DNA of 64,000 bases, from NCBI GenBank assembly GCA_017457955.1, contig JAFTGL010000015.1, forward strand, positions 1 through 64,000, given 5' to 3'. The position numbers were made by a program, and so were the translations under genes. This document shows positions 1 through 64,000 of this stretch, in pieces. The notes beneath the pieces are model-generated. The model ran no database searches. It worked only from the letters and a program-made list of their open reading frames with translations, and was not told where the DNA came from. The DNA is from Ruminococcus sp. Its GTDB lineage: Bacteria; Bacillota; Clostridia; Oscillospirales; Acutalibacteraceae. The first letter of the stretch is position 1. Each line of letters begins with the position of its first letter.

Positions 1-3
1 CAT

Positions 4-78
4 GGCTCGTTGGTCAAGCGGTTAAGACTCCGGCCTCTCACGCCGGCAACGCGGGTTCGATTCCCGCACGAGTCACCA
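4..78 (+). tRNA. tRNA-Glu (anticodon CTC)
   Basis: The acceptor arms GGCTCGT and ACGAGTC pair, the anticodon stem CCGGC/GCCGG closes a CTCTCAC loop giving anticodon CTC, and the T-loop is TTCGATT. CCA is encoded at 76-78. It is the first gene of a tRNA-tRNA-5S cluster that probably continues beyond the left edge. Confidence 0.95.
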
Positions 79-101
79 CTTTTGCTAAAGCAAAGAAATA
101 T

Positions 102-177
102 TCCTCCATAGCTCAGTCGGTAGAGCACTCGGCTGTTAACCGAGTTGTCGTTGGTTCGAGTCCAACTGGGGGAGCCA
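102..177 (+). tRNA. tRNA-Asn (anticodon GTT)
   Basis: The acceptor stem TCCTCCA pairs with TGGGGGA (one U-G pair), the anticodon loop is CTGTTAA with anticodon GTT, and the T-loop is TTCGAGT. The discriminator is G and CCA is encoded. It lies 23 bases after tRNA-Glu and just before 5S rRNA, so all three are probably one transcript. Confidence 0.95.
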
Positions 178-198
178 AAAGAATACTCACTATCAACA

Positions 199-314
<116 letters not shown>

Positions 315-482
315 ATCAGATAGTGAGTATTTCTTTTTATTTACATTAAAAGTATCATTGTGTTCTTCGTTGCCTATGTAATAATTTCCGACACCGCTTT
401 GTTGGATGAAACCTCTAAAAGCATCGGCGATCCGATCAACCAATAGTGATATTACGTTAAAAATGTCGGAGGAGTGATATGA

Positions 483-1139
483 ATGAAAAGCTATCGATCT
501 GATATTACGATGGACGCATCTGATTTTGTTCTGCTCGCAGACCATGTACCTCACGTTGTTCAAGAGATCCGATACTATTCAACCTACAACTTTATCGGCG
601 AGCGTATCGACGGCTATGAGGAGCCCGTAGCGCTGTTGACTAAAGAGGCTGCCCGCGCCTTAAGATCCGTCAGTAATGAAATGATCGTTCAGGGCTATCG
701 GCTGAAAGTGTTCGATGCCTATCGCCCTGTATGTGCCGTAAAGCATTTTATGCTGTGGGGGATTGAGGATCAGGATATTCGCATGAAGCCGTATTTCTAC
801 CCCGACCTGCAAAAGCAGGAACTTTTCAGTAAAGGCTATATCGCAAAACAGTCAAGTCACAGCCGCGGCAGTACGGTCGATCTAACCCTTCTCGATATGA
901 ATACGGGTAAAGAACTCGATATGGGAGGTCCGTTTGATCTGTTCAGCGAGGTTTCTCATCCCGATTATAAAGATATCACTCAGGAGCAGTACGAGAATCG
1001 GATGATCCTACAGCGGGTGATGGTTCGTAACGGCTTTCAGCCTTTCGATTTCGAATGGTGGCACTTCACACTGAAGGACGAACCGTTCCCTGATACATAT
1101 TTTGAGTTTCCCGTTTCTTCGGAATACCTGAGAAGATAA
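483..1139 (+). CDS. VanX/DdpX-type D-alanyl-D-alanine dipeptidase
   Basis: A 218-residue zinc dipeptidase of the M15D family, which hydrolyses D-Ala-D-Ala in the cytoplasm for wall turnover or, in resistance clusters, vancomycin resistance. Visible motifs are SSHSRGSTVD (metal ligands His126 and Asp133), EWWH (Glu191 base, His194 ligand) and YRP with Arg81 stabilising the transition state. No signal peptide is seen, as is usual for VanX. GGAGGAG lies just upstream of ATG 483. No vanH, vanA or vanR/S gene is adjacent, so a housekeeping D-Ala salvage role is more likely than glycopeptide resistance. Confidence 0.85.
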   Translation: MKSYRSDITMDASDFVLLADHVPHVVQEIRYYSTYNFIGERIDGYEEPVALLTKEAARALRSVSNEMIVQGYRLKVFDAYRPVCAVKHFMLWGIEDQDIRMKPYFYPDLQKQELFSKGYIAKQSSHSRGSTVDLTLLDMNTGKELDMGGPFDLFSEVSHPDYKDITQEQYENRMILQRVMVRNGFQPFDFEWWHFTLKDEPFPDTYFEFPVSSEYLRR

Positions 1140-1225
1140 TGAGTTTCATGGACATAAAGTTTTGCAAATGACTTTAACAGACCTGTTATAATGATAATTG
1201 AAAGCTGCTATGAGGTGATTACGCG

Positions 1226-1715
1226 ATGACAGATTATATTATCTTATTTCGGCTCAACTCCTGTCGCAGCCGCGATTCTTATCAAAATAAAAGCAAACCA
1301 TCAGGGGAATAATCGGTCTTATCATCTTGCTTGTTATATAGAATGTTTCAGACTAAAAAACGTGTATATGGATACCGATCGCCAATATCGTTTTGGTTGT
1401 GATAGCGGTGTTCATGGATATCTCGCCCTACTGCCGTGATTATCTCGTTAGTTATCTGACGATCGCTATCGTGTGCTTTGACAGATGATGCGCAAATCGT
1501 CAATTCCTACTCAGGGTATATATATGACTGCCTATTATTGGGGAGGAGAGAATGGTGACCTTCGCCCAGGCAATCCCATAATCGACTATTATAAAAAGAC
1601 CGAGAACGCGGTGCTGAATTCCGACTGGATTGAAATTAAAGCGATCTGACATAAGCCCGATAGGATCTACAAAGCCATCATTGCTTCTTCTATGAAAACC
1701 GAATACATCATAAAA
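1226..1715 (+). pseudogene. Decayed membrane-protein gene
   Basis: Behind GAGGTG, ATG 1226 opens a short frame that breaks, but the three forward frames together still read like protein. One piece contains a hydrophobic stretch (ANIVLVVIAVFMDIS), a second reads DDAQIVNSYSGYIY, and a third, in another frame from about 1523, reads YYWGGENGDLRPGN, then passes a TGA and continues to about 1715. I interpret this as one small membrane-protein gene broken by several frameshifts and stops. The family is not recognisable. It fills the 600-base gap between the dipeptidase and the helicase terminator. Confidence 0.45.
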
Positions 1716-1748
1716 CCGGAGCTGACGCGTTCAACGTGTCAGCTCCGG
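1709..1748 (-). terminator. Intrinsic terminator of the SNF2 helicase gene
   Basis: The 11-bp stem 1716-1726/1738-1748, extended by inner pairs, is followed on the minus strand by TTTTA. It lies just 3' of the minus-strand stop at 1762. Confidence 0.85.
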
Positions 1749-1761
1749 TCTGTATTGACAA

Positions 1762-3900
1762 TTATTCTGCTTCCAGTGCCTTTTGTTCAGCCCGCATGAT
1801 ATCGGCAATCGCGGCTTTATCCAGCTCCGCCGTGTCGTCAGCCGCCTTGGATTCGTCGGCAAAGGCGTCAAATTCCTTTTGCTTTGCCTTCAGCAGCTCC
1901 ATGATCCGCTCATCGACGGTGTCGTCGCACAGCAGACGGTATACCAGTACCGAACGCGCCTGACCCATGCGGTACGCGCGAGAGATCGCCTGATTCTCGA
2001 TCGAGGGCTTGAGCTGTGGTTCGCACATGATGACCACCGAAGCGCTTTGGATATTCAGCCCCGTACCGCCCGACTGTATTTGCGCCACAAGCGCCGAGCC
2101 TGCGGGCGCACCGGAGAACTCGTCAATGATCTCCTGCCGCCTTGCGGGGCTGACCGATCCGGTGATCGGCTCCATACAGCTGTCCCCGAGCAGTGCCGCG
2201 ATCTTTGAGATCGTGTCGAGGAAGAAGGAGAAGATCAGCACCTTGCGTCCCTGATCTTTCGCGTCCTCAATGATTTCCAGCAGTCTGCGCGCTTTGGAAG
2301 AGTCCTCCAGATCATCCACATTCCACGATACCCTGCGCGCCGCCATAAAGTTCTGTTCCGCGACAGCGTCCCGATAGATCCTCTTTTCCTCGGGGAGAAG
2401 ATTGCACCATTCACAGCTCTCGATCAGCTCCGGCAGCTCGGTCAGAACGTCCTCGCGCTTACGGCGGTAGTAGACGGGCGCGACCGCTTCTCTGAACTGC
2501 GGCGCTGAGGACAGCGACAGCATGGGTTGGATGGCTTTTGCGACTTCCTGATTGAGGATAGTGATGAGCGTCGCCATCTCTTCGACGCGGTTCTCCAGCG
2601 CGGTGCCTGTCATGAACAGCAGACGATCTGCGTGACCGCACAGCTTCTTGACGTTCACGGTACGCTGCGCGGAGGGGTTCTTGATATAATGTGCCTCGTC
2701 GACCGTCAGCATATCCGGTCTGAAGCTGTCGTCAAGCTCAAAAGCGGCGGTAGTCTCAAAGGTCGTTACCGCGACGCCGCCTTGCGACAGCCATTGCTGC
2801 AGCGCGGCTTCTTTACCGCTGCCGTGTACCTTGATAACGTTGAGATCACTGTGCTTTTCGATCTCGCGGCACCAGTTGGTCAGCACGGAGGCGGGGCACA
2901 CGACCGCAAAATGCGTCGCGCCCTGATTGCGCAGGTGCACCATGACGGCGATTGCCTGGACGGTTTTACCTAAGCCCATTTCATCGCCCAGAAGAATTCT
3001 TCTCTGAGCGACGGCGTATTTGACGCCCCATTCCTGATAGCGGCGCAGGCTGCACCGCAGTCCCGTCAGATCTAGCGCGATATCCGCGACCGATCCGGCG
3101 AGCTCCTCGGGCAGACCGTAAATTTCATCGCCGGAGCCGACCCTGTCAGGCTCAATGGATTCGAGCAGATTGATATACGCGATACTGTCGCGGGAGAAGT
3201 CCTCCCATGCTTCTTTCGCGGAGATATAATTGAACTGACGCATCGCGCCGCTCATCGCTTCATTCACAGGAGTCAGATTTGCGTCCGACAGGATCTGCAC
3301 CAGCGAAGCGCATGCCGCGTCCGCGGTGCTTTTCTTTGCGGCGGAGGCAAATATCCACCTCAGACCGCCTGTCGCGGGCTTCGCGTCAGCGAGCGCCTTC
3401 GTCAGATCGCTGTCATAATACTGACGGAACTGAGCGGCGGTGCTGACCGCGGGCAAGATCCTTTTGTATTTGCACAGAGCCGTGACAAGCGCCGTAGACG
3501 CGGGACTTTTATCATCCGCGCTGAGACGGATCTTGATACCATCCTGAGCGGTTTTGGCGATCGTATCCGCGGCTTTCCTGATATCCTGCGCTCCCTCTGG
3601 ACTGATACCGTTGATCGCAGAGAGCTGATACGGATGCGCCTTGAGGATATCGGAGATCGTATGAAATCCCGCGTCATGCAGTGTTTTGATTCTCACGCCC
3701 TTTTTGTAGCGGCTCAGCTCGTCAACCGATATCGTAGTCAAAAGCTCCTTTGATCCGTCAGCGGCGATTTTATCGACAGCTGTCTGCACTTCTGTGCGGC
3801 TGCGCTGTTCAAGACTGTCCAGCTGACGGAATTTTGCGTACAGCTCCTGATACTTCCTCTGTAAGGCTCTGACCTCCGGTGAACTGTAGTTACGCGCCAT
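1762..3900 (-). CDS. SNF2-family DEAD/DEAH-box helicase
   Basis: A 712-residue Swi2/Snf2 ATPase that translocates on double-stranded DNA, with roles in repair, recombination or transcription recycling. The N-terminal about 230 residues hold a helix-hairpin-helix-like stretch (ISDILKAHPYQLSAINGISP), a probable DNA-binding module. The core then shows Walker A LLGDEMGLGKT, DEAH box LTVDEAHYIKNP, motif III MTGTALEN, and C-terminal motifs V/VI including GGTGLNIQ and QAISRAYRMGQ. Ala- and acid-rich residues follow at the C-terminus. It stands alone between its own promoter and terminator. The precise role is unknown; RapA-like recycling or defence-type helicases are alternatives. Confidence 0.85.
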   Translation of the reverse strand: MARNYSSPEVRALQRKYQELYAKFRQLDSLEQRSRTEVQTAVDKIAADGSKELLTTISVDELSRYKKGVRIKTLHDAGFHTISDILKAHPYQLSAINGISPEGAQDIRKAADTIAKTAQDGIKIRLSADDKSPASTALVTALCKYKRILPAVSTAAQFRQYYDSDLTKALADAKPATGGLRWIFASAAKKSTADAACASLVQILSDANLTPVNEAMSGAMRQFNYISAKEAWEDFSRDSIAYINLLESIEPDRVGSGDEIYGLPEELAGSVADIALDLTGLRCSLRRYQEWGVKYAVAQRRILLGDEMGLGKTVQAIAVMVHLRNQGATHFAVVCPASVLTNWCREIEKHSDLNVIKVHGSGKEAALQQWLSQGGVAVTTFETTAAFELDDSFRPDMLTVDEAHYIKNPSAQRTVNVKKLCGHADRLLFMTGTALENRVEEMATLITILNQEVAKAIQPMLSLSSAPQFREAVAPVYYRRKREDVLTELPELIESCEWCNLLPEEKRIYRDAVAEQNFMAARRVSWNVDDLEDSSKARRLLEIIEDAKDQGRKVLIFSFFLDTISKIAALLGDSCMEPITGSVSPARRQEIIDEFSGAPAGSALVAQIQSGGTGLNIQSASVVIMCEPQLKPSIENQAISRAYRMGQARSVLVYRLLCDDTVDERIMELLKAKQKEFDAFADESKAADDTAELDKAAIADIMRAEQKALEAE

Positions 3901-3934
3901 GTGCTCACATCCTTATAGATCGTTTTATATGCTG

Positions 3935-3963
3935 AGTATATCACAGCCGACCGCCCTTGACAA
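3935..3963 (-). promoter_or_regulatory. Sigma-A promoter of the SNF2 helicase
   Basis: On the minus strand TTGTCA, a 17-base spacer and TATACT, about 35 bases upstream of the start codon, with AAGGATG as ribosome-binding site. Confidence 0.7.
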
Positions 3964-3972
3964 GATAAAAAC

Positions 3973-4006
3973 AAATCCCTGCCGACGGTCATTATCTGCG
4001 GCAGGG
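3973..4006 (-). terminator. Intrinsic terminator of the alpha-amylase gene
   Basis: The stem CCCTGCCG/CGGCAGGG (3977-3984 with 3999-4006) is followed on the minus strand by ATTTGTTTTT. Confidence 0.8.
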
Positions 4007-4020
4007 AAAGATTACAGTGT

Positions 4021-5535
4021 TCAGTTTTCGTTATTTACGACGAGGATATAGAATTCATAGGGGTTATAATCCTTGTTTTTAAAATCCTCTTTCGTGACCT
4101 CGGTCTCAGCCGTGTCGAGCGTTGTGCCGTCATGGTGTACCACGCAGGTCGCCTTGTCAAAGCCGAAGTCTACGCTGACGTTGTCGATCGGGTCATAGTA
4201 AAGATTGCTGATATAAATGACGGTGTTGTTGTCCTTTGTACGGGAGAACGCAAAGACCTTAGAATTGCTTGTTGTGGGAGCTTCGGAGGAGATCGAGACG
4301 TCGCTGTCGGGTCCGACAAAGATCGTAAGCTCCTGATTGGTTGAGGCTAAAGCCTTGTTTTCTGCCTTTAATTTTGACAGCGCCGCGATCAGGTCGGCAT
4401 ATTTCGGCTCATCTTCCCATTTCACCGTGTCCTTTTCAAAGAACTCGATCTCGTGGTCATACCCTTCCTCGTTGGCGGTATAGATCAGCGGCATGCCGGG
4501 GGAGACATAGGTGAGCGCCAATAGCGTCTGATAGGTGTCGCCGAAGCGGTCGGCGATACTACCTTCATAGGAGTTTTTGTCATGGTTATCAAGATAGTTC
4601 ATCGGGAAGCTGTCGCCGATATAATTCTGGCTGCGCACCATGCCGTCCTGTATCGACGAGGTCGCTACGCCGCCCTTTGTCATCAGTGCCTGACCGTACA
4701 GCATATCGTTGTAGCAGCTGTCAAAGGCGTATTCCGTCAGCGTCGCCGATGCTGAGGTCTCCGCGAGCATCATGATCTCGCTGTTGACGGATTTGAGCCG
4801 GTACACCGCAGCGTTCCAGAAATTCGCGGGGACGCCGATCGCGTGATCGCATCTGAAGCCGTCGATGCCGATGTCCTCGACCCAGAACTGCATGCATTTG
4901 ATCATCTCGGCGCGCATTTCATAGTTTTCATAGTCGAGCTGTGCCGTGTCGGTCCAGTCATAGGGAGATCTGATGTTGCCGTCGTTGTCGTGCTCATACC
5001 AGTCCTCATGTTCCTCGATCCACGCGTTGTCCCATCCGGTGTGGTTGGCGACCCAGTCAAGGATGACCTTGAAGCCCATGTCATGCGCTTTGTTCAGCAG
5101 GTGTTTGAAGTCGTCCATCGTGCCGAACTCGGGGTTGACGTCCTTATAGTCGCTGACGGCATAGTAGGAGCCGAGTGTTCCCTTGCGCTCCGTTTCGCTG
5201 ATGGGGTGGATCGGCATGAGCCACAGGGTGTTGATGCCCATTTCCTTGAGGCGGTCGAGGTGTGCTTCAAACGCCGCGAAGGTGCCTTCCTCCGTATACT
5301 GTCGGATGTTGACCTCATATAACACACAGGTATCCAGCCATGAGGCGGTGGATTTCTCTAAGATCGGATCGTCGCCGGAGATCAATGTCATCATGCCGTC
5401 GACAACGCTTGCTTCATCGACGTCCTGAGAGAGCTTATACTCTGTTTTTGCAGTTTCTTTCTGTTCCGTCGACCCGCAAGCCGCGAGGCTGACGATCATC
5501 AAACCCGCCAGTAATAATGCCAAGACCCTTTTCAT
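4021..5535 (-). CDS. Lipoprotein GH13 alpha-amylase
   Basis: A 504-residue glycoside hydrolase family 13 enzyme cleaving alpha-1,4-glucans at the cell surface. A type II signal peptide ends at the lipobox SLAAC (Cys20), so it is a membrane-anchored lipoprotein. GH13 regions are visible: DWVANHTG (about 160), GIDGFRCDHA with nucleophile Asp230, MLAETSAS with acid/base Glu259, and NYLDNHD with Asp319. An all-beta C-terminal domain follows. RBS AAGGAG precedes the start. Promoter and terminator are its own. Neopullulanase- or maltogenic-type specificity cannot be excluded. Confidence 0.9.
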   Translation of the reverse strand: MKRVLALLLAGLMIVSLAACGSTEQKETAKTEYKLSQDVDEASVVDGMMTLISGDDPILEKSTASWLDTCVLYEVNIRQYTEEGTFAAFEAHLDRLKEMGINTLWLMPIHPISETERKGTLGSYYAVSDYKDVNPEFGTMDDFKHLLNKAHDMGFKVILDWVANHTGWDNAWIEEHEDWYEHDNDGNIRSPYDWTDTAQLDYENYEMRAEMIKCMQFWVEDIGIDGFRCDHAIGVPANFWNAAVYRLKSVNSEIMMLAETSASATLTEYAFDSCYNDMLYGQALMTKGGVATSSIQDGMVRSQNYIGDSFPMNYLDNHDKNSYEGSIADRFGDTYQTLLALTYVSPGMPLIYTANEEGYDHEIEFFEKDTVKWEDEPKYADLIAALSKLKAENKALASTNQELTIFVGPDSDVSISSEAPTTSNSKVFAFSRTKDNNTVIYISNLYYDPIDNVSVDFGFDKATCVVHHDGTTLDTAETEVTKEDFKNKDYNPYEFYILVVNNEN

Positions 5536-5564
5536 AACAAATCTCCTTTACCGTTTATAGTTGC

Positions 5565-5593
5565 ATTATATCGTCCGCCGCAATGTTTGTCAA
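5565..5593 (-). promoter_or_regulatory. Consensus sigma-A promoter of the amylase gene
   Basis: On the minus strand TTGACA, 17 bases, TATAAT, ending 29 bases from the start codon. A perfect match to consensus suggests strong basal expression unless repressed. Confidence 0.85.
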
Positions 5594-5673
5594 TGAAATA
5601 TCCGCTTTAAAGAATCACGTATAAGCTGCATAGCATCCCCAAAAGCAAAAAATACATCAAAACAAAAATACGG

Positions 5674-5702
5674 TTGCCAACCGTCGAAAAAATTGTTATA
5701 CT
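5674..5702 (+). promoter_or_regulatory. Sigma-A promoter of the alarmone synthetase/two-component operon
   Basis: TTGCCA, 17 bases, TATACT, ending 32 bases before ATG 5735. Confidence 0.75.
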
Positions 5703-5734
5703 GATACCGTCATTATGAAATACGGAGAAATGTG

Positions 5735-6343
5735 ATGAATCAAGAGAACAGAGAGTTTTACGGTATCTATGCCGATCGGCTGGATGAGCTGTGTGAGTTT
5801 ATGCTCAGCGAGGTACAGTCGATGCTTGACGGCATCAGCACCGATTCAGAGACCGCCCTCGCCGAGCATATCAAGCGCCGCGTCAAGGACAGCGAAAGTC
5901 TCAAAGAAAAGCTGCGCAGAAACGGTCTCTCAGAGACTGCCGAATGTGCACTGAAAAACCTTTCCGACCTCGTCGGCGTGCGCGTGATCACCCACTTTGT
6001 CGGCGATATCTACACGGTGCTCGAGCTGATCGAAGCCTGCCCCAAGTGGCGCGTTAAGACCGTCAAGGATTATATCGCCGCCATGAAGCCGAACGGCTAC
6101 CGCAGTCTGCACGTCATCCTCACCGTGCCCTTCGGCGTCGGCGGTATCCCCGAAATCGACGTCGAGATCCAGCTGCGCACCATCGCGATGGATTGCTGGG
6201 CGAGTCTGGAGCACCAGCTGAAATACAAGAAAGATATCCGCAATACCGCGCTGATCGTCGGCGAGCTGAAACGCTGTGCGGATGAGATGGCTTCCACCGA
6301 CCTGACGATGCAGACCATTCGTGATTTGATACAGAAGGGGTGA
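5735..6343 (+). CDS. Small alarmone synthetase (RelA/SpoT synthetase domain, RelQ/RelP type)
   Basis: A 202-residue stand-alone (p)ppGpp synthetase that transfers pyrophosphate from ATP to GTP or GDP. It shows the RelA_SpoT synthetase signatures LSDLVGVRV (catalytic Asp78), KPNGYRSLH and VEIQLRT (Glu144), then SLEHQLKYKK. No HD hydrolase, TGS or ACT domain is present, which fits the small alarmone synthetase class. ATG 5735 lies 7 bases from GGAG; the GTG one codon earlier is too close. It heads an operon with the response regulator (5-base gap) and kinase. A separate small hydrolase lies at 15014. Confidence 0.88.
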   Translation: MNQENREFYGIYADRLDELCEFMLSEVQSMLDGISTDSETALAEHIKRRVKDSESLKEKLRRNGLSETAECALKNLSDLVGVRVITHFVGDIYTVLELIEACPKWRVKTVKDYIAAMKPNGYRSLHVILTVPFGVGGIPEIDVEIQLRTIAMDCWASLEHQLKYKKDIRNTALIVGELKRCADEMASTDLTMQTIRDLIQKG

Positions 6344-6347
6344 GTTG

Positions 6348-7016
6348 ATGAAGATATTATACGCGGAGGACGAGCTGCAGTTATCCTCAGCCGTCACCGA
6401 GATCTTGAAGATGGAGGGCTTTGAGGTCACGCCTGTCTACGACGGCGAACAGGCGCTCGAAGCGCTCGAAAAGGACTATTTCGACGCGGTCGTCCTCGAT
6501 ATCATGATGCCGAAGAAGGACGGTATCGAGGTCCTCTCCGCCACGCGCCGCGAGGGCAATCACACCTCTGTGCTGATGCTCACGGCGAAAGCCACCGTCG
6601 ACGACCGTATCACGGGGCTGTCCGTCGGCGCGGACGATTACCTCTCCAAGCCCTTTGCCATGAAGGAGCTGGTCGCGCGGCTGAATTCCCTGATCCGCCG
6701 CAATTCCGACTATCGCCATTCGGTGCTCAAATACGCGAACATCGAGCTTGACTCCAACTCCTGTGAGCTGAGATCCGACAAAGGCAGTCTCAGATTGAAC
6801 AATACCGAAGCCGAGCTGTTATCCTTTTTTATCCGCAACACAGGCGTTTGGTATTCGCCCGCGCAAATCAACGCGCAGGTGTGGGGCGGCAAAGAAAGCC
6901 CCGAGAAAGCCGAGCTGTACGTCTACTATCTGAAAAACAAGCTCAGGCAGATCCATTCGCTGGTCAGCATCCTGATCGACGGCGATACCTATGCGTTAGG
7001 AGTGGAACAGTCATGA
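6348..7016 (+). CDS. OmpR-family response regulator
   Basis: A 222-residue two-component transcription regulator. The receiver domain (1-120) has the acidic pair in AEDE, phosphorylation site Asp51 in VLDIMMP, and the Thr and Lys switch residues in MLTAKA and LSKPF. The C-terminal half is a winged helix (about 125-222). ATG 6348 is preceded by AAGGGGTGAG. Its stop overlaps the kinase start as ATGA, so the two are translationally coupled. Sharing a transcript with a (p)ppGpp synthetase suggests a link to stress or envelope sensing; the target genes are not identifiable here. Confidence 0.92.
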   Translation: MKILYAEDELQLSSAVTEILKMEGFEVTPVYDGEQALEALEKDYFDAVVLDIMMPKKDGIEVLSATRREGNHTSVLMLTAKATVDDRITGLSVGADDYLSKPFAMKELVARLNSLIRRNSDYRHSVLKYANIELDSNSCELRSDKGSLRLNNTEAELLSFFIRNTGVWYSPAQINAQVWGGKESPEKAELYVYYLKNKLRQIHSLVSILIDGDTYALGVEQS

Positions 7017-8263
7017 AGAAACTGCGCAGAAAAATCATCTTAGGCGTTTTTCTCTCCGCTCTTGCCGTGTTCGCACTGACTGTCGTCATCATCGGCTTTG
7101 CCCTGAGTACCCAGCTGAGCAACCGCTCCGACTCGATGACAGAGCTGATCAACAAATCCGGCGGTGAGTTTCCCGAGAAGCAGGAGTACGACCTGCTCAA
7201 CGAGGAGGATCAGATCCGCCTGTATAGCTACGACGAAGAGTCCCGCTTCCGCCTGCGCTATTTCGTGGTGTATTTTGACGACGACTTTAGCGTCGCGTCG
7301 GTCAAGACGGAGCATATCGCGGCGGTCGATGAAGAAGCCGCGGGGAATATGGCTGTCAACGTGCTGTTCCTGTCTGATCGTATCGGCAATTACGGCGACT
7401 ATCGCTACCGCTACAGCACGGACACCAATTCCGTGATCTTCCTCGATATCTCCGACGACCTTGAAGGAATACAGCTGATCATGCTGTTTATTATGACCGT
7501 TGCCTTTGCTTTTGTTATTCTGATTACCGTCGTATTTTATTTCCTTTCGAAGCGTATCGTCAAGCCCTTTGAAGAGAACTCCCGCATGCAGAAGCAGTTC
7601 ATCACCGACGCCAGCCATGAGCTGAAAACGCCTCTTGCGATCATCTCCGCAAACGCCGAGGTGCTCGCCTACAAGGACGGCGAAAACGAATGGATCAGCA
7701 ACATCACCGCGCAGGTCGAGCGTATCGGTGGGCTGATCAACGAGCTCCTTGCTCTCAACCGTCTCGAAGAGGTCGATACCGTCGTTGACATCGAGCCTGT
7801 CGACCTCAGCAGCCTCGTCTACACCGTCTCTGCCGATTTTGAGCAGGTGTTCAAAGGCGCGGGCGCATCTGTGCATTACGACGTTCAGCCCGACGTTGTC
7901 ATCAACGGCAACCGCGGTCAGCTTGAGCGTCTGATCTCCGTCCTTGTGGAAAACGCCTCCAAGTATATCAGCGAGGGCGGCGAGTTCCGTATCTCCTTGA
8001 AGAAAGAATCGCGCCACACCACTCTGTCGGTGTTCAACACCTGCGAGATCGACCCGAGCGTCGAGTACAAGCACCTGTTTGACCGCTTCTACCGTCCCGA
8101 TTCGTCCCGCACATCCAAAACAGGCGGTCACGGTATCGGGCTGTCTATCGCGAAGCGCATCGCTGTTCTCCACAACGGTTCGATCACCGCCGTCCCCCAA
8201 GCGGACGGATTGGCGTTCAACGTCAGGCTTTCCAATCGTCTGAAAGCACATAAAAAGAAATAA
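7013..8263 (+). CDS. Membrane sensor histidine kinase
   Basis: A 416-residue kinase, cognate to the preceding regulator. TM1 (about 9-31) and TM2 (about 153-178) flank a roughly 120-residue acidic extracytoplasmic sensor with no family I recognise. A short linker leads to HisKA with phospho-His202 in DASHELKTPLA, then the HATPase N box (NASKYI), and G boxes (GGHGIGLSIA). ATG 7013 overlaps the regulator stop by four bases, with GGAGTGG as RBS; longer in-frame extensions run through the regulator gene and are not credible. Confidence 0.93.
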   Translation: MKKLRRKIILGVFLSALAVFALTVVIIGFALSTQLSNRSDSMTELINKSGGEFPEKQEYDLLNEEDQIRLYSYDEESRFRLRYFVVYFDDDFSVASVKTEHIAAVDEEAAGNMAVNVLFLSDRIGNYGDYRYRYSTDTNSVIFLDISDDLEGIQLIMLFIMTVAFAFVILITVVFYFLSKRIVKPFEENSRMQKQFITDASHELKTPLAIISANAEVLAYKDGENEWISNITAQVERIGGLINELLALNRLEEVDTVVDIEPVDLSSLVYTVSADFEQVFKGAGASVHYDVQPDVVINGNRGQLERLISVLVENASKYISEGGEFRISLKKESRHTTLSVFNTCEIDPSVEYKHLFDRFYRPDSSRTSKTGGHGIGLSIAKRIAVLHNGSITAVPQADGLAFNVRLSNRLKAHKKK

Positions 8264-8274
8264 TACGAAGCGTT

Positions 8275-8306
8275 AAACCATCCGCCTCAAGCGGATGGTT
8301 TTGCTT
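8275..8306 (+). terminator. Intrinsic terminator after the two-component operon
   Basis: The 11-bp stem 8275-8285/8291-8301 with loop CTCAA ends in TTTTGCTTTT. Confidence 0.85.
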
Positions 8307-8349
8307 TTGCAGAAAATCCTTTTGATACAGAAAGTTCACAGATAAATGA

Positions 8350-8378
8350 TTGACATTCCAACCGCTTAATTTTATAAT
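8350..8378 (+). promoter_or_regulatory. Consensus sigma-A promoter of the STAS gene
   Basis: TTGACA, 17 bases, TATAAT: a perfect consensus match, 48 bases before the start codon. Confidence 0.85.
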
Positions 8379-8426
8379 GTATCTGTATATTTGCATACAT
8401 TATCATTTATTCAAAGAGGCGATATT

Positions 8427-8723
8427 ATGACTATCAATAAGAAATTCGAAGGGACCAAGCTCACCGCGTCTATCATCGGACGTCTGGACACCACCACCAC
8501 CCCTCAGGCAGACGCAGAGCTTAAGGACGGCATCGACAATGTGACGGAGCTTGTGATCGACTTCCGGCAGGTCGACTACATTTCTTCCGCGGGACTCAGA
8601 CTCCTGCTCTCCTTGCAGAAGATCATGAACAAGCAGGGCTCGATGAAGGTCACCAATGTCAATGAAACCGTCAAAGAGATCTTTGAGGTGACCGGCTTTT
8701 CCGATATCCTGACCGTTGAATAA
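8427..8723 (+). CDS. STAS-domain anti-sigma factor antagonist (SpoIIAA/RsbV-like)
   Basis: A 98-residue single STAS domain. It has the SpoIIAA-type fold pattern and the phospho-acceptor loop DYISSAGLRLLL (Ser53 or Ser54). Such proteins, when dephosphorylated, sequester an RsbW/SpoIIAB kinase and release a sigma factor or other target. It is monocistronic; no RsbW-like gene is adjacent. The SpoIIE-RsbW fusion at 15586 is the nearest candidate partner. AGAGGCG lies before ATG 8427; upstream in-frame starts lack a ribosome-binding site. Confidence 0.9.
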   Translation: MTINKKFEGTKLTASIIGRLDTTTTPQADAELKDGIDNVTELVIDFRQVDYISSAGLRLLLSLQKIMNKQGSMKVTNVNETVKEIFEVTGFSDILTVE

Positions 8724-8833
8724 GGGTGACGAGCTTATACATAGGACGTCACCGCCGGCAAGATCCGTGACAAGGTCAAGGATAAACCAATTTCTTTGAA
8801 AATGATCAAGTCGATATTCAGGAGAAAACAGCA

Positions 8834-10531
8834 ATGTCTCAAAATAACTTACAGAATGAAACGATCCGGATGAGCGCTAAGGAGCGGATCCGCGGCAGCT
8901 ACGGCGAGAATCAGCCCGTCGTCGGCGCGTATGACCCCGCCCTTGCCGCAAAGTGTCGGAACGGCACCTTTGTCGGCAGGGCTGACGGCGACGTTACCGT
9001 GTTCCGCGGGATTCCGTTCGCGAAGCCCCCTGTGGACAGCCTGCGCTGGAAACGCCCCGAGTCGGTCGATGACGCGGACGGCGTTTTTGAAGCCTATTAC
9101 AACGGCAAAACGCCGATCCAGACCGAATGGCTGACCGAGCAGGCGTCCTACTATCCGCAGGGCGAGGACTGCCTTTATCTGAACGTCTGGAAGAATCCTT
9201 CCTGCGATCAGTCTGATAAGCCCGTCATGGTGTTCCTGCACGGCGGCGCTTACGGCTGGGGCGGTACCGCCGACCCCATGTATGACGGCAAAAATTTCGT
9301 TACGGCAAATCCCGACATTGTCCTTGTGACGGCCGCCTACCGCACGGGACTGATGGGCTTTGTCGACCTTTCCTACCTTGACGGGGGAGAGGATTATCCC
9401 GACGCGCCCAACCTCGGCCTGCTCGACCAGATCGAAGCGCTCCGATGGGTGCAAAAGAATATCCGTGCCTTCGGCGGCGATCCTGAGAACGTGACCGTTT
9501 TCGGTGAGTCCGCGGGCGGCGGCAGCGTGTCGCTCCTGCCTATGATCGACGGGGCAAAGGGTTTGTTCAAGCGGGTGATCGCCGAGAGCGGTTCCGTCGC
9601 GCTGACCTTTTCCAAGGAAGAGTGCAAAGATTTTACCCGCCGTCTGGTCAAGGAAGCAAAGACCAAGTTGATGGACGACCTGATGGCTCTGACCGAAGAA
9701 CAGCTGAAAGAGATCAACGAAAAGCTGAACTACTACAATAACTTCCCCATGCGCGACGGCCGTATCATTCCGCTTGATCCTTATGAGCCGTATGTCAAGG
9801 GCGTTACCGCTGACGTCGAAATGCTGATGGGCACCAACGCGAATGAGATGAACTACTGGATCGGCGAAGTTGGCGGGATTGTGCCGTACCGTTTCAGTGT
9901 TCCCGTAAAATTCGAGAACGATATGCGTCTGCTCAGTGACAGCGACAAGGCGCGCGCCAAAAAGTTTCTGTCTCTTTCCCGCCGCCATAAGATGTGGCAG
10001 CAGACAGAGTTTTATAATGAGTTGATGTTCCGCCTGCCGATGATCTGTCAGGCGGAGAACCACAGCAAAAACGGCGGAAAGGTCTATCTCTATTACTGGA
10101 CCCAACCGTCCGCCGTCAGCATGCGCGGCGCGTGTCACGCGGTAGAGCTTGCGTATGTGTTCGGCAATTTGGATGAGACCATCTACACAGGCAAACGCGC
10201 CGACGAGGCGCTCTCCAAACTTGTCATGACGATGTGGACGAACTTTGCCCGCACAGGCGATCCGTCCTGCGGGGAACTGACATGGGAGCCGTATTCTGCC
10301 GATCACCGCGCGACGATGGTGCTCGGCAAGAACGCTGAGCTCAGAAATGACATCCTCGCCGAACAGCGGAAGCTGTTGTATCCGCTTCTGCGCTATATGA
10401 TCAACCCGTCCTACGCGACGCTTGATTATAACGTGCCCTTTGTGCGCAAGGCGGCAGGCGCCGCCGCACTGGGACTGACCGCCGCGGTCGCCCTCGGCGT
10501 ATCCGTATTCCGATTATTCCGCAAAAAGTAA
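8834..10531 (+). CDS. Type-B carboxylesterase with C-terminal membrane tail
   Basis: A 565-residue alpha/beta hydrolase of the para-nitrobenzyl esterase/cholinesterase family that hydrolyses carboxylic esters. Visible signatures are RGIPFAKPP near the start, EDCLYLNVW, the oxyanion motif HGGAYGWGG, and the nucleophile elbow FGESAGGGSV. No signal peptide is seen, but the last about 25 residues form a hydrophobic helix ending in FRLFRKK, so it looks tail-anchored with the enzyme facing the cytoplasm. CAGGAG precedes the start. The next gene is only 26 bases downstream and may be co-transcribed. Substrate unknown. Confidence 0.88.
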   Translation: MSQNNLQNETIRMSAKERIRGSYGENQPVVGAYDPALAAKCRNGTFVGRADGDVTVFRGIPFAKPPVDSLRWKRPESVDDADGVFEAYYNGKTPIQTEWLTEQASYYPQGEDCLYLNVWKNPSCDQSDKPVMVFLHGGAYGWGGTADPMYDGKNFVTANPDIVLVTAAYRTGLMGFVDLSYLDGGEDYPDAPNLGLLDQIEALRWVQKNIRAFGGDPENVTVFGESAGGGSVSLLPMIDGAKGLFKRVIAESGSVALTFSKEECKDFTRRLVKEAKTKLMDDLMALTEEQLKEINEKLNYYNNFPMRDGRIIPLDPYEPYVKGVTADVEMLMGTNANEMNYWIGEVGGIVPYRFSVPVKFENDMRLLSDSDKARAKKFLSLSRRHKMWQQTEFYNELMFRLPMICQAENHSKNGGKVYLYYWTQPSAVSMRGACHAVELAYVFGNLDETIYTGKRADEALSKLVMTMWTNFARTGDPSCGELTWEPYSADHRATMVLGKNAELRNDILAEQRKLLYPLLRYMINPSYATLDYNVPFVRKAAGAAALGLTAAVALGVSVFRLFRKK

Positions 10532-10557
10532 CCGATCAAAGAAGTGTTATTTAAGAT

Positions 10558-11331
10558 ATGAGTCCGAAAAAGATAAAGGTGATCGTCCTGTCTGCCGCCG
10601 CGGTACTGCTGCTGATCGTCGGCGCGGTCACGACCGTGTTAGAGTCTCCGCCGACTGTCTCTGATGAAGATACCGCGGCGATCGCTGAACCGACGATCCC
10701 CCGATCCCATCACATAGAAGGCGTGAAAGCCACCCTGCAGGAGACTCTGAAGGCAGGGTGCGAAACGCACGCGTGCGTCAGCCTGCTACGGTATCTCGGC
10801 TACGATATCGACGAGTTTCAGTTCGCGGACAACTATCTTGACTGTCACTACGTCTATGACGATGAAGCGACCGGTCAGAAGTACGGACCGGATATGAACT
10901 CGGGCTTTGCGGGTACCGCCTACGCCGGCTGGGGCATCTACGCGCCCGCGATGGCGAAGTGCATGAACAATTATCTCAAGGCGGTCAAGACGGATCGGAC
11001 TGCCACGGTGATCGAGAACACCACCCTTGATGAACTCTGCGATCGGTATATCGACAGGGATATCCCCGTGATGATCTGGGCGACGACCGATATGCAGGAG
11101 CCTGTCGAGTGGGACGCGTGGATCGTCAACTATGTCGATGAGAACGCCAAGTACAAAGAGGGCGATACGTTCACATGGATGCTGCACGAACACTGTCTGG
11201 TGCTCTGCGGCTATGATGAAAGCGATTACTATTTTTCCGATTCCGTTGTGGGCGGTATTTCTCACTTCGGGCGCGCATTATCCGAGCAGCGTTACGAACA
11301 GCTCGGCATGCAAGCGATCGTTGTTCAGTAA
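10558..11331 (+). CDS. Membrane-anchored C39-like cysteine peptidase domain protein
   Basis: A 257-residue protein with an N-terminal anchor (about 7-29) and an external domain resembling Peptidase_C39_2. GCETHACVSLLRYLGY resembles the catalytic Cys helix (GCxxxxxxxxL), and EHCLVLCGYDESDYYFSDS supplies the His and the DxxYYFxDS pattern of that family. It could be a peptidase or a non-catalytic papain-fold protein. It follows the esterase by 26 bases and ends at a hairpin terminator. Substrate unknown. Confidence 0.75.
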   Translation: MSPKKIKVIVLSAAAVLLLIVGAVTTVLESPPTVSDEDTAAIAEPTIPRSHHIEGVKATLQETLKAGCETHACVSLLRYLGYDIDEFQFADNYLDCHYVYDDEATGQKYGPDMNSGFAGTAYAGWGIYAPAMAKCMNNYLKAVKTDRTATVIENTTLDELCDRYIDRDIPVMIWATTDMQEPVEWDAWIVNYVDENAKYKEGDTFTWMLHEHCLVLCGYDESDYYFSDSVVGGISHFGRALSEQRYEQLGMQAIVVQ

Positions 11332-11348
11332 AATACTTTGAAACAGCA

Positions 11349-11379
11349 AGAAGCGTACACCGTTTTGGTGCACGCTTCT
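11349..11379. terminator. Hairpin between convergent genes
   Basis: The stem 11349-11361/11367-11379 closes a GTTTT loop and lies between the C39-like gene and the convergent gene ending at 11424. Neither side has a long T-run, so it may serve both directions modestly. Confidence 0.6.
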
Positions 11380-11423
11380 CTGACTTTATGAAGAATTTAA
11401 AAAGGGATCAGCAAAGTTTTGTA

Positions 11424-12116
11424 TCAGCCCATGGTGACGTTCAAGTCGTTGTCGACGTTGATGGTCATGTTGACGGGGACCTTGACGTTATCGTCGGCGA
11501 AGTAGTACAGGGTCACGTTCGCGGTACCGGGGGTCACGCCGTAGAAGGTGAAGTCGTACTGCTGCTGATCGAAGTTATAGTTGCAGGACAGGACGAAGTT
11601 GCCGTTGTCTGCGTCATAGTCCCAGTCAAAGCCGTAAGAGGTCTTGCCGTTCGCGTAGTAGTGGAGCGGAGTGCCGGTCTGTTCGGGAGCGGTGCGCTTG
11701 GTGTCGATGTAAACGCGCTCGCCGTCAATGTTGTCGATCCTGTCCTCAGAGGTCAGGGTATTGGTGCTTTGGCTGTCATCCTGAGCGGTCTGTACATATG
11801 CGGTCTGTGTATAGGAAACATTATCGCAGCTGTCATTGTAGCTCTGTGCCGCGGTGGGCAGGGCGTTTGCGGTGGTTTTCTGAGCGGTCTGTACCGCCTT
11901 ATCAGCCTTCATGCTGACGGAGCTTGCGTTCTGTGCAATAGCGGGCTTTGCGTTCAGTGCGCCGATGGTGAGTACGCCTGCCGCGATCACCGCGACCAGC
12001 GCGACCGCAACGGTGGCGATGATGATGTTCTGCTTCTTAGCCTTAGCCTTCGTGACGGCTCTCGCGTTCTCGGTGGCTCTTCTGTCATATCTGTTGTTTC
12101 TGATGTTGTTTGTCAT
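11424..12116 (-). CDS. Unknown membrane-anchored exported protein
   Basis: A 230-residue protein I do not recognise. A basic N-terminus (TNNIRNNRYDRR) leads to one TM segment (about 29-53), then a Ser/Thr/Gln-rich linker, then a C-terminal beta-rich domain with repeated aromatic/Asp patterns (SYGFDWDYDADNGNF) resembling an Ig-like fold. Orientation is probably N-in with the domain outside. ATG 12116 is chosen because GGGGAGGAAAA precedes it; the longer frame upstream has no ribosome-binding site and is rich in random AT sequence. Confidence 0.75.
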   Translation of the reverse strand: MTNNIRNNRYDRRATENARAVTKAKAKKQNIIIATVAVALVAVIAAGVLTIGALNAKPAIAQNASSVSMKADKAVQTAQKTTANALPTAAQSYNDSCDNVSYTQTAYVQTAQDDSQSTNTLTSEDRIDNIDGERVYIDTKRTAPEQTGTPLHYYANGKTSYGFDWDYDADNGNFVLSCNYNFDQQQYDFTFYGVTPGTANVTLYYFADDNVKVPVNMTINVDNDLNVTMG

Positions 12117-12289
12117 TTTGTTTTCCTCCCCAAAATATGTTATTTGGATTTTTGATGATTTTGTTCTGCCGGGTCGTTTTTTGATTTTCCCCTTGACTGT
12201 GGCTATAATCATAGCAAACCGACCGAGACAAGATAGGGACAAAAATACGGACATTTCTAATTTTTTGGATTTTTTTCAAAATTTTTTCA

Positions 12290-12326
12290 AAAAAATCGTC
12301 CGTGAAACATTTTTGTTTCACGGACG
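12290..12326 (-). terminator. Intrinsic terminator of the P-type ATPase gene
   Basis: The perfect 12-bp stem 12297-12308/12315-12326 is followed on the minus strand by ATTTTTTTG. It ends the ATPase transcript about 117 bases after its stop. Confidence 0.85.
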
Positions 12327-12442
12327 GATAAGCGGCCAATATGATTTGAGGGTGGGAAAGGTTCGAAGAGGATGAACCTCCCGAAAGATTCCCAAATAAA
12401 ACCGAATCTCAAAACAAACCATAGTCTGATGAATAAAAATCA

Positions 12443-14785
12443 TTATTTTTCAAATGGTTTGCGTTTGTATTTTTCGATCTGTTTGTTCGCGGTGTCGTAG
12501 AGGAAGTTGAACAAGAGGAAGAATACGACTGCGGAGATCAGCACAAGGATGACCGCGTTCTGCGTGAGGGGTACAAGGTTGAAGAAACTGCCGAAGAACA
12601 GGAACGCGATACTGAGCCCCGCGACGCTGATCGCCAGCATGCCGCCGCGCAGGGCGTTCAGCGGGACGGACAGGCGTACCACCAGCAATAGGCAGATCAG
12701 CGCGGTGATATAGACCGCGATCGCCGACAGCTCCTTTTGTGTGATACCCAGCATATCGCTGAGCAGGGCGGAAAGGATGATGTTCAGCGAGACACAAAGC
12801 GCCGCCGGAGCCGCGCGGGTGATGATGTTGAAGGTGAAGTTGCCGCGCACGATGTTTTTGTTCGGCTGCAGCGCCAGCACGAAGGACGGGAAGCCGACCA
12901 GCAGGGCGCTGATCAGCGACAGCTGGATCGGCAGGAAAGGATAGCTGTGGTGGGAGAACAGGAAGAACAGCGACAGGATGACGGAGTACATCGTCTTGAC
13001 CAGATACAGCGAGGAGCTGCGCTCGATGTTGTTGATGGTGCGCCTGCCCTCGGCAACGACGTGGGGCATGGCGGCAAAGTCGTTGTTGACCAGCACCAGC
13101 TGTGAGACGTTGCGCGCCGCTTCGCTGCCCGCCGCCATTGCGACGGAGCAGTCCGCTTCCTTTAGCGCGAGCACATCGTTGACGCCGTCGCCCGTCATCG
13201 CGACCTTGTGACCGTTCGCCTGCATCGCCTGCACCAGCTTTTTCTTCTGGGCTGGGGTCACTCTGCCGAAAACGTTACAGCGTTCGGCTGCCTCACTCAG
13301 CGCTTCATCTGTGGCGACGGTAGTCATATCAACGGCGTTCTGAGCGCCGGGGATACCGCAGTCGAGGGCGATATTCTGCACGGTCTGCACGCTGTCGCCG
13401 GAGATCACCTTGAGGGTCACGCCCTGCTCCTTAAAGTAGCGGACGGTATCGAGAACGTTGTCCCTGAGCTGATCTTTGATGAGGATCAGTGCCATGGGGC
13501 GGAGATTATCGGGGAGGGTCTTATCCTTTATCTCAGTGTCGGAGGTTGCCAAAACTAAGATGCGAACCGTTTCGGTGATCTCTGCGATGCGGTCATAGAT
13601 AGCGACGTATTTTTCTTTTTCGGAAAATACGAACTCTGCCGCGCCGATGATGTAGCTCCTGCCGTTTTGAAAGTACCCGCCCGACCACTTTGTTTCGGAC
13701 GAGAAGGGGATAAAGGTTTTGCAGGGCAGGGGAGAGATTTCTTTCGTGTAATCAGACAGCGCCTGCATGGTGGCGTTTTTGTCCTCGCTGCCCGCCGACA
13801 GGGAGGACAGCGCGAGCTGTACGTCGTCTTTTTCACATTCAAAGGGGATGACGTCGTGCACGTTCATGATCTCGGCGGTAAGGGTACCCGTTTTATCCAG
13901 ACAGAGAACGTCAACGCGCGCGAGAGTCTCGATACAGTACATCTCATTGACCAATACTTTTTTACGCGAGAGCCGGATGACAGATACCGCTAAAACGGTG
14001 CTGGTGAGCAGGATCATGCCCGAGGGGATCATGCCGACCAGTGCGCCGACGGTGGAGACCACCGCGTCATGTAAGGCTTGGTGATGGACAAAATACTGCA
14101 TGATAAAGAGCAGCGCGCCGATGGGGAGGATGATGACGGAGCAGATGTTGATGATGAGGTGAAAGGACTTGACGATCTGCGAGTCGTTCTTTTTGATGTA
14201 TTTGGCTTCGCTGTTTATTTTCGCGGCATAGCTGTCCGCGCCGACGCGGCTGACGCGGCAGTAACAGCTTCCTGCCGCGATAAAGCTGCCCGAGAGCAGT
14301 TCGTCGCCGACATTCTTTTCGATCAGATCGGATTCGCCCGTCAGCAGACTTTCATTCGCGCTGCAGCTGCCTTCGACCACAACACAGTCCGCGGGGATCT
14401 GGCTGCCGCGTGACAAGACGAGGATGTCGTCGAGGACGATCTCGTTTTTGCCGATCTGCACGACCTTGCCGTCGCGCAGGACGCTGAGCTTGCTTTCGGC
14501 GAGGATGGTGAGCTTGTCGACGCTCTTCTTCGAGCGGATCTCCTGCACGATACCGATGACGGTGTTGATGAACGCCACGCCGATGAACAGCAGGTTTTTG
14601 TACGAGCCGACCAGCATCAGCAGAACAAACAGAACGACGTTGATGCCGTTGAACACCGTGCAGATGTTGTCGCGGAAGATCGCTTTGATGGATTTTGTTT
14701 TAACGGCAGAGGCGGTGTTGACCTTGCCTTCCGTGATTCTTTGCCTGACCTCTTCTGAGGTCAAGCCATGCAGGTTTGTATCCAT
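12443..14785 (-). CDS. CtpE-like cation-transporting P-type ATPase
   Basis: A 780-residue ATP-driven ion pump. It shows the actuator TGES (149-152), the phosphorylation motif CLDKTGTLT (Asp297), the hinge GDGVND, and about ten TM segments including six C-terminal ones. The M4 motif GMIPSGMILLTS (251-262) resembles the CtpE group, implicated in calcium uptake or homeostasis in mycobacteria, more than classical Ca, Mg or heavy-metal pumps. No N-terminal CxxC metal domain is present. Monocistronic. Substrate is an inference. Confidence 0.85.
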   Translation of the reverse strand: MDTNLHGLTSEEVRQRITEGKVNTASAVKTKSIKAIFRDNICTVFNGINVVLFVLLMLVGSYKNLLFIGVAFINTVIGIVQEIRSKKSVDKLTILAESKLSVLRDGKVVQIGKNEIVLDDILVLSRGSQIPADCVVVEGSCSANESLLTGESDLIEKNVGDELLSGSFIAAGSCYCRVSRVGADSYAAKINSEAKYIKKNDSQIVKSFHLIINICSVIILPIGALLFIMQYFVHHQALHDAVVSTVGALVGMIPSGMILLTSTVLAVSVIRLSRKKVLVNEMYCIETLARVDVLCLDKTGTLTAEIMNVHDVIPFECEKDDVQLALSSLSAGSEDKNATMQALSDYTKEISPLPCKTFIPFSSETKWSGGYFQNGRSYIIGAAEFVFSEKEKYVAIYDRIAEITETVRILVLATSDTEIKDKTLPDNLRPMALILIKDQLRDNVLDTVRYFKEQGVTLKVISGDSVQTVQNIALDCGIPGAQNAVDMTTVATDEALSEAAERCNVFGRVTPAQKKKLVQAMQANGHKVAMTGDGVNDVLALKEADCSVAMAAGSEAARNVSQLVLVNNDFAAMPHVVAEGRRTINNIERSSSLYLVKTMYSVILSLFFLFSHHSYPFLPIQLSLISALLVGFPSFVLALQPNKNIVRGNFTFNIITRAAPAALCVSLNIILSALLSDMLGITQKELSAIAVYITALICLLLVVRLSVPLNALRGGMLAISVAGLSIAFLFFGSFFNLVPLTQNAVILVLISAVVFFLLFNFLYDTANKQIEKYKRKPFEK

Positions 14786-14949
14786 AGAAAACTCCGTAAT
14801 ACTACTATCTGATTATAAATAATAGTACAAAATCATTCTATTGGTAATATACAACAATTCGACATTTTTGTCTATGAATAAAAGGTAAATAATTCTGTAA
14901 TAATTTAAATGATCCATAGAAAACATTATATGAAAAACCGCAAATCGGG

Positions 14950-14978
14950 GTGACATTTTGATATGGATGTAGTATAAT
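14950..14978 (+). promoter_or_regulatory. Sigma-A promoter of the alarmone hydrolase/SpoIIE operon
   Basis: GTGACA, 17 bases, TATAAT, 35 bases before ATG 15014. Confidence 0.75.
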
Positions 14979-15013
14979 AAACCTGTATATGATAAAGGAC
15001 GGAAGGCAATGGT

Positions 15014-15589
15014 ATGGACATATTTGAAAAATCCGTCGCTTTCGCGATCAAAGCGCACGAAGGACAGACAAGAAAAAAAGAAGGGATCCCGTTTATCCTG
15101 CACCCTTGTGAGGCTGCCGCGATTGCCGCGACGCTGACCAACGACCGCGAGACCTTAGCCGCGGTGATGCTTCACGATACGGTGGAGGATACCGACGTGA
15201 CCATTGAGGATATCCGCCGTGAGTTCGGCGAGCGCGTTGCCTTTTTGGTAGACAGCGAGACCGAAAGCGCCTGTGAGGGAGTCCCGAAAGAGGACAGCTG
15301 GAAGGCGCGCAAGACGGAGTCTCTCGAGCGCCTGAGAAGCACCGCGGACGAAGCGGTGAAGATCATGTGGCTGTCGGATAAGCTGTCGAATATCCGCTCC
15401 TTTTTCCGCCTGCGGCTCAGAGAGGGTGATCGGCTCTTTGAGAACTTCCATCAGAAGGACCCCCGTCAGCAGGAGTGGTACTACCGCACGATCGCGGAGC
15501 TGTTAAAGGATTTTTCCGGTACACAGGCATATTTGGAATATACTTATCTGATCGGCGTTGTTTTTGATATAAAGGATATGAACTTATGA
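15014..15589 (+). CDS. Small HD-domain (p)ppGpp hydrolase-like protein
   Basis: A 191-residue stand-alone HD protein like the hydrolase domain of RelA/SpoT or MESH1, expected to remove the 3' pyrophosphate of (p)ppGpp. The metal ligands are His30 (FILHPCEAA), His54-Asp55 (HDTVEDT) and Asp122 (LSDKLSNIRS). HDTVEDT is typical of RelA/SpoT hydrolases. Its stop overlaps the next start (ATGA), coupling it to a SpoIIE/RsbW fusion. GGAAGG precedes ATG 15014. It may balance the small synthetase at 5735. Other nucleotide substrates are possible. Confidence 0.85.
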   Translation: MDIFEKSVAFAIKAHEGQTRKKEGIPFILHPCEAAAIAATLTNDRETLAAVMLHDTVEDTDVTIEDIRREFGERVAFLVDSETESACEGVPKEDSWKARKTESLERLRSTADEAVKIMWLSDKLSNIRSFFRLRLREGDRLFENFHQKDPRQQEWYYRTIAELLKDFSGTQAYLEYTYLIGVVFDIKDMNL

Positions 15590-17550
15590 AAGATATTCAA
15601 AAAAGAATCTCCGGTAAAATAGATGACGAATACCATCTGCTTGTGCCCATCGTTTTCTCACTGCTGTTTGTACTGCTGACGGCGGGTATCGTGATCGCGT
15701 TTATCCGTACCTTTGACGGGATGGAAAGACCGTGGGTGTTCAGTATCGGCGCGGACATCTTCTGTCTGGCGGTTTGCACCATGCTTGTTTTCAGCTGTAT
15801 GCTCAACCGCTCTGTGGAGAATGAGACGACCCGCTTCTTTGTCGCGATGCTGACCATCAACGGTATCTCTCTGTTTTTGGATGAGATGAGCTGGATCGTA
15901 CAGGGTATCGCGAGCCTGCGCGTTTGGAACCTGTGGATCAATGTATTCTTTTATTTCAACGGCGCTATCCTGATCTATTATTTCTGGCGGTATGTTTCGT
16001 CGACGCTCGATATGAGCAGGAAGATCATGCGCGTAACAAACTCGCTGTTCCAGATCCTGCTGATCCCGACCGTTAGCCTGTGCTTTGTGAACGCATTTTA
16101 TCCGCTGTATTTCTTCGTGGATGAAAACGGCGTTTATCAGCGCTCTGAGAACTGGATGCTCAGCCAGCTGTATCTGCTCATCGGTCTGGTGATCTTTATT
16201 GCCGGTATGACGATGTCGAAGGCTTCGAGAAGAGATAAGCTGGTGGTGTCATCCTTTGTGTCGATCCCGCTGCTCAATCAGCTGCTGACGCTCGATACCT
16301 TCGGGCTGACGACCCAGTACGCGGCGACGCTGGTGGCTGTTGTGCTGATCTACGGCGTTGTTTTCGCCGACAGGGAAAAGCGCATGGCGGCAAAGGACAA
16401 GGAGCTGGCGCTCGGTACAAGGATACAGGCGAGCATGATGCCCGCTGAATTTCCCGCCTTTCCCGACAGAACGGACTTTGACATCTACGCGTCCATGACG
16501 CCCGCAAGGGAGGTCGGCGGCGATTTCTATGACTTCTTCCTGATCGATCAGGATCACCTTGCGATGGTGATGGCGGACGTCTCGGACAAGGGCGTTCCCG
16601 CGGCGCTGTTCATGATGGCGTCAAAGATCCTGCTGCGCAACCACGCGATGGCAGGACTCAGCCCCAAAGAGATCCTTGAAAAGGCAAACGATCAGATCTG
16701 CGCCAACAATCAGGAGGAAATGTTTGTGACGGTATGGCTGGGTATCGCCGATCTGAAAGAGGGGAAGATCACTGCCGCAAACGCGGGGCATGAGTATCCG
16801 ATCCTGAAAACTCCCGACGGAGACTTTGAACTTTTTAAAGATAAACATGGCTTTGTCCTCGGCGGTATGTCGGGGGTAAAGTATAAGGAATATGAGATCC
16901 CGCTGAAAAAGGGCACGAAGCTCTTTTTGTACACCGACGGGATCAGCGAGGCGACGAGTGCGAAGAAGGAGCTTTTCGGCAACGACAGACTGCTTACGGC
17001 GCTCAATACCGATAAAGATGACCGACCGCAGGCGGTGCTGGAGGCGGTCGACAGCGCGGTGAATACCTTTGTGAAGGACGAGCCGCAGTTTGACGACCAG
17101 ACCATGCTATGCTTCGAATACTTAGGACAGGGGGATGATGATATGAAAGAAATCACTTTGGATGCGACGATCGATAATCTGGAAAGGGTAACTGATTTTG
17201 TGAACACTGAGATGGAAAGGATCGGCTGTTCCTTCAAGGCGATCACGCAGATCGATGTCGCCATCGACGAGTTGTTCTCCAATATCGCTAACTACGCCTA
17301 TTCTCCCGACGTCGGTCCCGCGACGGTCAGTGTCGACGTGGAGGATGATCCCGTCAGCGTGATCATCACCTTCATGGATCGCGGAGTGCCGTTCAATCCC
17401 CTGGAAAAAGCCGATCCCGACACCACGCTCTCCGCCGAGGAGAGGAAGATCGGGGGGCTGGGTATCTTCATGGTCAAAAAGACGATGGACGCGGTCAGCT
17501 ATGAGTATGTTGACGGCAGAAATATCCTGCGGATCAAAAAGAATGTTTAA
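15586..17550 (+). CDS. Membrane SpoIIE-type PP2C phosphatase fused to RsbW-like kinase domain
   Basis: A 654-residue partner-switching regulator. The N-terminal about 260 residues form roughly eight TM helices. A SpoIIE/PP2C domain follows (about 275-512) with metal residues in GGDFYD (Asp313), ADVSDKG (Asp331), YTDGI (Asp451) and DDQT (near 503). The C-terminus (about 520-654) is a GHKL ATPase like SpoIIAB/RsbW, with N box AIDELFSNIANYA (Glu562, Asn566) and GGLGIFMVKK. One protein could thus both phosphorylate and dephosphorylate a STAS antagonist such as that at 8427. It overlaps the HD hydrolase by four bases. Confidence 0.9.
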   Translation: MKDIQKRISGKIDDEYHLLVPIVFSLLFVLLTAGIVIAFIRTFDGMERPWVFSIGADIFCLAVCTMLVFSCMLNRSVENETTRFFVAMLTINGISLFLDEMSWIVQGIASLRVWNLWINVFFYFNGAILIYYFWRYVSSTLDMSRKIMRVTNSLFQILLIPTVSLCFVNAFYPLYFFVDENGVYQRSENWMLSQLYLLIGLVIFIAGMTMSKASRRDKLVVSSFVSIPLLNQLLTLDTFGLTTQYAATLVAVVLIYGVVFADREKRMAAKDKELALGTRIQASMMPAEFPAFPDRTDFDIYASMTPAREVGGDFYDFFLIDQDHLAMVMADVSDKGVPAALFMMASKILLRNHAMAGLSPKEILEKANDQICANNQEEMFVTVWLGIADLKEGKITAANAGHEYPILKTPDGDFELFKDKHGFVLGGMSGVKYKEYEIPLKKGTKLFLYTDGISEATSAKKELFGNDRLLTALNTDKDDRPQAVLEAVDSAVNTFVKDEPQFDDQTMLCFEYLGQGDDDMKEITLDATIDNLERVTDFVNTEMERIGCSFKAITQIDVAIDELFSNIANYAYSPDVGPATVSVDVEDDPVSVIITFMDRGVPFNPLEKADPDTTLSAEERKIGGLGIFMVKKTMDAVSYEYVDGRNILRIKKNV

Positions 17551-17556
17551 TTATTG

Positions 17557-17585
17557 ATGACATTTCAAAAAATTTGTGTTATAAT
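17557..17585 (+). promoter_or_regulatory. Sigma-A promoter of the 17641 membrane-protein gene
   Basis: ATGACA, 17 bases, TATAAT, then AAAGGAG before ATG 17641. Confidence 0.75.
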
Positions 17586-17640
17586 AAATCATCATTCACT
17601 TCATATAAGGTGAAAAATATATAAAAAGGAGAAATGACTA

Positions 17641-18312
17641 ATGAAATTTCCTAACGCGGCAAAGGGTATGAAAAAGATCTACACCTCTGAGATACTCAAG
17701 CTGATCGCAACTATCTTCCTGATCGCTGCCGTCATCATGATCGTGATCGCCGTCGCCGGCGGTCAGGTGGGCGACAACATCGGCTCTGCGCTTGCAGGCG
17801 GCGGATTGATCGGAGCGGGAGTATGTGTTCTTGTGTGGATGGTGCTGGTCATCATCGGTTTTATTCTCAAGCTTGTCGGTATCATCAACGCTTCTCACGA
17901 CGAAGAAAGCTTCAAGAGCGCTTTGATCTTTTGGATCATCGGCATCGCGGCGATGATCGTTTCCTCTGTCTTGATTGCAAACAACACCAGTATGGCGGGC
18001 AATCTGCTGAATACCTTCTCTGAGCTTGTTCAGATATTCATCACGATTTTCGTGATAGCGGGCGGCGTCAAACTGGCTGACCGACTCAACCGCGGCGACG
18101 TCAGCGCGAAGGGCACCAACGTGCTCAAGCTGATCATCGTAATCAAAATACTCAGCCTTATCGCACAGCTGGTTTCTACTTTTATGGGCGGTATCGTGAC
18201 CTCTGTGGTCGCCGGTGTGATCTTCCTCGTAGCGCTGCTGCTGGAAGTGATCCAGTATTTTATGTACCTGTCCTTCCTGAGCCAGGCGAAAAAGATGCTC
18301 ATAAAGTCTTGA
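17641..18312 (+). CDS. Unknown multi-pass membrane protein
   Basis: A 223-residue integral membrane protein with about six hydrophobic segments (about 19-41, 55-84, 97-112, 128-145, 160-180, 184-208) rich in Ile, Val and Gly, with short polar loops. A short Lys-rich N-terminus precedes TM1. No catalytic or transport motif is visible and I do not recognise the family. It has its own promoter and terminator. Confidence 0.8.
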   Translation: MKFPNAAKGMKKIYTSEILKLIATIFLIAAVIMIVIAVAGGQVGDNIGSALAGGGLIGAGVCVLVWMVLVIIGFILKLVGIINASHDEESFKSALIFWIIGIAAMIVSSVLIANNTSMAGNLLNTFSELVQIFITIFVIAGGVKLADRLNRGDVSAKGTNVLKLIIVIKILSLIAQLVSTFMGGIVTSVVAGVIFLVALLLEVIQYFMYLSFLSQAKKMLIKS

Positions 18313-18328
18313 TCAACAATTATTCCCG

Positions 18329-18360
18329 GAACAGTCGTCTGATGGCGGCTGTTCTTTTTT
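18329..18360 (+). terminator. Intrinsic terminator after 17641 gene
   Basis: The stem GAACAG(UCG)/(CGG)CUGUUC at 18329-18354 is followed by TTTTTT. Confidence 0.85.
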
Positions 18361-18490
18361 GTCACCATGTTATTATATACAAAAAGAGATTGCTGCGATT
18401 GGCGGTGATTTACAAAATGCAGATCCGCTCTTTATTTAGTTGCTGTGATACAATGAAAATGATGTAATATATCATAGCGAATATCCATGA

Positions 18491-18628
18491 AATAATAGCT
18501 TACTGCTGCTCGGCGCCGTGGATAATCAAGGCTACTATTATGACGCTGATCTTGGTATGAACGGCAGTAAATACAAGTGCTCTTACTATGTGTGCGACGA
18601 ATCAAAGCTGAAATCCCTTAAACAATAG
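18491..18628 (+). pseudogene. C-terminal gene fragment
   Basis: A 45-codon open frame with no start reads like the end of a secreted or lipoprotein-like gene: NQGYYYDADLGMNG, then KYKCSYYVCDESKL and a TAG. The 5' part is missing; upstream sequence (18361-18490) shows only AT-rich non-coding DNA. A hairpin follows the stop. I infer a relic of a deleted gene; no family is recognised. Confidence 0.45.
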
Positions 18629-18646
18629 TTTTAAGGTCATGAACAA

Positions 18647-18674
18647 GGCTCCCTCTGCTTATGCAAAGGGAGCC
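18647..18674. terminator. Hairpin between the gene fragment and the convergent gene
   Basis: The stem GGCTCCCT/AGGGAGCC with inner pairs around TTAT. The T-runs on both sides are short (GTTTCTTTC forward, TTGTTC reverse), so it is a probable shared terminator. Confidence 0.6.
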
Positions 18675-18703
18675 GTTTCTTTCATGTTTACGGTATTCTG
18701 TTT

Positions 18704-19264
18704 TTATGACCAAGGGTCAGCTGCTTTGGGTGTGCGGACGCCGACCATGATCATCTGTTCGCTCAGATACCACTTGCCCTCGGAGGGCTTGAGGCGCAGT
18801 TTGATCTGACGCGGAGAGTCTGCTCCACCTGAGTTGAGGTGCAGGGTCGCCCAGCCTTCGTTTTGGAAGGAATAGGGGTTGGAGAATACGGTGACGGTAA
18901 AGGGGCGAGCGGGCGTATAGTTGTTCTCGGGTGTCGCGCCCGCAAAGTAGGAGAACGGCACATGCTTGCCGTCGCGGAAGCGGTCGTTCAGAAAGCTGAT
19001 CTCAATCGGCGACAGCGGCGCGGGACCTTTGAGGAAATTCAGCATTTCCTTGCCGATCTCGGGGGCGGCTGCGTAAGCGCACAGCGCGCATACCGTCAGC
19101 GCGGCGGTTTTGTAGGGCGTATCAAGAGCCGCTTCGGGCAGGGCTTTCATCTCGCCGACGCTCTCGGGCAGAGCGTTGAACACGAAGGTGAAACGTCCTT
19201 CGGCGGGCTTTTGTGAAGCTGTCGGCGCGGGTGCGGGCTGATTCAGGTTGTCAAAGATACTCAT
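18704..19264 (-). CDS. Conserved unknown protein (DUF6935-like)
   Basis: A 186-residue cytoplasmic-looking protein without TM or signal peptide. A Pro/Ala-rich N-terminal tail (about 1-22) precedes a compact domain with FVFNALPESVGEMKALPEAA, SPIEISFLNDRF, and a C-terminal beta-rich half with RPFTVTVFSNPYS and IKLRLKPSEGKWYLSEQ. From memory it resembles the DUF6935 family of gut Clostridia, but this is unverified. GGAGGATCAACT precedes the ATG. Single-gene unit with its own promoter. Function unknown. Confidence 0.75.
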   Translation of the reverse strand: MSIFDNLNQPAPAPTASQKPAEGRFTFVFNALPESVGEMKALPEAALDTPYKTAALTVCALCAYAAAPEIGKEMLNFLKGPAPLSPIEISFLNDRFRDGKHVPFSYFAGATPENNYTPARPFTVTVFSNPYSFQNEGWATLHLNSGGADSPRQIKLRLKPSEGKWYLSEQMIMVGVRTPKAADPWS

Positions 19265-19284
19265 AGTTGATCCTCCTTTTCTCC

Positions 19285-19313
19285 ATCATAGCATCTGACG
19301 GCGCGTTTGTAAA
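19285..19313 (-). promoter_or_regulatory. Sigma-A promoter of the 18704-19264 gene
   Basis: On the minus strand TTTACA, 17 bases, TATGAT, ending 20 bases before the start codon. It is divergent from the adjacent plus-strand promoter at 19321. Confidence 0.7.
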
Positions 19314-19320
19314 TAAATAT

Positions 19321-19349
19321 TTGCAAGTTGCGGATAATTATAGTATGAT
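19321..19349 (+). promoter_or_regulatory. Promoter giving a possibly leaderless phosphopantetheinyl transferase mRNA
   Basis: TTGCAA, 17 bases, TATGAT. The expected transcription start, about seven bases after the -10 box, coincides with the ATG at 19356. Confidence 0.65.
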
Positions 19350-19355
19350 AAGCCT

Positions 19356-19970
19356 ATGAAGATCGAGTATATCGTTTTGGACGAAAACTTAAAAATGCGT
19401 GATTTGGCAGGGTACGAAAAGCTCCTGCCCAATGATCGGCAGGAGAAGATCGCGCGCTATCGCTTTGAGAAGGATCAGCTGCGCTCATTGATCGCGGGGC
19501 TGTTGATTCGGCGGGCGATAGGGGACAGTGAGATTATTTTCGGCGCGCATGAAAAGCCGTACGCGAAGGACAGCGGTATATGCTTTTCGGTATCCCACAG
19601 CGGGGACATCGTTGCGATCGCGGTCGATGAAAACGAGGTCGGACTGGACGTCGAGGAGATCCCCGAAGAAAACCGCCTGAAGATCGCCGACCGCTTTTAT
19701 CATCCCGCCGAAAGAGCCTATGTGCACGGCGCTCAGGATAAAGCCCGCGCTTTCTGCCGTATCTGGACGCGCAAGGAAGCGGTTCTCAAGATGACGGGCG
19801 AGGGGATCAGCACCGATCTGACCGCATTCGACACGACCGCTGAACCGCTGAGCGGACAGATCGTGACCGTTGATCTGGATAACTATTGTCTGTCGGTGTG
19901 TTCGGAAAAGGCGATAAGCTCAATGGATGTTTATATTTCTAAAATAGAATTAAAAGAGCTTTTACAATAA
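19356..19970 (+). CDS. Sfp-type 4'-phosphopantetheinyl transferase
   Basis: A 204-residue enzyme that moves 4'-phosphopantetheine from CoA to a Ser of acyl- or peptidyl-carrier proteins. The Sfp/AcpT family signatures are ISFSVSHS-like CFSVSHSGD, the Mg-binding VGLDVEEI, and WTRKEAVLKMTGEG. Its length matches the compact half of the Sfp group. No ribosome-binding site lies before ATG 19356 and the -10 box is seven bases away, so translation may be leaderless. No polyketide or peptide synthetase lies in the window; a fatty-acid ACP is a possible substrate. Confidence 0.9.
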   Translation: MKIEYIVLDENLKMRDLAGYEKLLPNDRQEKIARYRFEKDQLRSLIAGLLIRRAIGDSEIIFGAHEKPYAKDSGICFSVSHSGDIVAIAVDENEVGLDVEEIPEENRLKIADRFYHPAERAYVHGAQDKARAFCRIWTRKEAVLKMTGEGISTDLTAFDTTAEPLSGQIVTVDLDNYCLSVCSEKAISSMDVYISKIELKELLQ

Positions 19971-19973
19971 AGA

Positions 19974-20000
19974 AACCGACTTCAAAAGAAGCCGGTTTTA
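19974..20000. terminator. Bidirectional terminator
   Basis: The stem 19974-19982/19989-19997 (one mismatch) has TTTTATTT on the plus strand and TCTTTATTG on the minus strand, between two convergent genes. Confidence 0.75.
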
Positions 20001-20013
20001 TTTGTGCCGTATT

Positions 20014-21252
20014 CTATTTCTTTTCCGCTACTGCAGAGATGATCCTGCGGTTTTTGACGCGCTTGACGGTGAAGGTGACGCCTTCGTACTCTACCTTCTG
20101 GCCGCGGATCGGGATATCACCGAACTGCTCGACGATGAAGCCGCCGACCGAGTTGCTCTCGATATCATCGTCGGGTTTCATGTCAAAGAGTTCAAACAGT
20201 TTGTCGAGCTCCATGTCGCCCGATACAAGATAGTTGTTGTCGCTGATCTTGGTGCAGGTGTGCTCAACGTCCTCGTCCTCGTCCCAGATGTCGCCGACGA
20301 TCTCTTCGAGCAGGTCTTCCATTGTGACGATGCCTAAAAAGCCGCCGTATTCGTCGGTGACGATCGCGATATGCAGCTTGTTCGCGCGGAAATCATTGAG
20401 AATATCGGACAGCTTCTGGTTTTTGTAGATGAAGTGGGCGGGGATCAGCATGGAGCGGATGTCCGCGTCGCCGTCGATGACCTTCTCGAGATAATCGCGG
20501 GTGTGCAGGATACCGATGATGTTGTCGATATCGTCCTCATAGACGGGGATGCGCGAGTAGCGCTCCTTGATGATGAGGTCGTGGATCTCCTCCTTGGAGT
20601 CGTCGATATCGATCACGGTGACGTCAACGCGCGGGGTAAGGATCTCCTGCGCGGTTTTTTCGTCGAATTCCAACGCGGACTGTACCAGCTCGCTTTCCTG
20701 CTCTTCGAGGATACCTTCCTCCTCAATGGTCTCGATGATGTATTTCAGCTCGTCCTCGGTGACGGAGGGGGAGTCCTTTTTGATGTGTCCGATCTTCATG
20801 ACCAGCGATTTCAGCCCTGTGAACAGGATGACAAACGGCGTGAGGATGTAGGTCAGAACTTTGAGGATCAGCCCCGTGTGCAGGACGATACCGTCGCTCT
20901 TTTCCTTGCCGATGCACTTCGGGATGACCTCACCGAAGGTCAGCACCAGCAGCGTCGTGCCGCCTGTGGCGATCGCCGCACCGTAGTTCTCGAACAGGTT
21001 CAGGCACAGGATGGTCGCCAGCGACGAACAGCCGAGGTTGACGATGTTGTTGCCGATGAGGATGGCGGTCAGCGCCTTGTCAAAATTGTCGCAAACCCAT
21101 AAGGCGTTTTTCGCGCGCTTATTGCCGTTATCGGAAAGGGATTTCAGACGGATGGTGTTGGCAAAGGAAAACGCCGTTTCCACACAGGAGAAAAATCCCG
21201 ATAACAGGATCAGTACGGCGATCACGACGCCGTATACTGCGTTTGTACTCAT
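20014..21252 (-). CDS. CorC/HlyC-family membrane protein (DUF21, CBS, CorC_HlyC)
   Basis: A 412-residue protein of the hemolysin C/magnesium-cobalt efflux (CNNM/CorB) family. The N-terminal DUF21 region has TM helices at about 5-28, 60-85, 92-110 and 125-145. Two CBS motifs follow, with TPRVDVTVID and MLIPAHFIY at their starts, then the FAD-fold CorC_HlyC domain (about 325-410). CNNM-type proteins are thought to export Mg2+. GGAGGAAAA precedes the start. Monocistronic. Confidence 0.88.
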   Translation of the reverse strand: MSTNAVYGVVIAVLILLSGFFSCVETAFSFANTIRLKSLSDNGNKRAKNALWVCDNFDKALTAILIGNNIVNLGCSSLATILCLNLFENYGAAIATGGTTLLVLTFGEVIPKCIGKEKSDGIVLHTGLILKVLTYILTPFVILFTGLKSLVMKIGHIKKDSPSVTEDELKYIIETIEEEGILEEQESELVQSALEFDEKTAQEILTPRVDVTVIDIDDSKEEIHDLIIKERYSRIPVYEDDIDNIIGILHTRDYLEKVIDGDADIRSMLIPAHFIYKNQKLSDILNDFRANKLHIAIVTDEYGGFLGIVTMEDLLEEIVGDIWDEDEDVEHTCTKISDNNYLVSGDMELDKLFELFDMKPDDDIESNSVGGFIVEQFGDIPIRGQKVEYEGVTFTVKRVKNRRIISAVAEKK

Positions 21253-21354
21253 TTTTCCTCCGAAAAACAGTGAAATAATAGTGAAATAATAATATTAGCA
21301 TACTATAATATCATATAATTAATATGACAAATTCGAAATATAATTATTTTTCTC

Positions 21355-21383
21355 TTGAAGAATGTGCCATATAATGGTATACT
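21355..21383 (+). promoter_or_regulatory. Sigma-A promoter of the TepA-like protease gene
   Basis: TTGAAG, 17 bases, TATACT. The -35 TTG is also a spurious upstream start of the coding frame, which is why I prefer ATG 21460. Confidence 0.7.
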
Positions 21384-21459
21384 GTATATTGGCTTGATAG
21401 GAATACTTGCATACATGATTTGGTGCCTTTGCGGAAAACTAATGCTGAGGTGTCAAATC

Positions 21460-22164
21460 ATGTGCAATAACGAGAATGAAGAAGTCATGGAAGCCCCCGA
21501 ACAGGAGGATAACGCGGAGTCAAAACCGCGTGACAATATTACGACGATGGGCAGCGTGATCACCCATCGGGGCGATAACATTATCTACTGTCTGACGGTG
21601 ATCGGGCAGATCGAGGGGCATTACATCCTGCCGCCGTCCAATAAGACGACGAAGTATGAGCACGTCATCCCGTCGCTTCTCGCGATCGACGAGGATGAAA
21701 ATATCGACGGACTGCTGGTGCTGCTCAATACCTCCGGCGGAGATGTGGAAGCGGGCTTGGCGATCGCCGAAATGATCGCGGGGATGAAAAAGCCCTCGGT
21801 ATCGCTGGTGCTCGGCGGCGGTCATTCGATCGGTATTCCGCTGGCGGTGGCGTGCGACAAGAGCTTCATCGTCAAGACGGCTTCGATGACGGTTCATCCT
21901 GTCCGTACGACGGGGCTGACGGTCGGAGCGCCGCAGACCTATCGCTATTTTCAGAAAATGCAGGACAGGATCATCCGCTTTACCGTGGAAAATTCCAACA
22001 TCACCGACGAACGGTACAGGGAGCTGGTGCTCAACACCGGCGAGCTGGTCACCGATATCGGAACGGTGCTCGAGGGCAAAGAAGCGGTGGACTGCGGGCT
22101 GATCGACGCGGTCGGTACGCTCCGTGACGCGACCGACGCGCTGTATGATATGATAGCAACGTGA
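21460..22164 (+). CDS. TepA-like ClpP-fold serine protease
   Basis: A 234-residue ClpP/crotonase-fold protein of the translocation-enhancing TepA group (B. subtilis YmfB). The core shows LLVLLNTSGGDVEAGLAIAE, the nucleophile region LVLGGGHSIGIPLAVA, and catalytic-His region ASMTVHPVRTTG. It acts in the cytoplasm, perhaps degrading signal peptides or misfolded proteins. GAGGTG precedes ATG 21460; the longer frame starts in the promoter. In Bacilli and Clostridia tepA is next to ftsK/spoIIIE, and here uppP and ftsK follow, matching that conserved order. Confidence 0.87.
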   Translation: MCNNENEEVMEAPEQEDNAESKPRDNITTMGSVITHRGDNIIYCLTVIGQIEGHYILPPSNKTTKYEHVIPSLLAIDEDENIDGLLVLLNTSGGDVEAGLAIAEMIAGMKKPSVSLVLGGGHSIGIPLAVACDKSFIVKTASMTVHPVRTTGLTVGAPQTYRYFQKMQDRIIRFTVENSNITDERYRELVLNTGELVTDIGTVLEGKEAVDCGLIDAVGTLRDATDALYDMIAT

Positions 22165-22350
22165 CGTTGCATCCGGTTCCGCCTTTTATAAACAAAATGT
22201 TGTCTGACGCTGTATCAACGGCGGTCGGAAAAATACAGTAATTTTGAAGAGCGAAGAGCGGTGGTTACTCGCTTTCCCTGAATCATGATGTGATTTGGAC
22301 GCGGGTATTCCATCGACCTCTCTTCCTTCTTCGCACAAAAGGAGTTACAT

Positions 22351-23292
22351 ATGACAATTCTTGACGCGATCATTCAGGGCGTGGTACAGGGCTTGACCGA
22401 ATTCCTGCCGGTTTCCAGCAGCGGTCATCTGACCATCACCCAGCATATTTTGGGGCTTGACTTGGAGGGAGGCAATCTCTTCTTCAACGTGATGCTTCAC
22501 ATCGGCACGCTCGTTGCCGTTGTCGCTTTTTATCACAAGCTGATCTGGCGGCTGATCAAGTCGTTTTTCTCCCTGATCGGCGATATCTTTACTGGAAAAT
22601 TCAAATGGAAAGAGCTTTCCGACGACAAGCGCATGGTTATCATGGTCATTATCGGCTTGCTGCCGCTGGTACTGCTGTTTGTCCCCGTTCCCGGTACGGG
22701 CATGAAGCTGAAAGATTTTGTCGAGAGCTTCAACACTTCAAAATACTTCATCGTCGTCGGTATCTGTCTGCTGCTGACGTCGATCTTGCTGTTCATCGGC
22801 AACCGCTGTTCCCGCAGTGACGTGCCGATGAAGCATGCGAAAAACGGTGAAGCGGGCCGCACCTCGCTGAATGTGGTCGACGCGCTGGTCGTGGGTCTGA
22901 CCCAGTGCTTCGCGACGCTTCCCGGTCTTTCGCGCTCCGGCTCTACGCTGTCGGTGGGGCAGATGCGCGGGCTGAACAAGCAGACTGCCCTTGACTATAC
23001 CTTTATCCTCGGTACGCCTGCCATTATTGCGGCGGCGCTGCTCGAAGGCAAAGACGCTCTCGAAGGCGGCTTGGATTCGATCAAAGCGGATCTCGTGCCG
23101 ATTTTGATTGGCATGGCAGTCTCGGCAGTCGTCGGCTATCTCGCAATTGCCCTGTTCAAGTGGCTGCTGAAAACCGATAAGATGATTATTTTTATCATCT
23201 ATACCGCGCTTGTCGGTATCGCTGTCATCGTCATCAGCGTGATGGAAATGCAGAGCGGCGTGAACCTCTTTTCCGGCGCTCCGCTGACTTAA
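22351..23292 (+). CDS. uppP: Undecaprenyl-diphosphatase UppP (BacA)
   Basis: A 313-residue polytopic membrane phosphatase that regenerates undecaprenyl phosphate for peptidoglycan synthesis and contributes to bacitracin tolerance. Signature 1 is GLTEFLPVSSSGHL (about 15-28), with catalytic Glu and His, and signature 2 is LPGLSRSGSTLS. About eight TM helices are present. AAAAGGAG precedes ATG 22351. The 186 bases upstream of it show no clear promoter; a GCAACG-TGA-CGTTGC hairpin spans the preceding stop. Confidence 0.95.
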   Translation: MTILDAIIQGVVQGLTEFLPVSSSGHLTITQHILGLDLEGGNLFFNVMLHIGTLVAVVAFYHKLIWRLIKSFFSLIGDIFTGKFKWKELSDDKRMVIMVIIGLLPLVLLFVPVPGTGMKLKDFVESFNTSKYFIVVGICLLLTSILLFIGNRCSRSDVPMKHAKNGEAGRTSLNVVDALVVGLTQCFATLPGLSRSGSTLSVGQMRGLNKQTALDYTFILGTPAIIAAALLEGKDALEGGLDSIKADLVPILIGMAVSAVVGYLAIALFKWLLKTDKMIIFIIYTALVGIAVIVISVMEMQSGVNLFSGAPLT

Positions 23293-23341
23293 AAAAACAC
23301 AGATTAACAGAAACCAAAATCAAGGAAAGTGAAGTGATCAT

Positions 23342-26089
23342 TTGGCTGCGAAAAAAGCAACGAAATCAAGTGCTTCCAAAAAAACCAATACAAGAGGGAA
23401 ATCGACCGCGAAGCGCGGCGCGAAAAGCGCTCCCGCTCCGAGCGGGATGAATCCGCAGGTGAAAGCGATCCTGTTGTGTGCCGTCGGTGCGCTGATGCTC
23501 GCCCTCGTCATCATCCCAGGCGGCGCGTTCTGGAAAACCATGCGCTCCTTCCTGTTCGGCGTGTTCGGCGTATGCTCGATCCTGGTGCCGATGGTATTCA
23601 TCTACCTCGGCATCATGACAGCAAAGGAAAAACAGATGGCGCATAAGGGCGCGAAAGTCGCGCTCTCGGCACTGATCGTCGTGATGGTTTGCACTCTCGT
23701 ATACCTTTTCGGCAAGACGGATTACAATGAGAACAATACATATTTTTCGGCGTTGGGCGCGGCGTACAGCGGCTCCTTCGCGCTGGACAGCCTTTGCGGT
23801 TTCTTAGGCGCGGTCTTGGGCTATCCGATGCGCGCACTGCTGACGAATACGCCGTCGGTCATCATCTGCTTTATCGTGTTGATCGTGTCCTTTATGGTGC
23901 TGTTCGGTGTGACGCTGGTCGATATCGCGAACGTCGCGAAAAAAGGCTATCGTAAGACCCGTGAACAGCAGCAGCGGATGCGCGAGCACCATCAGGAGCG
24001 CGCTGAGATCCGCCGCCGCGAGCGCGAGGAACGCGAAGAACAGCTCCGCCGTGAGCAGGAAGCTGCCGAGACGTTTGATTATCCTGATTATACGACGGCT
24101 GAACCTGTGAGCAGGAGACGTTCGAACTCCCGCATCGATATCCCGCTGGACAAGTCCGAGCAGAAGCCGCGACAGAAAAATGAGGTCGAGATCGCCGAGG
24201 ATCAGCATGATCAGGATATCATCGACATCATCAACAACGCGAATTCGGGCATCATCCCTGATGAGGAGCTGGGCGCGTCCGCCGTTGCCCGCCGTATTTC
24301 GGACAAGAAAAAATCCCGCAAAATGTCCGCGGGCGCAAAACAGCCTGATCCCGAAACCGTGGAGGTCGATCTCGACGACGATTTCGAGATGGACGACAAG
24401 CTCGATCTGAAGAGCGAAACGCGCCGTGTGCGCGCCGAGGTGAAAAAGAACGAGGATAAGAAGGAGGAGAAATCCGCCTATGTTTATCCGCCGACAAAGC
24501 TGCTTGAGCCGGCTGTCGATACCGAAAGCGCCAGCGCGTACAACGAAATGCAGAACAACGCGACCAAGCTGGTGGAGACGCTCAACAGCTTCGGCGTTAA
24601 GGCGAATATCACCAACATCTGCCGCGGCCCGTCGGTCACCCGCTATGAGCTGCAGCCCGCTCCGGGCGTGAAGATCAGCAAGATCACCAATCTCTCTGAC
24701 GATATCGCGCTGAACCTCGCCGCGAACGGCGTGCGTATCGAAGCGCCGATCCCGGGTAAGGCGGCGGTCGGTATCGAGGTGCCGAACAAGGTGACCTCGA
24801 TGGTCACCCTGCGCGAGCTGGTGGAGACCGATGAATTCAGGGATCATAAGAGCAAGCTCAACTGCGTGCTGGGCAGAGATATCTCGGGCGAGATCATCAC
24901 CACCGACCTTGCGAAAATGCCTCACCTGCTGATCGCGGGTACGACAGGTTCCGGTAAGTCGGTCTGCGTGAACGCGCTGCTGATGTCAATTTTGTTCAAG
25001 GCGACGCCGGATGAAGTCAAGCTGTTGCTGGTCGACCCGAAGATGGTCGAATTCTCAAAATACAAGGGTATCCCGCACCTGCTGGTTCCCGTCGTGTCCG
25101 ACGCGAAGAAGGCGGCGGGCGCGCTGAACTGGGCAGTATCCGAAATGCTCCAGCGATACCGCATTTTCTCCGAATATGACTGCAAGGGGATCGACAGCTA
25201 TAACGAGCTGGTCGACAAGAACCTTGCTTACATAGAAGAACAGAAGCAAAAGCCCGATTATGACCCCGAGGCGGAAGATCAGCCCTGCCTGGAGGTTGAG
25301 GGCTTGAAGGTGCCGACCGACCACATGTGCCGTATCGTTATCGCTATCGACGAGTTAGCTGACCTGATGATGGCAGCGCCGTCCGAGGTCGAAGAAGCGA
25401 TTTGCCGACTGGCGCAGATGGCGCGTGCCGCAGGTATGCACCTGATTCTGGCGACCCAGCGTCCGACCGTCAACGTTATTACGGGTCTGATCAAGGCGAA
25501 CATCCCCTCGCGTATCGCGCTGAAGGTAACTTCTCAGATCGACTCGCGTACCATCCTCGATACGGGCGGCGCTGAGAAGCTGATCGGACGAGGCGACCTG
25601 CTCTATTCTCCTGTCGGCGCGCCGAAGCCGATCCGTGTGCAGTGCTGCTTTACCCGCGACGACGAGATCGAGCGCGTGACTGCCTTCATCAAGAAATCCC
25701 ATACCGCCGAGTATAACAAGGAGATCGAGGACAAGATCCGCAAAATCGCTTCCGAAGAGCTCAGCGGCGGCAAGGGCAAGGACAGCGGCGTGACGCCCGG
25801 CAACGCGCCTGAGGTCGACTCGATGATGGAGGACGCGATCAAGTTCGTTATCGAAAGCGGACAGGCTTCCACCTCCATGCTCCAGCGGCGGCTTAAGGTC
25901 GGCTACGCGAGAGCGGGCCGTATGATCGACGACATGGAGCAGATGGGTATTGTCGGACCGCACCAAGGGTCTAAGCCGCGTGACGTACTGATGACCTATA
26001 ACGACTGGCTTGAACGCAATAATATGCTCGGCTCGCCTGACAGTGACGGCGAGGGTGAGGGAGAGACAGACGAGGACGATCCGTGGTAA
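23342..26089 (+). CDS. ftsK: FtsK/SpoIIIE DNA translocase
   Basis: A 915-residue septal DNA pump that moves chromosome DNA during division or sporulation. The N-terminus is Lys/Ser-rich, followed by four TM helices (about 38-60, 66-85, 95-115, 160-190), a charged coiled-coil linker (about 195-390, rich in Arg/Glu), and the motor with Walker [10 protein letters not shown] (about 532), Walker [14 protein letters not shown], and a C-terminal gamma winged helix ([21 protein letters not shown]). The start is TTG 23342 behind AAGGAAAGTGAAG. The C-terminal tail is acidic and Gly-rich. Confidence 0.95.
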
Positions 26090-26183
26090 GGTACTGCAGA
26101 GGTGCTGTCCAAGAAGCGGAGCCAGAGGCGAACGGTGATTGGCTGAGAGCTGCTGCGGCAATGAAACAATATCACAGATATAC

Positions 26184-26212
26184 TTGACCTTTTCGGCAAA
26201 TACCGTTATACT
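26184..26212 (+). promoter_or_regulatory. Sigma-A promoter of tyrS
   Basis: TTGACC, 17 bases, TATACT, 37 bases before the TTG start. The leader is too short for a T-box riboswitch. Confidence 0.75.
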
Positions 26213-26249
26213 TATAATGATTCTGACAACATTTTAAGGAGGAAGATTG

Positions 26250-27473
26250 TTGGGAGTATATGAAGAACTGGTAGCCCGCGGTTTGATCGCGCAGGTTACC
26301 GATGAAGAAGAAATCAAAGAGCTGGTCAATTCCGGTAAAGCCGTGTTCTATATCGGCTTTGATCCCACCGCAGACAGCCTGCATGTCGGCCATTTTATGG
26401 CGCTTTGCCTGATGAAGCGTTTGCAGCTGGCGGGCAATAAGCCCATCGCCCTTGTCGGCGGCGGTACCGGTATGATAGGCGACCCCTCGGGCCGAACCGA
26501 TATGCGCCAGATGATGACCAAGGAGACCATCGAGCACAACTGCAACTGCTTTAAGGAGCAGATGTCTAAATTCATCGACTTTAGTGAAGGCAAGGCGATG
26601 ATGGTCAACAACGCGGATTGGCTGCTTGATCTCAACTACGTGGAGCTGCTTCGCGAGGTTGGCGCTTGCTTCTCGGTTAACAATATGCTGCGCGCGGAGT
26701 GCTATAAGCAGCGCATGGAAAAGGGACTCTCGTTCCTCGAATTCAACTATATGATCATGCAGAGCTATGACTTCTACGCTCTGTATCAGAAATACGGCTG
26801 CAACATGCAGTTTGGCGGCGACGACCAGTGGAGCAACATGCTTGGCGGTACCGAGCTGATTCGCAAAAAGCTCGGCAAGGACGCTTACGCCATGACCATC
26901 AACCTCCTGCTCAACAGTGAGGGCAAGAAGATGGGCAAGACCCAGAAGGGCGCAGTATGGCTCGACGCGAACAAAACCACGCCGTTTGAATTCTATCAGT
27001 ACTGGCGCAACGTTGACGACGCCGACGTCATCAAGTGCCTGAAGATGCTGACCTTCCTCCCGCTCGACGAAATCGAGGAGCTGAGTAAGTTAGAGGGCTC
27101 ACAGCTGAATAAGGCGAAGGAAATCCTTGCCTTTGAGCTGACCAAGATGATCCATGGTGAGGAAGAAGCAAACAAGGCGCAGGAAGGCGCGAGAGCGCTC
27201 TTCGGCGGCGGCGCGAACACCGACAACATGCCGACTACCGAGATCACCGACGGTGACTTTACCGACGGCGGTATCGCGATCCTCGATCTGCTCATCAAGT
27301 GCAAGCTCATCCCCAGTAAGGGCGAGGGTAAGCGCCTGATCCAGCAGGGCGGCATTTCGGTCGACGACGAAAAGATCACCGATATGTTCCACAAGGTAAC
27401 AAAGGACGCTTTTGACAAGGGTCACGTTATCATCAAAAAGGGCAAAAAGGTGTTCCATAAAGTCATTATGTAA
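26250..27473 (+). CDS. tyrS: Tyrosyl-tRNA synthetase
   Basis: A class I aminoacyl-tRNA synthetase, 407 residues. The catalytic domain has the HIGH-type motif SLHVGHF (about 44-50) and the KMSKS-type KKMGKTQKG (about 231). A C-terminal S4 RNA-binding domain (about 340-400, [20 protein letters not shown]) ends the protein. AAGGAGG is seven bases from the second of two adjacent TTG codons, which I take as the start (26250 rather than 26247). mscL follows by 50 bases. Confidence 0.95.
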
Positions 27474-27522
27474 CCAATCGGATAATTCCGATAAAGAATA
27501 AAAAACACAAGGAGTGCAGAAC

Positions 27523-28002
27523 ATGAAAAAAATTGCAGGCGAATTCAAAGAATTCATCATGCGCGGTAATGTAATGGATCTGGCTGTCGGCGTTATCATC
27601 GGCGGCGCTTTCCAGGCGATCGTTAACGCGTTCATTAACGACCTGATCATGCCGTTCATCGGTTTACTCACCGGCGGTATCAACTTCAACGAGCAGTTCA
27701 TCATTCTCAAACTGCCCGAGGGTGTTGAAGCATCTCAGGTTACCTATGCCAACGCTGCCGATCTCGGCGCGTCCATCTGGGGTTACGGCGCGTTCATCAC
27801 CGCTGTCATCAACTTCCTGATCATGGCGCTGGTCGTATTCTTCCTGGTCAAGGGTATCAACAAGGTATCCTCTATCGGTAAGAAGGAGGAAGAGGAAGAA
27901 GAGCCCACCACCAAGAAGTGCCCGCACTGCTGTGAAGAGGTCAACATCAACGCGACCAAGTGCCCGCACTGCACCGGCGATATCCCCGCAGAAGACGCGT
28001 AA
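27523..28002 (+). CDS. mscL: Large-conductance mechanosensitive channel MscL
   Basis: A 159-residue stretch-activated channel that vents solutes on osmotic downshock. The N-terminal helix and TM1 (EFKEFIMRGNVMDLAVGVIIGG, split over 8-29) and TM2 (about 92-112) match MscL. After an acidic linker the C-terminus carries a two-knuckle zinc ribbon (CPHCCEEV and CPHCTGDI) beyond the usual cytoplasmic helix. The start is ATG 27523 behind AAGGAG. It probably shares the tyrS promoter. Confidence 0.94.
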   Translation: MKKIAGEFKEFIMRGNVMDLAVGVIIGGAFQAIVNAFINDLIMPFIGLLTGGINFNEQFIILKLPEGVEASQVTYANAADLGASIWGYGAFITAVINFLIMALVVFFLVKGINKVSSIGKKEEEEEEPTTKKCPHCCEEVNINATKCPHCTGDIPAEDA

Positions 28003-28075
28003 CGTCTTTATTCCGCCTTTTTTGAAGAATGATCAAAGACTTTGTCTGCATTAACGGCGGGTCAAAATAGGATGA

Positions 28076-28111
28076 AAAAGCTCCCGAGTTTTCGATGACT
28101 CGGGAGCTTTT
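28076..28111. terminator. Bidirectional terminator after mscL
   Basis: The 14-bp stem 28076-28089/28098-28111 has A- and T-runs on both sides, serving mscL and the convergent alcohol dehydrogenase. Confidence 0.9.
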
Positions 28112-28151
28112 TGTATCATATGAAAGTATTGGCTATTATTCTAAATCAGAA

Positions 28152-29300
28152 TTATGCCATAATCTTTTTGTAGAGCTCTTTGAGGTCGTCTACGTTGGTC
28201 TCGCGCGGATTGCCGGGACGGCAGGCGTCAGCATAAGCGTCAGCCGCGAGGACGTCCAGATCCTCTGCCTTGACCTTCTCGTTCTTCTCAGGAATACCGA
28301 CATCTTTAGAGAGCTGACGCACCGCGTCGATCGCCGCCTTGCGGTATTCTTCCTGAGACATACTGTCAACGCCCTGTACACCCATTGCGCGGGCAATCTC
28401 GCGGAACTTCTCGCCTGTGCAGTCCTGATTGTACTCCATAACGATCGGGAGCATCATCGCGCAGGCAACGCCGTGCGGGGTGTCATAGTGCGCACCGAGG
28501 GTGTGGGCGATGGAGTGGGCAATGCCGAGTCCTACGTTAGAGAAGCCCATGCCCGCGATATACTGCGCCAGTGCCATGCCTTCTCTGTCTTCGGGAACGT
28601 TCTCGACAGCGCCGCGCAGGTGCTTGGAGATCAGGCGGATGGCTTCGAGGTGGAACATATCGGTCATTTCCCATGCGGCGAGGGTAGTGTAGCCCTCGAT
28701 AGCGTGGGTCAGCGCGTCCATACCTGTCGCGGCAGTCAGACTCTTGGGCATACTGCTCATCATATCGGGGTCTACAACGGCGTCGGCAGGGATGTCGTGC
28801 TCGTCAACGCAGACGAACTTGCGCTCCTTCTGCACGTCGGTGATAACGTAGTTGATCGTGACCTCCGCCGCGGTGCCCGCTGTGGTGGGGACGGCGATGG
28901 TCGGGACGGCGTGGTTCTTGGTCGGAGCGACTCCCTCGAGGGAGCGCACGTCGGCGAACTCGGGGTTGGTGATGATGACGCCGATGGCTTTTGCGGTGTC
29001 CATCGCGGAGCCGCCGCCAATGGCGATGATGGAGTCTGCCTCAGCCGATTTGAACGCGTCTACGCCCGCCTGCACGTTTTCGATGGTCGGATTCGCCTTG
29101 ACCTCGGAGAAAACCGCGTAGGGGAGACCGCACTCGTCAAGCAGGTCGGTGACCTTTTGCGCGACGTTGAATTTGATCAGGTCGGGGTCAGTGACGACAA
29201 GCACCTTTGAGAAGCCCTTTGCTTTCGCGATGGCGGGGATCTCCTTGATAGCGCCTTTGCCGTGGTAGGAAGTGTTGTTGAGAATGATTCTGTTTGCCAT
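28152..29300 (-). CDS. fucO: FucO-like iron-dependent alcohol dehydrogenase
   Basis: A 382-residue group III Fe-dependent dehydrogenase closely matching E. coli FucO (lactaldehyde to 1,2-propanediol, NADH). It begins MANRIILNNT, has the NAD motif IAIGGGSAMDTAKAIG (about 94-109), PTTAGTAAEVTINYVITD, and metal-binding DALTHAIEGY, GIAHSIAHTLGAHYDTPHG. No fucose or rhamnose genes are adjacent, so a general aldehyde-reducing role in mixed fermentation is possible. CGGAGG precedes the start. Confidence 0.9.
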   Translation of the reverse strand: MANRIILNNTSYHGKGAIKEIPAIAKAKGFSKVLVVTDPDLIKFNVAQKVTDLLDECGLPYAVFSEVKANPTIENVQAGVDAFKSAEADSIIAIGGGSAMDTAKAIGVIITNPEFADVRSLEGVAPTKNHAVPTIAVPTTAGTAAEVTINYVITDVQKERKFVCVDEHDIPADAVVDPDMMSSMPKSLTAATGMDALTHAIEGYTTLAAWEMTDMFHLEAIRLISKHLRGAVENVPEDREGMALAQYIAGMGFSNVGLGIAHSIAHTLGAHYDTPHGVACAMMLPIVMEYNQDCTGEKFREIARAMGVQGVDSMSQEEYRKAAIDAVRQLSKDVGIPEKNEKVKAEDLDVLAADAYADACRPGNPRETNVDDLKELYKKIMA

Positions 29301-29329
29301 AATTTACCTCCGTATAATATGATACCTTT

Positions 29330-29358
29330 ATTGTAGCTGGATTCGGCGCAAAATTCAA
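29330..29358 (-). promoter_or_regulatory. Sigma-A promoter of the fucO-like gene
   Basis: On the minus strand TTGAAT, 17 bases, TACAAT, about 30 bases from the start codon. Confidence 0.72.
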
Positions 29359-29420
29359 TCATACGGTGTATAGAAAATACGGCGGGATTTCTGTACAAAT
29401 AGACCAATGCTGTCGATCGC

Positions 29421-29894
29421 TCAGTCCTCGCCGAGCCGGTTTCTGAGCAGTTCGCGCCCTTTGCTCAGACGGCTTTTTACTGTGCCTTCGGGAATACGGA
29501 GGATATCTTTTATTTCCTTTACAGAATAATCCTCTACATAATAGAGGATGACTGTCAGGCGGATCTTCTCGGGAAGGCTGTCGATGGCTTCGCCTATTTC
29601 TACGGAAATGTATGGATTATCGCGCGATGCGATATCGGGGAGAGTATCCCCGATATCGGCATAGCGTTTGCGCATTTTCAGCATTTTGCTGCAGCGGTTG
29701 ATCAATATGCGTATCAGCCAGGTGCCGAAGTATTGTTCCTGCCGCAGTTTGCTTCTGTTTTGATAGGCAATGAGGATCGCGTCGTGCACCGCGTCCTGTG
29801 CGTCGTGTTCGTTCTTGAGCATTGACATCGACACGCGGTACATGGTGTCGGTTTGGGCGGTGACGAGCATTTCAAAGCTGTGGTTGTCAATCAT
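29421..29894 (-). CDS. ECF-type RNA polymerase sigma factor
   Basis: A 157-residue sigma-70 family protein with only regions 2 and 4. Region 2 includes YRVSMSMLKNEHDAQDAVHDA and FGTWLIRILINRC; region 4 includes LPEKIRLTVILYYVEDYSVKEI and IPEGTVKSRLSKGRELL, a typical helix-turn-helix. ATG 29894 overlaps the upstream gene's stop by eight bases (ATGATTGA), so translation is coupled to it; the longer frame is inside that gene. It probably controls its own operon with the membrane protein upstream as anti-sigma factor. Confidence 0.92.
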   Translation of the reverse strand: MIDNHSFEMLVTAQTDTMYRVSMSMLKNEHDAQDAVHDAILIAYQNRSKLRQEQYFGTWLIRILINRCSKMLKMRKRYADIGDTLPDIASRDNPYISVEIGEAIDSLPEKIRLTVILYYVEDYSVKEIKDILRIPEGTVKSRLSKGRELLRNRLGED

Positions 29895-31287
29895 CGTTCT
29901 GCACCTTGAAGAGATAATTGGTATAAGGATTCTCCGTTTCGGGCTTCGGGTCGACAATGTCGTTTACACCGTACAACATCAGATAGGCTTTATCGAGCAT
30001 ATCTTTGCTGCAGAGGAATCCGACTGTCACTGTCATGCTTTCGCCCGCTTTTAATTCGGGAACAGTGAGGAAGCCTTTCTGATTTTCTCCGTGGGGCGAC
30101 AGATAAAATATCTCCCTTTCACAGTAGCCGTCGGCGTAGATATCCTTTTCTTCGTCGATGATTCCGGCTTCTTTCAGCTTGCCGTCAGCGCCCTCGTCCA
30201 TGACGTTGAGAGAATAGGGCACATAAACGCTCATTTCTTTGTCGCTGTTGTTCGTATAAGTGACGTCCGCGAGTACCAGTACGCGCTCTGCTTCATAGCT
30301 GTCGACCACTTTGTCTTGTTCTTTGAAGCCGTCTCCGAAGTCGGTCACGGTCACGGTAATGGGTAGCAGCTTGCCGTCGCTGTCGGTGATCTCATCTGGC
30401 GGATACAATCCGCTGAAGGATGCTGTATCCAGACCATTGATATTGTCGGTGACCCGAATATCGGTGATCTGTGCGGTGTAGGGGAGGGTATCCTCGCCGC
30501 TGTCCTCTTCATAGTCGTAGCCAAGATACGACAGTACCGTGTTTTGAGGAAGGACGATGTTGTCCTCGCTGTATTTGTAGGCGACGTCGGTATCCTGCCG
30601 CTCATCATACGGCGTATCAAGATAGGTAAAGTCGTTTGCAGTACCCTCGGTAAAGCTGATGCCGCTGACAAAGCTCTCAATTTGTTCATCAGTGACGTCC
30701 TTGCAGTAGATCAGAAGTGTAACGTTGACGTCCTCATAGTAGACATACAGCCGTTCCCAAGGCAGTGGTTCACCGTCCTTTTCCACTGTGACGCGATAGG
30801 CGGCGTGACCGCAGACGGTCAGCTCCTCATAGCTCCCGACATAACCGATGAACTCGCTTTCAGAGATTCCGGATTCAAACCGCATGGGACGTAAGGAGAA
30901 GCCATCGGTATAGGGCTCGTCGGCGGATAAGCTGTAGAATTTCATGTTATTTTGATCGTTGGGGTCGTTCGGGGCGAAGCCCTCGGGGACTTTCACATGC
31001 ATTTTGACATACGCAGGGTAGTCGGCGGCGGTCTCGCGCTCAATATTGATCTCCAAGCCGTAGTTGTCGACGGGCTTTGCGATCAGCTCATAGAGCTTGC
31101 TCGCGCCGAAGATGGAGGTGGGGATGAGCGCCGCGATCAGGATGACGGCGATCGCGACGCGCCAGCCTTTCGAAATATGCTTTCTCTGCGGCGACCGCTG
31201 ACCGACGGCTTCATCGACCGACGCTTCTACCGTGTAGCGGAAACGCTCTGGAGTTTCTTTAAAAGAATTATGAAGTTTTTCTTCCAT
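29887..31287 (-). CDS. Membrane anti-sigma-like protein (DUF4179-like) with large outer domain
   Basis: A 466-residue single-pass membrane protein. An N-terminal cytoplasmic tail of about 45 residues (EEKLHNSFKETPERF) would hold the sigma factor, TM at about 46-62, then about 400 external residues in acidic beta-rich domains; the first resembles the DUF4179/DUF4367 outer domains of clostridial anti-sigma factors. The gene lies upstream of the sigma gene, the reverse of the usual order, with an eight-base overlap. AAAGGAGC precedes the start. The signal sensed is unknown. Confidence 0.78.
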   Translation of the reverse strand: MEEKLHNSFKETPERFRYTVEASVDEAVGQRSPQRKHISKGWRVAIAVILIAALIPTSIFGASKLYELIAKPVDNYGLEINIERETAADYPAYVKMHVKVPEGFAPNDPNDQNNMKFYSLSADEPYTDGFSLRPMRFESGISESEFIGYVGSYEELTVCGHAAYRVTVEKDGEPLPWERLYVYYEDVNVTLLIYCKDVTDEQIESFVSGISFTEGTANDFTYLDTPYDERQDTDVAYKYSEDNIVLPQNTVLSYLGYDYEEDSGEDTLPYTAQITDIRVTDNINGLDTASFSGLYPPDEITDSDGKLLPITVTVTDFGDGFKEQDKVVDSYEAERVLVLADVTYTNNSDKEMSVYVPYSLNVMDEGADGKLKEAGIIDEEKDIYADGYCEREIFYLSPHGENQKGFLTVPELKAGESMTVTVGFLCSKDMLDKAYLMLYGVNDIVDPKPETENPYTNYLFKVQNDD

Positions 31288-31373
31288 GATAATGCTCCTT
31301 TAGTTAGATTGAACCGATTCGCGAATTGTGATTCTGTCTATTAGAGCGATCGGGGAGGGGAAAGGTTCATTTT

Positions 31374-31440
31374 AATGAGGAATTAGGAATGAGGAATTAG
31401 GAGTGAGGAGTTAGAAGTTAGGAGTGAGGAGTTAGGAGTA
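31374..31440 (+). repeat. TTAGGA(A/G)T-type tandem repeat array
   Basis: About nine tandem units of 7-8 bases alternating GAGGAATTAG and GAGGAGTTAG variants, in the gap between two minus-strand genes next to a terminator. A longer array of the same family is at 55843 and a reverse-strand one at 51821. Confidence 0.8.
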
Positions 31441-31443
31441 ATG

Positions 31444-31470
31444 AAAAAGCGGTACGATTTCTCGTACCGC
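31444..31470 (-). terminator. Intrinsic terminator of the NlpC/P60 gene
   Basis: The perfect 9-bp stem GCGGTACGA/TCGTACCGC is followed on the minus strand by TTTTTC. Confidence 0.88.
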
Positions 31471-31488
31471 CTTGAAAGTTTGATTCAA

Positions 31489-32985
31489 TTACTGAAAACG
31501 TCTTGCGTGACGCATCGCTCTCTGCTTCTTCTTCTCTACCGCGTATACGATAGCGAAGGTGATCAGCATGACGACGATCATGACTGCCATCCAGAGGATG
31601 AACTGGAAGTTGGTCGCGTTCGCACCGCGCTGGAAGAGGGCGTTGTCAGTGACAGCCGCTACGCTCTTGGAAGAAAGCTCGGAGGTCTTCTGCTCGACCT
31701 CGGTGTTGGGAGCATAGCTGCTCTTGGAGGGAGTGTCGACCGTGTTGGAGACAGCGGGGGTGTTGGCAGCAGCCTTGACCTCAGCTTCCTCAGCGGGCTT
31801 TTCCTCGGTCTTCTTCGCCGCGACAGCGTCGTCGGAGAAGAGCTTGTCATAAGTGGTCTGCTCGATGATACCGGTCGCTTCAAGACCGTTCGCGGTCTGG
31901 AAGCTCTTGACAGCGTTCTCGGTCATGGAGCCGTACTCGCCGTCAGCTTCGCCGTCCATATAACCTAAGGCGATCAGTCTTTCCTGGATCTTCAGGATAT
32001 CGTCGCTGTAGTCGCCGGTGCTGTACGTCATAACGGCTTCTTCTGCTTCCTCGGCGCTTGCGCCGGTGTCGGCAACCTCTTCCTTCTCGGAAGTGATGGT
32101 CTCTTCCTCAGCCTCAGCCTTGTAGGCAGGAGCGTCGTCCGCATAGAGGACGTCGGCGTCGGAGCCCGCGATACCGTCTACATAGAGACCCGCGGTCTGC
32201 TGGAACAGCTTGAACGCTTCTTCGGTCTTTTCGCCGAAGTCGCCGTCGACAGAGCCGGTGTAGTAGCCTAAGTCAAGCAGTCTCTGCTGGAGCTTTTCAA
32301 CTAAGGAACCGGTGGAACCCTTCTTTAAGGAACCGCTGCTCTCGGTGCTGTCGGAGGACTTGGACGAGGAGCTTGAGGAAGAAGAGGTGGTGCCGGAAGT
32401 AGAGGAGGGAGTGCTCGAGGACTTACCGGAAGAAGCGAAATAGTAGGTTTCGCCGTCGATGGTTCTGGTGGTGTCAGCGAGGTACTCGCCGTCTTCATAA
32501 TAATAGTAGTCGCCGTCAAACTCTACCCAGCCTGTGTCGGGGTAGGATACGCCGGGAACCTTGAAGTACTGGGTCCAGCCGTGGCTCCAAACGCTCTCGT
32601 AGCATACGCCGTAGTCGCTGCCGCGCGCGTCGACCGCCATGCCGTTGCCGACATAGACGCCTACGTGACCGGGCTTGTACAGACCCAGACCGTGGATGTT
32701 CGGGATGCTGCTACCGAGGGAGTAACGCCAGTCAGAGTTAAAGGTCTGGGCATCGCCTACGCGGTAGCCGCCTGCGTAAGAATAGATCAGACCGGAGCAG
32801 TCGACCGTACCGGGGGTAGCGCCGCCGTATACATAGCTCCACTTGGAGTAGTAAGCGTTGAGCGCCCATTCCGCGAGACCTACGCCTGTGCCGGACGCGC
32901 TCGAAGAAACGGTACCGACGACGCAGATGCTGGCGATGACTGCCGCGATCATAATGATTGAAATGATTTTCTTGAACTTCTTCAT
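31489..32985 (-). CDS. Secreted NlpC/P60 peptidoglycan hydrolase with two PG-binding domains and a C-terminal anchor
   Basis: A 498-residue cell-wall endopeptidase. The signal peptide (about 1-31) is followed by an NlpC/P60 domain with catalytic Cys63 (VDCSGLIYSY) and His107 (PGHVGVYVG), a short WVEFDGDYYYYEDG segment, a Ser-rich linker, two PG_binding_1 repeats (about 222-275 and 320-375, LQQRLLDLGYYTGSVDG and IQERLIALGYMDGEADG), an acidic linker, and a C-terminal TM helix (about 463-485) with a basic tail. Anchoring at both the wall and membrane is unusual for this class. GGAGG precedes ATG 32985. Confidence 0.92.
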   Translation of the reverse strand: MKKFKKIISIIMIAAVIASICVVGTVSSSASGTGVGLAEWALNAYYSKWSYVYGGATPGTVDCSGLIYSYAGGYRVGDAQTFNSDWRYSLGSSIPNIHGLGLYKPGHVGVYVGNGMAVDARGSDYGVCYESVWSHGWTQYFKVPGVSYPDTGWVEFDGDYYYYEDGEYLADTTRTIDGETYYFASSGKSSSTPSSTSGTTSSSSSSSSKSSDSTESSGSLKKGSTGSLVEKLQQRLLDLGYYTGSVDGDFGEKTEEAFKLFQQTAGLYVDGIAGSDADVLYADDAPAYKAEAEEETITSEKEEVADTGASAEEAEEAVMTYSTGDYSDDILKIQERLIALGYMDGEADGEYGSMTENAVKSFQTANGLEATGIIEQTTYDKLFSDDAVAAKKTEEKPAEEAEVKAAANTPAVSNTVDTPSKSSYAPNTEVEQKTSELSSKSVAAVTDNALFQRGANATNFQFILWMAVMIVVMLITFAIVYAVEKKKQRAMRHARRFQ

Positions 32986-33123
32986 AAAAACCTCCATAAG
33001 TAAATCCGTTAGCGGGATGTGCCGAATTCTTTATATATAATATAGAAAGAACGGCTTGAAATCGGTGCCTGAGGACTTGTCGAGAATTGTTTTTTGAATA
33101 CTTTGGTAACAAAACTGTCATTA

Positions 33124-33152
33124 TTATAGCAGGGAATTATTCTGATAGCAAG
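33124..33152 (-). promoter_or_regulatory. Promoter upstream of the NlpC/P60 gene
   Basis: On the minus strand TTGCTA, 17 bases, TATAAT. The implied leader is about 130 nt. The stretch 32986-33425 otherwise holds no gene; it is AT-rich with two palindromes listed separately. Confidence 0.65.
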
Positions 33153-33209
33153 TATTTTCCGTAAAATATTGTTAAAATGACAACAGAATTAAGAATTTGT
33201 TCATAAATA

Positions 33210-33262
33210 TGTACAAGTTGTACAAAAGTTATTCACATTTTAGCTGGTTACAGCTTGTAACC
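33210..33262. promoter_or_regulatory. Pair of perfect palindromes, candidate operators
   Basis: TGTACAAGTTGTACA (33210-33224) and GGTTACAGCTTGTAACC (33246-33262) have perfect 7-bp arms and centres 37 bp apart. They lie upstream of the NlpC/P60 promoter. No regulator is identified. Confidence 0.45.
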
Positions 33263-33425
33263 TTTTATTTCAAAAGAGAAAAAAGAGCCATTGGGATAAG
33301 AAATGACAATTCTCGACAGGAAAAATAAAGACGTTTTTATTCGAAATCAGAAACAACTGTTACGAGAATGTTAATATTTTTGGAGAATTATGTGAATAAT
33401 GGGTTACAGAGTCGGTTGAGACGGG

Positions 33426-33457
33426 AAAAGCCGCCGGACATTTGTCCGACGGCTTTC
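33426..33457 (-). terminator. Intrinsic terminator of the CAP-domain gene
   Basis: The stem formed by 33426-33439 and 33444-33457 (one mismatch, ATTT loop) is followed on the minus strand by TTTTCCC. Confidence 0.8.
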
Positions 33458-33507
33458 CACAGGAAGAATAGATGGATATATGGTGGTTTTTATGATAAGT
33501 GTATCGC

Positions 33508-34389
33508 TCAGCCGATGAACATCTGGGTCCAATAGCTGCCGCTCTCGACATAACCTACGCCGATCTCGGTGAAGCTCGCGTTGAGGATGTTCGCCCTGTG
33601 ACCGGGAGAGTTCATCCAGCCGTCCACGACGCTCTGCGGGGTGCGGTAGCCCATGGCGATGTTCTCGCCTGCGGTGCGGTAGCGGATGCCGAAGCTGGTC
33701 ATCATGTCGAACGGTGAGCCGTAGGTGGGGGATGTGTGGCTGAAATAGCCCTTGTCGTGCATATCCTGCGACTTGATGCGTGCGACGCGGCTCAGCTCGG
33801 TATTGGCTTTCAGCGTGCCTAAACCGTTCTGTGCGCGAATCTCATTGACCAGTCTGACGACTTCCTGCTCATAGGCGGATAGTCCTGCTGTCTCCTGCTT
33901 TGCCTCGGTGGGCTTTTCAGCAGGTGCTTCGGTCGGCTTTGCGGCAGGGGCTTCAGTCGGTTTTGCGGCAGGAGCCTCGGTCGGCTTCGGCGCGGGAGAA
34001 ACAGGCACTTCGGTCGCGGGGATAGGCGCTTGTGTCTCAGCGGGTGCGGCAGGCTGTGCGGGCTGAACGGGACATTCGCTGTTTTCGCAGTCATTGTTAC
34101 AGTTGCCGTCCGCGCAGGGGACATCGGTACAGCCGTAGGATCTGAGCAGATCGCTCAGACTTTGGCACTGCTGATCGGTGCAGCCGTATTGATTCAGGAT
34201 ATCGTACAGGCTGCCATAGCTTTGCGGACATGTGCCGTCCTGACAATCATAAAGAGAATTGCAGTTACCGCTGCCGCCAACATAATATATCACCCTTTCT
34301 GAACACGCGGCGGATGTGCCGACGACGCTGCCCGCGATCAGCAGGCATGCGAGAATGGTTACCAGTATGCTTTTGTATAGTCGTTTCAT
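33508..34389 (-). CDS. Secreted CAP-domain (SCP/YkwD-like) protein with Cys-rich N-terminus
   Basis: A 293-residue exported protein. Signal peptide about 1-28; then a Cys-rich stretch (about 29-105) with about 13 Cys in CxDxxC-like spacing, e.g. YGCTDQQCQSL and YGCTDVPC; a Pro/Thr/Ala linker with three PTEAPAAK repeats; and a CAP domain (about 172-293) with FSHTSPTYGSPFDMM, AGENIAMGY and MNSPGHRANIL, close to the YkwD group. These proteins are outer-surface or spore-coat associated; the activity is unknown. GGGAGG precedes the start. Confidence 0.88.
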   Translation of the reverse strand: MKRLYKSILVTILACLLIAGSVVGTSAACSERVIYYVGGSGNCNSLYDCQDGTCPQSYGSLYDILNQYGCTDQQCQSLSDLLRSYGCTDVPCADGNCNNDCENSECPVQPAQPAAPAETQAPIPATEVPVSPAPKPTEAPAAKPTEAPAAKPTEAPAEKPTEAKQETAGLSAYEQEVVRLVNEIRAQNGLGTLKANTELSRVARIKSQDMHDKGYFSHTSPTYGSPFDMMTSFGIRYRTAGENIAMGYRTPQSVVDGWMNSPGHRANILNASFTEIGVGYVESGSYWTQMFIG

Positions 34390-34472
34390 TGTGACCTCCC
34401 TTTAGGTACATTTGATGAACTGCCGAAGAAAAAGAGTTTCGGCAGACGCCGGAATGATGTGGAGACCGGCGT

Positions 34473-34521
34473 ATAGAACGTTCTATGCTATTATCTTACC
34501 AACCGTTTCGGTAGCTTGCAA
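34473..34521 (-). promoter_or_regulatory. Promoter and palindromic operator of the CAP-domain gene
   Basis: On the minus strand TTGCAA (34516-34521), 17 bases, TAAGAT (34493-34498). The expected start falls on the perfect palindrome ATAGAACGTTCTAT (34473-34486). The leader RNA then has two hairpins (34448-34470 and 34421-34444). Confidence 0.5.
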
Positions 34522-34803
34522 CCCTCAAATAATGGAAGCTCAGGTCGATGCTTCCAGTGCGGGAAATGTTCTCAAAATCCGCATGAACAGTGGATTCTAC
34601 TGACGGTAGAGAGGGGGGTTCTACCCGCGGGATAGTCGGATTTTGCGGTGAGAGAGTTGCCCTCGTCAAGGCGTAGAGAGGGAAAATGCTTTGTAGATTG
34701 CGTTTTTGGTAATTATGAGTATTATAGAATTAGTCATCCGGCATATATGAACGATTTACGATCATTCCTGTATGCCGTCAATTTTTGGGAGGCAATTTTA
34801 TTC

Positions 34804-35682
34804 ATGAGTTTTACGATTCTCACTGACACATCTGCTAACATTCCTACCTCGCTCCTCAAAGAGCACGACATATACGTGATACCGTACTACTATTCCATCG
34901 GCGAAAAGCAGTTTTCCTGTTTAGATACAGAAGGCTTTGACGGCGAAAAGTTTTATAAGGCGATGCGCCTGGGCGCGGACATCAAAACCTCTGCGATCAA
35001 TTTTCAGAGTTATATCGACTTCTTCGGCAAGTTTTTAGAACAGGGTCAGGATATCCTGTTCGTCAGCATGTCGTCGGGTATCAGCAGCTCGTTCCACTGC
35101 GCCGAGATCGCGACAAAGGAACTGAAAGAGAAGTATCCCGACAGACAGATTTGCCTGCTCGATACCATCGGCGCTTCGCTGGGCGAAGGTATCTTCGCGC
35201 TGAAAGCCGCCGAGTACCGCGACGCGGGCTTCACACTTTCTAAAACCCACCGCATGCTCGAGAAAGAGAAGATGTGCATGTACCAGGTCTTTACCGTGGA
35301 TGATCTGATGTATCTGAAAAAGACCGGCAGACTGACCGGTTCGGCGGCTGTCATCGGCAATATGTTACAGGTCAAGCCTATCCTCAAGGGTAATGAGAAC
35401 GGCGAGATCGTCAACTTCGCGAAGGTCATCGGCAGAAAGAAAGCGATCGACGCTCTGGCACAGCGCTATAACATGCTGGTCAAGAATCCCGAACAGCAGT
35501 TCGTCGGTATCGCGCACGCTGACTGCGCCGAGGACGCGGAGTATTTAGCTGAGCTTCTCAACAAGAAAAAGCCGCCCAGAGAGATCCTCACCGTCATGTA
35601 TGAGCCTGTTACCGGCTCGCACGTCGGTCCCGGAACGCTGGCGCTGTTCTTCATGAGCGACGACAAGTGCAGATTCAGATAA
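34804..35682 (+). CDS. DegV-family fatty-acid-binding protein
   Basis: A 292-residue EDD-fold protein that binds a fatty acid and, in the FakB group, presents it to the kinase FakA. Typical DegV features are FTILTDTSANIPTSLL at the start, SMSSGISSSFHCAEIA, LDTIGASLGEG, and MYLKKTGRLTG. ATG 34804 is chosen because GGGAGG lies upstream and the TDTS motif falls near the N-terminus as in the family; the longer frame runs into leader DNA. No FakA gene is in the window. Confidence 0.9.
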   Translation: MSFTILTDTSANIPTSLLKEHDIYVIPYYYSIGEKQFSCLDTEGFDGEKFYKAMRLGADIKTSAINFQSYIDFFGKFLEQGQDILFVSMSSGISSSFHCAEIATKELKEKYPDRQICLLDTIGASLGEGIFALKAAEYRDAGFTLSKTHRMLEKEKMCMYQVFTVDDLMYLKKTGRLTGSAAVIGNMLQVKPILKGNENGEIVNFAKVIGRKKAIDALAQRYNMLVKNPEQQFVGIAHADCAEDAEYLAELLNKKKPPREILTVMYEPVTGSHVGPGTLALFFMSDDKCRFR

Positions 35683-35788
35683 AGATACGGCGGGTCTCCC
35701 AAACGGATTTCCCGCCGATATTTTTGCTCAAATCTTGGAAAGCACTTGACATTTCGGGCATTGCATGATAAAATAATTCTTGCTTTAT

Positions 35789-35877
35789 GGAGAGATGTCC
35801 GAGTGGTTTAAGGAGCTAGTCTTGAAAACTAGTGATCCCGCGAGGGACCAAGGGTTCGAATCCCTTTCTCTCCGCCA
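35789..35877 (+). tRNA. tRNA-Ser (anticodon TGA)
   Basis: A class II tRNA: acceptor GGAGAGA/TCTCTCC, anticodon stem CTAGT/ACTAG around CTTGAAA (anticodon TGA), a long variable arm, T-loop TTCGAAT, and encoded CCA. Confidence 0.95.
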
Positions 35878-35909
35878 ACTGAATATAAAGTTACTGACTT
35901 TACATACAT

Positions 35910-35999
35910 GGAGGATTACTCAAGTGGTGAAGAGGCTCCCCTGCTAAGGGAGTAGGTCGCTAACGCGGCGCGAGAGTTCGAATCTCTTGTCCTCCGCCA
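35910..35999 (+). tRNA. tRNA-Ser (anticodon GCT), integration target
   Basis: A class II tRNA: acceptor GGAGGAT/GTCCTCC, anticodon loop CTGCTAA (anticodon GCT), a long variable arm, T-loop TTCGAAT and encoded CCA. Its last 23 bases form the left end of a 24-base direct repeat that recurs at 46379, marking integration of a mobile element. Confidence 0.95.
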
Positions 36000-36000
36000 G
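35977..36000. repeat. Attachment repeat attL (tRNA-Ser 3' end)
   Basis: The 24 bases from the T-loop to one base past CCA are repeated exactly at 46379-46402, and 22 of them again at 46714-46735. The gene-proximal copy completes the tRNA. Confidence 0.9.
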
Positions 36001-36040
36001 CCCGAAAATGGCTTGTTTAAGCCATTTTCGGGCTCTTTCT
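35999..36040 (+). terminator. tRNA terminator supplied at the left junction
   Basis: The stem 35999-36014/36019-36034 (16 bp, GTTT loop) starts on the last tRNA base and ends in CTTTCTTTT. Confidence 0.9.
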
Positions 36041-36057
36041 TTTGCCTGAAAAACGCC

Positions 36058-36078
36058 GTGTCCTTTGTCGTGTCCTTT
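36058..36078. promoter_or_regulatory. Candidate integrase arm-type sites, left end
   Basis: Two direct copies of GTGTCCTTT (36058-36066, 36070-36078), 12 bases apart, beside the integrase stop. The same pair occurs at the right end (46252-46271). Confidence 0.5.
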
Positions 36079-36080
36079 AT

Positions 36081-37319
36081 TCAGCCAGTTTGAAGCAGTG
36101 CGGCGACGTGATTCAGCGCTTTTTCATTTGCTTGCTGAACGGCGTGAGCATAGAAATTCAGTGTGGTACTGGTCTGACTGTGACCGAGCATAGCCGAGAC
36201 TGATTTCACATCTACGCCGTCTGCCAATGCTTGCGTCGCTACAAAATGTCGAAAACTGTGCAAGCCGTGGAACGGAATGTTTTCTTTTTCCAAAAAATCC
36301 TGCAGCCATTTATAAGGGACATTTGGATTCAGCGGCTTACCGCACCAGTTGATGAACAGCCTGTCGCTTTCTACCCACTGGTCGCCGCATTTCTCGGCGA
36401 TGGTTTTTTGTTCTTCTTGAAGCTGTTTGATTAAGTCAAGCAGAAAGGGTTGTATGTACAGCGACCGATAGCTGGATTTTGTTTTCGGCGTATCGGTGTA
36501 AGTGCCGAAGCCCTGATGATAATTAGATGTTCTGTTGATCGTCAGAATGGACTTTTTGAAATCAATGTCCTTATACTCCAAGCCTAATGCCTCGCCTTTT
36601 CGCATTCCCGAAAAAGCCAGAAGGTTGAAAAACAGCTTGTACGATAACGGCGCTTTGCTGTTGATCGCCGCCAGTACCTCTTTTGCTTCATCGAGAGAAT
36701 AGATCACTTTTTCTTTCTTCTCGGTCTGTGTAAAGACAATATCACGGCAGGGATTGATCTCTACGATACCGCAGCGCTTCGCATACAGCATGACGTCGCT
36801 GACAAATGTCAAATACGCCTTTTGGCTCTTTACGGATAGACCTTTTCCGGTTTGTTTATTCACACCGTTTTTACCTAAAGATGTGATAAAGGCTTGTACC
36901 ATCCGAAAGGTGATCCGGCTGACTAAGACGTCGCCGAGCGCGTTGTAGGTTCTTTCCTTACAGTCTTTCAGCTTAGTCAAGGTGCTCTTTTTGTATTTCA
37001 TGCTGGCGAGTTGCAGATCCATCCATTCTTCGGCGATCTCCTTAAAGGTAGTATGCGTTTTTGCATACTCGATCTCGTTTTCTTCTTTCTCTTTCTGCTC
37101 TTGTTCAAGCTCTATTTCTTTTTGATATTCTGCGTTTGCCCGTTCCTCGAACAGAACGCTTTGTCTGGTGACCTCCTTCTTGATTTGTTTTTGGGTCATC
37201 CCTTCTTCGGGCGTCCATGTCATACATTTGACGATCTGCTGACCGTCTTTATAACCGAGACTTACCCGAAACTGGTAGGATGATACGCCTTTCTTAGAAA
37301 CTCTTTTTCTGATTGTCAT
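36081..37319 (-). CDS. Tyrosine recombinase/integrase (Tn916-type)
   Basis: A 412-residue site-specific recombinase of the phage integrase family that inserts and excises the element. An N-terminal arm-binding domain (about 1-90, SYQFRVSLGYKDG, then a Glu-rich coil), a core-binding SAM-like domain (about 90-200), and a catalytic domain with Arg240 (SGMRKGEALGL), His354-Arg357 (LHSFRHF), His380 (MLGHSQT) and nucleophile Tyr390. Its 3' end abuts the tRNA-Ser target, the usual arrangement. The excisionase gene is upstream by 30 bases. Confidence 0.95.
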   Translation of the reverse strand: MTIRKRVSKKGVSSYQFRVSLGYKDGQQIVKCMTWTPEEGMTQKQIKKEVTRQSVLFEERANAEYQKEIELEQEQKEKEENEIEYAKTHTTFKEIAEEWMDLQLASMKYKKSTLTKLKDCKERTYNALGDVLVSRITFRMVQAFITSLGKNGVNKQTGKGLSVKSQKAYLTFVSDVMLYAKRCGIVEINPCRDIVFTQTEKKEKVIYSLDEAKEVLAAINSKAPLSYKLFFNLLAFSGMRKGEALGLEYKDIDFKKSILTINRTSNYHQGFGTYTDTPKTKSSYRSLYIQPFLLDLIKQLQEEQKTIAEKCGDQWVESDRLFINWCGKPLNPNVPYKWLQDFLEKENIPFHGLHSFRHFVATQALADGVDVKSVSAMLGHSQTSTTLNFYAHAVQQANEKALNHVAALLQTG

Positions 37320-37349
37320 GTGCTTAACCTCTTTTCCGGACAGTTAAGC

Positions 37350-37550
37350 TCAAGCAGCATCATTATTATAACATGCGAGCTTCTCTAAAAGCAAATCCAA
37401 ATTGATCAGTTTCTTCGATGCAATCTGGACAACAGCAATTTCCCCGTTATTCACCATACGTCTTAATGCCCTTAAAGTCAGGCACGTATGCGGGTCAAGT
37501 TCTTTGATTTCCTGATACGCTTTAGGAATGGTTCGCATTCTGGCGATCAT
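37350..37550 (-). CDS. Excisionase-like DNA-binding protein
   Basis: A 66-residue protein of the Tn916-Xis/MerR-like winged-helix type, with PKAYQEIKELDPHTCLTLRALRRMVNNGEI and INLDLLLEKL (split). Such proteins bias the integrase towards excision. ATG 37550 follows AAGGAAATC; the longer frame has no RBS. It lies directly upstream of the integrase on the same strand. Confidence 0.8.
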   Translation of the reverse strand: MIARMRTIPKAYQEIKELDPHTCLTLRALRRMVNNGEIAVVQIASKKLINLDLLLEKLACYNNDAA

Positions 37551-37641
37551 GATTTCCTTCCCCGTGGAAAACAACAGAACAAATGCTGTTATGTAACATC
37601 TGACGGATACCTTTATTAAGGCATAGTGGTTTTTTGATCAT
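37522..37641 (-). CDS. 39-residue ORF overlapping the excisionase start
   Basis: Strong RBS AAGGAGG with correct spacing precedes ATG 37641; the product starts MIKKPLCLNKGIRQML and ends 29 bases inside the excisionase gene. It could be a leader peptide that couples or limits excisionase translation, or a spurious frame behind a real RBS. No family recognised. Confidence 0.35.
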   Translation of the reverse strand: MIKKPLCLNKGIRQMLHNSICSVVFHGEGNHDRQNANHS

Positions 37642-37808
37642 AAAAATGATCCTCCTTAAAGTAATAATAATGGATTTGTATACTCTTCCGGCTTCGCATA
37701 AGCCTCATTGGTTTTCACCACCGCGAGGATCGCCCGCGGCCGCCCTCATTGCCTGCGACGGCGTATGCCCGAAGGCATGTCCGCTCGGACTGTGACTGGA
37801 CGGAAGTA

Positions 37809-38066
37809 TCATTGTCCTCTGCGGCTGTCATCGCCTTCGGCAAGGGATGCGCCCTTGCCGTCTGAGTCCTGAAGGCTGATTAGCGTTCGCTCATATAGCT
37901 CGTGTGGTTCTCGTGTTACACACACCGCAGAGAATGTAGAAGATAAGTAGTATTCAGTTGTTAAGGTTTGTAATGCTTCGGGATAATAATCGACAGTTTT
38001 CTTAAACAGAAGAAGGCCGGAGTGCAGTTCCAAAACGGAAGCTGAACGCCGGCCATTACGTTCCAT
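37809..38066 (-). CDS. Doubtful hypothetical protein in element
   Basis: An 85-codon frame in the 37.65-38.30 kb gap. The sequence (ERNGRRSASVLELHSG, then YYPEALQTLTTEYYLSS) has no signal, TM or known motif, and overlaps a GC-rich hairpin at about 38011-38053, so it may be non-coding. The rest of the gap, 37680-37800 (unusually GC-rich) and 38070-38304, shows no gene I can support. Treat as low confidence. Confidence 0.2.
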   Translation of the reverse strand: MERNGRRSASVLELHSGLLLFKKTVDYYPEALQTLTTEYYLSSTFSAVCVTREPHELYERTLISLQDSDGKGASLAEGDDSRRGQ

Positions 38067-38304
38067 ATTCGATTATACTAATTCGTGATAGATAAGACTT
38101 TGATAGACAACATCGACGGGGATTGTGGGGATCAGACCGCGAAGATTGTCTGCTTTTTGTGGATTGTCTTCTTTTATTAGGTATTAGTAACAGTCCCGAT
38201 TTGAACCCACACATAATATACCAGATTGGCAGGTCTGTTGTCTTAAGAACCCTGTCGAAGAATATCCTGATTTTATGAACATTTTGTAAACATATTATTT
38301 ACGT

Positions 38305-38353
38305 AAAAAAGATTCATCTATCATTTATCGTGGTAAAAAATGATAGATGAATC
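38305..38353 (-). terminator. Strong terminator of the DUF3990/HTH operon
   Basis: The perfect 16-bp stem 38311-38326/38338-38353 is followed on the minus strand by TTTTTT. Confidence 0.92.
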
Positions 38354-38386
38354 GAATTTTGATAGATGTAATATTGTTTTTGTGGA

Positions 38387-39037
38387 TTAGCTTTCAGCGG
38401 AGATGGGTACCTTTTCCATCAAATCTTCCGGTTCACAATAGAGGGCTTTTGCTAATCGGATAACGTATTCTGCACGGGCTGCATTGATGTTTTTCTGTCG
38501 CTGTTCGTATTGTTGGATCGTTCTCAACGGCACTCCGCTTTCCTCTGCGAGTTGTGATTGGCTCAGACCGGCTTTCAGACGGTATCGCTTTAAGTTTGTA
38601 ATAGGATTTTTGCCGAGATATATCTCGTTTAGCAGATCGCAGAAATGTCGGATATCCATCTCGTGATACGGAGAATAGAGAGCCTTGATTTTCAGAATAT
38701 CATCCGCATCGAAAATGTCCTTGAACGCGATACCGGTATCCCATTGGTAGTAAGCAAGTGCCCATCCCAGCCAGTATTCTTCGGAACGATCGGCAGTAGG
38801 TCTTGTTTTGACATGCTGAACACTGTCACCGAGAACAGTATAAGCCATTTCAATACCGGACATCCCCGCGAGTAGCGAGGAATCGCCTCTCTCAAACCGC
38901 TTGCATACCTCGCTGTTCAGAAAACTTGCCCAAAACTTACGCAGATCCATATGCAGATCATAAACGGCAAAATCCAGCATACGCCCCAACGCGACGCGAG
39001 CCTTTTCCAAATATATTTTATCGTAAGCGTGGATCAT
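38387..39037 (-). CDS. XRE-type HTH protein, partner of the DUF3990 protein
   Basis: A 216-residue two-part protein. The N-terminal about 140 residues are a helical unknown domain (KFWASFLNSEVCKRFERGD, SSLLAGMSGIEM), and the C-terminus (about 148-208) is a Cro/C1 helix-turn-helix (YRLKAGLSQSQLAEESGVPL, RTIQQYEQRQ). It starts 20 bases inside the upstream DUF3990 gene. The arrangement resembles a toxin-antitoxin pair in which this protein would neutralise its partner and repress the operon at the two palindromes at 39711-39763. Confidence 0.85.
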   Translation of the reverse strand: MIHAYDKIYLEKARVALGRMLDFAVYDLHMDLRKFWASFLNSEVCKRFERGDSSLLAGMSGIEMAYTVLGDSVQHVKTRPTADRSEEYWLGWALAYYQWDTGIAFKDIFDADDILKIKALYSPYHEMDIRHFCDLLNEIYLGKNPITNLKRYRLKAGLSQSQLAEESGVPLRTIQQYEQRQKNINAARAEYVIRLAKALYCEPEDLMEKVPISAES

Positions 39038-39695
39038 TCGGCTTCATCTCCTCGTCCATGATAGCGGTGATGTACAAGTCGCCTCTTTGACGTCGATTGC
39101 GCTCAGTGTCAAAGTATTCTCTACGAGCTGCCTTGTCACGGTATTCTTTCTTCGCATACCACTCACTGTAGAGAGCGATCTCGTTCCCAACATATTGTAT
39201 GCGACCGAAGGCGTCTTTACTCTTTAGGACGATCTGCTGACCGAGCTTACCTAAGTGCATGGCGTTATTGAGCTGTCGGTATGAGATTGTACCGTTGATG
39301 AAATCCTGCGCAAAGGAAAAGTAGCTGTCATCCGCACGGTATCCAATCATGATATCCGCTTTGGAGTAATCGATCAGAAAGTTTTCCAAGATATACTCTC
39401 TTGCGTCATAGGCAAGACCGGAAGGAATATCGAACTCGCGGTTTTTAAGCAAAACAGCCAGCCAGTGAAGGATACAGTAATCATTACCGTTAAGATCAAG
39501 AATTGTCAGTCCGTCCATTTCAATATCATAGATGTTTGCATAGCCGTTGCGGTCGGGAGCAACGCCCCATTCCTTCGCCATATCGATGGAGTCGGTACAG
39601 TAAAATCCGAGACCGTAATCGTTATATGCCTTACCGTAACCAAACTTAGGCTTCTTGATAATATCCTTTGAGCCATGATAAATACGCTGAATCAT
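39018..39695 (-). CDS. DUF3990 protein, probable ADP-ribosyltransferase-fold toxin
   Basis: A 225-residue protein matching the DUF3990 pattern: IYHGSKDIIKKPKFGYGK at the N-terminus, then DYGLGFYCTDSIDMAKEWG, YDIEMDGLTILDL, and a C-terminal RQLNNAMHLGKLGQQIVLKS. The H-G-S and Y-G-x-G-F-Y-C-T segments resemble the NAD-binding core of ADP-ribosyltransferases, to which DUF3990 is related. As first gene of an autoregulated pair on a mobile element it is probably a toxin or anti-phage effector. Enzyme activity is an inference. Confidence 0.8.
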   Translation of the reverse strand: MIQRIYHGSKDIIKKPKFGYGKAYNDYGLGFYCTDSIDMAKEWGVAPDRNGYANIYDIEMDGLTILDLNGNDYCILHWLAVLLKNREFDIPSGLAYDAREYILENFLIDYSKADIMIGYRADDSYFSFAQDFINGTISYRQLNNAMHLGKLGQQIVLKSKDAFGRIQYVGNEIALYSEWYAKKEYRDKAARREYFDTERNRRQRGDLYITAIMDEEMKPNDPRLR

Positions 39696-39710
39696 GACAA
39701 CGCCTCCTTG

Positions 39711-39772
39711 TACTCCTTTAGGAGTATATACTGCTTTGCTTGTATTATACTCCCAAAGGAGTAGTGTGTCAA
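39711..39772 (-). promoter_or_regulatory. Consensus promoter with two identical operators, DUF3990/HTH operon
   Basis: TTGACA (39767-39772), 17 bases, TATAAT (39744-39749) on the minus strand. TACTCC-N4-GGAGTA occurs twice: 39748-39763 in the spacer, overlapping the -10 edge, and 39711-39726 before the RBS (centres 37 bp apart). Binding would block polymerase, consistent with autorepression by the HTH protein. Confidence 0.85.
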
Positions 39773-39842
39773 TAGACTAATGTAAATCTTTGTATTATCA
39801 TATAGTCAAGAATTCAATAAGTACAGGGGACGGTCGAAAGGG

Positions 39843-41048
39843 TCATCTATCCCGACCATTTCGTACTTTCGATGAACGACGTTGTTGCTCTTTCTCTTTT
39901 TCAGTGAACAGAGAGCCGATATGCTCAATGAATCGTTGGACTACGTCAGGAAAATGCTCTAACCCTTGCAAGAAAGGACTGCACATTGCTGTCAGCATAT
40001 CGTATTTATTCTGAATTCGATTAAACGCTCTGCGGTACTTGCCCGTTTCATCTTGATAGCGCTTCACTTGATCCCGAAGCTCTCCGATTTTCACTCTGCT
40101 GGAAATGCCCTCTTTTGCGAGAGCAGTCAGGTCAGTATAATCTTCCTTAGAGATAGAATAATTGCCGGTAAGAGGATTTTTCTTGCCGGCATTGTCTATC
40201 GCCTGATAGGTTTTTGAGATTCCCTTTGCAGACTCATATTCGATTTTTGCTTTTTGGATATGGCGTTCGATCTTAGCAAGACGCTCTTTGTCCTTTTCGA
40301 TTTGATATTGCAGAGAGGATAGATGTTCGACCGTGCTGCCTTCCTTGCCTCGGTCAAAGCCTGTGAATCCGTGTTCGGTCATATGACGAAAGAATTCATC
40401 TTGTAAAATACTGTAGGACGGTCGGAACTTCGGCTTGCCGTTCTTTCGCATGATTGGTTCGCCGTAATCGTCCAACATCGGCTCACGGGATTCCCACTTC
40501 TTTGAGTGGCTGATTTGGTGAATGACCTCTTTGACCGTTCCAACCAGCTCAGGATCTTTACAACGCTTGCTCCAGCGGATTTCTTTCTCCACGACCGGCA
40601 GAGCAATCAGGTGCATATGGTAGTGGTACACCGGATGACCCAGCTCGTCGCTGACAGCTTTGTTGATCTCGTCCGCGTGCATAACGGCAGAGATGATATT
40701 TTCCTCTCCATATTTCTCACAGGCGTAACGGTACGCCTCGGTGAAGAACTCTTTTGCATACTCATAGCCGCCGCGTTCCTCGAAGTACATCGTGTTGATG
40801 TCAAAGATGATCTCGTCAAACAAGACGGCGTCGGCTCTTAACCCACGGCGTGAGACCTTACCTTCAGCCTCCATATCTTTCAAAATCTGCATATAGGTTT
40901 TGTCTTCGGGACTTTTGAAATGAACATTCATCGGTATCCGTTCCGGTTCAACATTGATATTACTGTAATCGGTATTTTTCCTTTCGGTATGTCGTTCTGC
41001 TGCGCTGATTTTTGCCGCCGTGTAGGTCTGCACTCTGGCGCAGCACAT
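39843..41048 (-). CDS. MobV/Pre-type relaxase
   Basis: A 401-residue mobilization relaxase that nicks the element's oriT and pilots DNA through a conjugation pore supplied in trans. The N-terminus has VQTYTAAKISAAERHTERKN as in MobV proteins; the metal-binding motif is HPVYHYHMHLIALPV after DE. A long coiled coil (about 255-370) follows. ATG 41048 has no close ribosome-binding site: GGAG lies about 35 bases upstream, and the conserved frame reads upstream (KHISKAKTN) to a TGA, so a non-AUG start (ATT) about 24 bases earlier is possible. Confidence 0.88.
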   Translation of the reverse strand: MCCARVQTYTAAKISAAERHTERKNTDYSNINVEPERIPMNVHFKSPEDKTYMQILKDMEAEGKVSRRGLRADAVLFDEIIFDINTMYFEERGGYEYAKEFFTEAYRYACEKYGEENIISAVMHADEINKAVSDELGHPVYHYHMHLIALPVVEKEIRWSKRCKDPELVGTVKEVIHQISHSKKWESREPMLDDYGEPIMRKNGKPKFRPSYSILQDEFFRHMTEHGFTGFDRGKEGSTVEHLSSLQYQIEKDKERLAKIERHIQKAKIEYESAKGISKTYQAIDNAGKKNPLTGNYSISKEDYTDLTALAKEGISSRVKIGELRDQVKRYQDETGKYRRAFNRIQNKYDMLTAMCSPFLQGLEHFPDVVQRFIEHIGSLFTEKEKEQQRRSSKVRNGRDR

Positions 41049-41116
41049 ATTGGTTTTTGCTTTTGAAATATGTTTTCACTCCATTCGTTTTGTATTGATG
41101 CGCATGTATTGTTGCC

Positions 41117-41153
41117 TTATACAAGATTCGTTGAATCTGTATAACCCACTATG
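41117..41153. other. Candidate MobV-type oriT
   Basis: On the minus strand CATAGTGGG/TTATAC resembles the pMV158 nick TATAGTGTG/TTATAC, with the predicted nick between 41145 and 41144. It is followed by an inverted repeat (41117-41144, 12-bp arms with one bulge, 3-base loop). It lies about 70 bases upstream of the relaxase. Confidence 0.7.
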
Positions 41154-41214
41154 ACACTTTCAGCGCTGCTGCAAAGATGTCGTGGGCAAGGGCTTTCCTC
41201 CCTTGACCCTCCGC

Positions 41215-42285
41215 TCAGCTTGTTTTGAAATCCAGGTCTCCATTATTGGTTTTGGTGTGATCCTCCTGATTGGTTGTTTCGGCTGTCGGCAAAGTCCAGT
41301 ACCAGATCATACCTTCCTTTACAGAGACAATGCCTGCTTCTTTCTTTGCCTTTTTGATGGTTGATTTCTTAAAGCCGTTGTCTTTCAAAAGCTCTTCGCA
41401 GGCAGCGGAGGGGAGCTTGCCGCACTTCATCAAATCTAAGATGAAATCCTTACATGACTCAAATTCCTCATTTGGTTTGCCAAGCTTTGGAGCAACAGAA
41501 GCGAAGGCCTGTTCCGCGGTCATTTCGATCTCGTCGATAAAACTGATTCCGTTTTCACTAACCTCAAAGAGGATCGCAGAGCCGGTCGGTGCGAGATTGG
41601 ATTTCACCTGAACCATCACGCGCTCGTTCGGATTCTCCTTATTTGGTGTTCGCGTGATTGCCAGAATACTCCGTGCAACGCCGGCAATATCGATCGAGCC
41701 GGACGTCCGATAGAGGGGTGAGGTTTCTCTCAGTTTGTTCATGTGGGCGATAATCACGATTGCACAGCCGGTATCTTTTGCGACGCCTATCAGGTGATTG
41801 AACGCAGCTCTTGTTTCATTAGCAGCGTTCAGAGAGCATCCTTCGCCGATATATGAACTGAGAGGATCGAGAATCAACAGCTTTGCTCCCGACTGCTCGA
41901 TAGCCGACCGGATACGGTCGTCGCCGAAGGTCAGATTCTTTTCATCCTCGCGGATAAAAAGTAGCTTGTTCCTGTCGCCGTCGGATGCAATAAAACGCGG
42001 TACGACGGTATCGTCCGCGTCATCCTCGGTGGTCTGGTAGATAACTGTCATTGGCTCATGGGTATCTTCTTCATCCGCAAACGGCAAAGGCTTTCCTTTG
42101 GAAACGAGCGCCGACATCGCCAGCATCAGCTGACTTTTGCCGTCGCCGGGATCACCCTGTAACAGCGTGACCTTACCGAACGGGATGTAGGGATACCACA
42201 GCCATTCCACTTTCTTTGGCGTGATGTCGCTCGCCTTGACGAGCTGCAGTTGTGCTGCTTCTGTTGCATTTTGATTTCGTTTCAT
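41215..42285 (-). CDS. RepA-like AAA ATPase (RecA-fold helicase)
   Basis: A 356-residue P-loop ATPase like plasmid RepA/primase-associated helicases (AAA_25), which unwind or load during element replication. Walker A is GDPGDGKS (44-51); Walker B is LLILDPLSSYIG (Asp140); later IVIIAHMNKL and SGSIDIAGVARSILAI fit the family. A C-terminal helical domain (about 270-350) is probably DNA binding. ATG 42285 is nine bases from AAGGAG and overlaps the stop of the small Cys-rich gene (ATGA). Confidence 0.85.
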   Translation of the reverse strand: MKRNQNATEAAQLQLVKASDITPKKVEWLWYPYIPFGKVTLLQGDPGDGKSQLMLAMSALVSKGKPLPFADEEDTHEPMTVIYQTTEDDADDTVVPRFIASDGDRNKLLFIREDEKNLTFGDDRIRSAIEQSGAKLLILDPLSSYIGEGCSLNAANETRAAFNHLIGVAKDTGCAIVIIAHMNKLRETSPLYRTSGSIDIAGVARSILAITRTPNKENPNERVMVQVKSNLAPTGSAILFEVSENGISFIDEIEMTAEQAFASVAPKLGKPNEEFESCKDFILDLMKCGKLPSAACEELLKDNGFKKSTIKKAKKEAGIVSVKEGMIWYWTLPTAETTNQEDHTKTNNGDLDFKTS

Positions 42286-42455
42286 TTCTTCTTTCTCCTT
42301 TTTGATAGATAATTGGGGCATTGGAGAATGACGGCGCGAAAGCTCTGCTTACAGTCGTGCTCGCACCTGCGGCACAGGCTGTTGTAGGCTCTGCGCCCTC
42401 TGTCGTTCAGGAAGAACGACCATTCCAACTTTTTCTTTTTTGACATTCGTGGCAT
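42282..42455 (-). CDS. Small basic Cys-rich protein (57 residues)
   Basis: A short gene behind an excellent RBS (AGGAGGCGG). The product is very basic and has four Cys in CRRCEHDC plus one in LQCP; it may bind zinc. Residues KKKKLEWSFFLNDRGRRAY start it. It overlaps the RepA-like gene start by four bases and is probably co-translated. Similar tiny proteins accompany Rep-type ATPases in clostridial elements, from memory; function unknown. Confidence 0.8.
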   Translation of the reverse strand: MPRMSKKKKLEWSFFLNDRGRRAYNSLCRRCEHDCKQSFRAVILQCPNYLSKRRKKK

Positions 42456-42526
42456 ATTTCCGCCTCCTATTATTTGCTCGATCTTACGATCGGCGAGTTA
42501 TATAACCTAAAAGCGCACAAACAACA

Positions 42527-42579
42527 AAACGCTCAAAACCTCTCCAAACTGTATCGTTTCGGAGCGATTTTAAGCGTTT
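42527..42579. repeat. Large imperfect inverted repeat upstream of the Rep operon
   Basis: Arms AAACGCT/AGCGTTT, AAAA/TTTT and CTCC/GGAG line up with three small mismatches around a 15-base centre. It sits just upstream of the small Cys-rich gene, so it could be a replication origin or operator. The 42456-42526 stretch also has TTGTTT, 16 bases, TATAAC on the minus strand as a weak promoter. Confidence 0.4.
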
Positions 42580-42667
42580 TTCTTCTCTCTGAGGCTCAAA
42601 TAATTGAACGGAGTATAAATTCTCCAACTTTGCCTCAATATTCAATTATGTCGCTTTTGGGTATCAA

Positions 42668-42703
42668 AAAAGGACCTGTTCTTTGAATTGAACAGATCCT
42701 TTT
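42668..42703 (-). terminator. Intrinsic terminator of the methyltransferase gene
   Basis: The stem 42668-42681/42690-42703 (14 bp, one mismatch) with A- and T-runs on both sides. Confidence 0.88.
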
Positions 42704-42765
42704 ATTGCTTAGATAGTTGATAAGTTGGATGTTCTGGTAGAACTGCAGTAAATTAGCAGTCATTA

Positions 42766-43524
42766 TTACTTTTTAGCTACTATCAAATACCTATGTATTG
42801 TTCCATCAACAGAACCATTGCGTTCCAGAATCTGCTGCGCTTGAAGTAATCTGTCAAAACAATTTTCAACCGAGAAGCCTTGAAACTCCCATTCGATGAT
42901 CCTCGCAAACCAGACTAATGCGCCAACATCATAAAATCTGATTGGACGATATGCTTTTTCACCTCTCAATATTGAAAATCCCGCATTTCGGAATAATTCT
43001 GATTGAATATGTAATGTTGCATTAGGAAAAGGCTTCGGTAAATCCGGGCATAAGAGCTCGATTAACTCTCTGTCATTATGAGAACCAACTTGTTGAGTGA
43101 TAAACATTCCGTTCGGTTTTAGTATTCTATATAATTCTTCAACATTGTAATTACCGTGTCTGTTGATAATCATATCAAATGAATCATCATCGAACGGCAT
43201 ATTATCATATCGACTCATTTCCTTGAAATCAATTCCGAGCGGTAAGAGCGTTTGTTTGCATAGCGATATATTGGGCGGATACCCTTCTGTAACACTCGTA
43301 TTGTGGTACGGATGACGGAGCGACAACAAGAATTCACCGCCGCCGGTATCAATATCAAGCAGCTTCAAATCGTCTTTTAGATATGATAATACAATCTGCT
43401 TGTAATCCCACGGCAAATCGTTTTCTTCCTCATATCTGCCGTTGATGTGAGAAAAGTCCCAGCCGTTTATATAAGCCGCTTCCTGCTCTTTAAGCCATAT
43501 TTGTTTTAATTCTTCTGTGTTCAT
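42766..43524 (-). CDS. Class I SAM-dependent methyltransferase
   Basis: A 252-residue Rossmann-fold methyltransferase. SAM motif I is LLDIDTGGGEFLLSL (55-69), and the motif IV-like region is PFDDDSFDMIINRHGNYNVEE; later LKPNGMFITQQVGSHNDREL. The substrate is unknown; UbiE- or antibiotic-modifying enzymes are possible. It is AT-rich cargo between the Rep operon and the NACHT gene. AGGAG precedes the start. No partner gene is adjacent; 43525-43696 shows nothing else. Confidence 0.85.
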   Translation of the reverse strand: MNTEELKQIWLKEQEAAYINGWDFSHINGRYEEENDLPWDYKQIVLSYLKDDLKLLDIDTGGGEFLLSLRHPYHNTSVTEGYPPNISLCKQTLLPLGIDFKEMSRYDNMPFDDDSFDMIINRHGNYNVEELYRILKPNGMFITQQVGSHNDRELIELLCPDLPKPFPNATLHIQSELFRNAGFSILRGEKAYRPIRFYDVGALVWFARIIEWEFQGFSVENCFDRLLQAQQILERNGSVDGTIHRYLIVAKK

Positions 43525-43696
43525 CTATAACTACTCCTTTGTATTCTTAATTATTCGAGGAAAAGGTGCAGTTAACTGACAACTTATATTACTCGGTACA
43601 ATCTGCTGTCAGATTATTCACTGCACCGAGTTGCTAATTCGCAAATTAATCATAAAAAACTCCTATGGAAAAGTATATTGTCAACTAATCATTGCT

Positions 43697-45520
43697 CTAT
43701 TTAAATAAGGATTCAATCTCTTCTTCTGCTTCATCTTGACGCTTATTTAATGAGTCGTGCAAATTTGAGATAGTTTTAATGAATAAACCTAGTGTTGTTT
43801 CAGTTGTTATTTTACTGAACAATGCATTGTCTTTATAAATTGTTTCACTGGTAATTTCAGTATTCATATTCTTTGAAAATAATTTTTTTAAATTTTTCTT
43901 CATTTCTTTATTCTTATTATTATATTTGTTGAAAATTAATAACAAAAAATGAATATTAATATCTTCGTTAAAGGATATAAATATACTGATGTTATTATCA
44001 GTGAATCTCCAGTTGTAGAAACCTTTAAGCTTTTTTGAGAGAACTATTTCAGGATTGAAATAATCAATACCGTCCGATATTATTACCGAATCCACAAGAT
44101 AGCAATAGAAACTTCTAATTCTATCGCCACTATTAACTCTTTCCTCTAAAATGTTAAGATATGGCAATATCACATTCTTTTCGAATCTTGCTGGAGCCAT
44201 ATCTAATAACATACTAAAAACAGAATCATACGAAAAAGTATATCTTCGCTTATTGATAATATTTTTACATGCTTTTGATTGTAAGTCATCATCTAAATTC
44301 TTTAAGAATAATGCTGAAAAATACTCTTGAAAGGAGCGGTGAATAAACCTATAATCCAATCCATCAACGAAGATTAAACATACTCCAGATTTTATATCTT
44401 CTAAATAGTATTCAGCATTAAATCCTTGAATGTTTTTCCCTGCAATTTCCAGTTCTTGAATGATTTCCTCGTGAGTAAACTCTATCTTTCCTTTTACATA
44501 ACTGAAAAAGCAAAATGATGAAAAAACTCTCTTAAAAACATCCGAGGGAAGTCCGGATAATAGATTGCGCTTAAACCCCTCTGGTTTTGTGGCATCATGT
44601 ATTGAAAACAAGGTATCAAATGCTTGTGAATAAAATATATGCAGTTTTTCAGGGATTTCCGCGTAGTTTTCATAAGTTAAAAGCATAATGTTTAGCAAAA
44701 GCGGGTTACATGCAAATGATCTATGCCTTTCGTACAACTCATTATCTAACTCTGTTAAAAATTTCTCCTTTATGCTTTTATCATAATCTATCTTATTAAT
44801 TAGTGATAGTGCTTTTTCTTTCGAAAAGTCTTCGGTTTCAAACTTATAAAATCTACTCCAACCGATAAATTCTTCGCAAGGTCTTGAAGAGACTATATAA
44901 TAGTTATCAGAATACCTATCTGTAAAATCGTCTATTCTCTTTAAAAAGTCTTTTTTATCTTTTTCAGGTATTTCATCATATCCATCCAGTAAAATTAAAA
45001 ATAAACCGCTTTCTAGAGCGTATTCAAAATATTTTTGTTCAAGATTAAACCCTAGATTGCTTATATTCTTATAGCAATAAGTTACAAGATCATCGGAGTT
45101 ACTGTAACTTCTCAATTCAACAAAAAGAGGTACTAGATCATTATTACTTAGTGCATTAAGGAAGAAATGCTTCATAAGCGTAGACTTTCCCATTCCACCA
45201 TTGCCAACAACCAAATTATAATGAGAATACTTTAATATATTGTTGACGTTATCGCAATCTATTGTATCATCATCTAATAATAGATTATTGCACTCAAAAA
45301 AATCATATAGAAATCGAGGTTGGTTTTTATATAATATAGTCTTAATCGAACTGTACTTATAGTAGGATTTCTTTGAATACTCTATAAACGCTGTTCTTAG
45401 ATCGACTTTTGACTTGTTAATAAGATCAGAACACTTGTCCTTCACAAAACTAAATACTTTATCAATTTTTGATTCGATTAGTTTTTCTGCTGCTTTGTAG
45501 AATGTCTCTTCTGGTGTCAT
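43697..45520 (-). CDS. NACHT-domain NTPase, probable antiphage sensor
   Basis: A 607-residue STAND NTPase. An N-terminal helical region (about 1-95) carries no known effector motif; the NACHT core has Walker A GNGGMGKST (106-114), Walker B LILLDGYDEIP (Asp179, Asp182, Glu183) and IVSSRPCEE. A winged-helix region and an alpha-helical C-terminal sensor (FIHRSFQEYFSALFL to about 600) follow. Bacterial bNACHT and Avs proteins of this design sense phage proteins and kill or arrest the cell. The gene is very AT-rich. AGGAGG precedes ATG 45520. No separate effector is recognised, so the N-terminus may be the effector. Confidence 0.85.
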   Translation of the reverse strand: MTPEETFYKAAEKLIESKIDKVFSFVKDKCSDLINKSKVDLRTAFIEYSKKSYYKYSSIKTILYKNQPRFLYDFFECNNLLLDDDTIDCDNVNNILKYSHYNLVVGNGGMGKSTLMKHFFLNALSNNDLVPLFVELRSYSNSDDLVTYCYKNISNLGFNLEQKYFEYALESGLFLILLDGYDEIPEKDKKDFLKRIDDFTDRYSDNYYIVSSRPCEEFIGWSRFYKFETEDFSKEKALSLINKIDYDKSIKEKFLTELDNELYERHRSFACNPLLLNIMLLTYENYAEIPEKLHIFYSQAFDTLFSIHDATKPEGFKRNLLSGLPSDVFKRVFSSFCFFSYVKGKIEFTHEEIIQELEIAGKNIQGFNAEYYLEDIKSGVCLIFVDGLDYRFIHRSFQEYFSALFLKNLDDDLQSKACKNIINKRRYTFSYDSVFSMLLDMAPARFEKNVILPYLNILEERVNSGDRIRSFYCYLVDSVIISDGIDYFNPEIVLSKKLKGFYNWRFTDNNISIFISFNEDINIHFLLLIFNKYNNKNKEMKKNLKKLFSKNMNTEITSETIYKDNALFSKITTETTLGLFIKTISNLHDSLNKRQDEAEEEIESLFK

Positions 45521-45575
45521 ATGATCGCCTCCTTACTAATTATTATATCATAAGGAACAATCATCTTCAAGATGT

Positions 45576-45719
45576 TCATTTGTTTTGATTATCTTCTTTT
45601 AGTCTTTGGTTTTCTTCATATAAAAAAATAAGATGGGGCATAATATCAATAACTTGTAGTTTTAAATTATAAGAAAACCAGTCATCTATTATCTCTTTTA
45701 TAACCTGATACCTATCCAT
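45576..45719 (-). CDS. 47-residue small protein upstream of NACHT gene
   Basis: A tiny gene behind GAGGTG, product MDRYQVIKEIIDDWF then LKLQVIDIMPHLIFLYEEN, an amphipathic, partly coiled-coil helix with Glu/Lys/Asn tail. It ends 55 bases before the NACHT start, so both are one transcript. It may be a chaperone, inhibitor or adaptor of the NACHT protein; no family recognised. Confidence 0.65.
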   Translation of the reverse strand: MDRYQVIKEIIDDWFSYNLKLQVIDIMPHLIFLYEENQRLKEDNQNK

Positions 45720-45803
45720 TACAAATCACCTCAATAATTAATAATTGCATTATAATTCCATTCAAACAAGAAACATGTCATAAATCAACATGTATATATT
45801 ATT

Positions 45804-45832
45804 ATTGTATCGAATATTTGTTCTATTGTCAA
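45804..45832 (-). promoter_or_regulatory. Strong promoter of the NACHT operon
   Basis: On the minus strand TTGACA, 17 bases, TACAAT. An ACATGT...ACATGT inverted repeat lies in the leader (about 45774-45793). Confidence 0.8.
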
Positions 45833-45859
45833 TAGATATAGGTCAATTTTATGTGGTAT

Positions 45860-45890
45860 AAAAAAGACTGTCACTCACTATTGTGAATGG
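45860..45890 (-). terminator. Terminator of the ribbon-helix-helix pseudogene
   Basis: The stem CATTCAC/GTGAGTG (45872-45878/45883-45889) plus outer pairs is followed on the minus strand by TTTTTT, 13 bases after the pseudogene stop. Confidence 0.8.
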
Positions 45891-45902
45891 CTATCCTTTC
45901 AC

Positions 45903-46064
45903 TTAAAATTCTATTCTTTTGTGTTTCACTTCATATTCATCAACCGCGTCGCGAATGAGGATTAAAATCTGACTGTTCGCAGAGCGCCCTTCATAGGCAT
46001 CAATAACAAGTAGCTTATTCAGCATTTCCTAATCAATTCGTATTTATAAACTCTTTATAGCCAT
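45903..46064 (-). pseudogene. Arc-type ribbon-helix-helix DNA-binding gene with two in-frame stops
   Basis: The frame reads MAIKSL, TAA, IRID, TAG, EMLNKL, then YEGRSANSQILILIRDAV and EYEVKHKRIEF, the classic 53-residue Arc/RHH pattern (MAIKS-x-IRID-x-EMLNKL). Both nonsense codons lie in the first beta strand, removing the DNA-contacting ribbon. No frameshift is needed: 54 codons from ATG 46064 to TAA 45903. I infer recent inactivation of an element regulator, since its terminator is still intact. Confidence 0.75.
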
Positions 46065-46251
46065 GATTGTATCTCATTTCGTGTTTAATATGGCTATTTT
46101 TATACCTAATATTTGCTATCATGTCTAATATAGTTACACCAAAATAAAGCTCTTTCGACGAGTGTCAGTACTTATTGACTTCTTGAACGCTTGAAAGGGA
46201 CAAAGAAATAGCCGCTGTCGGATGACGGCGGCTGTGCTGCCTGAGCTTTCT

Positions 46252-46271
46252 GTGTCCTTTACGTGTCCTTT
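46252..46271. promoter_or_regulatory. Candidate integrase arm-type sites, right end
   Basis: Two copies of GTGTCCTTT (46252-46260, 46263-46271), like the pair beside the integrase at 36058. The surrounding 46065-46378 is otherwise without genes; a hairpin lies at 46210-46233. Confidence 0.5.
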
Positions 46272-46378
46272 ATTTAAATGAAATGATGTGAAAACTTGTG
46301 AAATGTGAAAGTGAAGAAATGGCTTAAAACCTGACTTTTTGGCACATCGTGGAACAAGGTGAAACGTCTCAGGCGTAT

Positions 46379-46402
46379 TTCGAATCTCTTGTCCTCCGCC
46401 AG
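46379..46402. repeat. Attachment repeat attR, inner copy
   Basis: An exact 24-base copy of the tRNA-Ser(GCT) 3' end at 35977-36000, on the same strand. It marks the right end of the mobilizable element. Confidence 0.9.
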
Positions 46403-46437
46403 AAAAAGGTGTTACGCATCAGCGTGACACCTTTTTC
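46403..46437 (+). terminator. Terminator following the inner attR copy
   Basis: The stem 46403-46417/46422-46436 has flanking A5 and T5 runs, starting one base after the repeat. Confidence 0.88.
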
Positions 46438-46439
46438 TC

Positions 46440-46710
46440 TTGCAGTAGTGATGAAAGATTCGAGCCTGAGCGCCGTGGACACGCGTGTCGCGCGGCGTGA
46501 GCGTTATTGCTGAATGTGCTCAGTGTGCGATGAAATGAGAGGATTCTGGGGTCCCCGAAAAGCCCCTGCTTTTTGGGGAGAGGAGGAACGGCGGAGCGAT
46601 ACGGGAGTGGTCATGCTTGACCGCTCCCAATGAGCGCAGCCGGTGACGACGAGGTGCAACGGTCGAAGAAGCCGAGCGAATAGCGAAGGCTGATTCCGGA
46701 ACCGCAAACT
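46440..46710 (+). other. GC-rich, hairpin-dense segment between two attR copies; possible structured RNA
   Basis: No convincing gene. It contains CGCCG-TG-GACAC-GC-GTGTC-GCG-CGGCG (46471-46497), CCCC-AAAAGC/GCTTTT-GGGG (46553-46578) and GGGAGTGGTCA/TGACCGCTCCC (46603-46628, one G-U). Composition differs sharply from the AT-rich cargo to its left. It may be the remnant of a second element or an RNA gene. Confidence 0.35.
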
Positions 46711-46713
46711 GAG

Positions 46714-46735
46714 CGAATCTCTTGTCCTCCGCCAG
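46714..46735. repeat. Attachment repeat attR, outer copy
   Basis: A 22-base copy of the same tRNA-Ser 3' end; it lacks the first TT and is followed by another terminator. It probably marks the original chromosomal attB. Confidence 0.85.
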
Positions 46736-46769
46736 AAACGCCCATACGCGAACGCGTATGGGCGTTTCT
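46734..46769 (+). terminator. Terminator following the outer attR copy
   Basis: A perfect 17-bp stem 46734-46750/46753-46769 with a two-base loop region, starting in the repeat's last bases. It is probably the native terminator of tRNA-Ser before integration. Confidence 0.9.
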
Positions 46770-46838
46770 ATTATCGTGATATTTTTTGTCGAATGGAACG
46801 CTGTGGTTGAAATGTCGGTTCGTCAGTTAATACGAGCT

Positions 46839-47627
46839 TCAGCGTTGTTCGTCGTTATGTATCATCTGCCAGTAGCCTGGGACGTCGTGCTCATACTGAC
46901 CGTAGGCGGCGTACCACCTCGGCGGGTAGAAGGGGACGGTCTTGTGAGGCGGCAGGCTCCGTCCCAAGCGGTCGATGTTGTCGCGAAGGTAGGCCGTGAT
47001 AGAGTCGCGCTGTTCGTCGATAGGAATATCGGGATCATAGGCGATGGGTGAGCCGATGGAAATCACCTTGTTCTTTTTGTTGAGATAGACGGGATAGAAT
47101 TTCAGCGCCTTTTTGGTTTTGCGGTAGTACAGGCGGGCAAGGTCGATAAAGCCCGGCTGCAGCTCACAGACATAGTCGGAGAAGCGGGCGGGGGATTCCG
47201 CGAAGATCACGAGATCCTCGCCGTCGCTCAGCGCCTTGACGCTCTGCTTGAAGGTCTTGATGATACCGCTGTCATGGTAGACGGGGATAGTGCCGGCATA
47301 GATCAGTAGCGGCGGTAGGCATTTGCCGACGATTTTAGAAAGAAATCTGTACCATTTCTTGTGCTTATGGCTGTTGCCGAAGAGGACGTCGTGGAATGCG
47401 TAGCCCGCGGTATGCTCCTTGTCCATCGCGTATGAGATCGTCCAAGATTGATGGGGACGCTTGAAGTGGAGCGTCATCATCACGGGTCCGTTAATGTTCG
47501 CGTGGTTGCAGATAAAGACAGCGGGTTCGTCGTCGAGGGGCGTTTCACAGACGGTTTCGGCTTTGCGGAAAGGCAGGTGCAGAAATCCGCGCACTGCCTT
47601 ATAATAGATGTAGCTGAATTTTGGCAT
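46839..47627 (-). CDS. PlsC-like lysophospholipid acyltransferase, divergent motif
   Basis: A 262-residue glycerolipid acyltransferase-family protein. The HX4D block reads NHANINGP, keeping His but with Gly in the Asp position; the third block is VIFAESPARFSDYV, similar to FPEG. A gap-filling motif IPVYHDSGII is present. The altered catalytic dyad could mean weak activity, a different acyl donor, or a non-enzymatic role. GAAAGAGCGAG precedes the ATG. Monocistronic. Confidence 0.75.
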   Translation of the reverse strand: MPKFSYIYYKAVRGFLHLPFRKAETVCETPLDDEPAVFICNHANINGPVMMTLHFKRPHQSWTISYAMDKEHTAGYAFHDVLFGNSHKHKKWYRFLSKIVGKCLPPLLIYAGTIPVYHDSGIIKTFKQSVKALSDGEDLVIFAESPARFSDYVCELQPGFIDLARLYYRKTKKALKFYPVYLNKKNKVISIGSPIAYDPDIPIDEQRDSITAYLRDNIDRLGRSLPPHKTVPFYPPRWYAAYGQYEHDVPGYWQMIHNDEQR

Positions 47628-47710
47628 GTTACTCGCTCTTTCAATGGAATATTCGCATATATTATAGCACTCTCGGTAAGTAAATGCAAAGGGTAAATGT
47701 CGGAAAGTGT

Positions 47711-47742
47711 AAAAAACCGCCGTACAGCAATTGTACGGCGGT
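47711..47742 (-). terminator. Intrinsic terminator of the murI-DUF1934-argS operon
   Basis: The perfect stem ACCGCCGTACA/TGTACGGCGGT (47716-47726/47732-47742) is followed on the minus strand by TTTTTT. Confidence 0.9.
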
Positions 47743-47787
47743 GATGTATGGGTGATTTGTGTCTAATATCGGGAAAACCTGCGGATG

Positions 47788-49524
47788 TTACATGCGGTCG
47801 GGGCAGGTGATGCTGAACATGTCGAGGACGTTTTTGATGACGTTCTTGGTCGCGATGCACAGGCTCAGTCTTGCCTGCATGAGGGCTTCATCGTCGCACT
47901 TGACGCGGCAGGCGTTGTAGAACTTGTGGAAATAGGTCGCGACATTGGTGACGTACTTGGTGACCTTGGTGGGGTCGTAATCGCGGGCGGCCGCGATGAT
48001 CTCGCTGTCGAAGGACGAAAGCAGGTGGATCAGCTCGACTTCCTCGGGTGCGCCGAGCATGCACAGCTCGGCGTCAGTGCAGGAGCGGGCGGCGATCCCC
48101 TCGGCTTCGAGGTTGCGGAGGATGGAGCAGATACGCGCGTGAGCGTACTGGACGTAGTAGACGGGATTCTGGCTGTCCTGCTGGATCGCGAGGTCGAGAT
48201 CAAAGTCCATCTGGGTGGTCGCTTCACGGGTGTTGAAGATGAAGCGCGCGCTGTCTACGGGAACCTCGTCGAGCAGATCGCGCAGCTGAATTGCTTTGCC
48301 CGTACGCTTACTCATGGTGACGACCTGTCCGTCTCGGACGAGCTTGACCAGCTGCATGAGCAGGATATCGAGGTCGTCGCCGTTGTAGCCGACAGCGTCC
48401 ATCGCGCCTTTCAGACGCATGACATGACCGTGGTGGTCGGCGCCCCAGACGTTGATGAGCTTTTCAAAGCCGCGGTCGAATTTATTTTTGTGGTAGGCGA
48501 TGTCGGCGGCAAAGTAGGTGGGGTTGCCGTTGGAGCGGATCAGGACATCGTCTTTTAATTCTAATTTGTCAATATAATCCTGCTTTTTGCCCTGCTTTAA
48601 CAGGATCTCGGTGCAGATATCTTTGTTTTTGTACCAGATCGCGCCGTCCTTTTCATAAGTCAAACCTTTTTCGGTCAGCGTATCGACGATCTCCTTGATG
48701 GCGCCGCTTTCGTGCAGGGTGCTTTCCATGAACCAGTTGTCGAAATGAATTTTGTACTTTGCCATGTCGTCCTGCATGCGTTTGATGTTCAGCGGGAGGG
48801 CGAAATCAACGAGGGCTTTGCGGCGGGCGGCTGAATCTTCATTGACATACTTGTCGCCGAATTGCTCAAAGAACTGCTGAGCGCGTTCCTTGATGTCCTC
48901 GCCCTGATAGCCGTCCTCGGGGAAAGTGAAGCTTTCGTCGAAGAGCTGCATGTAACGCGCCTCGAGAGAACCCGCGAACTTTTCGATCTGGTTGCCCGCG
49001 TCGTTGACGTAGAACTCGCGGTAGGCTTCATAGCCCGCTTTCTGCATGACGGCGGCGAGGCAGTCGCCCAGCGCGCCGCCTCTGGCGTTGCCCAGGTGCA
49101 TGGGACCTGTCGGGTTGGCGGAGACGAACTCGACCATGACCTTCTTACCCTGACCGTAGCTGCTGTCGCCGTAATGCTCGCCCTCGCGCTCGATCTCGCG
49201 GAGGACTTCGGCGAAATACTGCTTCGATAGGAAGAAGTTGATGAAGCCGGGTCCCGCGATCTCGTATTTTTCGATAAGAGAATTATGAAGATCAATGTTA
49301 TCGAGGATGATCTGCGCCGCTTTCGCGGGCGCCATGCGGAATACGCGCGCGCCTGCCATCGCGACGTTGGTGGCGATATCGCCGTGGGAGCGGTCGGCGG
49401 GTTCTTCGATGACGAACTTCGGGATCTCGCCCGCGGGCAGATCGCCCTTGTCCATCGCCTGCCGTACCGCGGCTTCGATCTGTTTTCTCAGGTTTTCGGT
49501 TACTTTCTTATTGGTTTTTGACAT
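47788..49524 (-). CDS. argS: Arginyl-tRNA synthetase
   Basis: A 578-residue class I synthetase. An N-terminal additional domain for tRNA D-loop recognition (about 1-120, KFVIEEPADRSHGDIATNVA) is followed by the HIGH-type ANPTGPMHLGNARGGALGD, KMSKS-type TMSKRTGK, and a C-terminal DALR anticodon domain. The start ATG follows AAGGGAAGG. It is the last gene of murI-DUF1934-argS. Confidence 0.95.
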   Translation of the reverse strand: MSKTNKKVTENLRKQIEAAVRQAMDKGDLPAGEIPKFVIEEPADRSHGDIATNVAMAGARVFRMAPAKAAQIILDNIDLHNSLIEKYEIAGPGFINFFLSKQYFAEVLREIEREGEHYGDSSYGQGKKVMVEFVSANPTGPMHLGNARGGALGDCLAAVMQKAGYEAYREFYVNDAGNQIEKFAGSLEARYMQLFDESFTFPEDGYQGEDIKERAQQFFEQFGDKYVNEDSAARRKALVDFALPLNIKRMQDDMAKYKIHFDNWFMESTLHESGAIKEIVDTLTEKGLTYEKDGAIWYKNKDICTEILLKQGKKQDYIDKLELKDDVLIRSNGNPTYFAADIAYHKNKFDRGFEKLINVWGADHHGHVMRLKGAMDAVGYNGDDLDILLMQLVKLVRDGQVVTMSKRTGKAIQLRDLLDEVPVDSARFIFNTREATTQMDFDLDLAIQQDSQNPVYYVQYAHARICSILRNLEAEGIAARSCTDAELCMLGAPEEVELIHLLSSFDSEIIAAARDYDPTKVTKYVTNVATYFHKFYNACRVKCDDEALMQARLSLCIATKNVIKNVLDMFSITCPDRM

Positions 49525-49558
49525 ATGTGATACCTTCCCTTGTCTGTGCGTCTATCTA

Positions 49559-49978
49559 TTATTTTGCTTTTACGGAAATATGAAACTCGTTGTAGCTGAC
49601 GACCGTGCGGTTGAAATCCAGCTGATACGCCGCGTTGATCGTGCCGCCGTTCTCGTCGAGATCGGTTTTGATGCTGTCGGTGAAGATGCCGATGAACATC
49701 TGACCCATCGGGGTGTTGTACAGACATTCATGCCGCACGCCCTGTTCGAGGATCAGGTGGGAGCTCATCTCGCCCTGACGGTCGATGGACAGCACGCCGT
49801 TCTCATAGGCGACGGTGGTGTCCGTCTTCTGCGCGGGGGTGTCTTGTGTGTATTCGGGGTAGGTGATGACGATCTTGCCGTCTGTCACGGTCATATCGCC
49901 CTCGGTGATGACCTCGATCTTGTCCTTTTCGCCGTCAACGGTCTGCTCGCCGACGACGGTGATCTTATATCTGTCCAT
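49559..49978 (-). CDS. DUF1934 (YwiB-like) beta-barrel protein
   Basis: A 139-residue calycin-fold protein. DUF1934 features: ITVVGEQTVDGEKDKIEVITEG, then IVITYPEY and the C-terminal INAAYQLDFN (split). YwiB-type genes sit next to argS in Bacillus, matching this location. Its ATG overlaps the murI stop by one base (TGATG). Molecular function unknown; lipocalin-like ligand binding is a guess. Confidence 0.85.
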   Translation of the reverse strand: MDRYKITVVGEQTVDGEKDKIEVITEGDMTVTDGKIVITYPEYTQDTPAQKTDTTVAYENGVLSIDRQGEMSSHLILEQGVRHECLYNTPMGQMFIGIFTDSIKTDLDENGGTINAAYQLDFNRTVVSYNEFHISVKAK

Positions 49979-50790
49979 CAGTACTCCTCAATGTTGATGT
50001 GTTCTACGCGGTTTTCGGGGCTGTTTTTCAGGAAGAGTCCCGCGAATTTTTCGAAGTCGGCAGGGGTGTCGCTGACGTAATACTGCGCTTCACCCTGTCG
50101 GTTTTCGTTGCGCAGGAGTCCCTGCTCCGCTAAAATCTTTTTGGTGTAGATGGCGGTCTCCTTGCCCGAGTCGATCAGCGTGACGCCTTCGCCCATCTCG
50201 CGCTGGATCGCGTCGGCGAGGAGGGGGAAGTGGGTACAGCCGAGGATGACGGTGTCCACGCCGCTGTCCTTGAGGGGCTTCATGTAGCGGCTGACCATCA
50301 GCCGTACCAACTCGTCGTCGGGGTCGACCAGACCGTTTTCCACGAACGAGACGAACAGCTGGCAGTGTTCTTCGTAGACCTCGAACTCGGGGTGCTTCTC
50401 CTGAATACGGCGCTTGTAGCTGTGGGAGTTGATGGTAGCGGCAGTGCCGATGACGCCGATCTTACCGTTCTTCGTGACCTCAGCCGCGGTGAAGCAGGTG
50501 GGGTTGACGACGCCGGTGTAGGGGAGACCAAGTTCTGAGCTGAGGTCGGGCGCGACGGAGCTGACCGTGCCGCAGGCGGCTACGATGATCTTCACGCCCA
50601 TCTTTTTGAGAAAGCGGGTGTCCTGGCGGGCGTATTTATTGATGGCTTCCTTACTTTTACTGCCGTAGGGAACGCGTCCTGTATCGCCGAAGTAGATGAT
50701 GTCCTCATCCGGCATGATCTTCTGGATCTCGCGCACGGCGGTCAGACCGCCGAGTCCCGAGTCAAAGATGCCGATGGCTTTTTCTTTCAT
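49978..50790 (-). CDS. murI: Glutamate racemase
   Basis: A 270-residue racemase making D-Glu for peptidoglycan. The two catalytic Cys lie in VAACGTVSSV and LGCTHFPLL; the N-terminal GIFDSGLGGLTAVREI is typical. ATG 50790 follows AGAGGG; the longer frame extends through promoter DNA. It is first in murI-DUF1934-argS, linked by a one-base overlap. Confidence 0.95.
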   Translation of the reverse strand: MKEKAIGIFDSGLGGLTAVREIQKIMPDEDIIYFGDTGRVPYGSKSKEAINKYARQDTRFLKKMGVKIIVAACGTVSSVAPDLSSELGLPYTGVVNPTCFTAAEVTKNGKIGVIGTAATINSHSYKRRIQEKHPEFEVYEEHCQLFVSFVENGLVDPDDELVRLMVSRYMKPLKDSGVDTVILGCTHFPLLADAIQREMGEGVTLIDSGKETAIYTKKILAEQGLLRNENRQGEAQYYVSDTPADFEKFAGLFLKNSPENRVEHINIEEY

Positions 50791-50910
50791 ATAACTGCCC
50801 TCTTTATATAGGTAATGATCTCTGCTGTTTGACAGCGCATATATATACATTATATATGTTATCACAAAAGCGTATGTCTTGCAAGAGAAAGTTGAAATTG
50901 AAATCTTTGC

Positions 50911-50939
50911 TTGCAATATCTTTCTATTTATTGTATAAT
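50911..50939 (+). promoter_or_regulatory. Sigma-A promoter of the 50971 gene
   Basis: TTGCAA, 17 bases, TATAAT, 31 bases before ATG 50971. The -35 TTG is also a spurious longer start. Confidence 0.78.
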
Positions 50940-50970
50940 ACCCCTAACTAAGATTCAAAGGACTGATCGT

Positions 50971-51762
50971 ATGTTAAATGAAGCTTTTAAAGCGATTTGT
51001 GATAAAGTTGAAGAGGCGTTGAAGCCGCAGGGCTTTGCCAAGGTGAAGATCCAGTCGACCGACGAGAACGAGCTGGTATCACTTTACACCTCCGAGAACA
51101 TGGCATATTCCGTCATCTATTATAAGGATAAGATGCATACGCTCCTCAGAGAGTGCGCGATGACCGATGACGGTCCCGACAATAACTGGAAGACCCTTGC
51201 GACATGGATGTTCGATCCCGATCATGATACCATGAAGGAAGCGAATTCCATCGCGAACGACTTCTGCGACGCGATCAGCGCTCCCAGCGCTGTAAAAAAG
51301 GTAAAGCAGGCGAAGAAATCGAAGAAGAGCGACGACGGCAACGCCGACCCGCTGTTTCTCATGAAGCGCTTTCTGACCCTGTTCCCCGACCTTAAGGACG
51401 AGATCCGCGACGAGCAGGACTGCTATTATCCCTTCCGCGGCGTGACCTTCGCGAGAGCGAGCGTCGTGCCCCGTGTCAACAAGCTGGTGCATGACGGCAA
51501 GGCAGGGGAGCTGAAAAAGCTCGGCGGTATCCTCAACGCCCAGTACGTCAACGGCGATATGGACACCCGCTCCATCATCACCATCGTCATCCTTAACTCC
51601 ATCCCCGAAGCGGATGAAGCGAAGCTCGAGGAGTATCTCGACGATAATCTGAAGAAGGCTTTCACTTACTCCAAGAAGTTCCGCGGCAAGACCGTGAAGC
51701 CCGAGAAGGAAAAGAAGAAGAAAAAGACCATTGCACAGAGACTCGAGGGCATGCAGCAGTAA
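50971..51762 (+). CDS. Unknown cytoplasmic protein with Lys-rich tail
   Basis: A 263-residue protein I do not recognise. An N-terminal domain (about 1-95, AICDKVEEALKPQGFAKVK) and a second domain (about 125-235, LFLMKRFLTLFPDLKDEI, then DCYYPFRGVTFA) are joined by a KKSKKSDDGN linker; a KPEKEKKKKKTIAQRLE tail ends it. The two halves look like alpha/beta folds without catalytic motifs. AAAGGAC is a weak RBS. Monocistronic, between murI and the rpmG operon. Confidence 0.75.
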   Translation: MLNEAFKAICDKVEEALKPQGFAKVKIQSTDENELVSLYTSENMAYSVIYYKDKMHTLLRECAMTDDGPDNNWKTLATWMFDPDHDTMKEANSIANDFCDAISAPSAVKKVKQAKKSKKSDDGNADPLFLMKRFLTLFPDLKDEIRDEQDCYYPFRGVTFARASVVPRVNKLVHDGKAGELKKLGGILNAQYVNGDMDTRSIITIVILNSIPEADEAKLEEYLDDNLKKAFTYSKKFRGKTVKPEKEKKKKKTIAQRLEGMQQ

Positions 51763-51820
51763 ACGCTGCGTATTTTTGTACAAACCTGTTACAAATTCAA
51801 AACGCGGTACGCGTTTCCCG

Positions 51821-51853
51821 AAATTCCTCATTCCTCATTTCTCATTCCAAATT
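51821..51853 (-). repeat. Short reverse-strand copy of the TTAGGA-type repeat
   Basis: On the minus strand GGAATGAGAAATGAGGAATGAGG-like units (broken over 51821-51853), the same family as 31374 and 55843. A small hairpin (about 51800-51816) after the 50971 gene precedes it. Confidence 0.7.
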
Positions 51854-51878
51854 AATTTGATTTTTTCCAAACAAGCTC

Positions 51879-51907
51879 TTGACGAGTTGACGGTATTGTG
51901 TTATACT
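51879..51907 (+). promoter_or_regulatory. Sigma-A promoter of the rpmG-secE-nusG operon
   Basis: TTGACG, 17 bases, TATACT. Confidence 0.8.
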
Positions 51908-51913
51908 GTTAAT

Positions 51914-52082
51914 TACCTCGTAAAGGGGCTTGTTTTTTGTGCCCGAAATTATTGCGGTACAGATACTATAACAATAGTGAACATCCGACCCCTTTGGGTC
52001 TAAGGGGATTTTTCATTGGATCCGCTTTGACCGTCCTTTTGAGGGAGGCTAAAAATTTTCCGAAATACGGGAGGTGCCGATA
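51914..52082 (+). promoter_or_regulatory. Leader with attenuator-like hairpin before rpmG
   Basis: CCCCTT/AAGGGG (51989-51994/52002-52007) followed by ATTTTT forms a terminator. AAAGGGG at about 51921 could instead pair with its CCCCTTT arm. GGGAGG precedes rpmG. No known riboswitch class recognised. Confidence 0.55.
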
Positions 52083-52232
52083 ATGAGAGTGAAAATCACA
52101 ATGGCATGCACTGAGTGTAAACAGCGCAACTACAACACAATGAAGAACAAGAAGAACAGTCCCGACAGATTAGAGATGAACAAGTACTGCAGATTCTGCA
52201 AGAAGCACACTCTTCACAGGGAAACAAAGTAA
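52083..52232 (+). CDS. rpmG: Ribosomal protein bL33
   Basis: A 49-residue large-subunit protein with two CxxC zinc-knuckles (CTECK and CRFCK), the Zn-binding C+ form common in Firmicutes, and the LEMNKYC core. GGGAGGTGCC is the RBS. It precedes secE by 12 bases, the standard rpmG-secE-nusG order. Confidence 0.95.
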
Positions 52233-52244
52233 TCGGAGGTTATT

Positions 52245-52466
52245 ATGGCTGATACAAAGAAAAAAGGTGTATTCTCCAAAATTTCCTCTTTCTTCCGCGC
52301 CAGTGTAGGCGAGATCAAGAAGATCACTTGGCCGACCGCAGCCCAGACTACCAAGAACTTCGGTATAGTCGTGCTGGTCATCCTGGTCGCAGGTCTGTTT
52401 ATCTACGGACTCGACCGCGGTCTGTACGCGCTTCTGAACCTCGTCATGAGCACGGGTACTCAGTAA
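52245..52466 (+). CDS. secE: Preprotein translocase subunit SecE
   Basis: A 73-residue Sec pore subunit with a conserved amphipathic segment (EIKKITWPTAAQTTKN) and one C-terminal TM (about 41-66). Length and position between rpmG and nusG are diagnostic. RBS CGGAGG. Confidence 0.95.
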   Translation: MADTKKKGVFSKISSFFRASVGEIKKITWPTAAQTTKNFGIVVLVILVAGLFIYGLDRGLYALLNLVMSTGTQ

Positions 52467-52486
52467 GCTGAGATTAGGAGAACACA

Positions 52487-53014
52487 ATGTCTGATGAAGC
52501 AAAATGGTATGTGGTCCATACCTACTCAGGCTATGAGAATAAAGTCGCCTCGACCTTACAGACGACCGTTGAGAACCGCGGACTGCAGGATATGATCCCC
52601 GACGTCAAGGTTCCTACCGAGATCGTTACCGAGGTCAAGGATGACGGCACTACCAAAGAGGTAGAGCGCAAGCTGTTCCCGGGTTATGTCTTTGTCAAGA
52701 TGGTCTATACCGACGAGACCTGGTATGTCGTCCGCAATATCCGCGGCTGTACCGGATTTGTCGGTCCGTCCTCAAAGCCTGTCCCGCTGACAGAGTCTGA
52801 GGTTTACAAGATGGGCGTTGAAAGCCGCGTTGTGGAGGTTTCCTACGAGGTCGGCGATCAGGTTCGCATCATCGACGGTCCTTTAGAGGACTTCGTCGGT
52901 ATCGTAGACGAGCTTGACGCTGATAAAAACTACGTCAAGGTCACCATCTCCATGTTCGGCAGAGAGACGCCGGTGGAACTCGAGCTCAACCAAGCCGAGA
53001 AGTTAGATGATTGA
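52487..53014 (+). CDS. nusG: Transcription termination/antitermination factor NusG
   Basis: A 175-residue Spt5 homologue. The N-terminal NGN domain (AKWYVVHTYSGYENKVASTL; FPGYVFVKMV) binds RNA polymerase, and the C-terminal KOW (YEVGDQVRIIDGPLEDFVG) links to Rho or ribosome. AGGAG precedes the start. Followed by a short AGCCC/GGGCT hairpin at 53025-53036. Confidence 0.95.
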   Translation: MSDEAKWYVVHTYSGYENKVASTLQTTVENRGLQDMIPDVKVPTEIVTEVKDDGTTKEVERKLFPGYVFVKMVYTDETWYVVRNIRGCTGFVGPSSKPVPLTESEVYKMGVESRVVEVSYEVGDQVRIIDGPLEDFVGIVDELDADKNYVKVTISMFGRETPVELELNQAEKLDD

Positions 53015-53045
53015 TAGATATATCAGCCCTCGGGCTTTTATATGA

Positions 53046-53102
53046 GGGGCGCTGCCCCTTGTGGGAGGAGCTGAATCTTTACAGGCTCCGCCATCTACCA
53101 CG
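53046..53102 (+). promoter_or_regulatory. L1-type binding site upstream of rplK
   Basis: A GGGGC/GCCCC hairpin is followed by GTGGGAGGAG and a distal ACCAC that close a stem with internal loops, like the ribosomal L1 autoregulatory site. Confidence 0.55.
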
Positions 53103-53121
53103 AATTTAGGAGGAATAAAAA

Positions 53122-53547
53122 ATGGCACAGAAAGTAACAGGATTAATCAAGTTACAGATTCCTGCCGGAAAAGCGACTCCGGCTCCGCCTGTAGGCCCTG
53201 CGCTGGGTCAGCACGGCGTTAACATCGTTTCCTTTACCAAGGAATTCAACGAGCGCACCAAGAACGACATCGGACTCATTATCCCCGTTGTCATCACCGT
53301 TTACGCAGACCGTTCTTTCACATTTATCACAAAGACTCCGCCTGCGCCTGTCCTGATCAAAAAGGCTTGCAACATCGAGACCGCTTCCGGCGAGCCGAAC
53401 AAGAAGAAGGTCGCCAAGATCACCAAGGCTCAGTGCCAGCAGATCGCAGAGCAGAAGATGAAAGACCTCAACGCCGCCAACATCGACACCGCTACCTCTA
53501 TGATCATGGGTACCGCTCGCTCGATGGGTATCGAGGTCGTCGACTAA
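53122..53547 (+). CDS. rplK: Ribosomal protein uL11
   Basis: A 141-residue stalk-base protein binding 23S rRNA and required for RelA and release-factor action. [20 protein letters not shown] near the N-terminus and a C-terminal rRNA-binding half ending [13 protein letters not shown] are diagnostic. AGGAGG precedes ATG. Confidence 0.96.
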
Positions 53548-53567
53548 TATTAACTACAACACATCCG

Positions 53568-53594
53568 GGTGGGAGGAGTTTTCCGTTGACCACC
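53568..53594 (+). promoter_or_regulatory. L1 binding site between rplK and rplA
   Basis: GGTGGGAGGAG, CCGTTGA and CCACC form the classic L1 mRNA motif, 20 bases before rplA. Confidence 0.75.
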
Positions 53595-53613
53595 TAACTA
53601 TGGAGGATTAAAT

Positions 53614-54309
53614 ATGAAACACGGTAAGAAATATGTCGACGCTGCTAAGCTCGTCGACAGAAGCAAATTCTATGATACAACTGAGGCTCTGGACACCGTC
53701 ATCAAGACCGCTACTGCGAAGTTTGACGAGACCGTAGAGCTTCATGTAAAGCTGGGCGTTGACTCCCGCCACGCTGACCAGCAGGTCCGCGGCGCGGTCG
53801 TACTGCCCAACGGTACCGGTAAAAAGGTACGCGTCCTCGCGATCTGCAAGGGCGAAAACGAAAAGCTTGCTCAGGAAGCCGGCGCTGACTACGTAGGCGC
53901 TGAGGACATGACACAGAAGATCCAGCAGGAAAACTGGATGGACTTCGACGTGCTGATCACCACTCCCGACTGCATGGGTCTGGTTGGCCGTCTGGGTCGT
54001 ATCCTCGGTCCCCGCGGCTTGATGCCGAACCCCAAGGCGGGTACTGTTACTCCCGATATCGCTCGCGCGATCAAGGAAGCAAAAGCCGGTAAGATCGAGT
54101 ATCGTCTCGACAAGACCAATATCATCCACTGCCCGATCGGCAAGGTATCTTTCGGTACCGAGAAGCTGCAGGAAAACCTCGACACCCTCATGGGCGCGAT
54201 CGTTAAGGCGAAGCCTGCTGCCGCTAAGGGTCAGTATATCAAGAGCTGTGCGGTCACCTCTACCATGGGTCCGTCCGTTCGTATCAACCCGACCAAGTTC
54301 GGCGTCTGA
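53614..54309 (+). CDS. rplA: Ribosomal protein uL1
   Basis: A 231-residue protein of the L1 stalk and repressor of its own operon. The signature [18 protein letters not shown]-like segment (residues about 125-142) is present, with N-terminal [15 protein letters not shown] 53614 follows GGAGG. AAGCC/GGCTT pairs just after the stop. Confidence 0.96.
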
Positions 54310-54339
54310 TAAATCGTTATTAAGCCGAAAGGCTTGATA

Positions 54340-54487
54340 TATAAAATCGCTGTTCTAAAGACAACAGGTTCCTTTAGGTATAATGACTTCGGTCGCCTGT
54401 CGAGGGAAGCAGAAGCGTTGCGTTATGCGCGACGTGAATCAACATGTTTGATGATTTCCGCCTCTCCTCGCAAGGGAGAGGTTTTTC
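54340..54487 (+). promoter_or_regulatory. L10 leader (rplJ-rplL autoregulation)
   Basis: AAGACAACAGGTT, later GTCGCCTGTCGAGG, matches the L10(L12)4 binding leader. A terminator follows: CCTCTCC/GGGAGAGG (54461-54481) with TTTTTC. Confidence 0.8.
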
Positions 54488-54565
54488 TTTAAGAAATTGC
54501 TTCGTTCCGAAACCACCGTTGAAGATGGCTGTCAATATGAGAGCTTCGGATAGGTGGGATTGGAT

Positions 54566-54588
54566 GCAACATCATGTTGCTGTTTTTT
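54566..54588 (+). terminator. Second hairpin-terminator before rplJ
   Basis: GCAACA/TGTTGC with a TCA loop followed by TGTTTTTT. It lies 44 bases before rplJ, which is its own transcript continuation, so it probably acts as a regulated attenuator. Confidence 0.65.
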
Positions 54589-54631
54589 AGGAAAGCGACA
54601 AATTACTTTTTTACCACGGAGGTGAAATAAT

Positions 54632-55228
54632 TTGCCAAGCGCTAAGGTTTTAGAACAGAAGAAGGCTATCGTAGCAGAGCTCGCAGACCGTCTGAAGAAC
54701 TCCGTCACAGGTGTTCTGGTCAGCTATGAGGGTATCAACGTTGCTGACGATACCGCCATGCGTAAGGAGCTGCGTGAAGCAGGCATCAAGTACAGCGTTG
54801 TCAAGAACACTCTGCTGTCTCGTGCATGTGAGGAGGCTGAGCTGACAGGCTTACAGACTACTCTCGCCGGCACTACCGCTATCGCTACCAGCGACGAGGA
54901 TTACGCTGCTGCTGCCCGTATTCTGTCCAACTATGCCAAGAAGATCAAGACCTTTGAGGTCAAGGGCGGTTATCTCGACGGTGAAGTCGTCGATTTAGCT
55001 ACCATCGACAGCCTTGCGAAGCTGCCCACCAGAGAGGTACTCCTCGCAAACGTTCTGGGCGCATTCCAGGCTCCCATCGCATCCTTTGCACGCGCGATCC
55101 AGGCTATCGTCGATGACGGCGGTATCGAGGCTTGCCTTGCCAAGAAAGCTCCTGCCGAGGAAGCTGCTGCTCCCGCTGACGACGCGTCGCCGGAAGCTGC
55201 TCCTGCTGAAGCTCCTGCTGCTGAATAA
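54632..55228 (+). CDS. rplJ: Ribosomal protein uL10
   Basis: A 198-residue stalk protein on which L7/L12 dimers assemble. Typical segments: VLEQKKAIVAELADRL, VLVSYEGINVADDTAMRKEL, and YSVVKNTLLSRA; the C-terminal helix is Ala/Glu-rich with about 20 extra residues. The start is TTG 54632 behind GGAGGTG. Confidence 0.95.
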   Translation: MPSAKVLEQKKAIVAELADRLKNSVTGVLVSYEGINVADDTAMRKELREAGIKYSVVKNTLLSRACEEAELTGLQTTLAGTTAIATSDEDYAAAARILSNYAKKIKTFEVKGGYLDGEVVDLATIDSLAKLPTREVLLANVLGAFQAPIASFARAIQAIVDDGGIEACLAKKAPAEEAAAPADDASPEAAPAEAPAAE

Positions 55229-55404
55229 TCTGCAGGCAAGAAGATCGTTTAACATTTGTTGACGATCAGACGTGCGGTCATAAAAAAGTGACGCGCGCGT
55301 CCTGCTGAATCAAAGCAGTATTTGGATGTGGAATCCAAATACGGACACACGTGTCCACCACTATTATCTTATTAAAATTACTACTAAAATTGGAGGAAAT
55401 TAAA

Positions 55405-55782
55405 ATGGCATCTGAAAAGATCACTGCTATTATTGAAGAATTAAAGACCCTCACAGTTCTCGAGCTCGCAGATCTCGTACACGCTGTAGAGGATGAGTTC
55501 GGCGTATCCGCTGCTGCCGCTGTTGCAGTTGCAGGTCCTGCTGCAGGCGCTGCTGAAGAAGCTGCTGCTAAGACTGAGTTCGACGTTATCCTGAAGTCCC
55601 CGGGCAGCGGCAAGATCGCTGTTATCAAGGTTGTTCGTGAGATCACCGGTCTGGGTCTGAAGGAAGCTAAGGCTCTGGTTGACGGCGCTCCCAAGCCTGT
55701 TAAGGAAGCTGTTTCTGAGGATGAGGCTAACTCCATCAAGGCTAAGCTCGAAGAAGCCGGCGCTGAGGTTGAGGTTAAGTAA
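55405..55782 (+). CDS. rplL: Ribosomal protein bL12 (L7/L12)
   Basis: A 125-residue stalk protein recruiting GTPase factors. N-terminal dimer helices ([19 protein letters not shown]), an Ala/Glu hinge, and the C-terminal domain with [20 protein letters not shown] and [18 protein letters not shown] 55405 follows GGAGG; the longer frame lies in the leader. The 176-base gap after rplJ has two small hairpins (55320-55340 region and 55344-55358). Confidence 0.96.
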
Positions 55783-55810
55783 TTTAACTCAAAACGAACT
55801 TTTCAACATC

Positions 55811-55841
55811 GCAGGTATCCGAAAGGGTACCTGCTTTTTTT
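55811..55841 (+). terminator. Intrinsic terminator of the ribosomal operon
   Basis: The stem GCAGGTA(T)CC/GG(G)TACCTGC with a GAAA loop followed by TTTTTTT. Confidence 0.92.
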
Positions 55842-55842
55842 A

Positions 55843-55925
55843 ATTAGGAATTAGGAGTTAGGAATTAGGAGTTAGGAATTAGGAGTTAGGAATTAGGAGT
55901 TAGGAGTTAGGAGTTAGGAGTTAAG
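55843..55925 (+). repeat. TTAGGA(A/G)-type tandem array
   Basis: About eleven tandem 7-8 base units (AATTAGG, AGTTAGG), seven of them alternating A and G types, right after the rplL terminator. The same family as 31374-31440. Confidence 0.85.
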
Positions 55926-56007
55926 GGATAGGATTGTTTTATTTGCTATTTTTTCCACTACATAGTCTGCGGAAAACTGTCAGATACTATCCTCGGGAGA
56001 TGATGTT

Positions 56008-56382
56008 ATGAAGAAACAAGGAGACAATTTTTACCGCGGTACGCGTGTCAGCGATATCCGCAACGCGGATACAAACTATCCGTTTACAAACAGTACGCAG
56101 GCTGATGGTGCTAACATCGCGGGTGTTCCGATCGGCGAGCCTTACACATTGGGGAATGATATCCCCGTTTCTGACGGAAACGAGCCGTATATCCCGCGGC
56201 ATTTGACACCCGACGAAGAAGATTCGCCTGACAAAAAAGGAAATTATATCGCTCAGCCGGACGGGACGCACATTGCGCCTAACGGAGATGTCATCGAAAA
56301 TCCGTGGTCGGAACAGCCTGAGATCAAGCCGGATCATGAGTACACCTCTGAGAAAGAAGATCTGAATCTGATGATCATGTAA
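56008..56382 (+). CDS. Small hydrophilic protein, unknown
   Basis: A 124-residue acidic protein rich in Asp, Pro, Asn and Gly with no Cys, TM or signal peptide. It starts MKKQGDNFYRGTRVSDIRN and has internal short near-repeats around PIGEPYTLGND and IPVSDGNEPY. It looks largely disordered. GGGAGATGATG upstream is a plausible RBS. It lies between the repeat array and a shared terminator. Not recognised. Confidence 0.5.
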   Translation: MKKQGDNFYRGTRVSDIRNADTNYPFTNSTQADGANIAGVPIGEPYTLGNDIPVSDGNEPYIPRHLTPDEEDSPDKKGNYIAQPDGTHIAPNGDVIENPWSEQPEIKPDHEYTSEKEDLNLMIM

Positions 56383-56447
56383 GAGAACAGGAAACTGTTT
56401 TCGTAGATTACTCCACAATGAGTCTGCACAACAATTTTAAATAACAG

Positions 56448-56484
56448 AAACGGGACTATCGCGCTGAATGCGGTAGTCCCGTTT
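56448..56484. terminator. Shared terminator of convergent genes
   Basis: The stem of about 15 bp, 56448-56462/56470-56484 with one G-T pair, with T/A-runs on both sides between 56382 and hndD. Confidence 0.9.
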
Positions 56485-56508
56485 GTTATGAATCGCTACA
56501 ATTCAATA

Positions 56509-58257
56509 TTATTTGATGACGTTCTTCTTTCTCGCTACATAGGAGGTGTGCAGCAGCTCGTGAGCCTTGTGAGAACCGGGCTCGCCGAGGTACTCGTCAT
56601 AGATCGCCTTGATCTCGGGGTTGTCGTGAGACTTTCTGTAAGGCAGGTTGAGGTCGTCCTCATACAGCGCCTTAGCGCGCAGAGCCTTGAGATCGACGAA
56701 GTTGCGCACGTGACCGGGCTGGATGGGCTGACCGCCGCCGTTGACACAGCCGCCGGGGCAGCACATGATCTCGATGAACTGATAATCAGCTTCGCCCGCA
56801 TGGATCTTGTCGAGGATGACAGCTGCGTTCTTCAGACCGGAGCATACGGCAACCTTGACGTTCATGCCCGCGACCTCATAGGTGGCTTCCTTGATACCGT
56901 CGGTACCGCGAACCTCGTTGTAGTCGATCTGCTTGAGATCCTCGCCGGTGAGGACGTCGGCAACGGTTCTCAGCGCCGCTTCCATAACGCCGCCGGTCGC
57001 GCCGAAGATGGTGCCGGCGCCGGTGCCGATACCCATGATCGGGTCAAACTCGCCGTCGGGAAGATCGGTGAACTGGATACCCGCGGTCTTGATCATCTTC
57101 GCAAGCTCTCTGGTGGAGATGGAGATGTCGTTGTCCTGCATGCCGTCGTGACCCTGATCGTCACGGGTGATCTCGAACTTCTTCGCGACGCAAGGCATGA
57201 CGGATACGACCACGATGTCCTTCGGGTCGATGCCAGCCTTCTCGGCGTAGTAGCTCTTGATCATCGCGCCCTGCATCTGCTGCGGGGACTTGCAGGTGGA
57301 GAGGTGGGGGAGAAGGTCGGGATAGTAGTGCTCGCAGAACTTGACCCAACCGGGGGAGCAGGAAGTGATCATCGGCAGAACGCCGCCTTCCTTGACTCTC
57401 TGGATGAACTCGGTGCCCTCTTCCATGATGGTGAGGTCAGCGCCGAAGTTGGTATCAAATACCTTGTCAAAGCCCAGCATATGGAGCGCGGTCGCCATCT
57501 TGCCGGTGACGTTGGTGCCGATCGGCATGCCGAAGCACTCGCCGAGGGTCGCGCGGATAGACGGAGCGGTGTGAACGACAACGTGCTTGGTCGGGTCGGC
57601 AAGAGCCTTGAATACCTCAGCGGTGTTGTCCTTCTCGACCAGAGCGCCGGTCGGGCAGACGACGGTACACTGACCGCAGCTGACGCAGCTGACGTCTGCC
57701 AGATCCTTATCGAACGCGCAGCCGATCGCGGTGTCGAAGCCGCGGTTGATCGCGCCGATAACGCCGACGTACTGCTCGTTACAAGCGGCTACGCAGCGGC
57801 GGCAGAGGATGCACTTGTTATTGTTGCGGACAAGATGCAGGGTGGAGACGTCCTCGTCATAGTGGGTCTCAGCGCCGACGAACTTCTGCTCGTCTACGCC
57901 GTACTCAAGACACAGGGTCTGCAGCTCGCAATTGTCGCTCCTCGGGCAGGACAGGCACTTCTTGTCGTGGTTGGAGAGCAGAAGCTCCAGAGTGGTCTTG
58001 CGGTTCTGACGAATTTCGGGGGTGTTGGTGAAGATCTCGGTGCCTTCACGGTCGATGGGGTATACGCAGGCGGCGACTAAGGAACGCGCGCCCTTTACCT
58101 CGCACAGACACATACGGCAAGCGCCGATCTCGTTGATATCTTTCAGATAGCACAGGGTCGGGATTTTGATACCGAACTGATGGCAGGCTTCAAGAATAGT
58201 GGTATTTTTCTCAACGGAATAATCCTTGCCGTTGATTTTGATGTTAAGCATTTCCAT
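56509..58257 (-). CDS. hndD: [FeFe]-hydrogenase large subunit, HndD type (group A)
   Basis: A 582-residue catalytic subunit of an electron-bifurcating hydrogenase that makes H2 from ferredoxin and NAD(P)H. In order: [2Fe-2S] domain (GACRMCLCEV), His-Cys [4Fe-4S] cluster (CLSCPRSDNC), two 4Fe-4S motifs (CILCRRCVAAC, CVSCGQCTVVC), then H-cluster motifs TSCSPGW, MPCVAKK and MCCPGGCVNGG. AAAGGAG precedes ATG 58257. Last gene of hndA-HATPase-hndB-hndC-hndD. Confidence 0.96.
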   Translation of the reverse strand: MEMLNIKINGKDYSVEKNTTILEACHQFGIKIPTLCYLKDINEIGACRMCLCEVKGARSLVAACVYPIDREGTEIFTNTPEIRQNRKTTLELLLSNHDKKCLSCPRSDNCELQTLCLEYGVDEQKFVGAETHYDEDVSTLHLVRNNNKCILCRRCVAACNEQYVGVIGAINRGFDTAIGCAFDKDLADVSCVSCGQCTVVCPTGALVEKDNTAEVFKALADPTKHVVVHTAPSIRATLGECFGMPIGTNVTGKMATALHMLGFDKVFDTNFGADLTIMEEGTEFIQRVKEGGVLPMITSCSPGWVKFCEHYYPDLLPHLSTCKSPQQMQGAMIKSYYAEKAGIDPKDIVVVSVMPCVAKKFEITRDDQGHDGMQDNDISISTRELAKMIKTAGIQFTDLPDGEFDPIMGIGTGAGTIFGATGGVMEAALRTVADVLTGEDLKQIDYNEVRGTDGIKEATYEVAGMNVKVAVCSGLKNAAVILDKIHAGEADYQFIEIMCCPGGCVNGGGQPIQPGHVRNFVDLKALRAKALYEDDLNLPYRKSHDNPEIKAIYDEYLGEPGSHKAHELLHTSYVARKKNVIK

Positions 58258-58275
58258 GAAAATATCTCCTTTCCC

Positions 58276-60084
58276 TTAGCCTTTGTAAATAGCCTTGAAT
58301 TTGCAGGTGTCGAAGCAGGCGCCGCACTTGATACACTTACTGTGGTCGATCTCGTAAGCGGGCTTCTTCTTACCGGGAGCGACATAGTCGGTGACGGTGA
58401 TCGCGCCGACCGGGCACTTGCGGGAGCACATGCCGCATCCGATACATTTCTCTCTGTCGATGGTGTACTCGAGCAGGTCTTTGCAGACGCCCGCGGGGCA
58501 CTTCTTGTCGACAACGTGGGCAATATACTCGTCCTTGAAGTAGCGAAGGGTAGAGAGAACCGGGTTCGGCGCTGTCTGACCCAGACCGCAGAGGGAATTT
58601 GCCTTGATGTAGTAGCAGAGCTGCTCCATCTCGTCGATCATCTCGAGGGTGCCCTGACCCTTGGTGATCTTCTCGAGCATTTCAAGCAGTCTCTTGGTGC
58701 CGATACGGCAGGGGGTACACTTACCGCAGCTCTCGTCGACGGTGAACTCTAGGAAGAACTTCGCGATGTCTACCATACAGTCGGTCTCGTCCATGACGAT
58801 CAGACCGCCGGAGCCCATCATGGAGCCGATGGCGAGCAGGTTGTCGTAGTCGATCTCGATGTCGAGGTGCTCAGCCGGAATACAGCCGCCGGAGGGACCG
58901 CCTGTCTGGGCTGCCTTGAACTTCTTGCCGCCGGGGATGCCGCCGCCGATTTCTTCGATGATGGTGCGGAGCGTGGTGCCCATCGGGACTTCGACCAGAC
59001 CGGTGTGGTTGATCTTGCCGCCGAGCGCGAATACTTTGGTACCCTTGCTCTTCTCGGTACCCATGGAAGCGAACCAGTCAGCGCCCTTTAAGATGATCTG
59101 GGGGATGTTCGCGTAGGTCTCAACGTTGTTGAGGGTAGTGGGCTTCTGATACAGACCCTTGACCGCGGGGAACGGAGGACGGGGACGAGGCTCGCCGCGC
59201 TTGCCCTCGATAGAGGTCATCAGAGCGGTCTCCTCACCGCAGACGAATGCGCCTGCGCCGAGGCGGATCTTGATGTCAAAGTTGAAGCCGGTGCCGAAGA
59301 TATCTTCGCCCAACAGACCGTATTCATGCGCCTGATCGATCGCGATCTGGAGACGCTTGACGGCGATGGGGTACTCGGCACGGACGTAGATGTAACCCTG
59401 AGAAGCGCCGATCGCGTAGCCTGCGATCGCCATTGCTTCCAGTACGACGTGGGGATCGCCCTCGAGTACGGAACGATCCATGAACGCGCCGGGGTCGCCT
59501 TCGTCGGCGTTACAGCAGACGTACTTCTGATCAGCGTCATTGCCGCGGGCGAATTTCCATTTGAGGCCTGTGGGGAAGCCTGCGCCGCCGCGACCGCGTA
59601 AGCCGGAGTCGAGCATGGTCTGGATGACCTCTTCGGGGGTCATCTCGGTCAGGACCTTACCCAGAGCGGCATAACCGTCGTTGGCGATATAATCGTCGAT
59701 CTTCTCGGGATCGATAACGCCGCAGTTGCGAAGCGCGACGCGCTTCTGCTTCTCATAGAAAGCGGTTTTGTTCAGAGATTTGATGGTGTCTTCCTCGACT
59801 GTCTCCTGATAGAGCAGACGGGTGACGATACGGCCTTTGTTGAGGTGTTCCTCGACGATCTCGGGAACGTCCTCGACCTTGACCATAGAATAGAAGGAGC
59901 CTTCGGGATAAACGACCATGATCGGACCCAGCGCGCACAGACCGAAACAGCCGGTGGTGATGACGTTGACTTCCTTATCCAGACCCTTCGCCTTGAGCTC
60001 TTCTTTGAGCTTTTCGGCAATCAGTAAGCTGTGTGACGAGGTACAGCCGGTACCGCCGCAAACAAGCACATTAGAACGATACAT
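58276..60084 (-). CDS. hndC: NuoF-like NADH-binding hydrogenase subunit HndC
   Basis: A 602-residue flavoprotein that binds NADH and FMN and passes electrons in the bifurcating complex. N-terminal thioredoxin-like [2Fe-2S] (VCGGTGCTSSH; TTGCFGLCALG), NADH/FMN domain (GLRGRGGAGFPTGLKW), SLBB region, [4Fe-4S] CGKCTPCRIGTKRL, and two ferredoxin clusters (CIGCGMCSRKC, CIKCGACFDTC). 18 bases upstream of hndD. RBS AGGAGG. Confidence 0.96.
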   Translation of the reverse strand: MYRSNVLVCGGTGCTSSHSLLIAEKLKEELKAKGLDKEVNVITTGCFGLCALGPIMVVYPEGSFYSMVKVEDVPEIVEEHLNKGRIVTRLLYQETVEEDTIKSLNKTAFYEKQKRVALRNCGVIDPEKIDDYIANDGYAALGKVLTEMTPEEVIQTMLDSGLRGRGGAGFPTGLKWKFARGNDADQKYVCCNADEGDPGAFMDRSVLEGDPHVVLEAMAIAGYAIGASQGYIYVRAEYPIAVKRLQIAIDQAHEYGLLGEDIFGTGFNFDIKIRLGAGAFVCGEETALMTSIEGKRGEPRPRPPFPAVKGLYQKPTTLNNVETYANIPQIILKGADWFASMGTEKSKGTKVFALGGKINHTGLVEVPMGTTLRTIIEEIGGGIPGGKKFKAAQTGGPSGGCIPAEHLDIEIDYDNLLAIGSMMGSGGLIVMDETDCMVDIAKFFLEFTVDESCGKCTPCRIGTKRLLEMLEKITKGQGTLEMIDEMEQLCYYIKANSLCGLGQTAPNPVLSTLRYFKDEYIAHVVDKKCPAGVCKDLLEYTIDREKCIGCGMCSRKCPVGAITVTDYVAPGKKKPAYEIDHSKCIKCGACFDTCKFKAIYKG

Positions 60085-60095
60085 TTATGTCCTCC

Positions 60096-60470
60096 TTATT
60101 TTTTGATGGCGCCGATGGTGTACTCGGTGACGACATTGTGGTTGACAAGGTGATCGTTGACGATACGCGGTACCATCTCGGGAGCTACCTTTACGTAGGT
60201 GACCTTCTCCTCGCCGGGAACCTCGATCTCGACGACCGGCTCATACTGGCAGATACCGATGCAGCCTGTCTGGGTGACGGTGATGCTGTCGGTCATACCG
60301 CGCTTGGTGATCTCTTCGGTAAAAGCGTTGAGAACGGGTCTCGCGCCCGCGGCGATACCGCAGGTAGCCATGCCGACCAGCACTCTGGCGGCGTTGGGGT
60401 TCTCTTTTCTGAGGTCGAGCTGAGCCTTCGCTCTGTCTCTGATAGCCTGTAATTCAGCTAATGATTTCAT
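60096..60470 (-). CDS. hndB: Thioredoxin-like [2Fe-2S] ferredoxin HndB
   Basis: A 124-residue subunit of the HndABCD type. Four Cys bind [2Fe-2S] in GMATCGIAAGARP and VTQTGCIGICQYEP. Eleven bases before hndC. It starts behind the HATPase gene with a four-base gap. Confidence 0.93.
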   Translation of the reverse strand: MKSLAELQAIRDRAKAQLDLRKENPNAARVLVGMATCGIAAGARPVLNAFTEEITKRGMTDSITVTQTGCIGICQYEPVVEIEVPGEEKVTYVKVAPEMVPRIVNDHLVNHNVVTEYTIGAIKK

Positions 60471-60473
60471 TGC

Positions 60474-61022
60474 TTACGCACCTCCATATATATTTTGGGT
60501 ATTTTCTTCTAAAAATGCGGCGATCCATTCCAGCACGTCGGGGGTGTCGAGACTTACGTCGCCGAGTATCTCTCTCAGCTCCCTTGTATCAAGGGTGAAG
60601 CTGTCGACGTCGGTACTGTGGGTAAAGACGAAGTCGATATCCGGATTGCACTGTATCAGGATCTTGATGGTGGAGTTGATATCTCCGAGGGGAGTCATGT
60701 CCATGTGCGACGGCACGTAGGAGGCGGTGGTGGTGGTTCCTACGTTCTTTTCGCTCTGAATGTCGAAGCTGCCGCCCGTCTGCTCGGCGCTGAGCTTGAA
60801 CAGCGGTACGCCTAAGCCGACCTTGCGCGTGGTGCGCGTGGTGAAGAACGGATCAATGACCTGCTGTACCTGCTCCTCAGTCATGCCGCAGCCGTTGTCG
60901 GCAATCTCGATGGTCAGACTGTCATCCTTCTCGCTCTCTTTCACGGTGATCCGTACCAGCGTCGCTTCGGCGCGAACGGAGTTCTGCGCCACGTCCATGA
61001 CGTTGAGGGACAGCTCTCTCAT
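60474..61022 (-). CDS. HATPase (GHKL) protein inside the hydrogenase operon
   Basis: A 182-residue ATP-binding protein like histidine-kinase ATPase domains: N box NVMDVAQNSVRAEA, G1 DNGCGM, G2 RKVGLGVPLF. There is no HisKA or sensor. The last about 60 residues are non-conserved (IDFVFTHSTDVDSF). It overlaps hndA by one base. It may phosphorylate a regulator, or act as an RsbW-like protein in hydrogenase control. Confidence 0.88.
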   Translation of the reverse strand: MRELSLNVMDVAQNSVRAEATLVRITVKESEKDDSLTIEIADNGCGMTEEQVQQVIDPFFTTRTTRKVGLGVPLFKLSAEQTGGSFDIQSEKNVGTTTTASYVPSHMDMTPLGDINSTIKILIQCNPDIDFVFTHSTDVDSFTLDTRELREILGDVSLDTPDVLEWIAAFLEENTQNIYGGA

Positions 61023-61522
61023 TATGCTCCCTTGTACTTCTTCAGGATACCGGGGATCTCATCAACGGTCAGTCTGCCGTAGACGTCGTCGTTGACCGTC
61101 ATAACGGGAGCCAGACCGCAAGCGCCGATGCAGCGGCAGGCTGTCAGCGAGAACTTGCCGTCCTCGGTACATTCCTCAGCCTCGATGCCGAGCTCTTCAG
61201 AGAGCTTGTTGAGCACGTTGCCTGAGCCCTTGACGTAGCAGGCGGTACCGAGGCACACGGAGATGTTGTACTCGCCCTTGGGGGACAGCGCGAACTGGCT
61301 GTAGAAGGTCGCGACGCCGTACACCTCGTCGATCGGAACATCCAGACCCTCAGCAATCATGGTCTGAACCTCCAGCGGCAGATAACCGTAGATATCCTGC
61401 GCTTCCTGCAGTACGGGCATGACCGCACCGGGATCGTCCTTGTGCTTTGCGATGACTTCCTTCAGCTGTGCTTCCTGCTCGGGAGTACCCTTGAACGGCA
61501 GGCTGCTGATTTTCTTAAGCAT
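61022..61522 (-). CDS. hndA: NuoE-like hydrogenase subunit HndA
   Basis: A 166-residue [2Fe-2S] subunit. Cys ligands in VCLGTACYVKG and CRCIGACGLAP; VAT-FYSQF core. First gene of the hnd operon; RBS AGGAGG. The 61523-62015 gap upstream has AT-rich sequence and two TGCGAAATTTTAC repeats. Confidence 0.95.
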   Translation of the reverse strand: MLKKISSLPFKGTPEQEAQLKEVIAKHKDDPGAVMPVLQEAQDIYGYLPLEVQTMIAEGLDVPIDEVYGVATFYSQFALSPKGEYNISVCLGTACYVKGSGNVLNKLSEELGIEAEECTEDGKFSLTACRCIGACGLAPVMTVNDDVYGRLTVDEIPGILKKYKGA

Positions 61523-62015
61523 CTTTATTCCTCCTTGTTAGAAAAATGATGTAAGTGAATTGTAGCAGATAATTCATTATACTGAACAGAATTCAGCCAC
61601 TATACATACAAATATAATATAACATATTTGTAACGGATTGTCTATAAATTAACGCAACTTTTTCGTGTAAAATACTGCAAAATGTGCGAAATTTTACAGG
61701 ATTCTTAGTTAGCTTTGACTAACTTCCGAAGCAGGAAGAACAGTGAGGATTTGTTAGCTTAAGACAATCTTCTTAATATTCTGAAAAAGAATCATTTCCT
61801 GCAAAAGTTCTTGTGCTTTGCAGGGAAAGAAACATTAGGGGTTTTATACTAATATTCAATAAAAGACTTTAAACAGATATTAGCGGAAAATTTTGCAGAG
61901 CGCGGCGGAGGTCGCAGGCATACTGCCGTATGTCAAGACCGACAACAAAGCTATGCGAAATTTTACGCAATAGATGTTAAAGAGTTTTATGGAATATTAG
62001 TATTTTATAAATCAA
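61523..62015. other. AT-rich intergenic control region of the hnd operon
   Basis: No gene seen. TGCGAAATTTTAC occurs at 61685-61697 and 61954-61966; the second is part of TGCG-AAATTTTA-CGCA (61954-61969). TTGTTAGCTTAAGACAA at 61751-61767 is a loose inverted repeat reminiscent of a Rex site. A weak TATAAT-like box is near 61575 on the minus strand. Confidence 0.4.
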
Positions 62016-62040
62016 ACCGCCTTGCGCTTCTGCAAGACGG
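62016..62040 (-). terminator. Terminator of the PHP operon
   Basis: ACCG-CTTGC/GCAAG-CGGT hairpin directly after the PHP stop, with TTTG and ATTTAT on the minus strand. Confidence 0.7.
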
Positions 62041-62760
62041 TCATCTTTGGGTATCTAAGTATTCTATTACCGCTTCTCGGGTCAGCTCGGGAAGCTCCAA
62101 TGTATTTACCGCGTCGCGCATGTTCTCGAGGTAGTGCGCGTCAGAGCAGGTGACAATATTCAGCGTGTTGAGGATGGGGTGCTTCTGCTTTAAGTCGTCA
62201 AGTTTTGAGATGTCGGCAAGTTCTGCTGTTTTGAAGCCGCAGTAGGGGTCGATTTCGCCCAGTACGGCGAGGATCGACAGCGAGTCGCGGTCGATGTGGG
62301 CGGGGTAGCAGATACCGCCGAACTCCTTCGCTTTCCTGTACGCGTCATACATGCCGATGAAGCTCGCGGGCAGGAGAAGGTCTTCGATCTCGCCGATCTC
62401 TTCGTCGTTCTCATTCATGATGACCTGCCGTCCGTAGATCTCTGCTTTGTTCTTGATATGGATGCGGTTCTCGTCCACATACTGCGAAAAAGCGAGGGCT
62501 TTTTCGAGCGTAGGGAAGAGGCATACCGCGTGGATATCTTCGGAGGTGGTCAGCTCCATGCCCGGGATGACGAGCAGTCCGATCTCCTCGCCGACCTTCA
62601 TTGCCGCTTCACAATTGAGCGAGGTGTTGTGGTCGGTCAGGGCGATGACGTCCAGTCCCAAGAGCTTCGCCATGTTCACGAGGTTGTTCGGGGTCATGTC
62701 CATGTCGCCGCAGGGGGAAAGACACGAGTGCAGGTGCAGATCGTAATAATACTCAGCCAT
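62041..62760 (-). CDS. PHP-domain metallophosphoesterase
   Basis: A 239-residue PHP phosphoesterase. N-terminal YYDLHLHSCLSPCGDMD, then VIALTDHNTSLN, IPGMELT, and the C-terminal CSDAHY supply the typical His/Asp metal site. Such genes accompany DRTGG and hydrogenase-like proteins in Clostridia; substrate unknown. GGAG-poor start at 62760, one base after the DRTGG stop. Confidence 0.9.
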   Translation of the reverse strand: MAEYYYDLHLHSCLSPCGDMDMTPNNLVNMAKLLGLDVIALTDHNTSLNCEAAMKVGEEIGLLVIPGMELTTSEDIHAVCLFPTLEKALAFSQYVDENRIHIKNKAEIYGRQVIMNENDEEIGEIEDLLLPASFIGMYDAYRKAKEFGGICYPAHIDRDSLSILAVLGEIDPYCGFKTAELADISKLDDLKQKHPILNTLNIVTCSDAHYLENMRDAVNTLELPELTREAVIEYLDTQR

Positions 62761-62761
62761 G

Positions 62762-63088
62762 TTAAATCAACTGACTCAGCTTGACGGCGAGGGCGTAGCT
62801 GTTCTCGTCGGTGGTGAGGATGTTTACGCCGTGCATTTCGGCTTTTTGGCGGGCGTTGTCGTCGAGGGCGGCGTTCTCCACAAGGATGATACAGCTTACG
62901 TCGGCGAGGGTTGCGACGGCGATGCTGTTGATGTTGCCCATGACGGTCAGCCACGCGCTGTCGGCAGGCGCTCTGCCCATGACCCAACTGAGCAGGTCGC
63001 CGATGTAGCAGTCCTCTACCTCGCGGTCAAGGTCGTCTTCTACCAGCACTTTTAAATTGAGTTTATCTTTCAGTTCGTTAACGGTCAT
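62762..63088 (-). CDS. DRTGG-domain protein
   Basis: A 108-residue single DRTGG-domain regulator-like protein with YIGDLLSWVMGRAPADSAWLTVMG and LADVSCIILVENA. Found next to hydrogenase and PHP genes in Clostridia. It overlaps the 63078 gene by 11 bases. Ligand unknown; nucleotide binding is suggested by the relation to CBS-DRTGG phosphatases. Confidence 0.88.
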   Translation of the reverse strand: MTVNELKDKLNLKVLVEDDLDREVEDCYIGDLLSWVMGRAPADSAWLTVMGNINSIAVATLADVSCIILVENAALDDNARQKAEMHGVNILTTDENSYALAVKLSQLI

Positions 63089-63458
63089 ATTCTTGATCCC
63101 TTTCGTGGGTTCTCATGTATTCTTCGTATAATTCCTGTGCGTATTTATCCGCGTCGTAGGTATCGACTTCTAAGATAAAGGGCTTTTCGTTCAGCTTTTT
63201 CAGCGTTTTCTTATCTTTTTCGGTGCTCTCACCGCTTAGCTTGCGCAGCACCGCTTTTTTGTACCTGGTGTAGCGGATCTCGCGGATCGTTTTCATCAGA
63301 CCGCGGTCGGCTTTGTCAACGGAGGGAGTGAACACAGTCTGCAGCATGGACGCGAAAACACCCATGGTGATACGCGCGGCGGCGGAGCCTGTTGATACCA
63401 ACGGCACCTCGCAGTCAAGATATTCCTGTTCGCGGGCGGTCAATTCGATATCGCTCAT
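63078..63458 (-). CDS. Unknown HATPase/Fe-S locus protein
   Basis: A 126-residue soluble protein I do not recognise by family. It begins IELTAREQEYLDCEVPLV, has TPSVDKADRGLM and a Lys/Glu helical tail. Four-base overlap with the upstream Fe-S gene and 11-base overlap with the DRTGG gene suggest tight coupling in one operon. No motif seen. Confidence 0.65.
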   Translation of the reverse strand: MSDIELTAREQEYLDCEVPLVSTGSAAARITMGVFASMLQTVFTPSVDKADRGLMKTIREIRYTRYKKAVLRKLSGESTEKDKKTLKKLNEKPFILEVDTYDADKYAQELYEEYMRTHERDQEYDR

Positions 63459-64000
63459 TTCAAATTACCCAGCTGATCGTAGACCGACTGGATCCGCGCT
63501 TTGAGCTTATGGATGCAGTCCGTCTCTTTGGCATTGCCCTTGACGATGTCTTCGGCTAAAGCACGGCAGGTGGGAGCGCCGCAGGAGCCGCAGTCGAGAC
63601 CGGGCAGGTTCTTGCAGATCTCTTCCATCTTCTCCATCATATCCATCGCCTCGATGATGTCTTCGGACAGGCGGAAGCTCTCGGCGTTGAAGGTCAGCTC
63701 GTTTTCCCACATCATCAGGTCGAGGTCGTTCTCTTCAAGGTGATTCAGCGAGACGGGCATGTATTTGCGCAGGTTCTGGATACGCGCTTGGGCGACATAG
63801 GGGTTCTCGACAGCCAGTACGCCGCCGACACAGCCGCCGGAGCAGGCGTTGAGTTCGATGAAGTCGACGCCGTGGATGTGCTCGTCCTCAAGCTCTTCAA
63901 GGACGCGGATGACGTTTTCGATACCGTCCGCGGCGAGGTACTTTTCGCCCAGCATAGCGGCAGCTTCACCGCCCGAGGTTGCCCAGCCGACGCCGATGAG
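63455..64000 (-). CDS. [FeFe]-hydrogenase-like Fe-S protein (partial, right edge)
   Basis: The last 181 codons of a gene that runs off the right edge (frame open to 64000, GWATSGGEAAAMLGEK in the edge part). NACSGGCVGGVLAVENP resembles the third H-cluster motif of hydrogenase-like sensors (CxxxCxGG), but here as CSGGCVGG. A final GLDCGSCGAPTC...C motif binds [4Fe-4S]. It probably belongs to the sensory/HydS-like group. Confidence 0.8.
   Translation of the reverse strand, partial: LIGVGWATSGGEAAAMLGEKYLAADGIENVIRVLEELEDEHIHGVDFIELNACSGGCVGGVLAVENPYVAQARIQNLRKYMPVSLNHLEENDLDLMMWENELTFNAESFRLSEDIIEAMDMMEKMEEICKNLPGLDCGSCGAPTCRALAEDIVKGNAKETDCIHKLKARIQSVYDQLGNLK

What the first reader, a model, noticed from the sequence alone, without database searches (positions are those of the whole stretch)
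43697..45832. NACHT defence-like operon with a 47-residue partner
A STAND/NACHT NTPase on a mobile element with its own TTGACA-17-TACAAT promoter and an upstream 47-residue helical protein (45576-45719), absent from the usual bNACHT description. The N-terminal about 95 residues carry no known nuclease, TIR or CARD-like effector. The small protein may be a sensor adaptor or an inhibitor.
Basis: partly seen in the sequence, partly recalled or inferred. Interest (0 to 1): 0.75.

Follow-up and report, generated by a model that had tools for sequence, protein, structure and literature searches.

The report
NACHT immune gene with helical partner
A mobile piece of bacterial DNA carries a gene related to the NACHT immune sensors of bacteria and animals together with a real, tiny helical protein gene, and the two behave as one travelling pair, although what the tiny protein does is not yet known.

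Summary
A 607-aa NACHT STAND NTPase (43697-45520, -) follows a 47-aa ORF (45576-45719) and a TTGACA-17-TACAAT site. Both are cargo of a 10.4-kb integrative mobilizable element in a tRNA-Ser gene, bounded by a 24-bp repeat; three related elements carry other DNA there. The small ORF is very probably a genuine gene: another species of the genus (G056) has the same pair, in the same order, as an AT-rich insertion beside ychF. The two small proteins are 49% identical, as are the two NACHT proteins, and both genes have similar pN/pS (0.51, wide interval, and 0.48). The partner is confined to this pair of sequences: 2 of 88 NACHT places held. The NACHT protein belongs by sequence to the short bNACHT group whose members bear SNaCT domains (clade 14, bNACHT01 type), already described as lacking a recognisable effector, so that part is not new. 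Its own C-terminus matches no SNaCT model. I read the pair as a two-gene anti-phage module in which the single-helix protein binds and regulates the NACHT protein, more probably as a brake than as a sensor adaptor. Binding, direction of control and phage protection are inference. New variant of a known kind.

The parts
43697..45520 (-). NACHT STAND NTPase, 607 aa: N-terminal ~95 aa without a known domain, NACHT module (Walker A GNGGMGKST, K112), HRSFQEYF motif (394-401), divergent C-terminal ~150 aa
45576..45719 (-). small partner, 47 aa, predicted single helix (residues 3-46, mean pLDDT 93.5, single-sequence model)
45804..45832 (-). promoter-like site TTGACA-17-TACAAT in front of the small ORF
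   Evidence: consensus match only
45542..45570 (-). second promoter-like site TTGAAG-17-TATAAT with TG before the second hexamer, between small ORF and NACHT gene; could uncouple NACHT expression
   Evidence: consensus match only
45521..45575 (-). 55-nt gap between the two ORFs, with AAGGAGG ahead of the NACHT start
36001..46402 (.). integrative mobilizable element that carries the pair (integrase end at tRNA-Ser, relaxase, RepA-like ATPase, cargo)
35977..36000 (+). att-like repeat, tRNA-Ser(gct) 3' end
46379..46402 (+). att-like repeat, far end of the element

Best explanation
A two-gene immune cassette carried as cargo by an integrative mobilizable element. The large protein is a short bNACHT-type STAND NTPase: its C-terminal region would sense infection, its NACHT module would bind nucleotide and oligomerise, and the oligomer would stop growth or kill the cell. 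The 47-aa protein is a dedicated partner: a single long helix that binds the NACHT protein (I guess its helical N-terminus or NACHT module) and most likely keeps it off until infection, as a built-in brake. Shown: the genes, the element, the homology, the same pair in two places, and constraint on both proteins. Inferred: co-transcription, binding, direction of control, trigger, killing and phage protection. That the two proteins work together in defence I hold at about 0.6; the brake reading alone at about 0.35.
For: Pair present in two species in unrelated places: tRNA-Ser element here, and the ychF-thioesterase gap in G056, where blastn against the window finds a single shared stretch, inside the NACHT gene (the small genes are alike only as proteins). 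In 9 of the 11 other genus loci examined the two genes that flank that second site lie next to each other without the cassette. The two small proteins are 49% identical, the NACHT proteins 49%; codon-position identity 60/77/49% and 64/72/47%; dN 0.44, dS 1.53 against dN 0.43, dS 1.69; pN/pS 0.51 (bootstrap 0.28-0.95, 2% at or above 1) against 0.48. NACHT relation: Pfam NACHT, profile hits to NLRP3 and NLRC4, 10 of 15 NACHT proteins scanned bear SNaCT6, 7 or 14 domains, a 29%-identical phage gene whose record notes NLR_like_bNACHT01. Small gene first. Precedent that a defence protein can be restrained by a small neighbour: AS1 of Sofic, there encoded downstream (PMC12249575, abstract).
Against: 86 of 88 NACHT places held lack the small gene, so the NACHT core can do without it; L007 and L008, the next nearest, lack it. 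Only two small-protein sequences were found, in spite of searches of 198 relative, 161 genus and 329 family genomes (these sets overlap), viral contigs, plasmids and phages. The pN/pS interval nearly reaches 1, and silent sites are close to saturation. The helix is not clearly amphipathic (moment not above shuffles) and 7 of 13 or 8 of 16 heptad core positions are hydrophobic, so a classic coiled coil is not supported. The window NACHT scores just under Pfam's cut-off (25.5 against 26.7). No complex and no NACHT fold could be predicted.
Confidence: 0.6

Rival explanations
1. The small protein is a positive partner: a sensor adaptor or a detached piece of the effector or N-terminal region which the NACHT oligomer needs in order to act.
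For: Within the same supported 46-row group of the tree, 42 rows are longer proteins (658-946 aa by mechanical start choice, against 593-607 in window, L002, L007, L008). In L051 and L098 a 296- or 293-aa ORF of the kind that starts many of these proteins is separate and overlaps the NACHT ORF by 4 nt, and L008 has a 366-aa ORF 14 nt upstream. Upstream parts, fused or separate, thus recur in this branch.
Against: The small-protein model finds no match in those proteins. L007 has neither an extension nor a like ORF upstream.
Confidence: 0.25
2. The small ORF is an unrelated passenger or a maintenance function that happens to be inherited next to the NACHT gene.
For: Rare partner; most NACHT homologues held do without it.
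Against: Same neighbour, order and near-equal divergence in two different insertion sites; at E up to 0.001 not found apart from the NACHT gene in 161 genus genomes.
Confidence: 0.1
3. The small ORF is a leader that controls translation of the NACHT gene in cis; its peptide does not matter.
For: Upstream position, 55-nt gap.
Against: Constraint is on the amino-acid sequence (second codon positions 77% identical, third 49%); the intergenic stretches show no evident likeness (printed, not aligned).
Confidence: 0.05

Closest known systems
bNACHT proteins of clade 14 with SNaCT domain (bNACHT02, 11, 12; bNACHT01 recalled)
   Same: Length, short N-terminus without recognisable effector, NACHT core, C-terminal region at the same position; homologues at 32-38% identity carry Pfam SNaCT6 or 7; a 29%-identical gene is noted as NLR_like_bNACHT01 (PMC12169576 passages). 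That bNACHT01 itself is of clade 14 is recalled.
   Different: Own C-terminus matches no SNaCT model; a conserved 47-56-aa upstream partner, which I did not see described in the listings of searches; the 2023 founding paper is not held.
Sofic with its small antitoxin AS1
   Same: Defence protein with a small neighbouring gene that restrains it (PMC12249575, abstract and outline).
   Different: Sofic is a FIC-domain AMPylating protein; AS1 lies downstream; no sequence comparison made.
Avs (AVAST) STAND systems and animal NLRs (NLRP3, NLRC4)
   Same: STAND/NACHT NTPase logic; profile hits to NLRP3 and NLRC4.
   Different: Much shorter, no sensor repeat recognised; no Avs model hit for the window protein (a homologue, L010, has a weak Avs2 hit, E 0.01).

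Membership tests
bNACHT (bacterial NACHT proteins) | NACHT module with Walker A/B | tested here: met
   Pfam NACHT E 1.3e-05, 25.5 bits, just under the 26.7 cut-off for the window protein; nearest homologue L002 above it (27.6); K112, D179, D182, E183 invariant in 43 of 43
bNACHT clade 14 (SNaCT) | C-terminal SNaCT domain | tested here: inconclusive
   No SNaCT hit for window, L002, L007, L008 and L015; hits in L003, L010, L012, L016, L017, L018, L044-L047, that is 10 of 15 NACHT proteins scanned; hhalign of the C-terminal region to the SNaCT7-type group gives 97% probability over 51 columns at its start only
bNACHT clade 14 (SNaCT) | No readily discernible N-terminal effector | tested here: met
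   No effector family for residues 1-95 in Pfam, PADLOC, PHROGs, NCBIfam; criterion from PMC12169576
bNACHT | Protection against phage | not testable with these tools
   needs a plating assay
toxin-antitoxin-like pair | Small gene and large gene adjacent, inherited together | tested here: met
   window and G056; two cases only
toxin-antitoxin-like pair | Small protein neutralises a toxic large one | not testable with these tools
   needs expression of each alone and together
Avs (AVAST) | Avs profile match | tested here: not met
   no Avs hit at E up to 1 for the window protein in PADLOC

The most novel reading that the evidence does not exclude
An effectorless bacterial NLR-related protein that has a dedicated single-helix micro-protein, a built-in brake or licensing subunit, which moves with it as a minimal two-gene cassette: the first small-protein regulator of a bacterial NACHT immune receptor.
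Probability: 0.35. Interest if true: 0.75.

Novelty: new variant of a known kind. Interest (0 to 1): 0.48.

Why it matters
How effectorless bNACHT proteins are held off and how they act is, as far as I know, open. A natural two-gene version with a 47-aa partner would give a direct genetic handle: remove or separate the small gene and see whether the large one becomes toxic or inactive. It also shows that annotation which skips ORFs under about 50 aa can hide subunits of defence systems.

Tried and rejected
Small ORF as chance ORF: rejected. Small ORF as part of the N-terminal stretch of longer relatives: no match. Small protein as membrane peptide: maximum 19-residue hydropathy about 1.0. Amphipathic or classic coiled coil: not supported. 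The downstream methyltransferase (42766-43524) as third member: no match to it near the G056 pair by blastn. Weak PHROG and PDB matches of the small protein were taken as helix noise. Weak hits of the small-protein model in genus genomes at E 0.01-1, two of which (L031, L023) pass HMMER's inclusion line at E about 0.01: the four aligned (L031, L023, L026, L024) match 19-27 of 56 positions, and no NACHT match lies in those loci or in L028; the rest were not inspected. Fold of the NACHT protein: not obtained.

Rows left out: the tree used 79 rows; L014, L017 and L020 were not in the input, L019 and L111 were dropped by me, L100, L107, L108 and L110 fell out because the Walker pattern was not found. 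The count of 88 NACHT places is 19 genome or plasmid places (window, L002-L005, L007-L020) plus 69 viral loci; L006, a short fragment match, is not counted. They are not all independent (L011/L047, L069/L070 and L066/L068 were identical over the tree region). Genome loci hold 1500 bases on each side of the match, and L109 begins at its gene, so a partner further off would be missed. L143-L146 were not searched for the small protein. A last one-liner meant to recount NACHT loci gave no usable number and is not used.

Full report
What is there. On the minus strand a 47-codon ORF (45719-45576) is followed after 55 nt by a 607-codon ORF (45520-43697). Both have a ribosome-binding-like stretch, GAGGTGAT and AAGGAGG. 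A TTGACA-17-TACAAT site lies at 45832-45804, and a second promoter-like site (TTGAAG-17-TATAAT, TG before the second hexamer) lies between the ORFs at 45570-45542; the region is AT-rich and 25 such sites were found against 16.5 (sd 4.0) in shuffles, so these are leads only. Window 43001-46000 has 30-33% G+C; the kilobases beside it have 44% and 49%.

The carrier. Tyrosine integrase 36081-37319, Mob_Pre relaxase 39843-41048, AAA_25 RepA-like ATPase 41215-42321 ('RepA-like' is recalled) and a 24-bp repeat of the tRNA-Ser(gct) 3' end at 35977-36000 and 46379-46402 mark a 10.4-kb integrative mobilizable element; a third, 22-bp copy lies at 46714-46735. The RepA-like gene has a match in 31 of 161 genomes of the genus, own genome counted. 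Six of these places were read. L126 and L127 sit behind the same tRNA-Ser genes and match at 80-86% up to window 42584 and 42670, then carry other DNA; L127 resumes at 46169 and has its own far-end repeat; L126 was read only to 14 kb. L128 matches up to 42706 and then differs; its tRNA end was not seen. L125 ends at its contig end just past the RepA-like gene and says nothing. L129 and L130 are more distant. None of the six has a NACHT or small-protein match. The NACHT pair is therefore variable cargo.

The large protein. Pfam NACHT is found at E 1.3e-05, slightly under the curated cut-off; the profile of 14 homologues hits NLRP3 and NLRC4 with E 1.7e-4 and 4.5e-4 at best. Two PHROG families of unknown function match it over most of its length (phrog_18297, E 3.6e-92; phrog_32986, E 3.9e-37). 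Nearest homologues are L002 (49%), L007 (43%) and L008 (40%). Matches occur in 4 of 198 relatives at E up to 0.001, 8 of 394 order and 5 of 391 class genomes at E up to 1e-20 (own genome counted each time, sets overlap), 69 viral-contig loci, 211 of 72,556 plasmid and 2 of 50,697 phage records. Of 15 NACHT proteins scanned, 10 have Pfam SNaCT domains: SNaCT7 in L003, L010, L016, L044-L047, SNaCT6 in L018, SNaCT14 in L012 and L017; window, L002, L007, L008 and L015 have none. The C-terminal region of the window group aligns to the SNaCT7-type group only over 51 columns at its start (hhalign 97%) and then diverges; between window and L002 it is also the least conserved part (36% against 55% for the core and 46% for the N-terminal 95 residues), as expected of a sensor. 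A Vibrio phage homologue (29%) is noted as NLR_like_bNACHT01 in its record. Clade 14 bNACHT proteins are described as having SNaCT domains but no readily discernible effector (PMC12169576, passages read).

The small protein. The nearest NACHT relative, L002 in genome G056, has a 56-aa ORF 51 nt upstream that is 49% identical, score 114 against at most 54 in 5000 shuffles. Constraint acts on the protein: codon-position identity 60/77/49%, dN 0.44 and dS 1.53, beside 64/72/47%, 0.43 and 1.69 for the NACHT gene; pN/pS 0.51, bootstrap 0.28-0.95, 2% at or above 1. With two sequences and near-saturated silent sites this is good but not overwhelming. Both genes diverged at about the same pace, as a co-inherited pair would. 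AlphaFold without alignment gives one continuous helix, residues 3-46, mean pLDDT 93.5; single-sequence models of short helical peptides deserve caution. The helix is not clearly amphipathic. No family in Pfam, PADLOC or NCBIfam; weak PHROG and PDB matches only.

The pair as a unit. In G056 the pair is an island of about 2.4 kb with 23-29% G+C between ychF and a thioesterase-like gene (names recalled from sequence), in DNA of about 50% G+C; the 20 kb read show no tRNA and no integrase that I recognised in the ORF list, and blastn against the 64-kb window finds one shared stretch, in the NACHT gene. The thioesterase-like gene has a match in 57 of 100 genus genomes; of the 11 best loci besides G056's own, 9 have ychF next to it without the cassette and two, L132 and L140, show other DNA in the 1.5 kb held. 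So the same two genes sit in two unrelated places, which is the strongest argument that they belong together.

How far it reaches. The small family was found in 2 of 161 genus genomes, the window's own and G056, in 1 of 329 family genomes, the window's own, and beside 2 of 88 NACHT places. At E up to 1, 54 of 198 relatives gave something, but the best after these two had E 0.015, and those aligned are short partial matches. In the tree of 79 rows the window and L002 form a clade (100/99), inside a supported group of 46 rows (98/97) with L007, L008 and 42 longer proteins; the order among these three parts is not resolved (83/44). In L051 and L098 of the 42 an upstream ORF of 296 or 293 aa overlaps the NACHT ORF by 4 nt; L008 has a 366-aa upstream ORF with a sub-threshold HEPN match. 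Upstream partners or extra N-terminal parts thus recur in this branch, though none is similar to the 47-aa protein by the model used.

Mechanism. Following the STAND scheme (C-terminal sensing, NACHT oligomerisation, N-terminal output; introduction passages of PMC12169576), I propose that the small helix binds the large protein and controls it. I prefer a brake: small gene first, joint inheritance, an effectorless protein whose mere presence might be costly, and the precedent of a small neighbour restraining a defence toxin (AS1 of Sofic, abstract). A positive adaptor is nearly as likely. Nothing here shows binding, toxicity or protection.

Literature. Searches (8 of 8 listed; 20 of 40; 20 of 54; 15 of 297; 15 of 22; 10 of 205) listed no paper that, by title and start of abstract, describes a small-protein partner of a bacterial NACHT protein; the 2023 founding paper is not held, so this absence is weak.

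Noticed in passing
window 45903-46064 (-): Remnant resembling an Arc/ribbon-helix-helix regulator (resemblance recalled, no Pfam hit for its 40-aa open part) with two in-frame stop codons near its start.
   Followed up: partly
window 46714-46735: Third copy of the att-like repeat about 310 bases beyond the element's far end, with only short ORFs (67 aa at most) between: trace of an earlier or tandem integration.
   Followed up: partly
window 38387-39695 (-): DUF3990 gene beside and overlapping a helix-turn-helix gene: toxin-antitoxin-like pair; the stretch is matched in the related element L128, while L126 and L127 have a 326-aa ORF there.
   Followed up: partly
L127:7739-14100, L128:4857-10234: Related elements carry other cargo where the window has the NACHT pair, among it a 923-aa ORF in L128 and a 1215-aa ORF in L127.
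   Followed up: no
L051:2601-3491, L098:2109-2990: Upstream ORFs (with LCGGTF near the start, as at the start of several long NACHT relatives) overlapping the NACHT ORF by 4 nt; no Pfam match for the L051 one.
   Followed up: no
L008:4829-5929: 366-aa ORF 14 nt upstream of a NACHT gene, sub-threshold HEPN_Cthe2314 match: another possible partner.
   Followed up: no
L004 and L005 (G109:C89): Two related NACHT genes in tandem in a species of the same genus.
   Followed up: no
L041:8563-10975, L132, L140: The gap between ychF and a thioesterase-like gene seems to take up different AT-rich insertions in this genus.
   Followed up: partly
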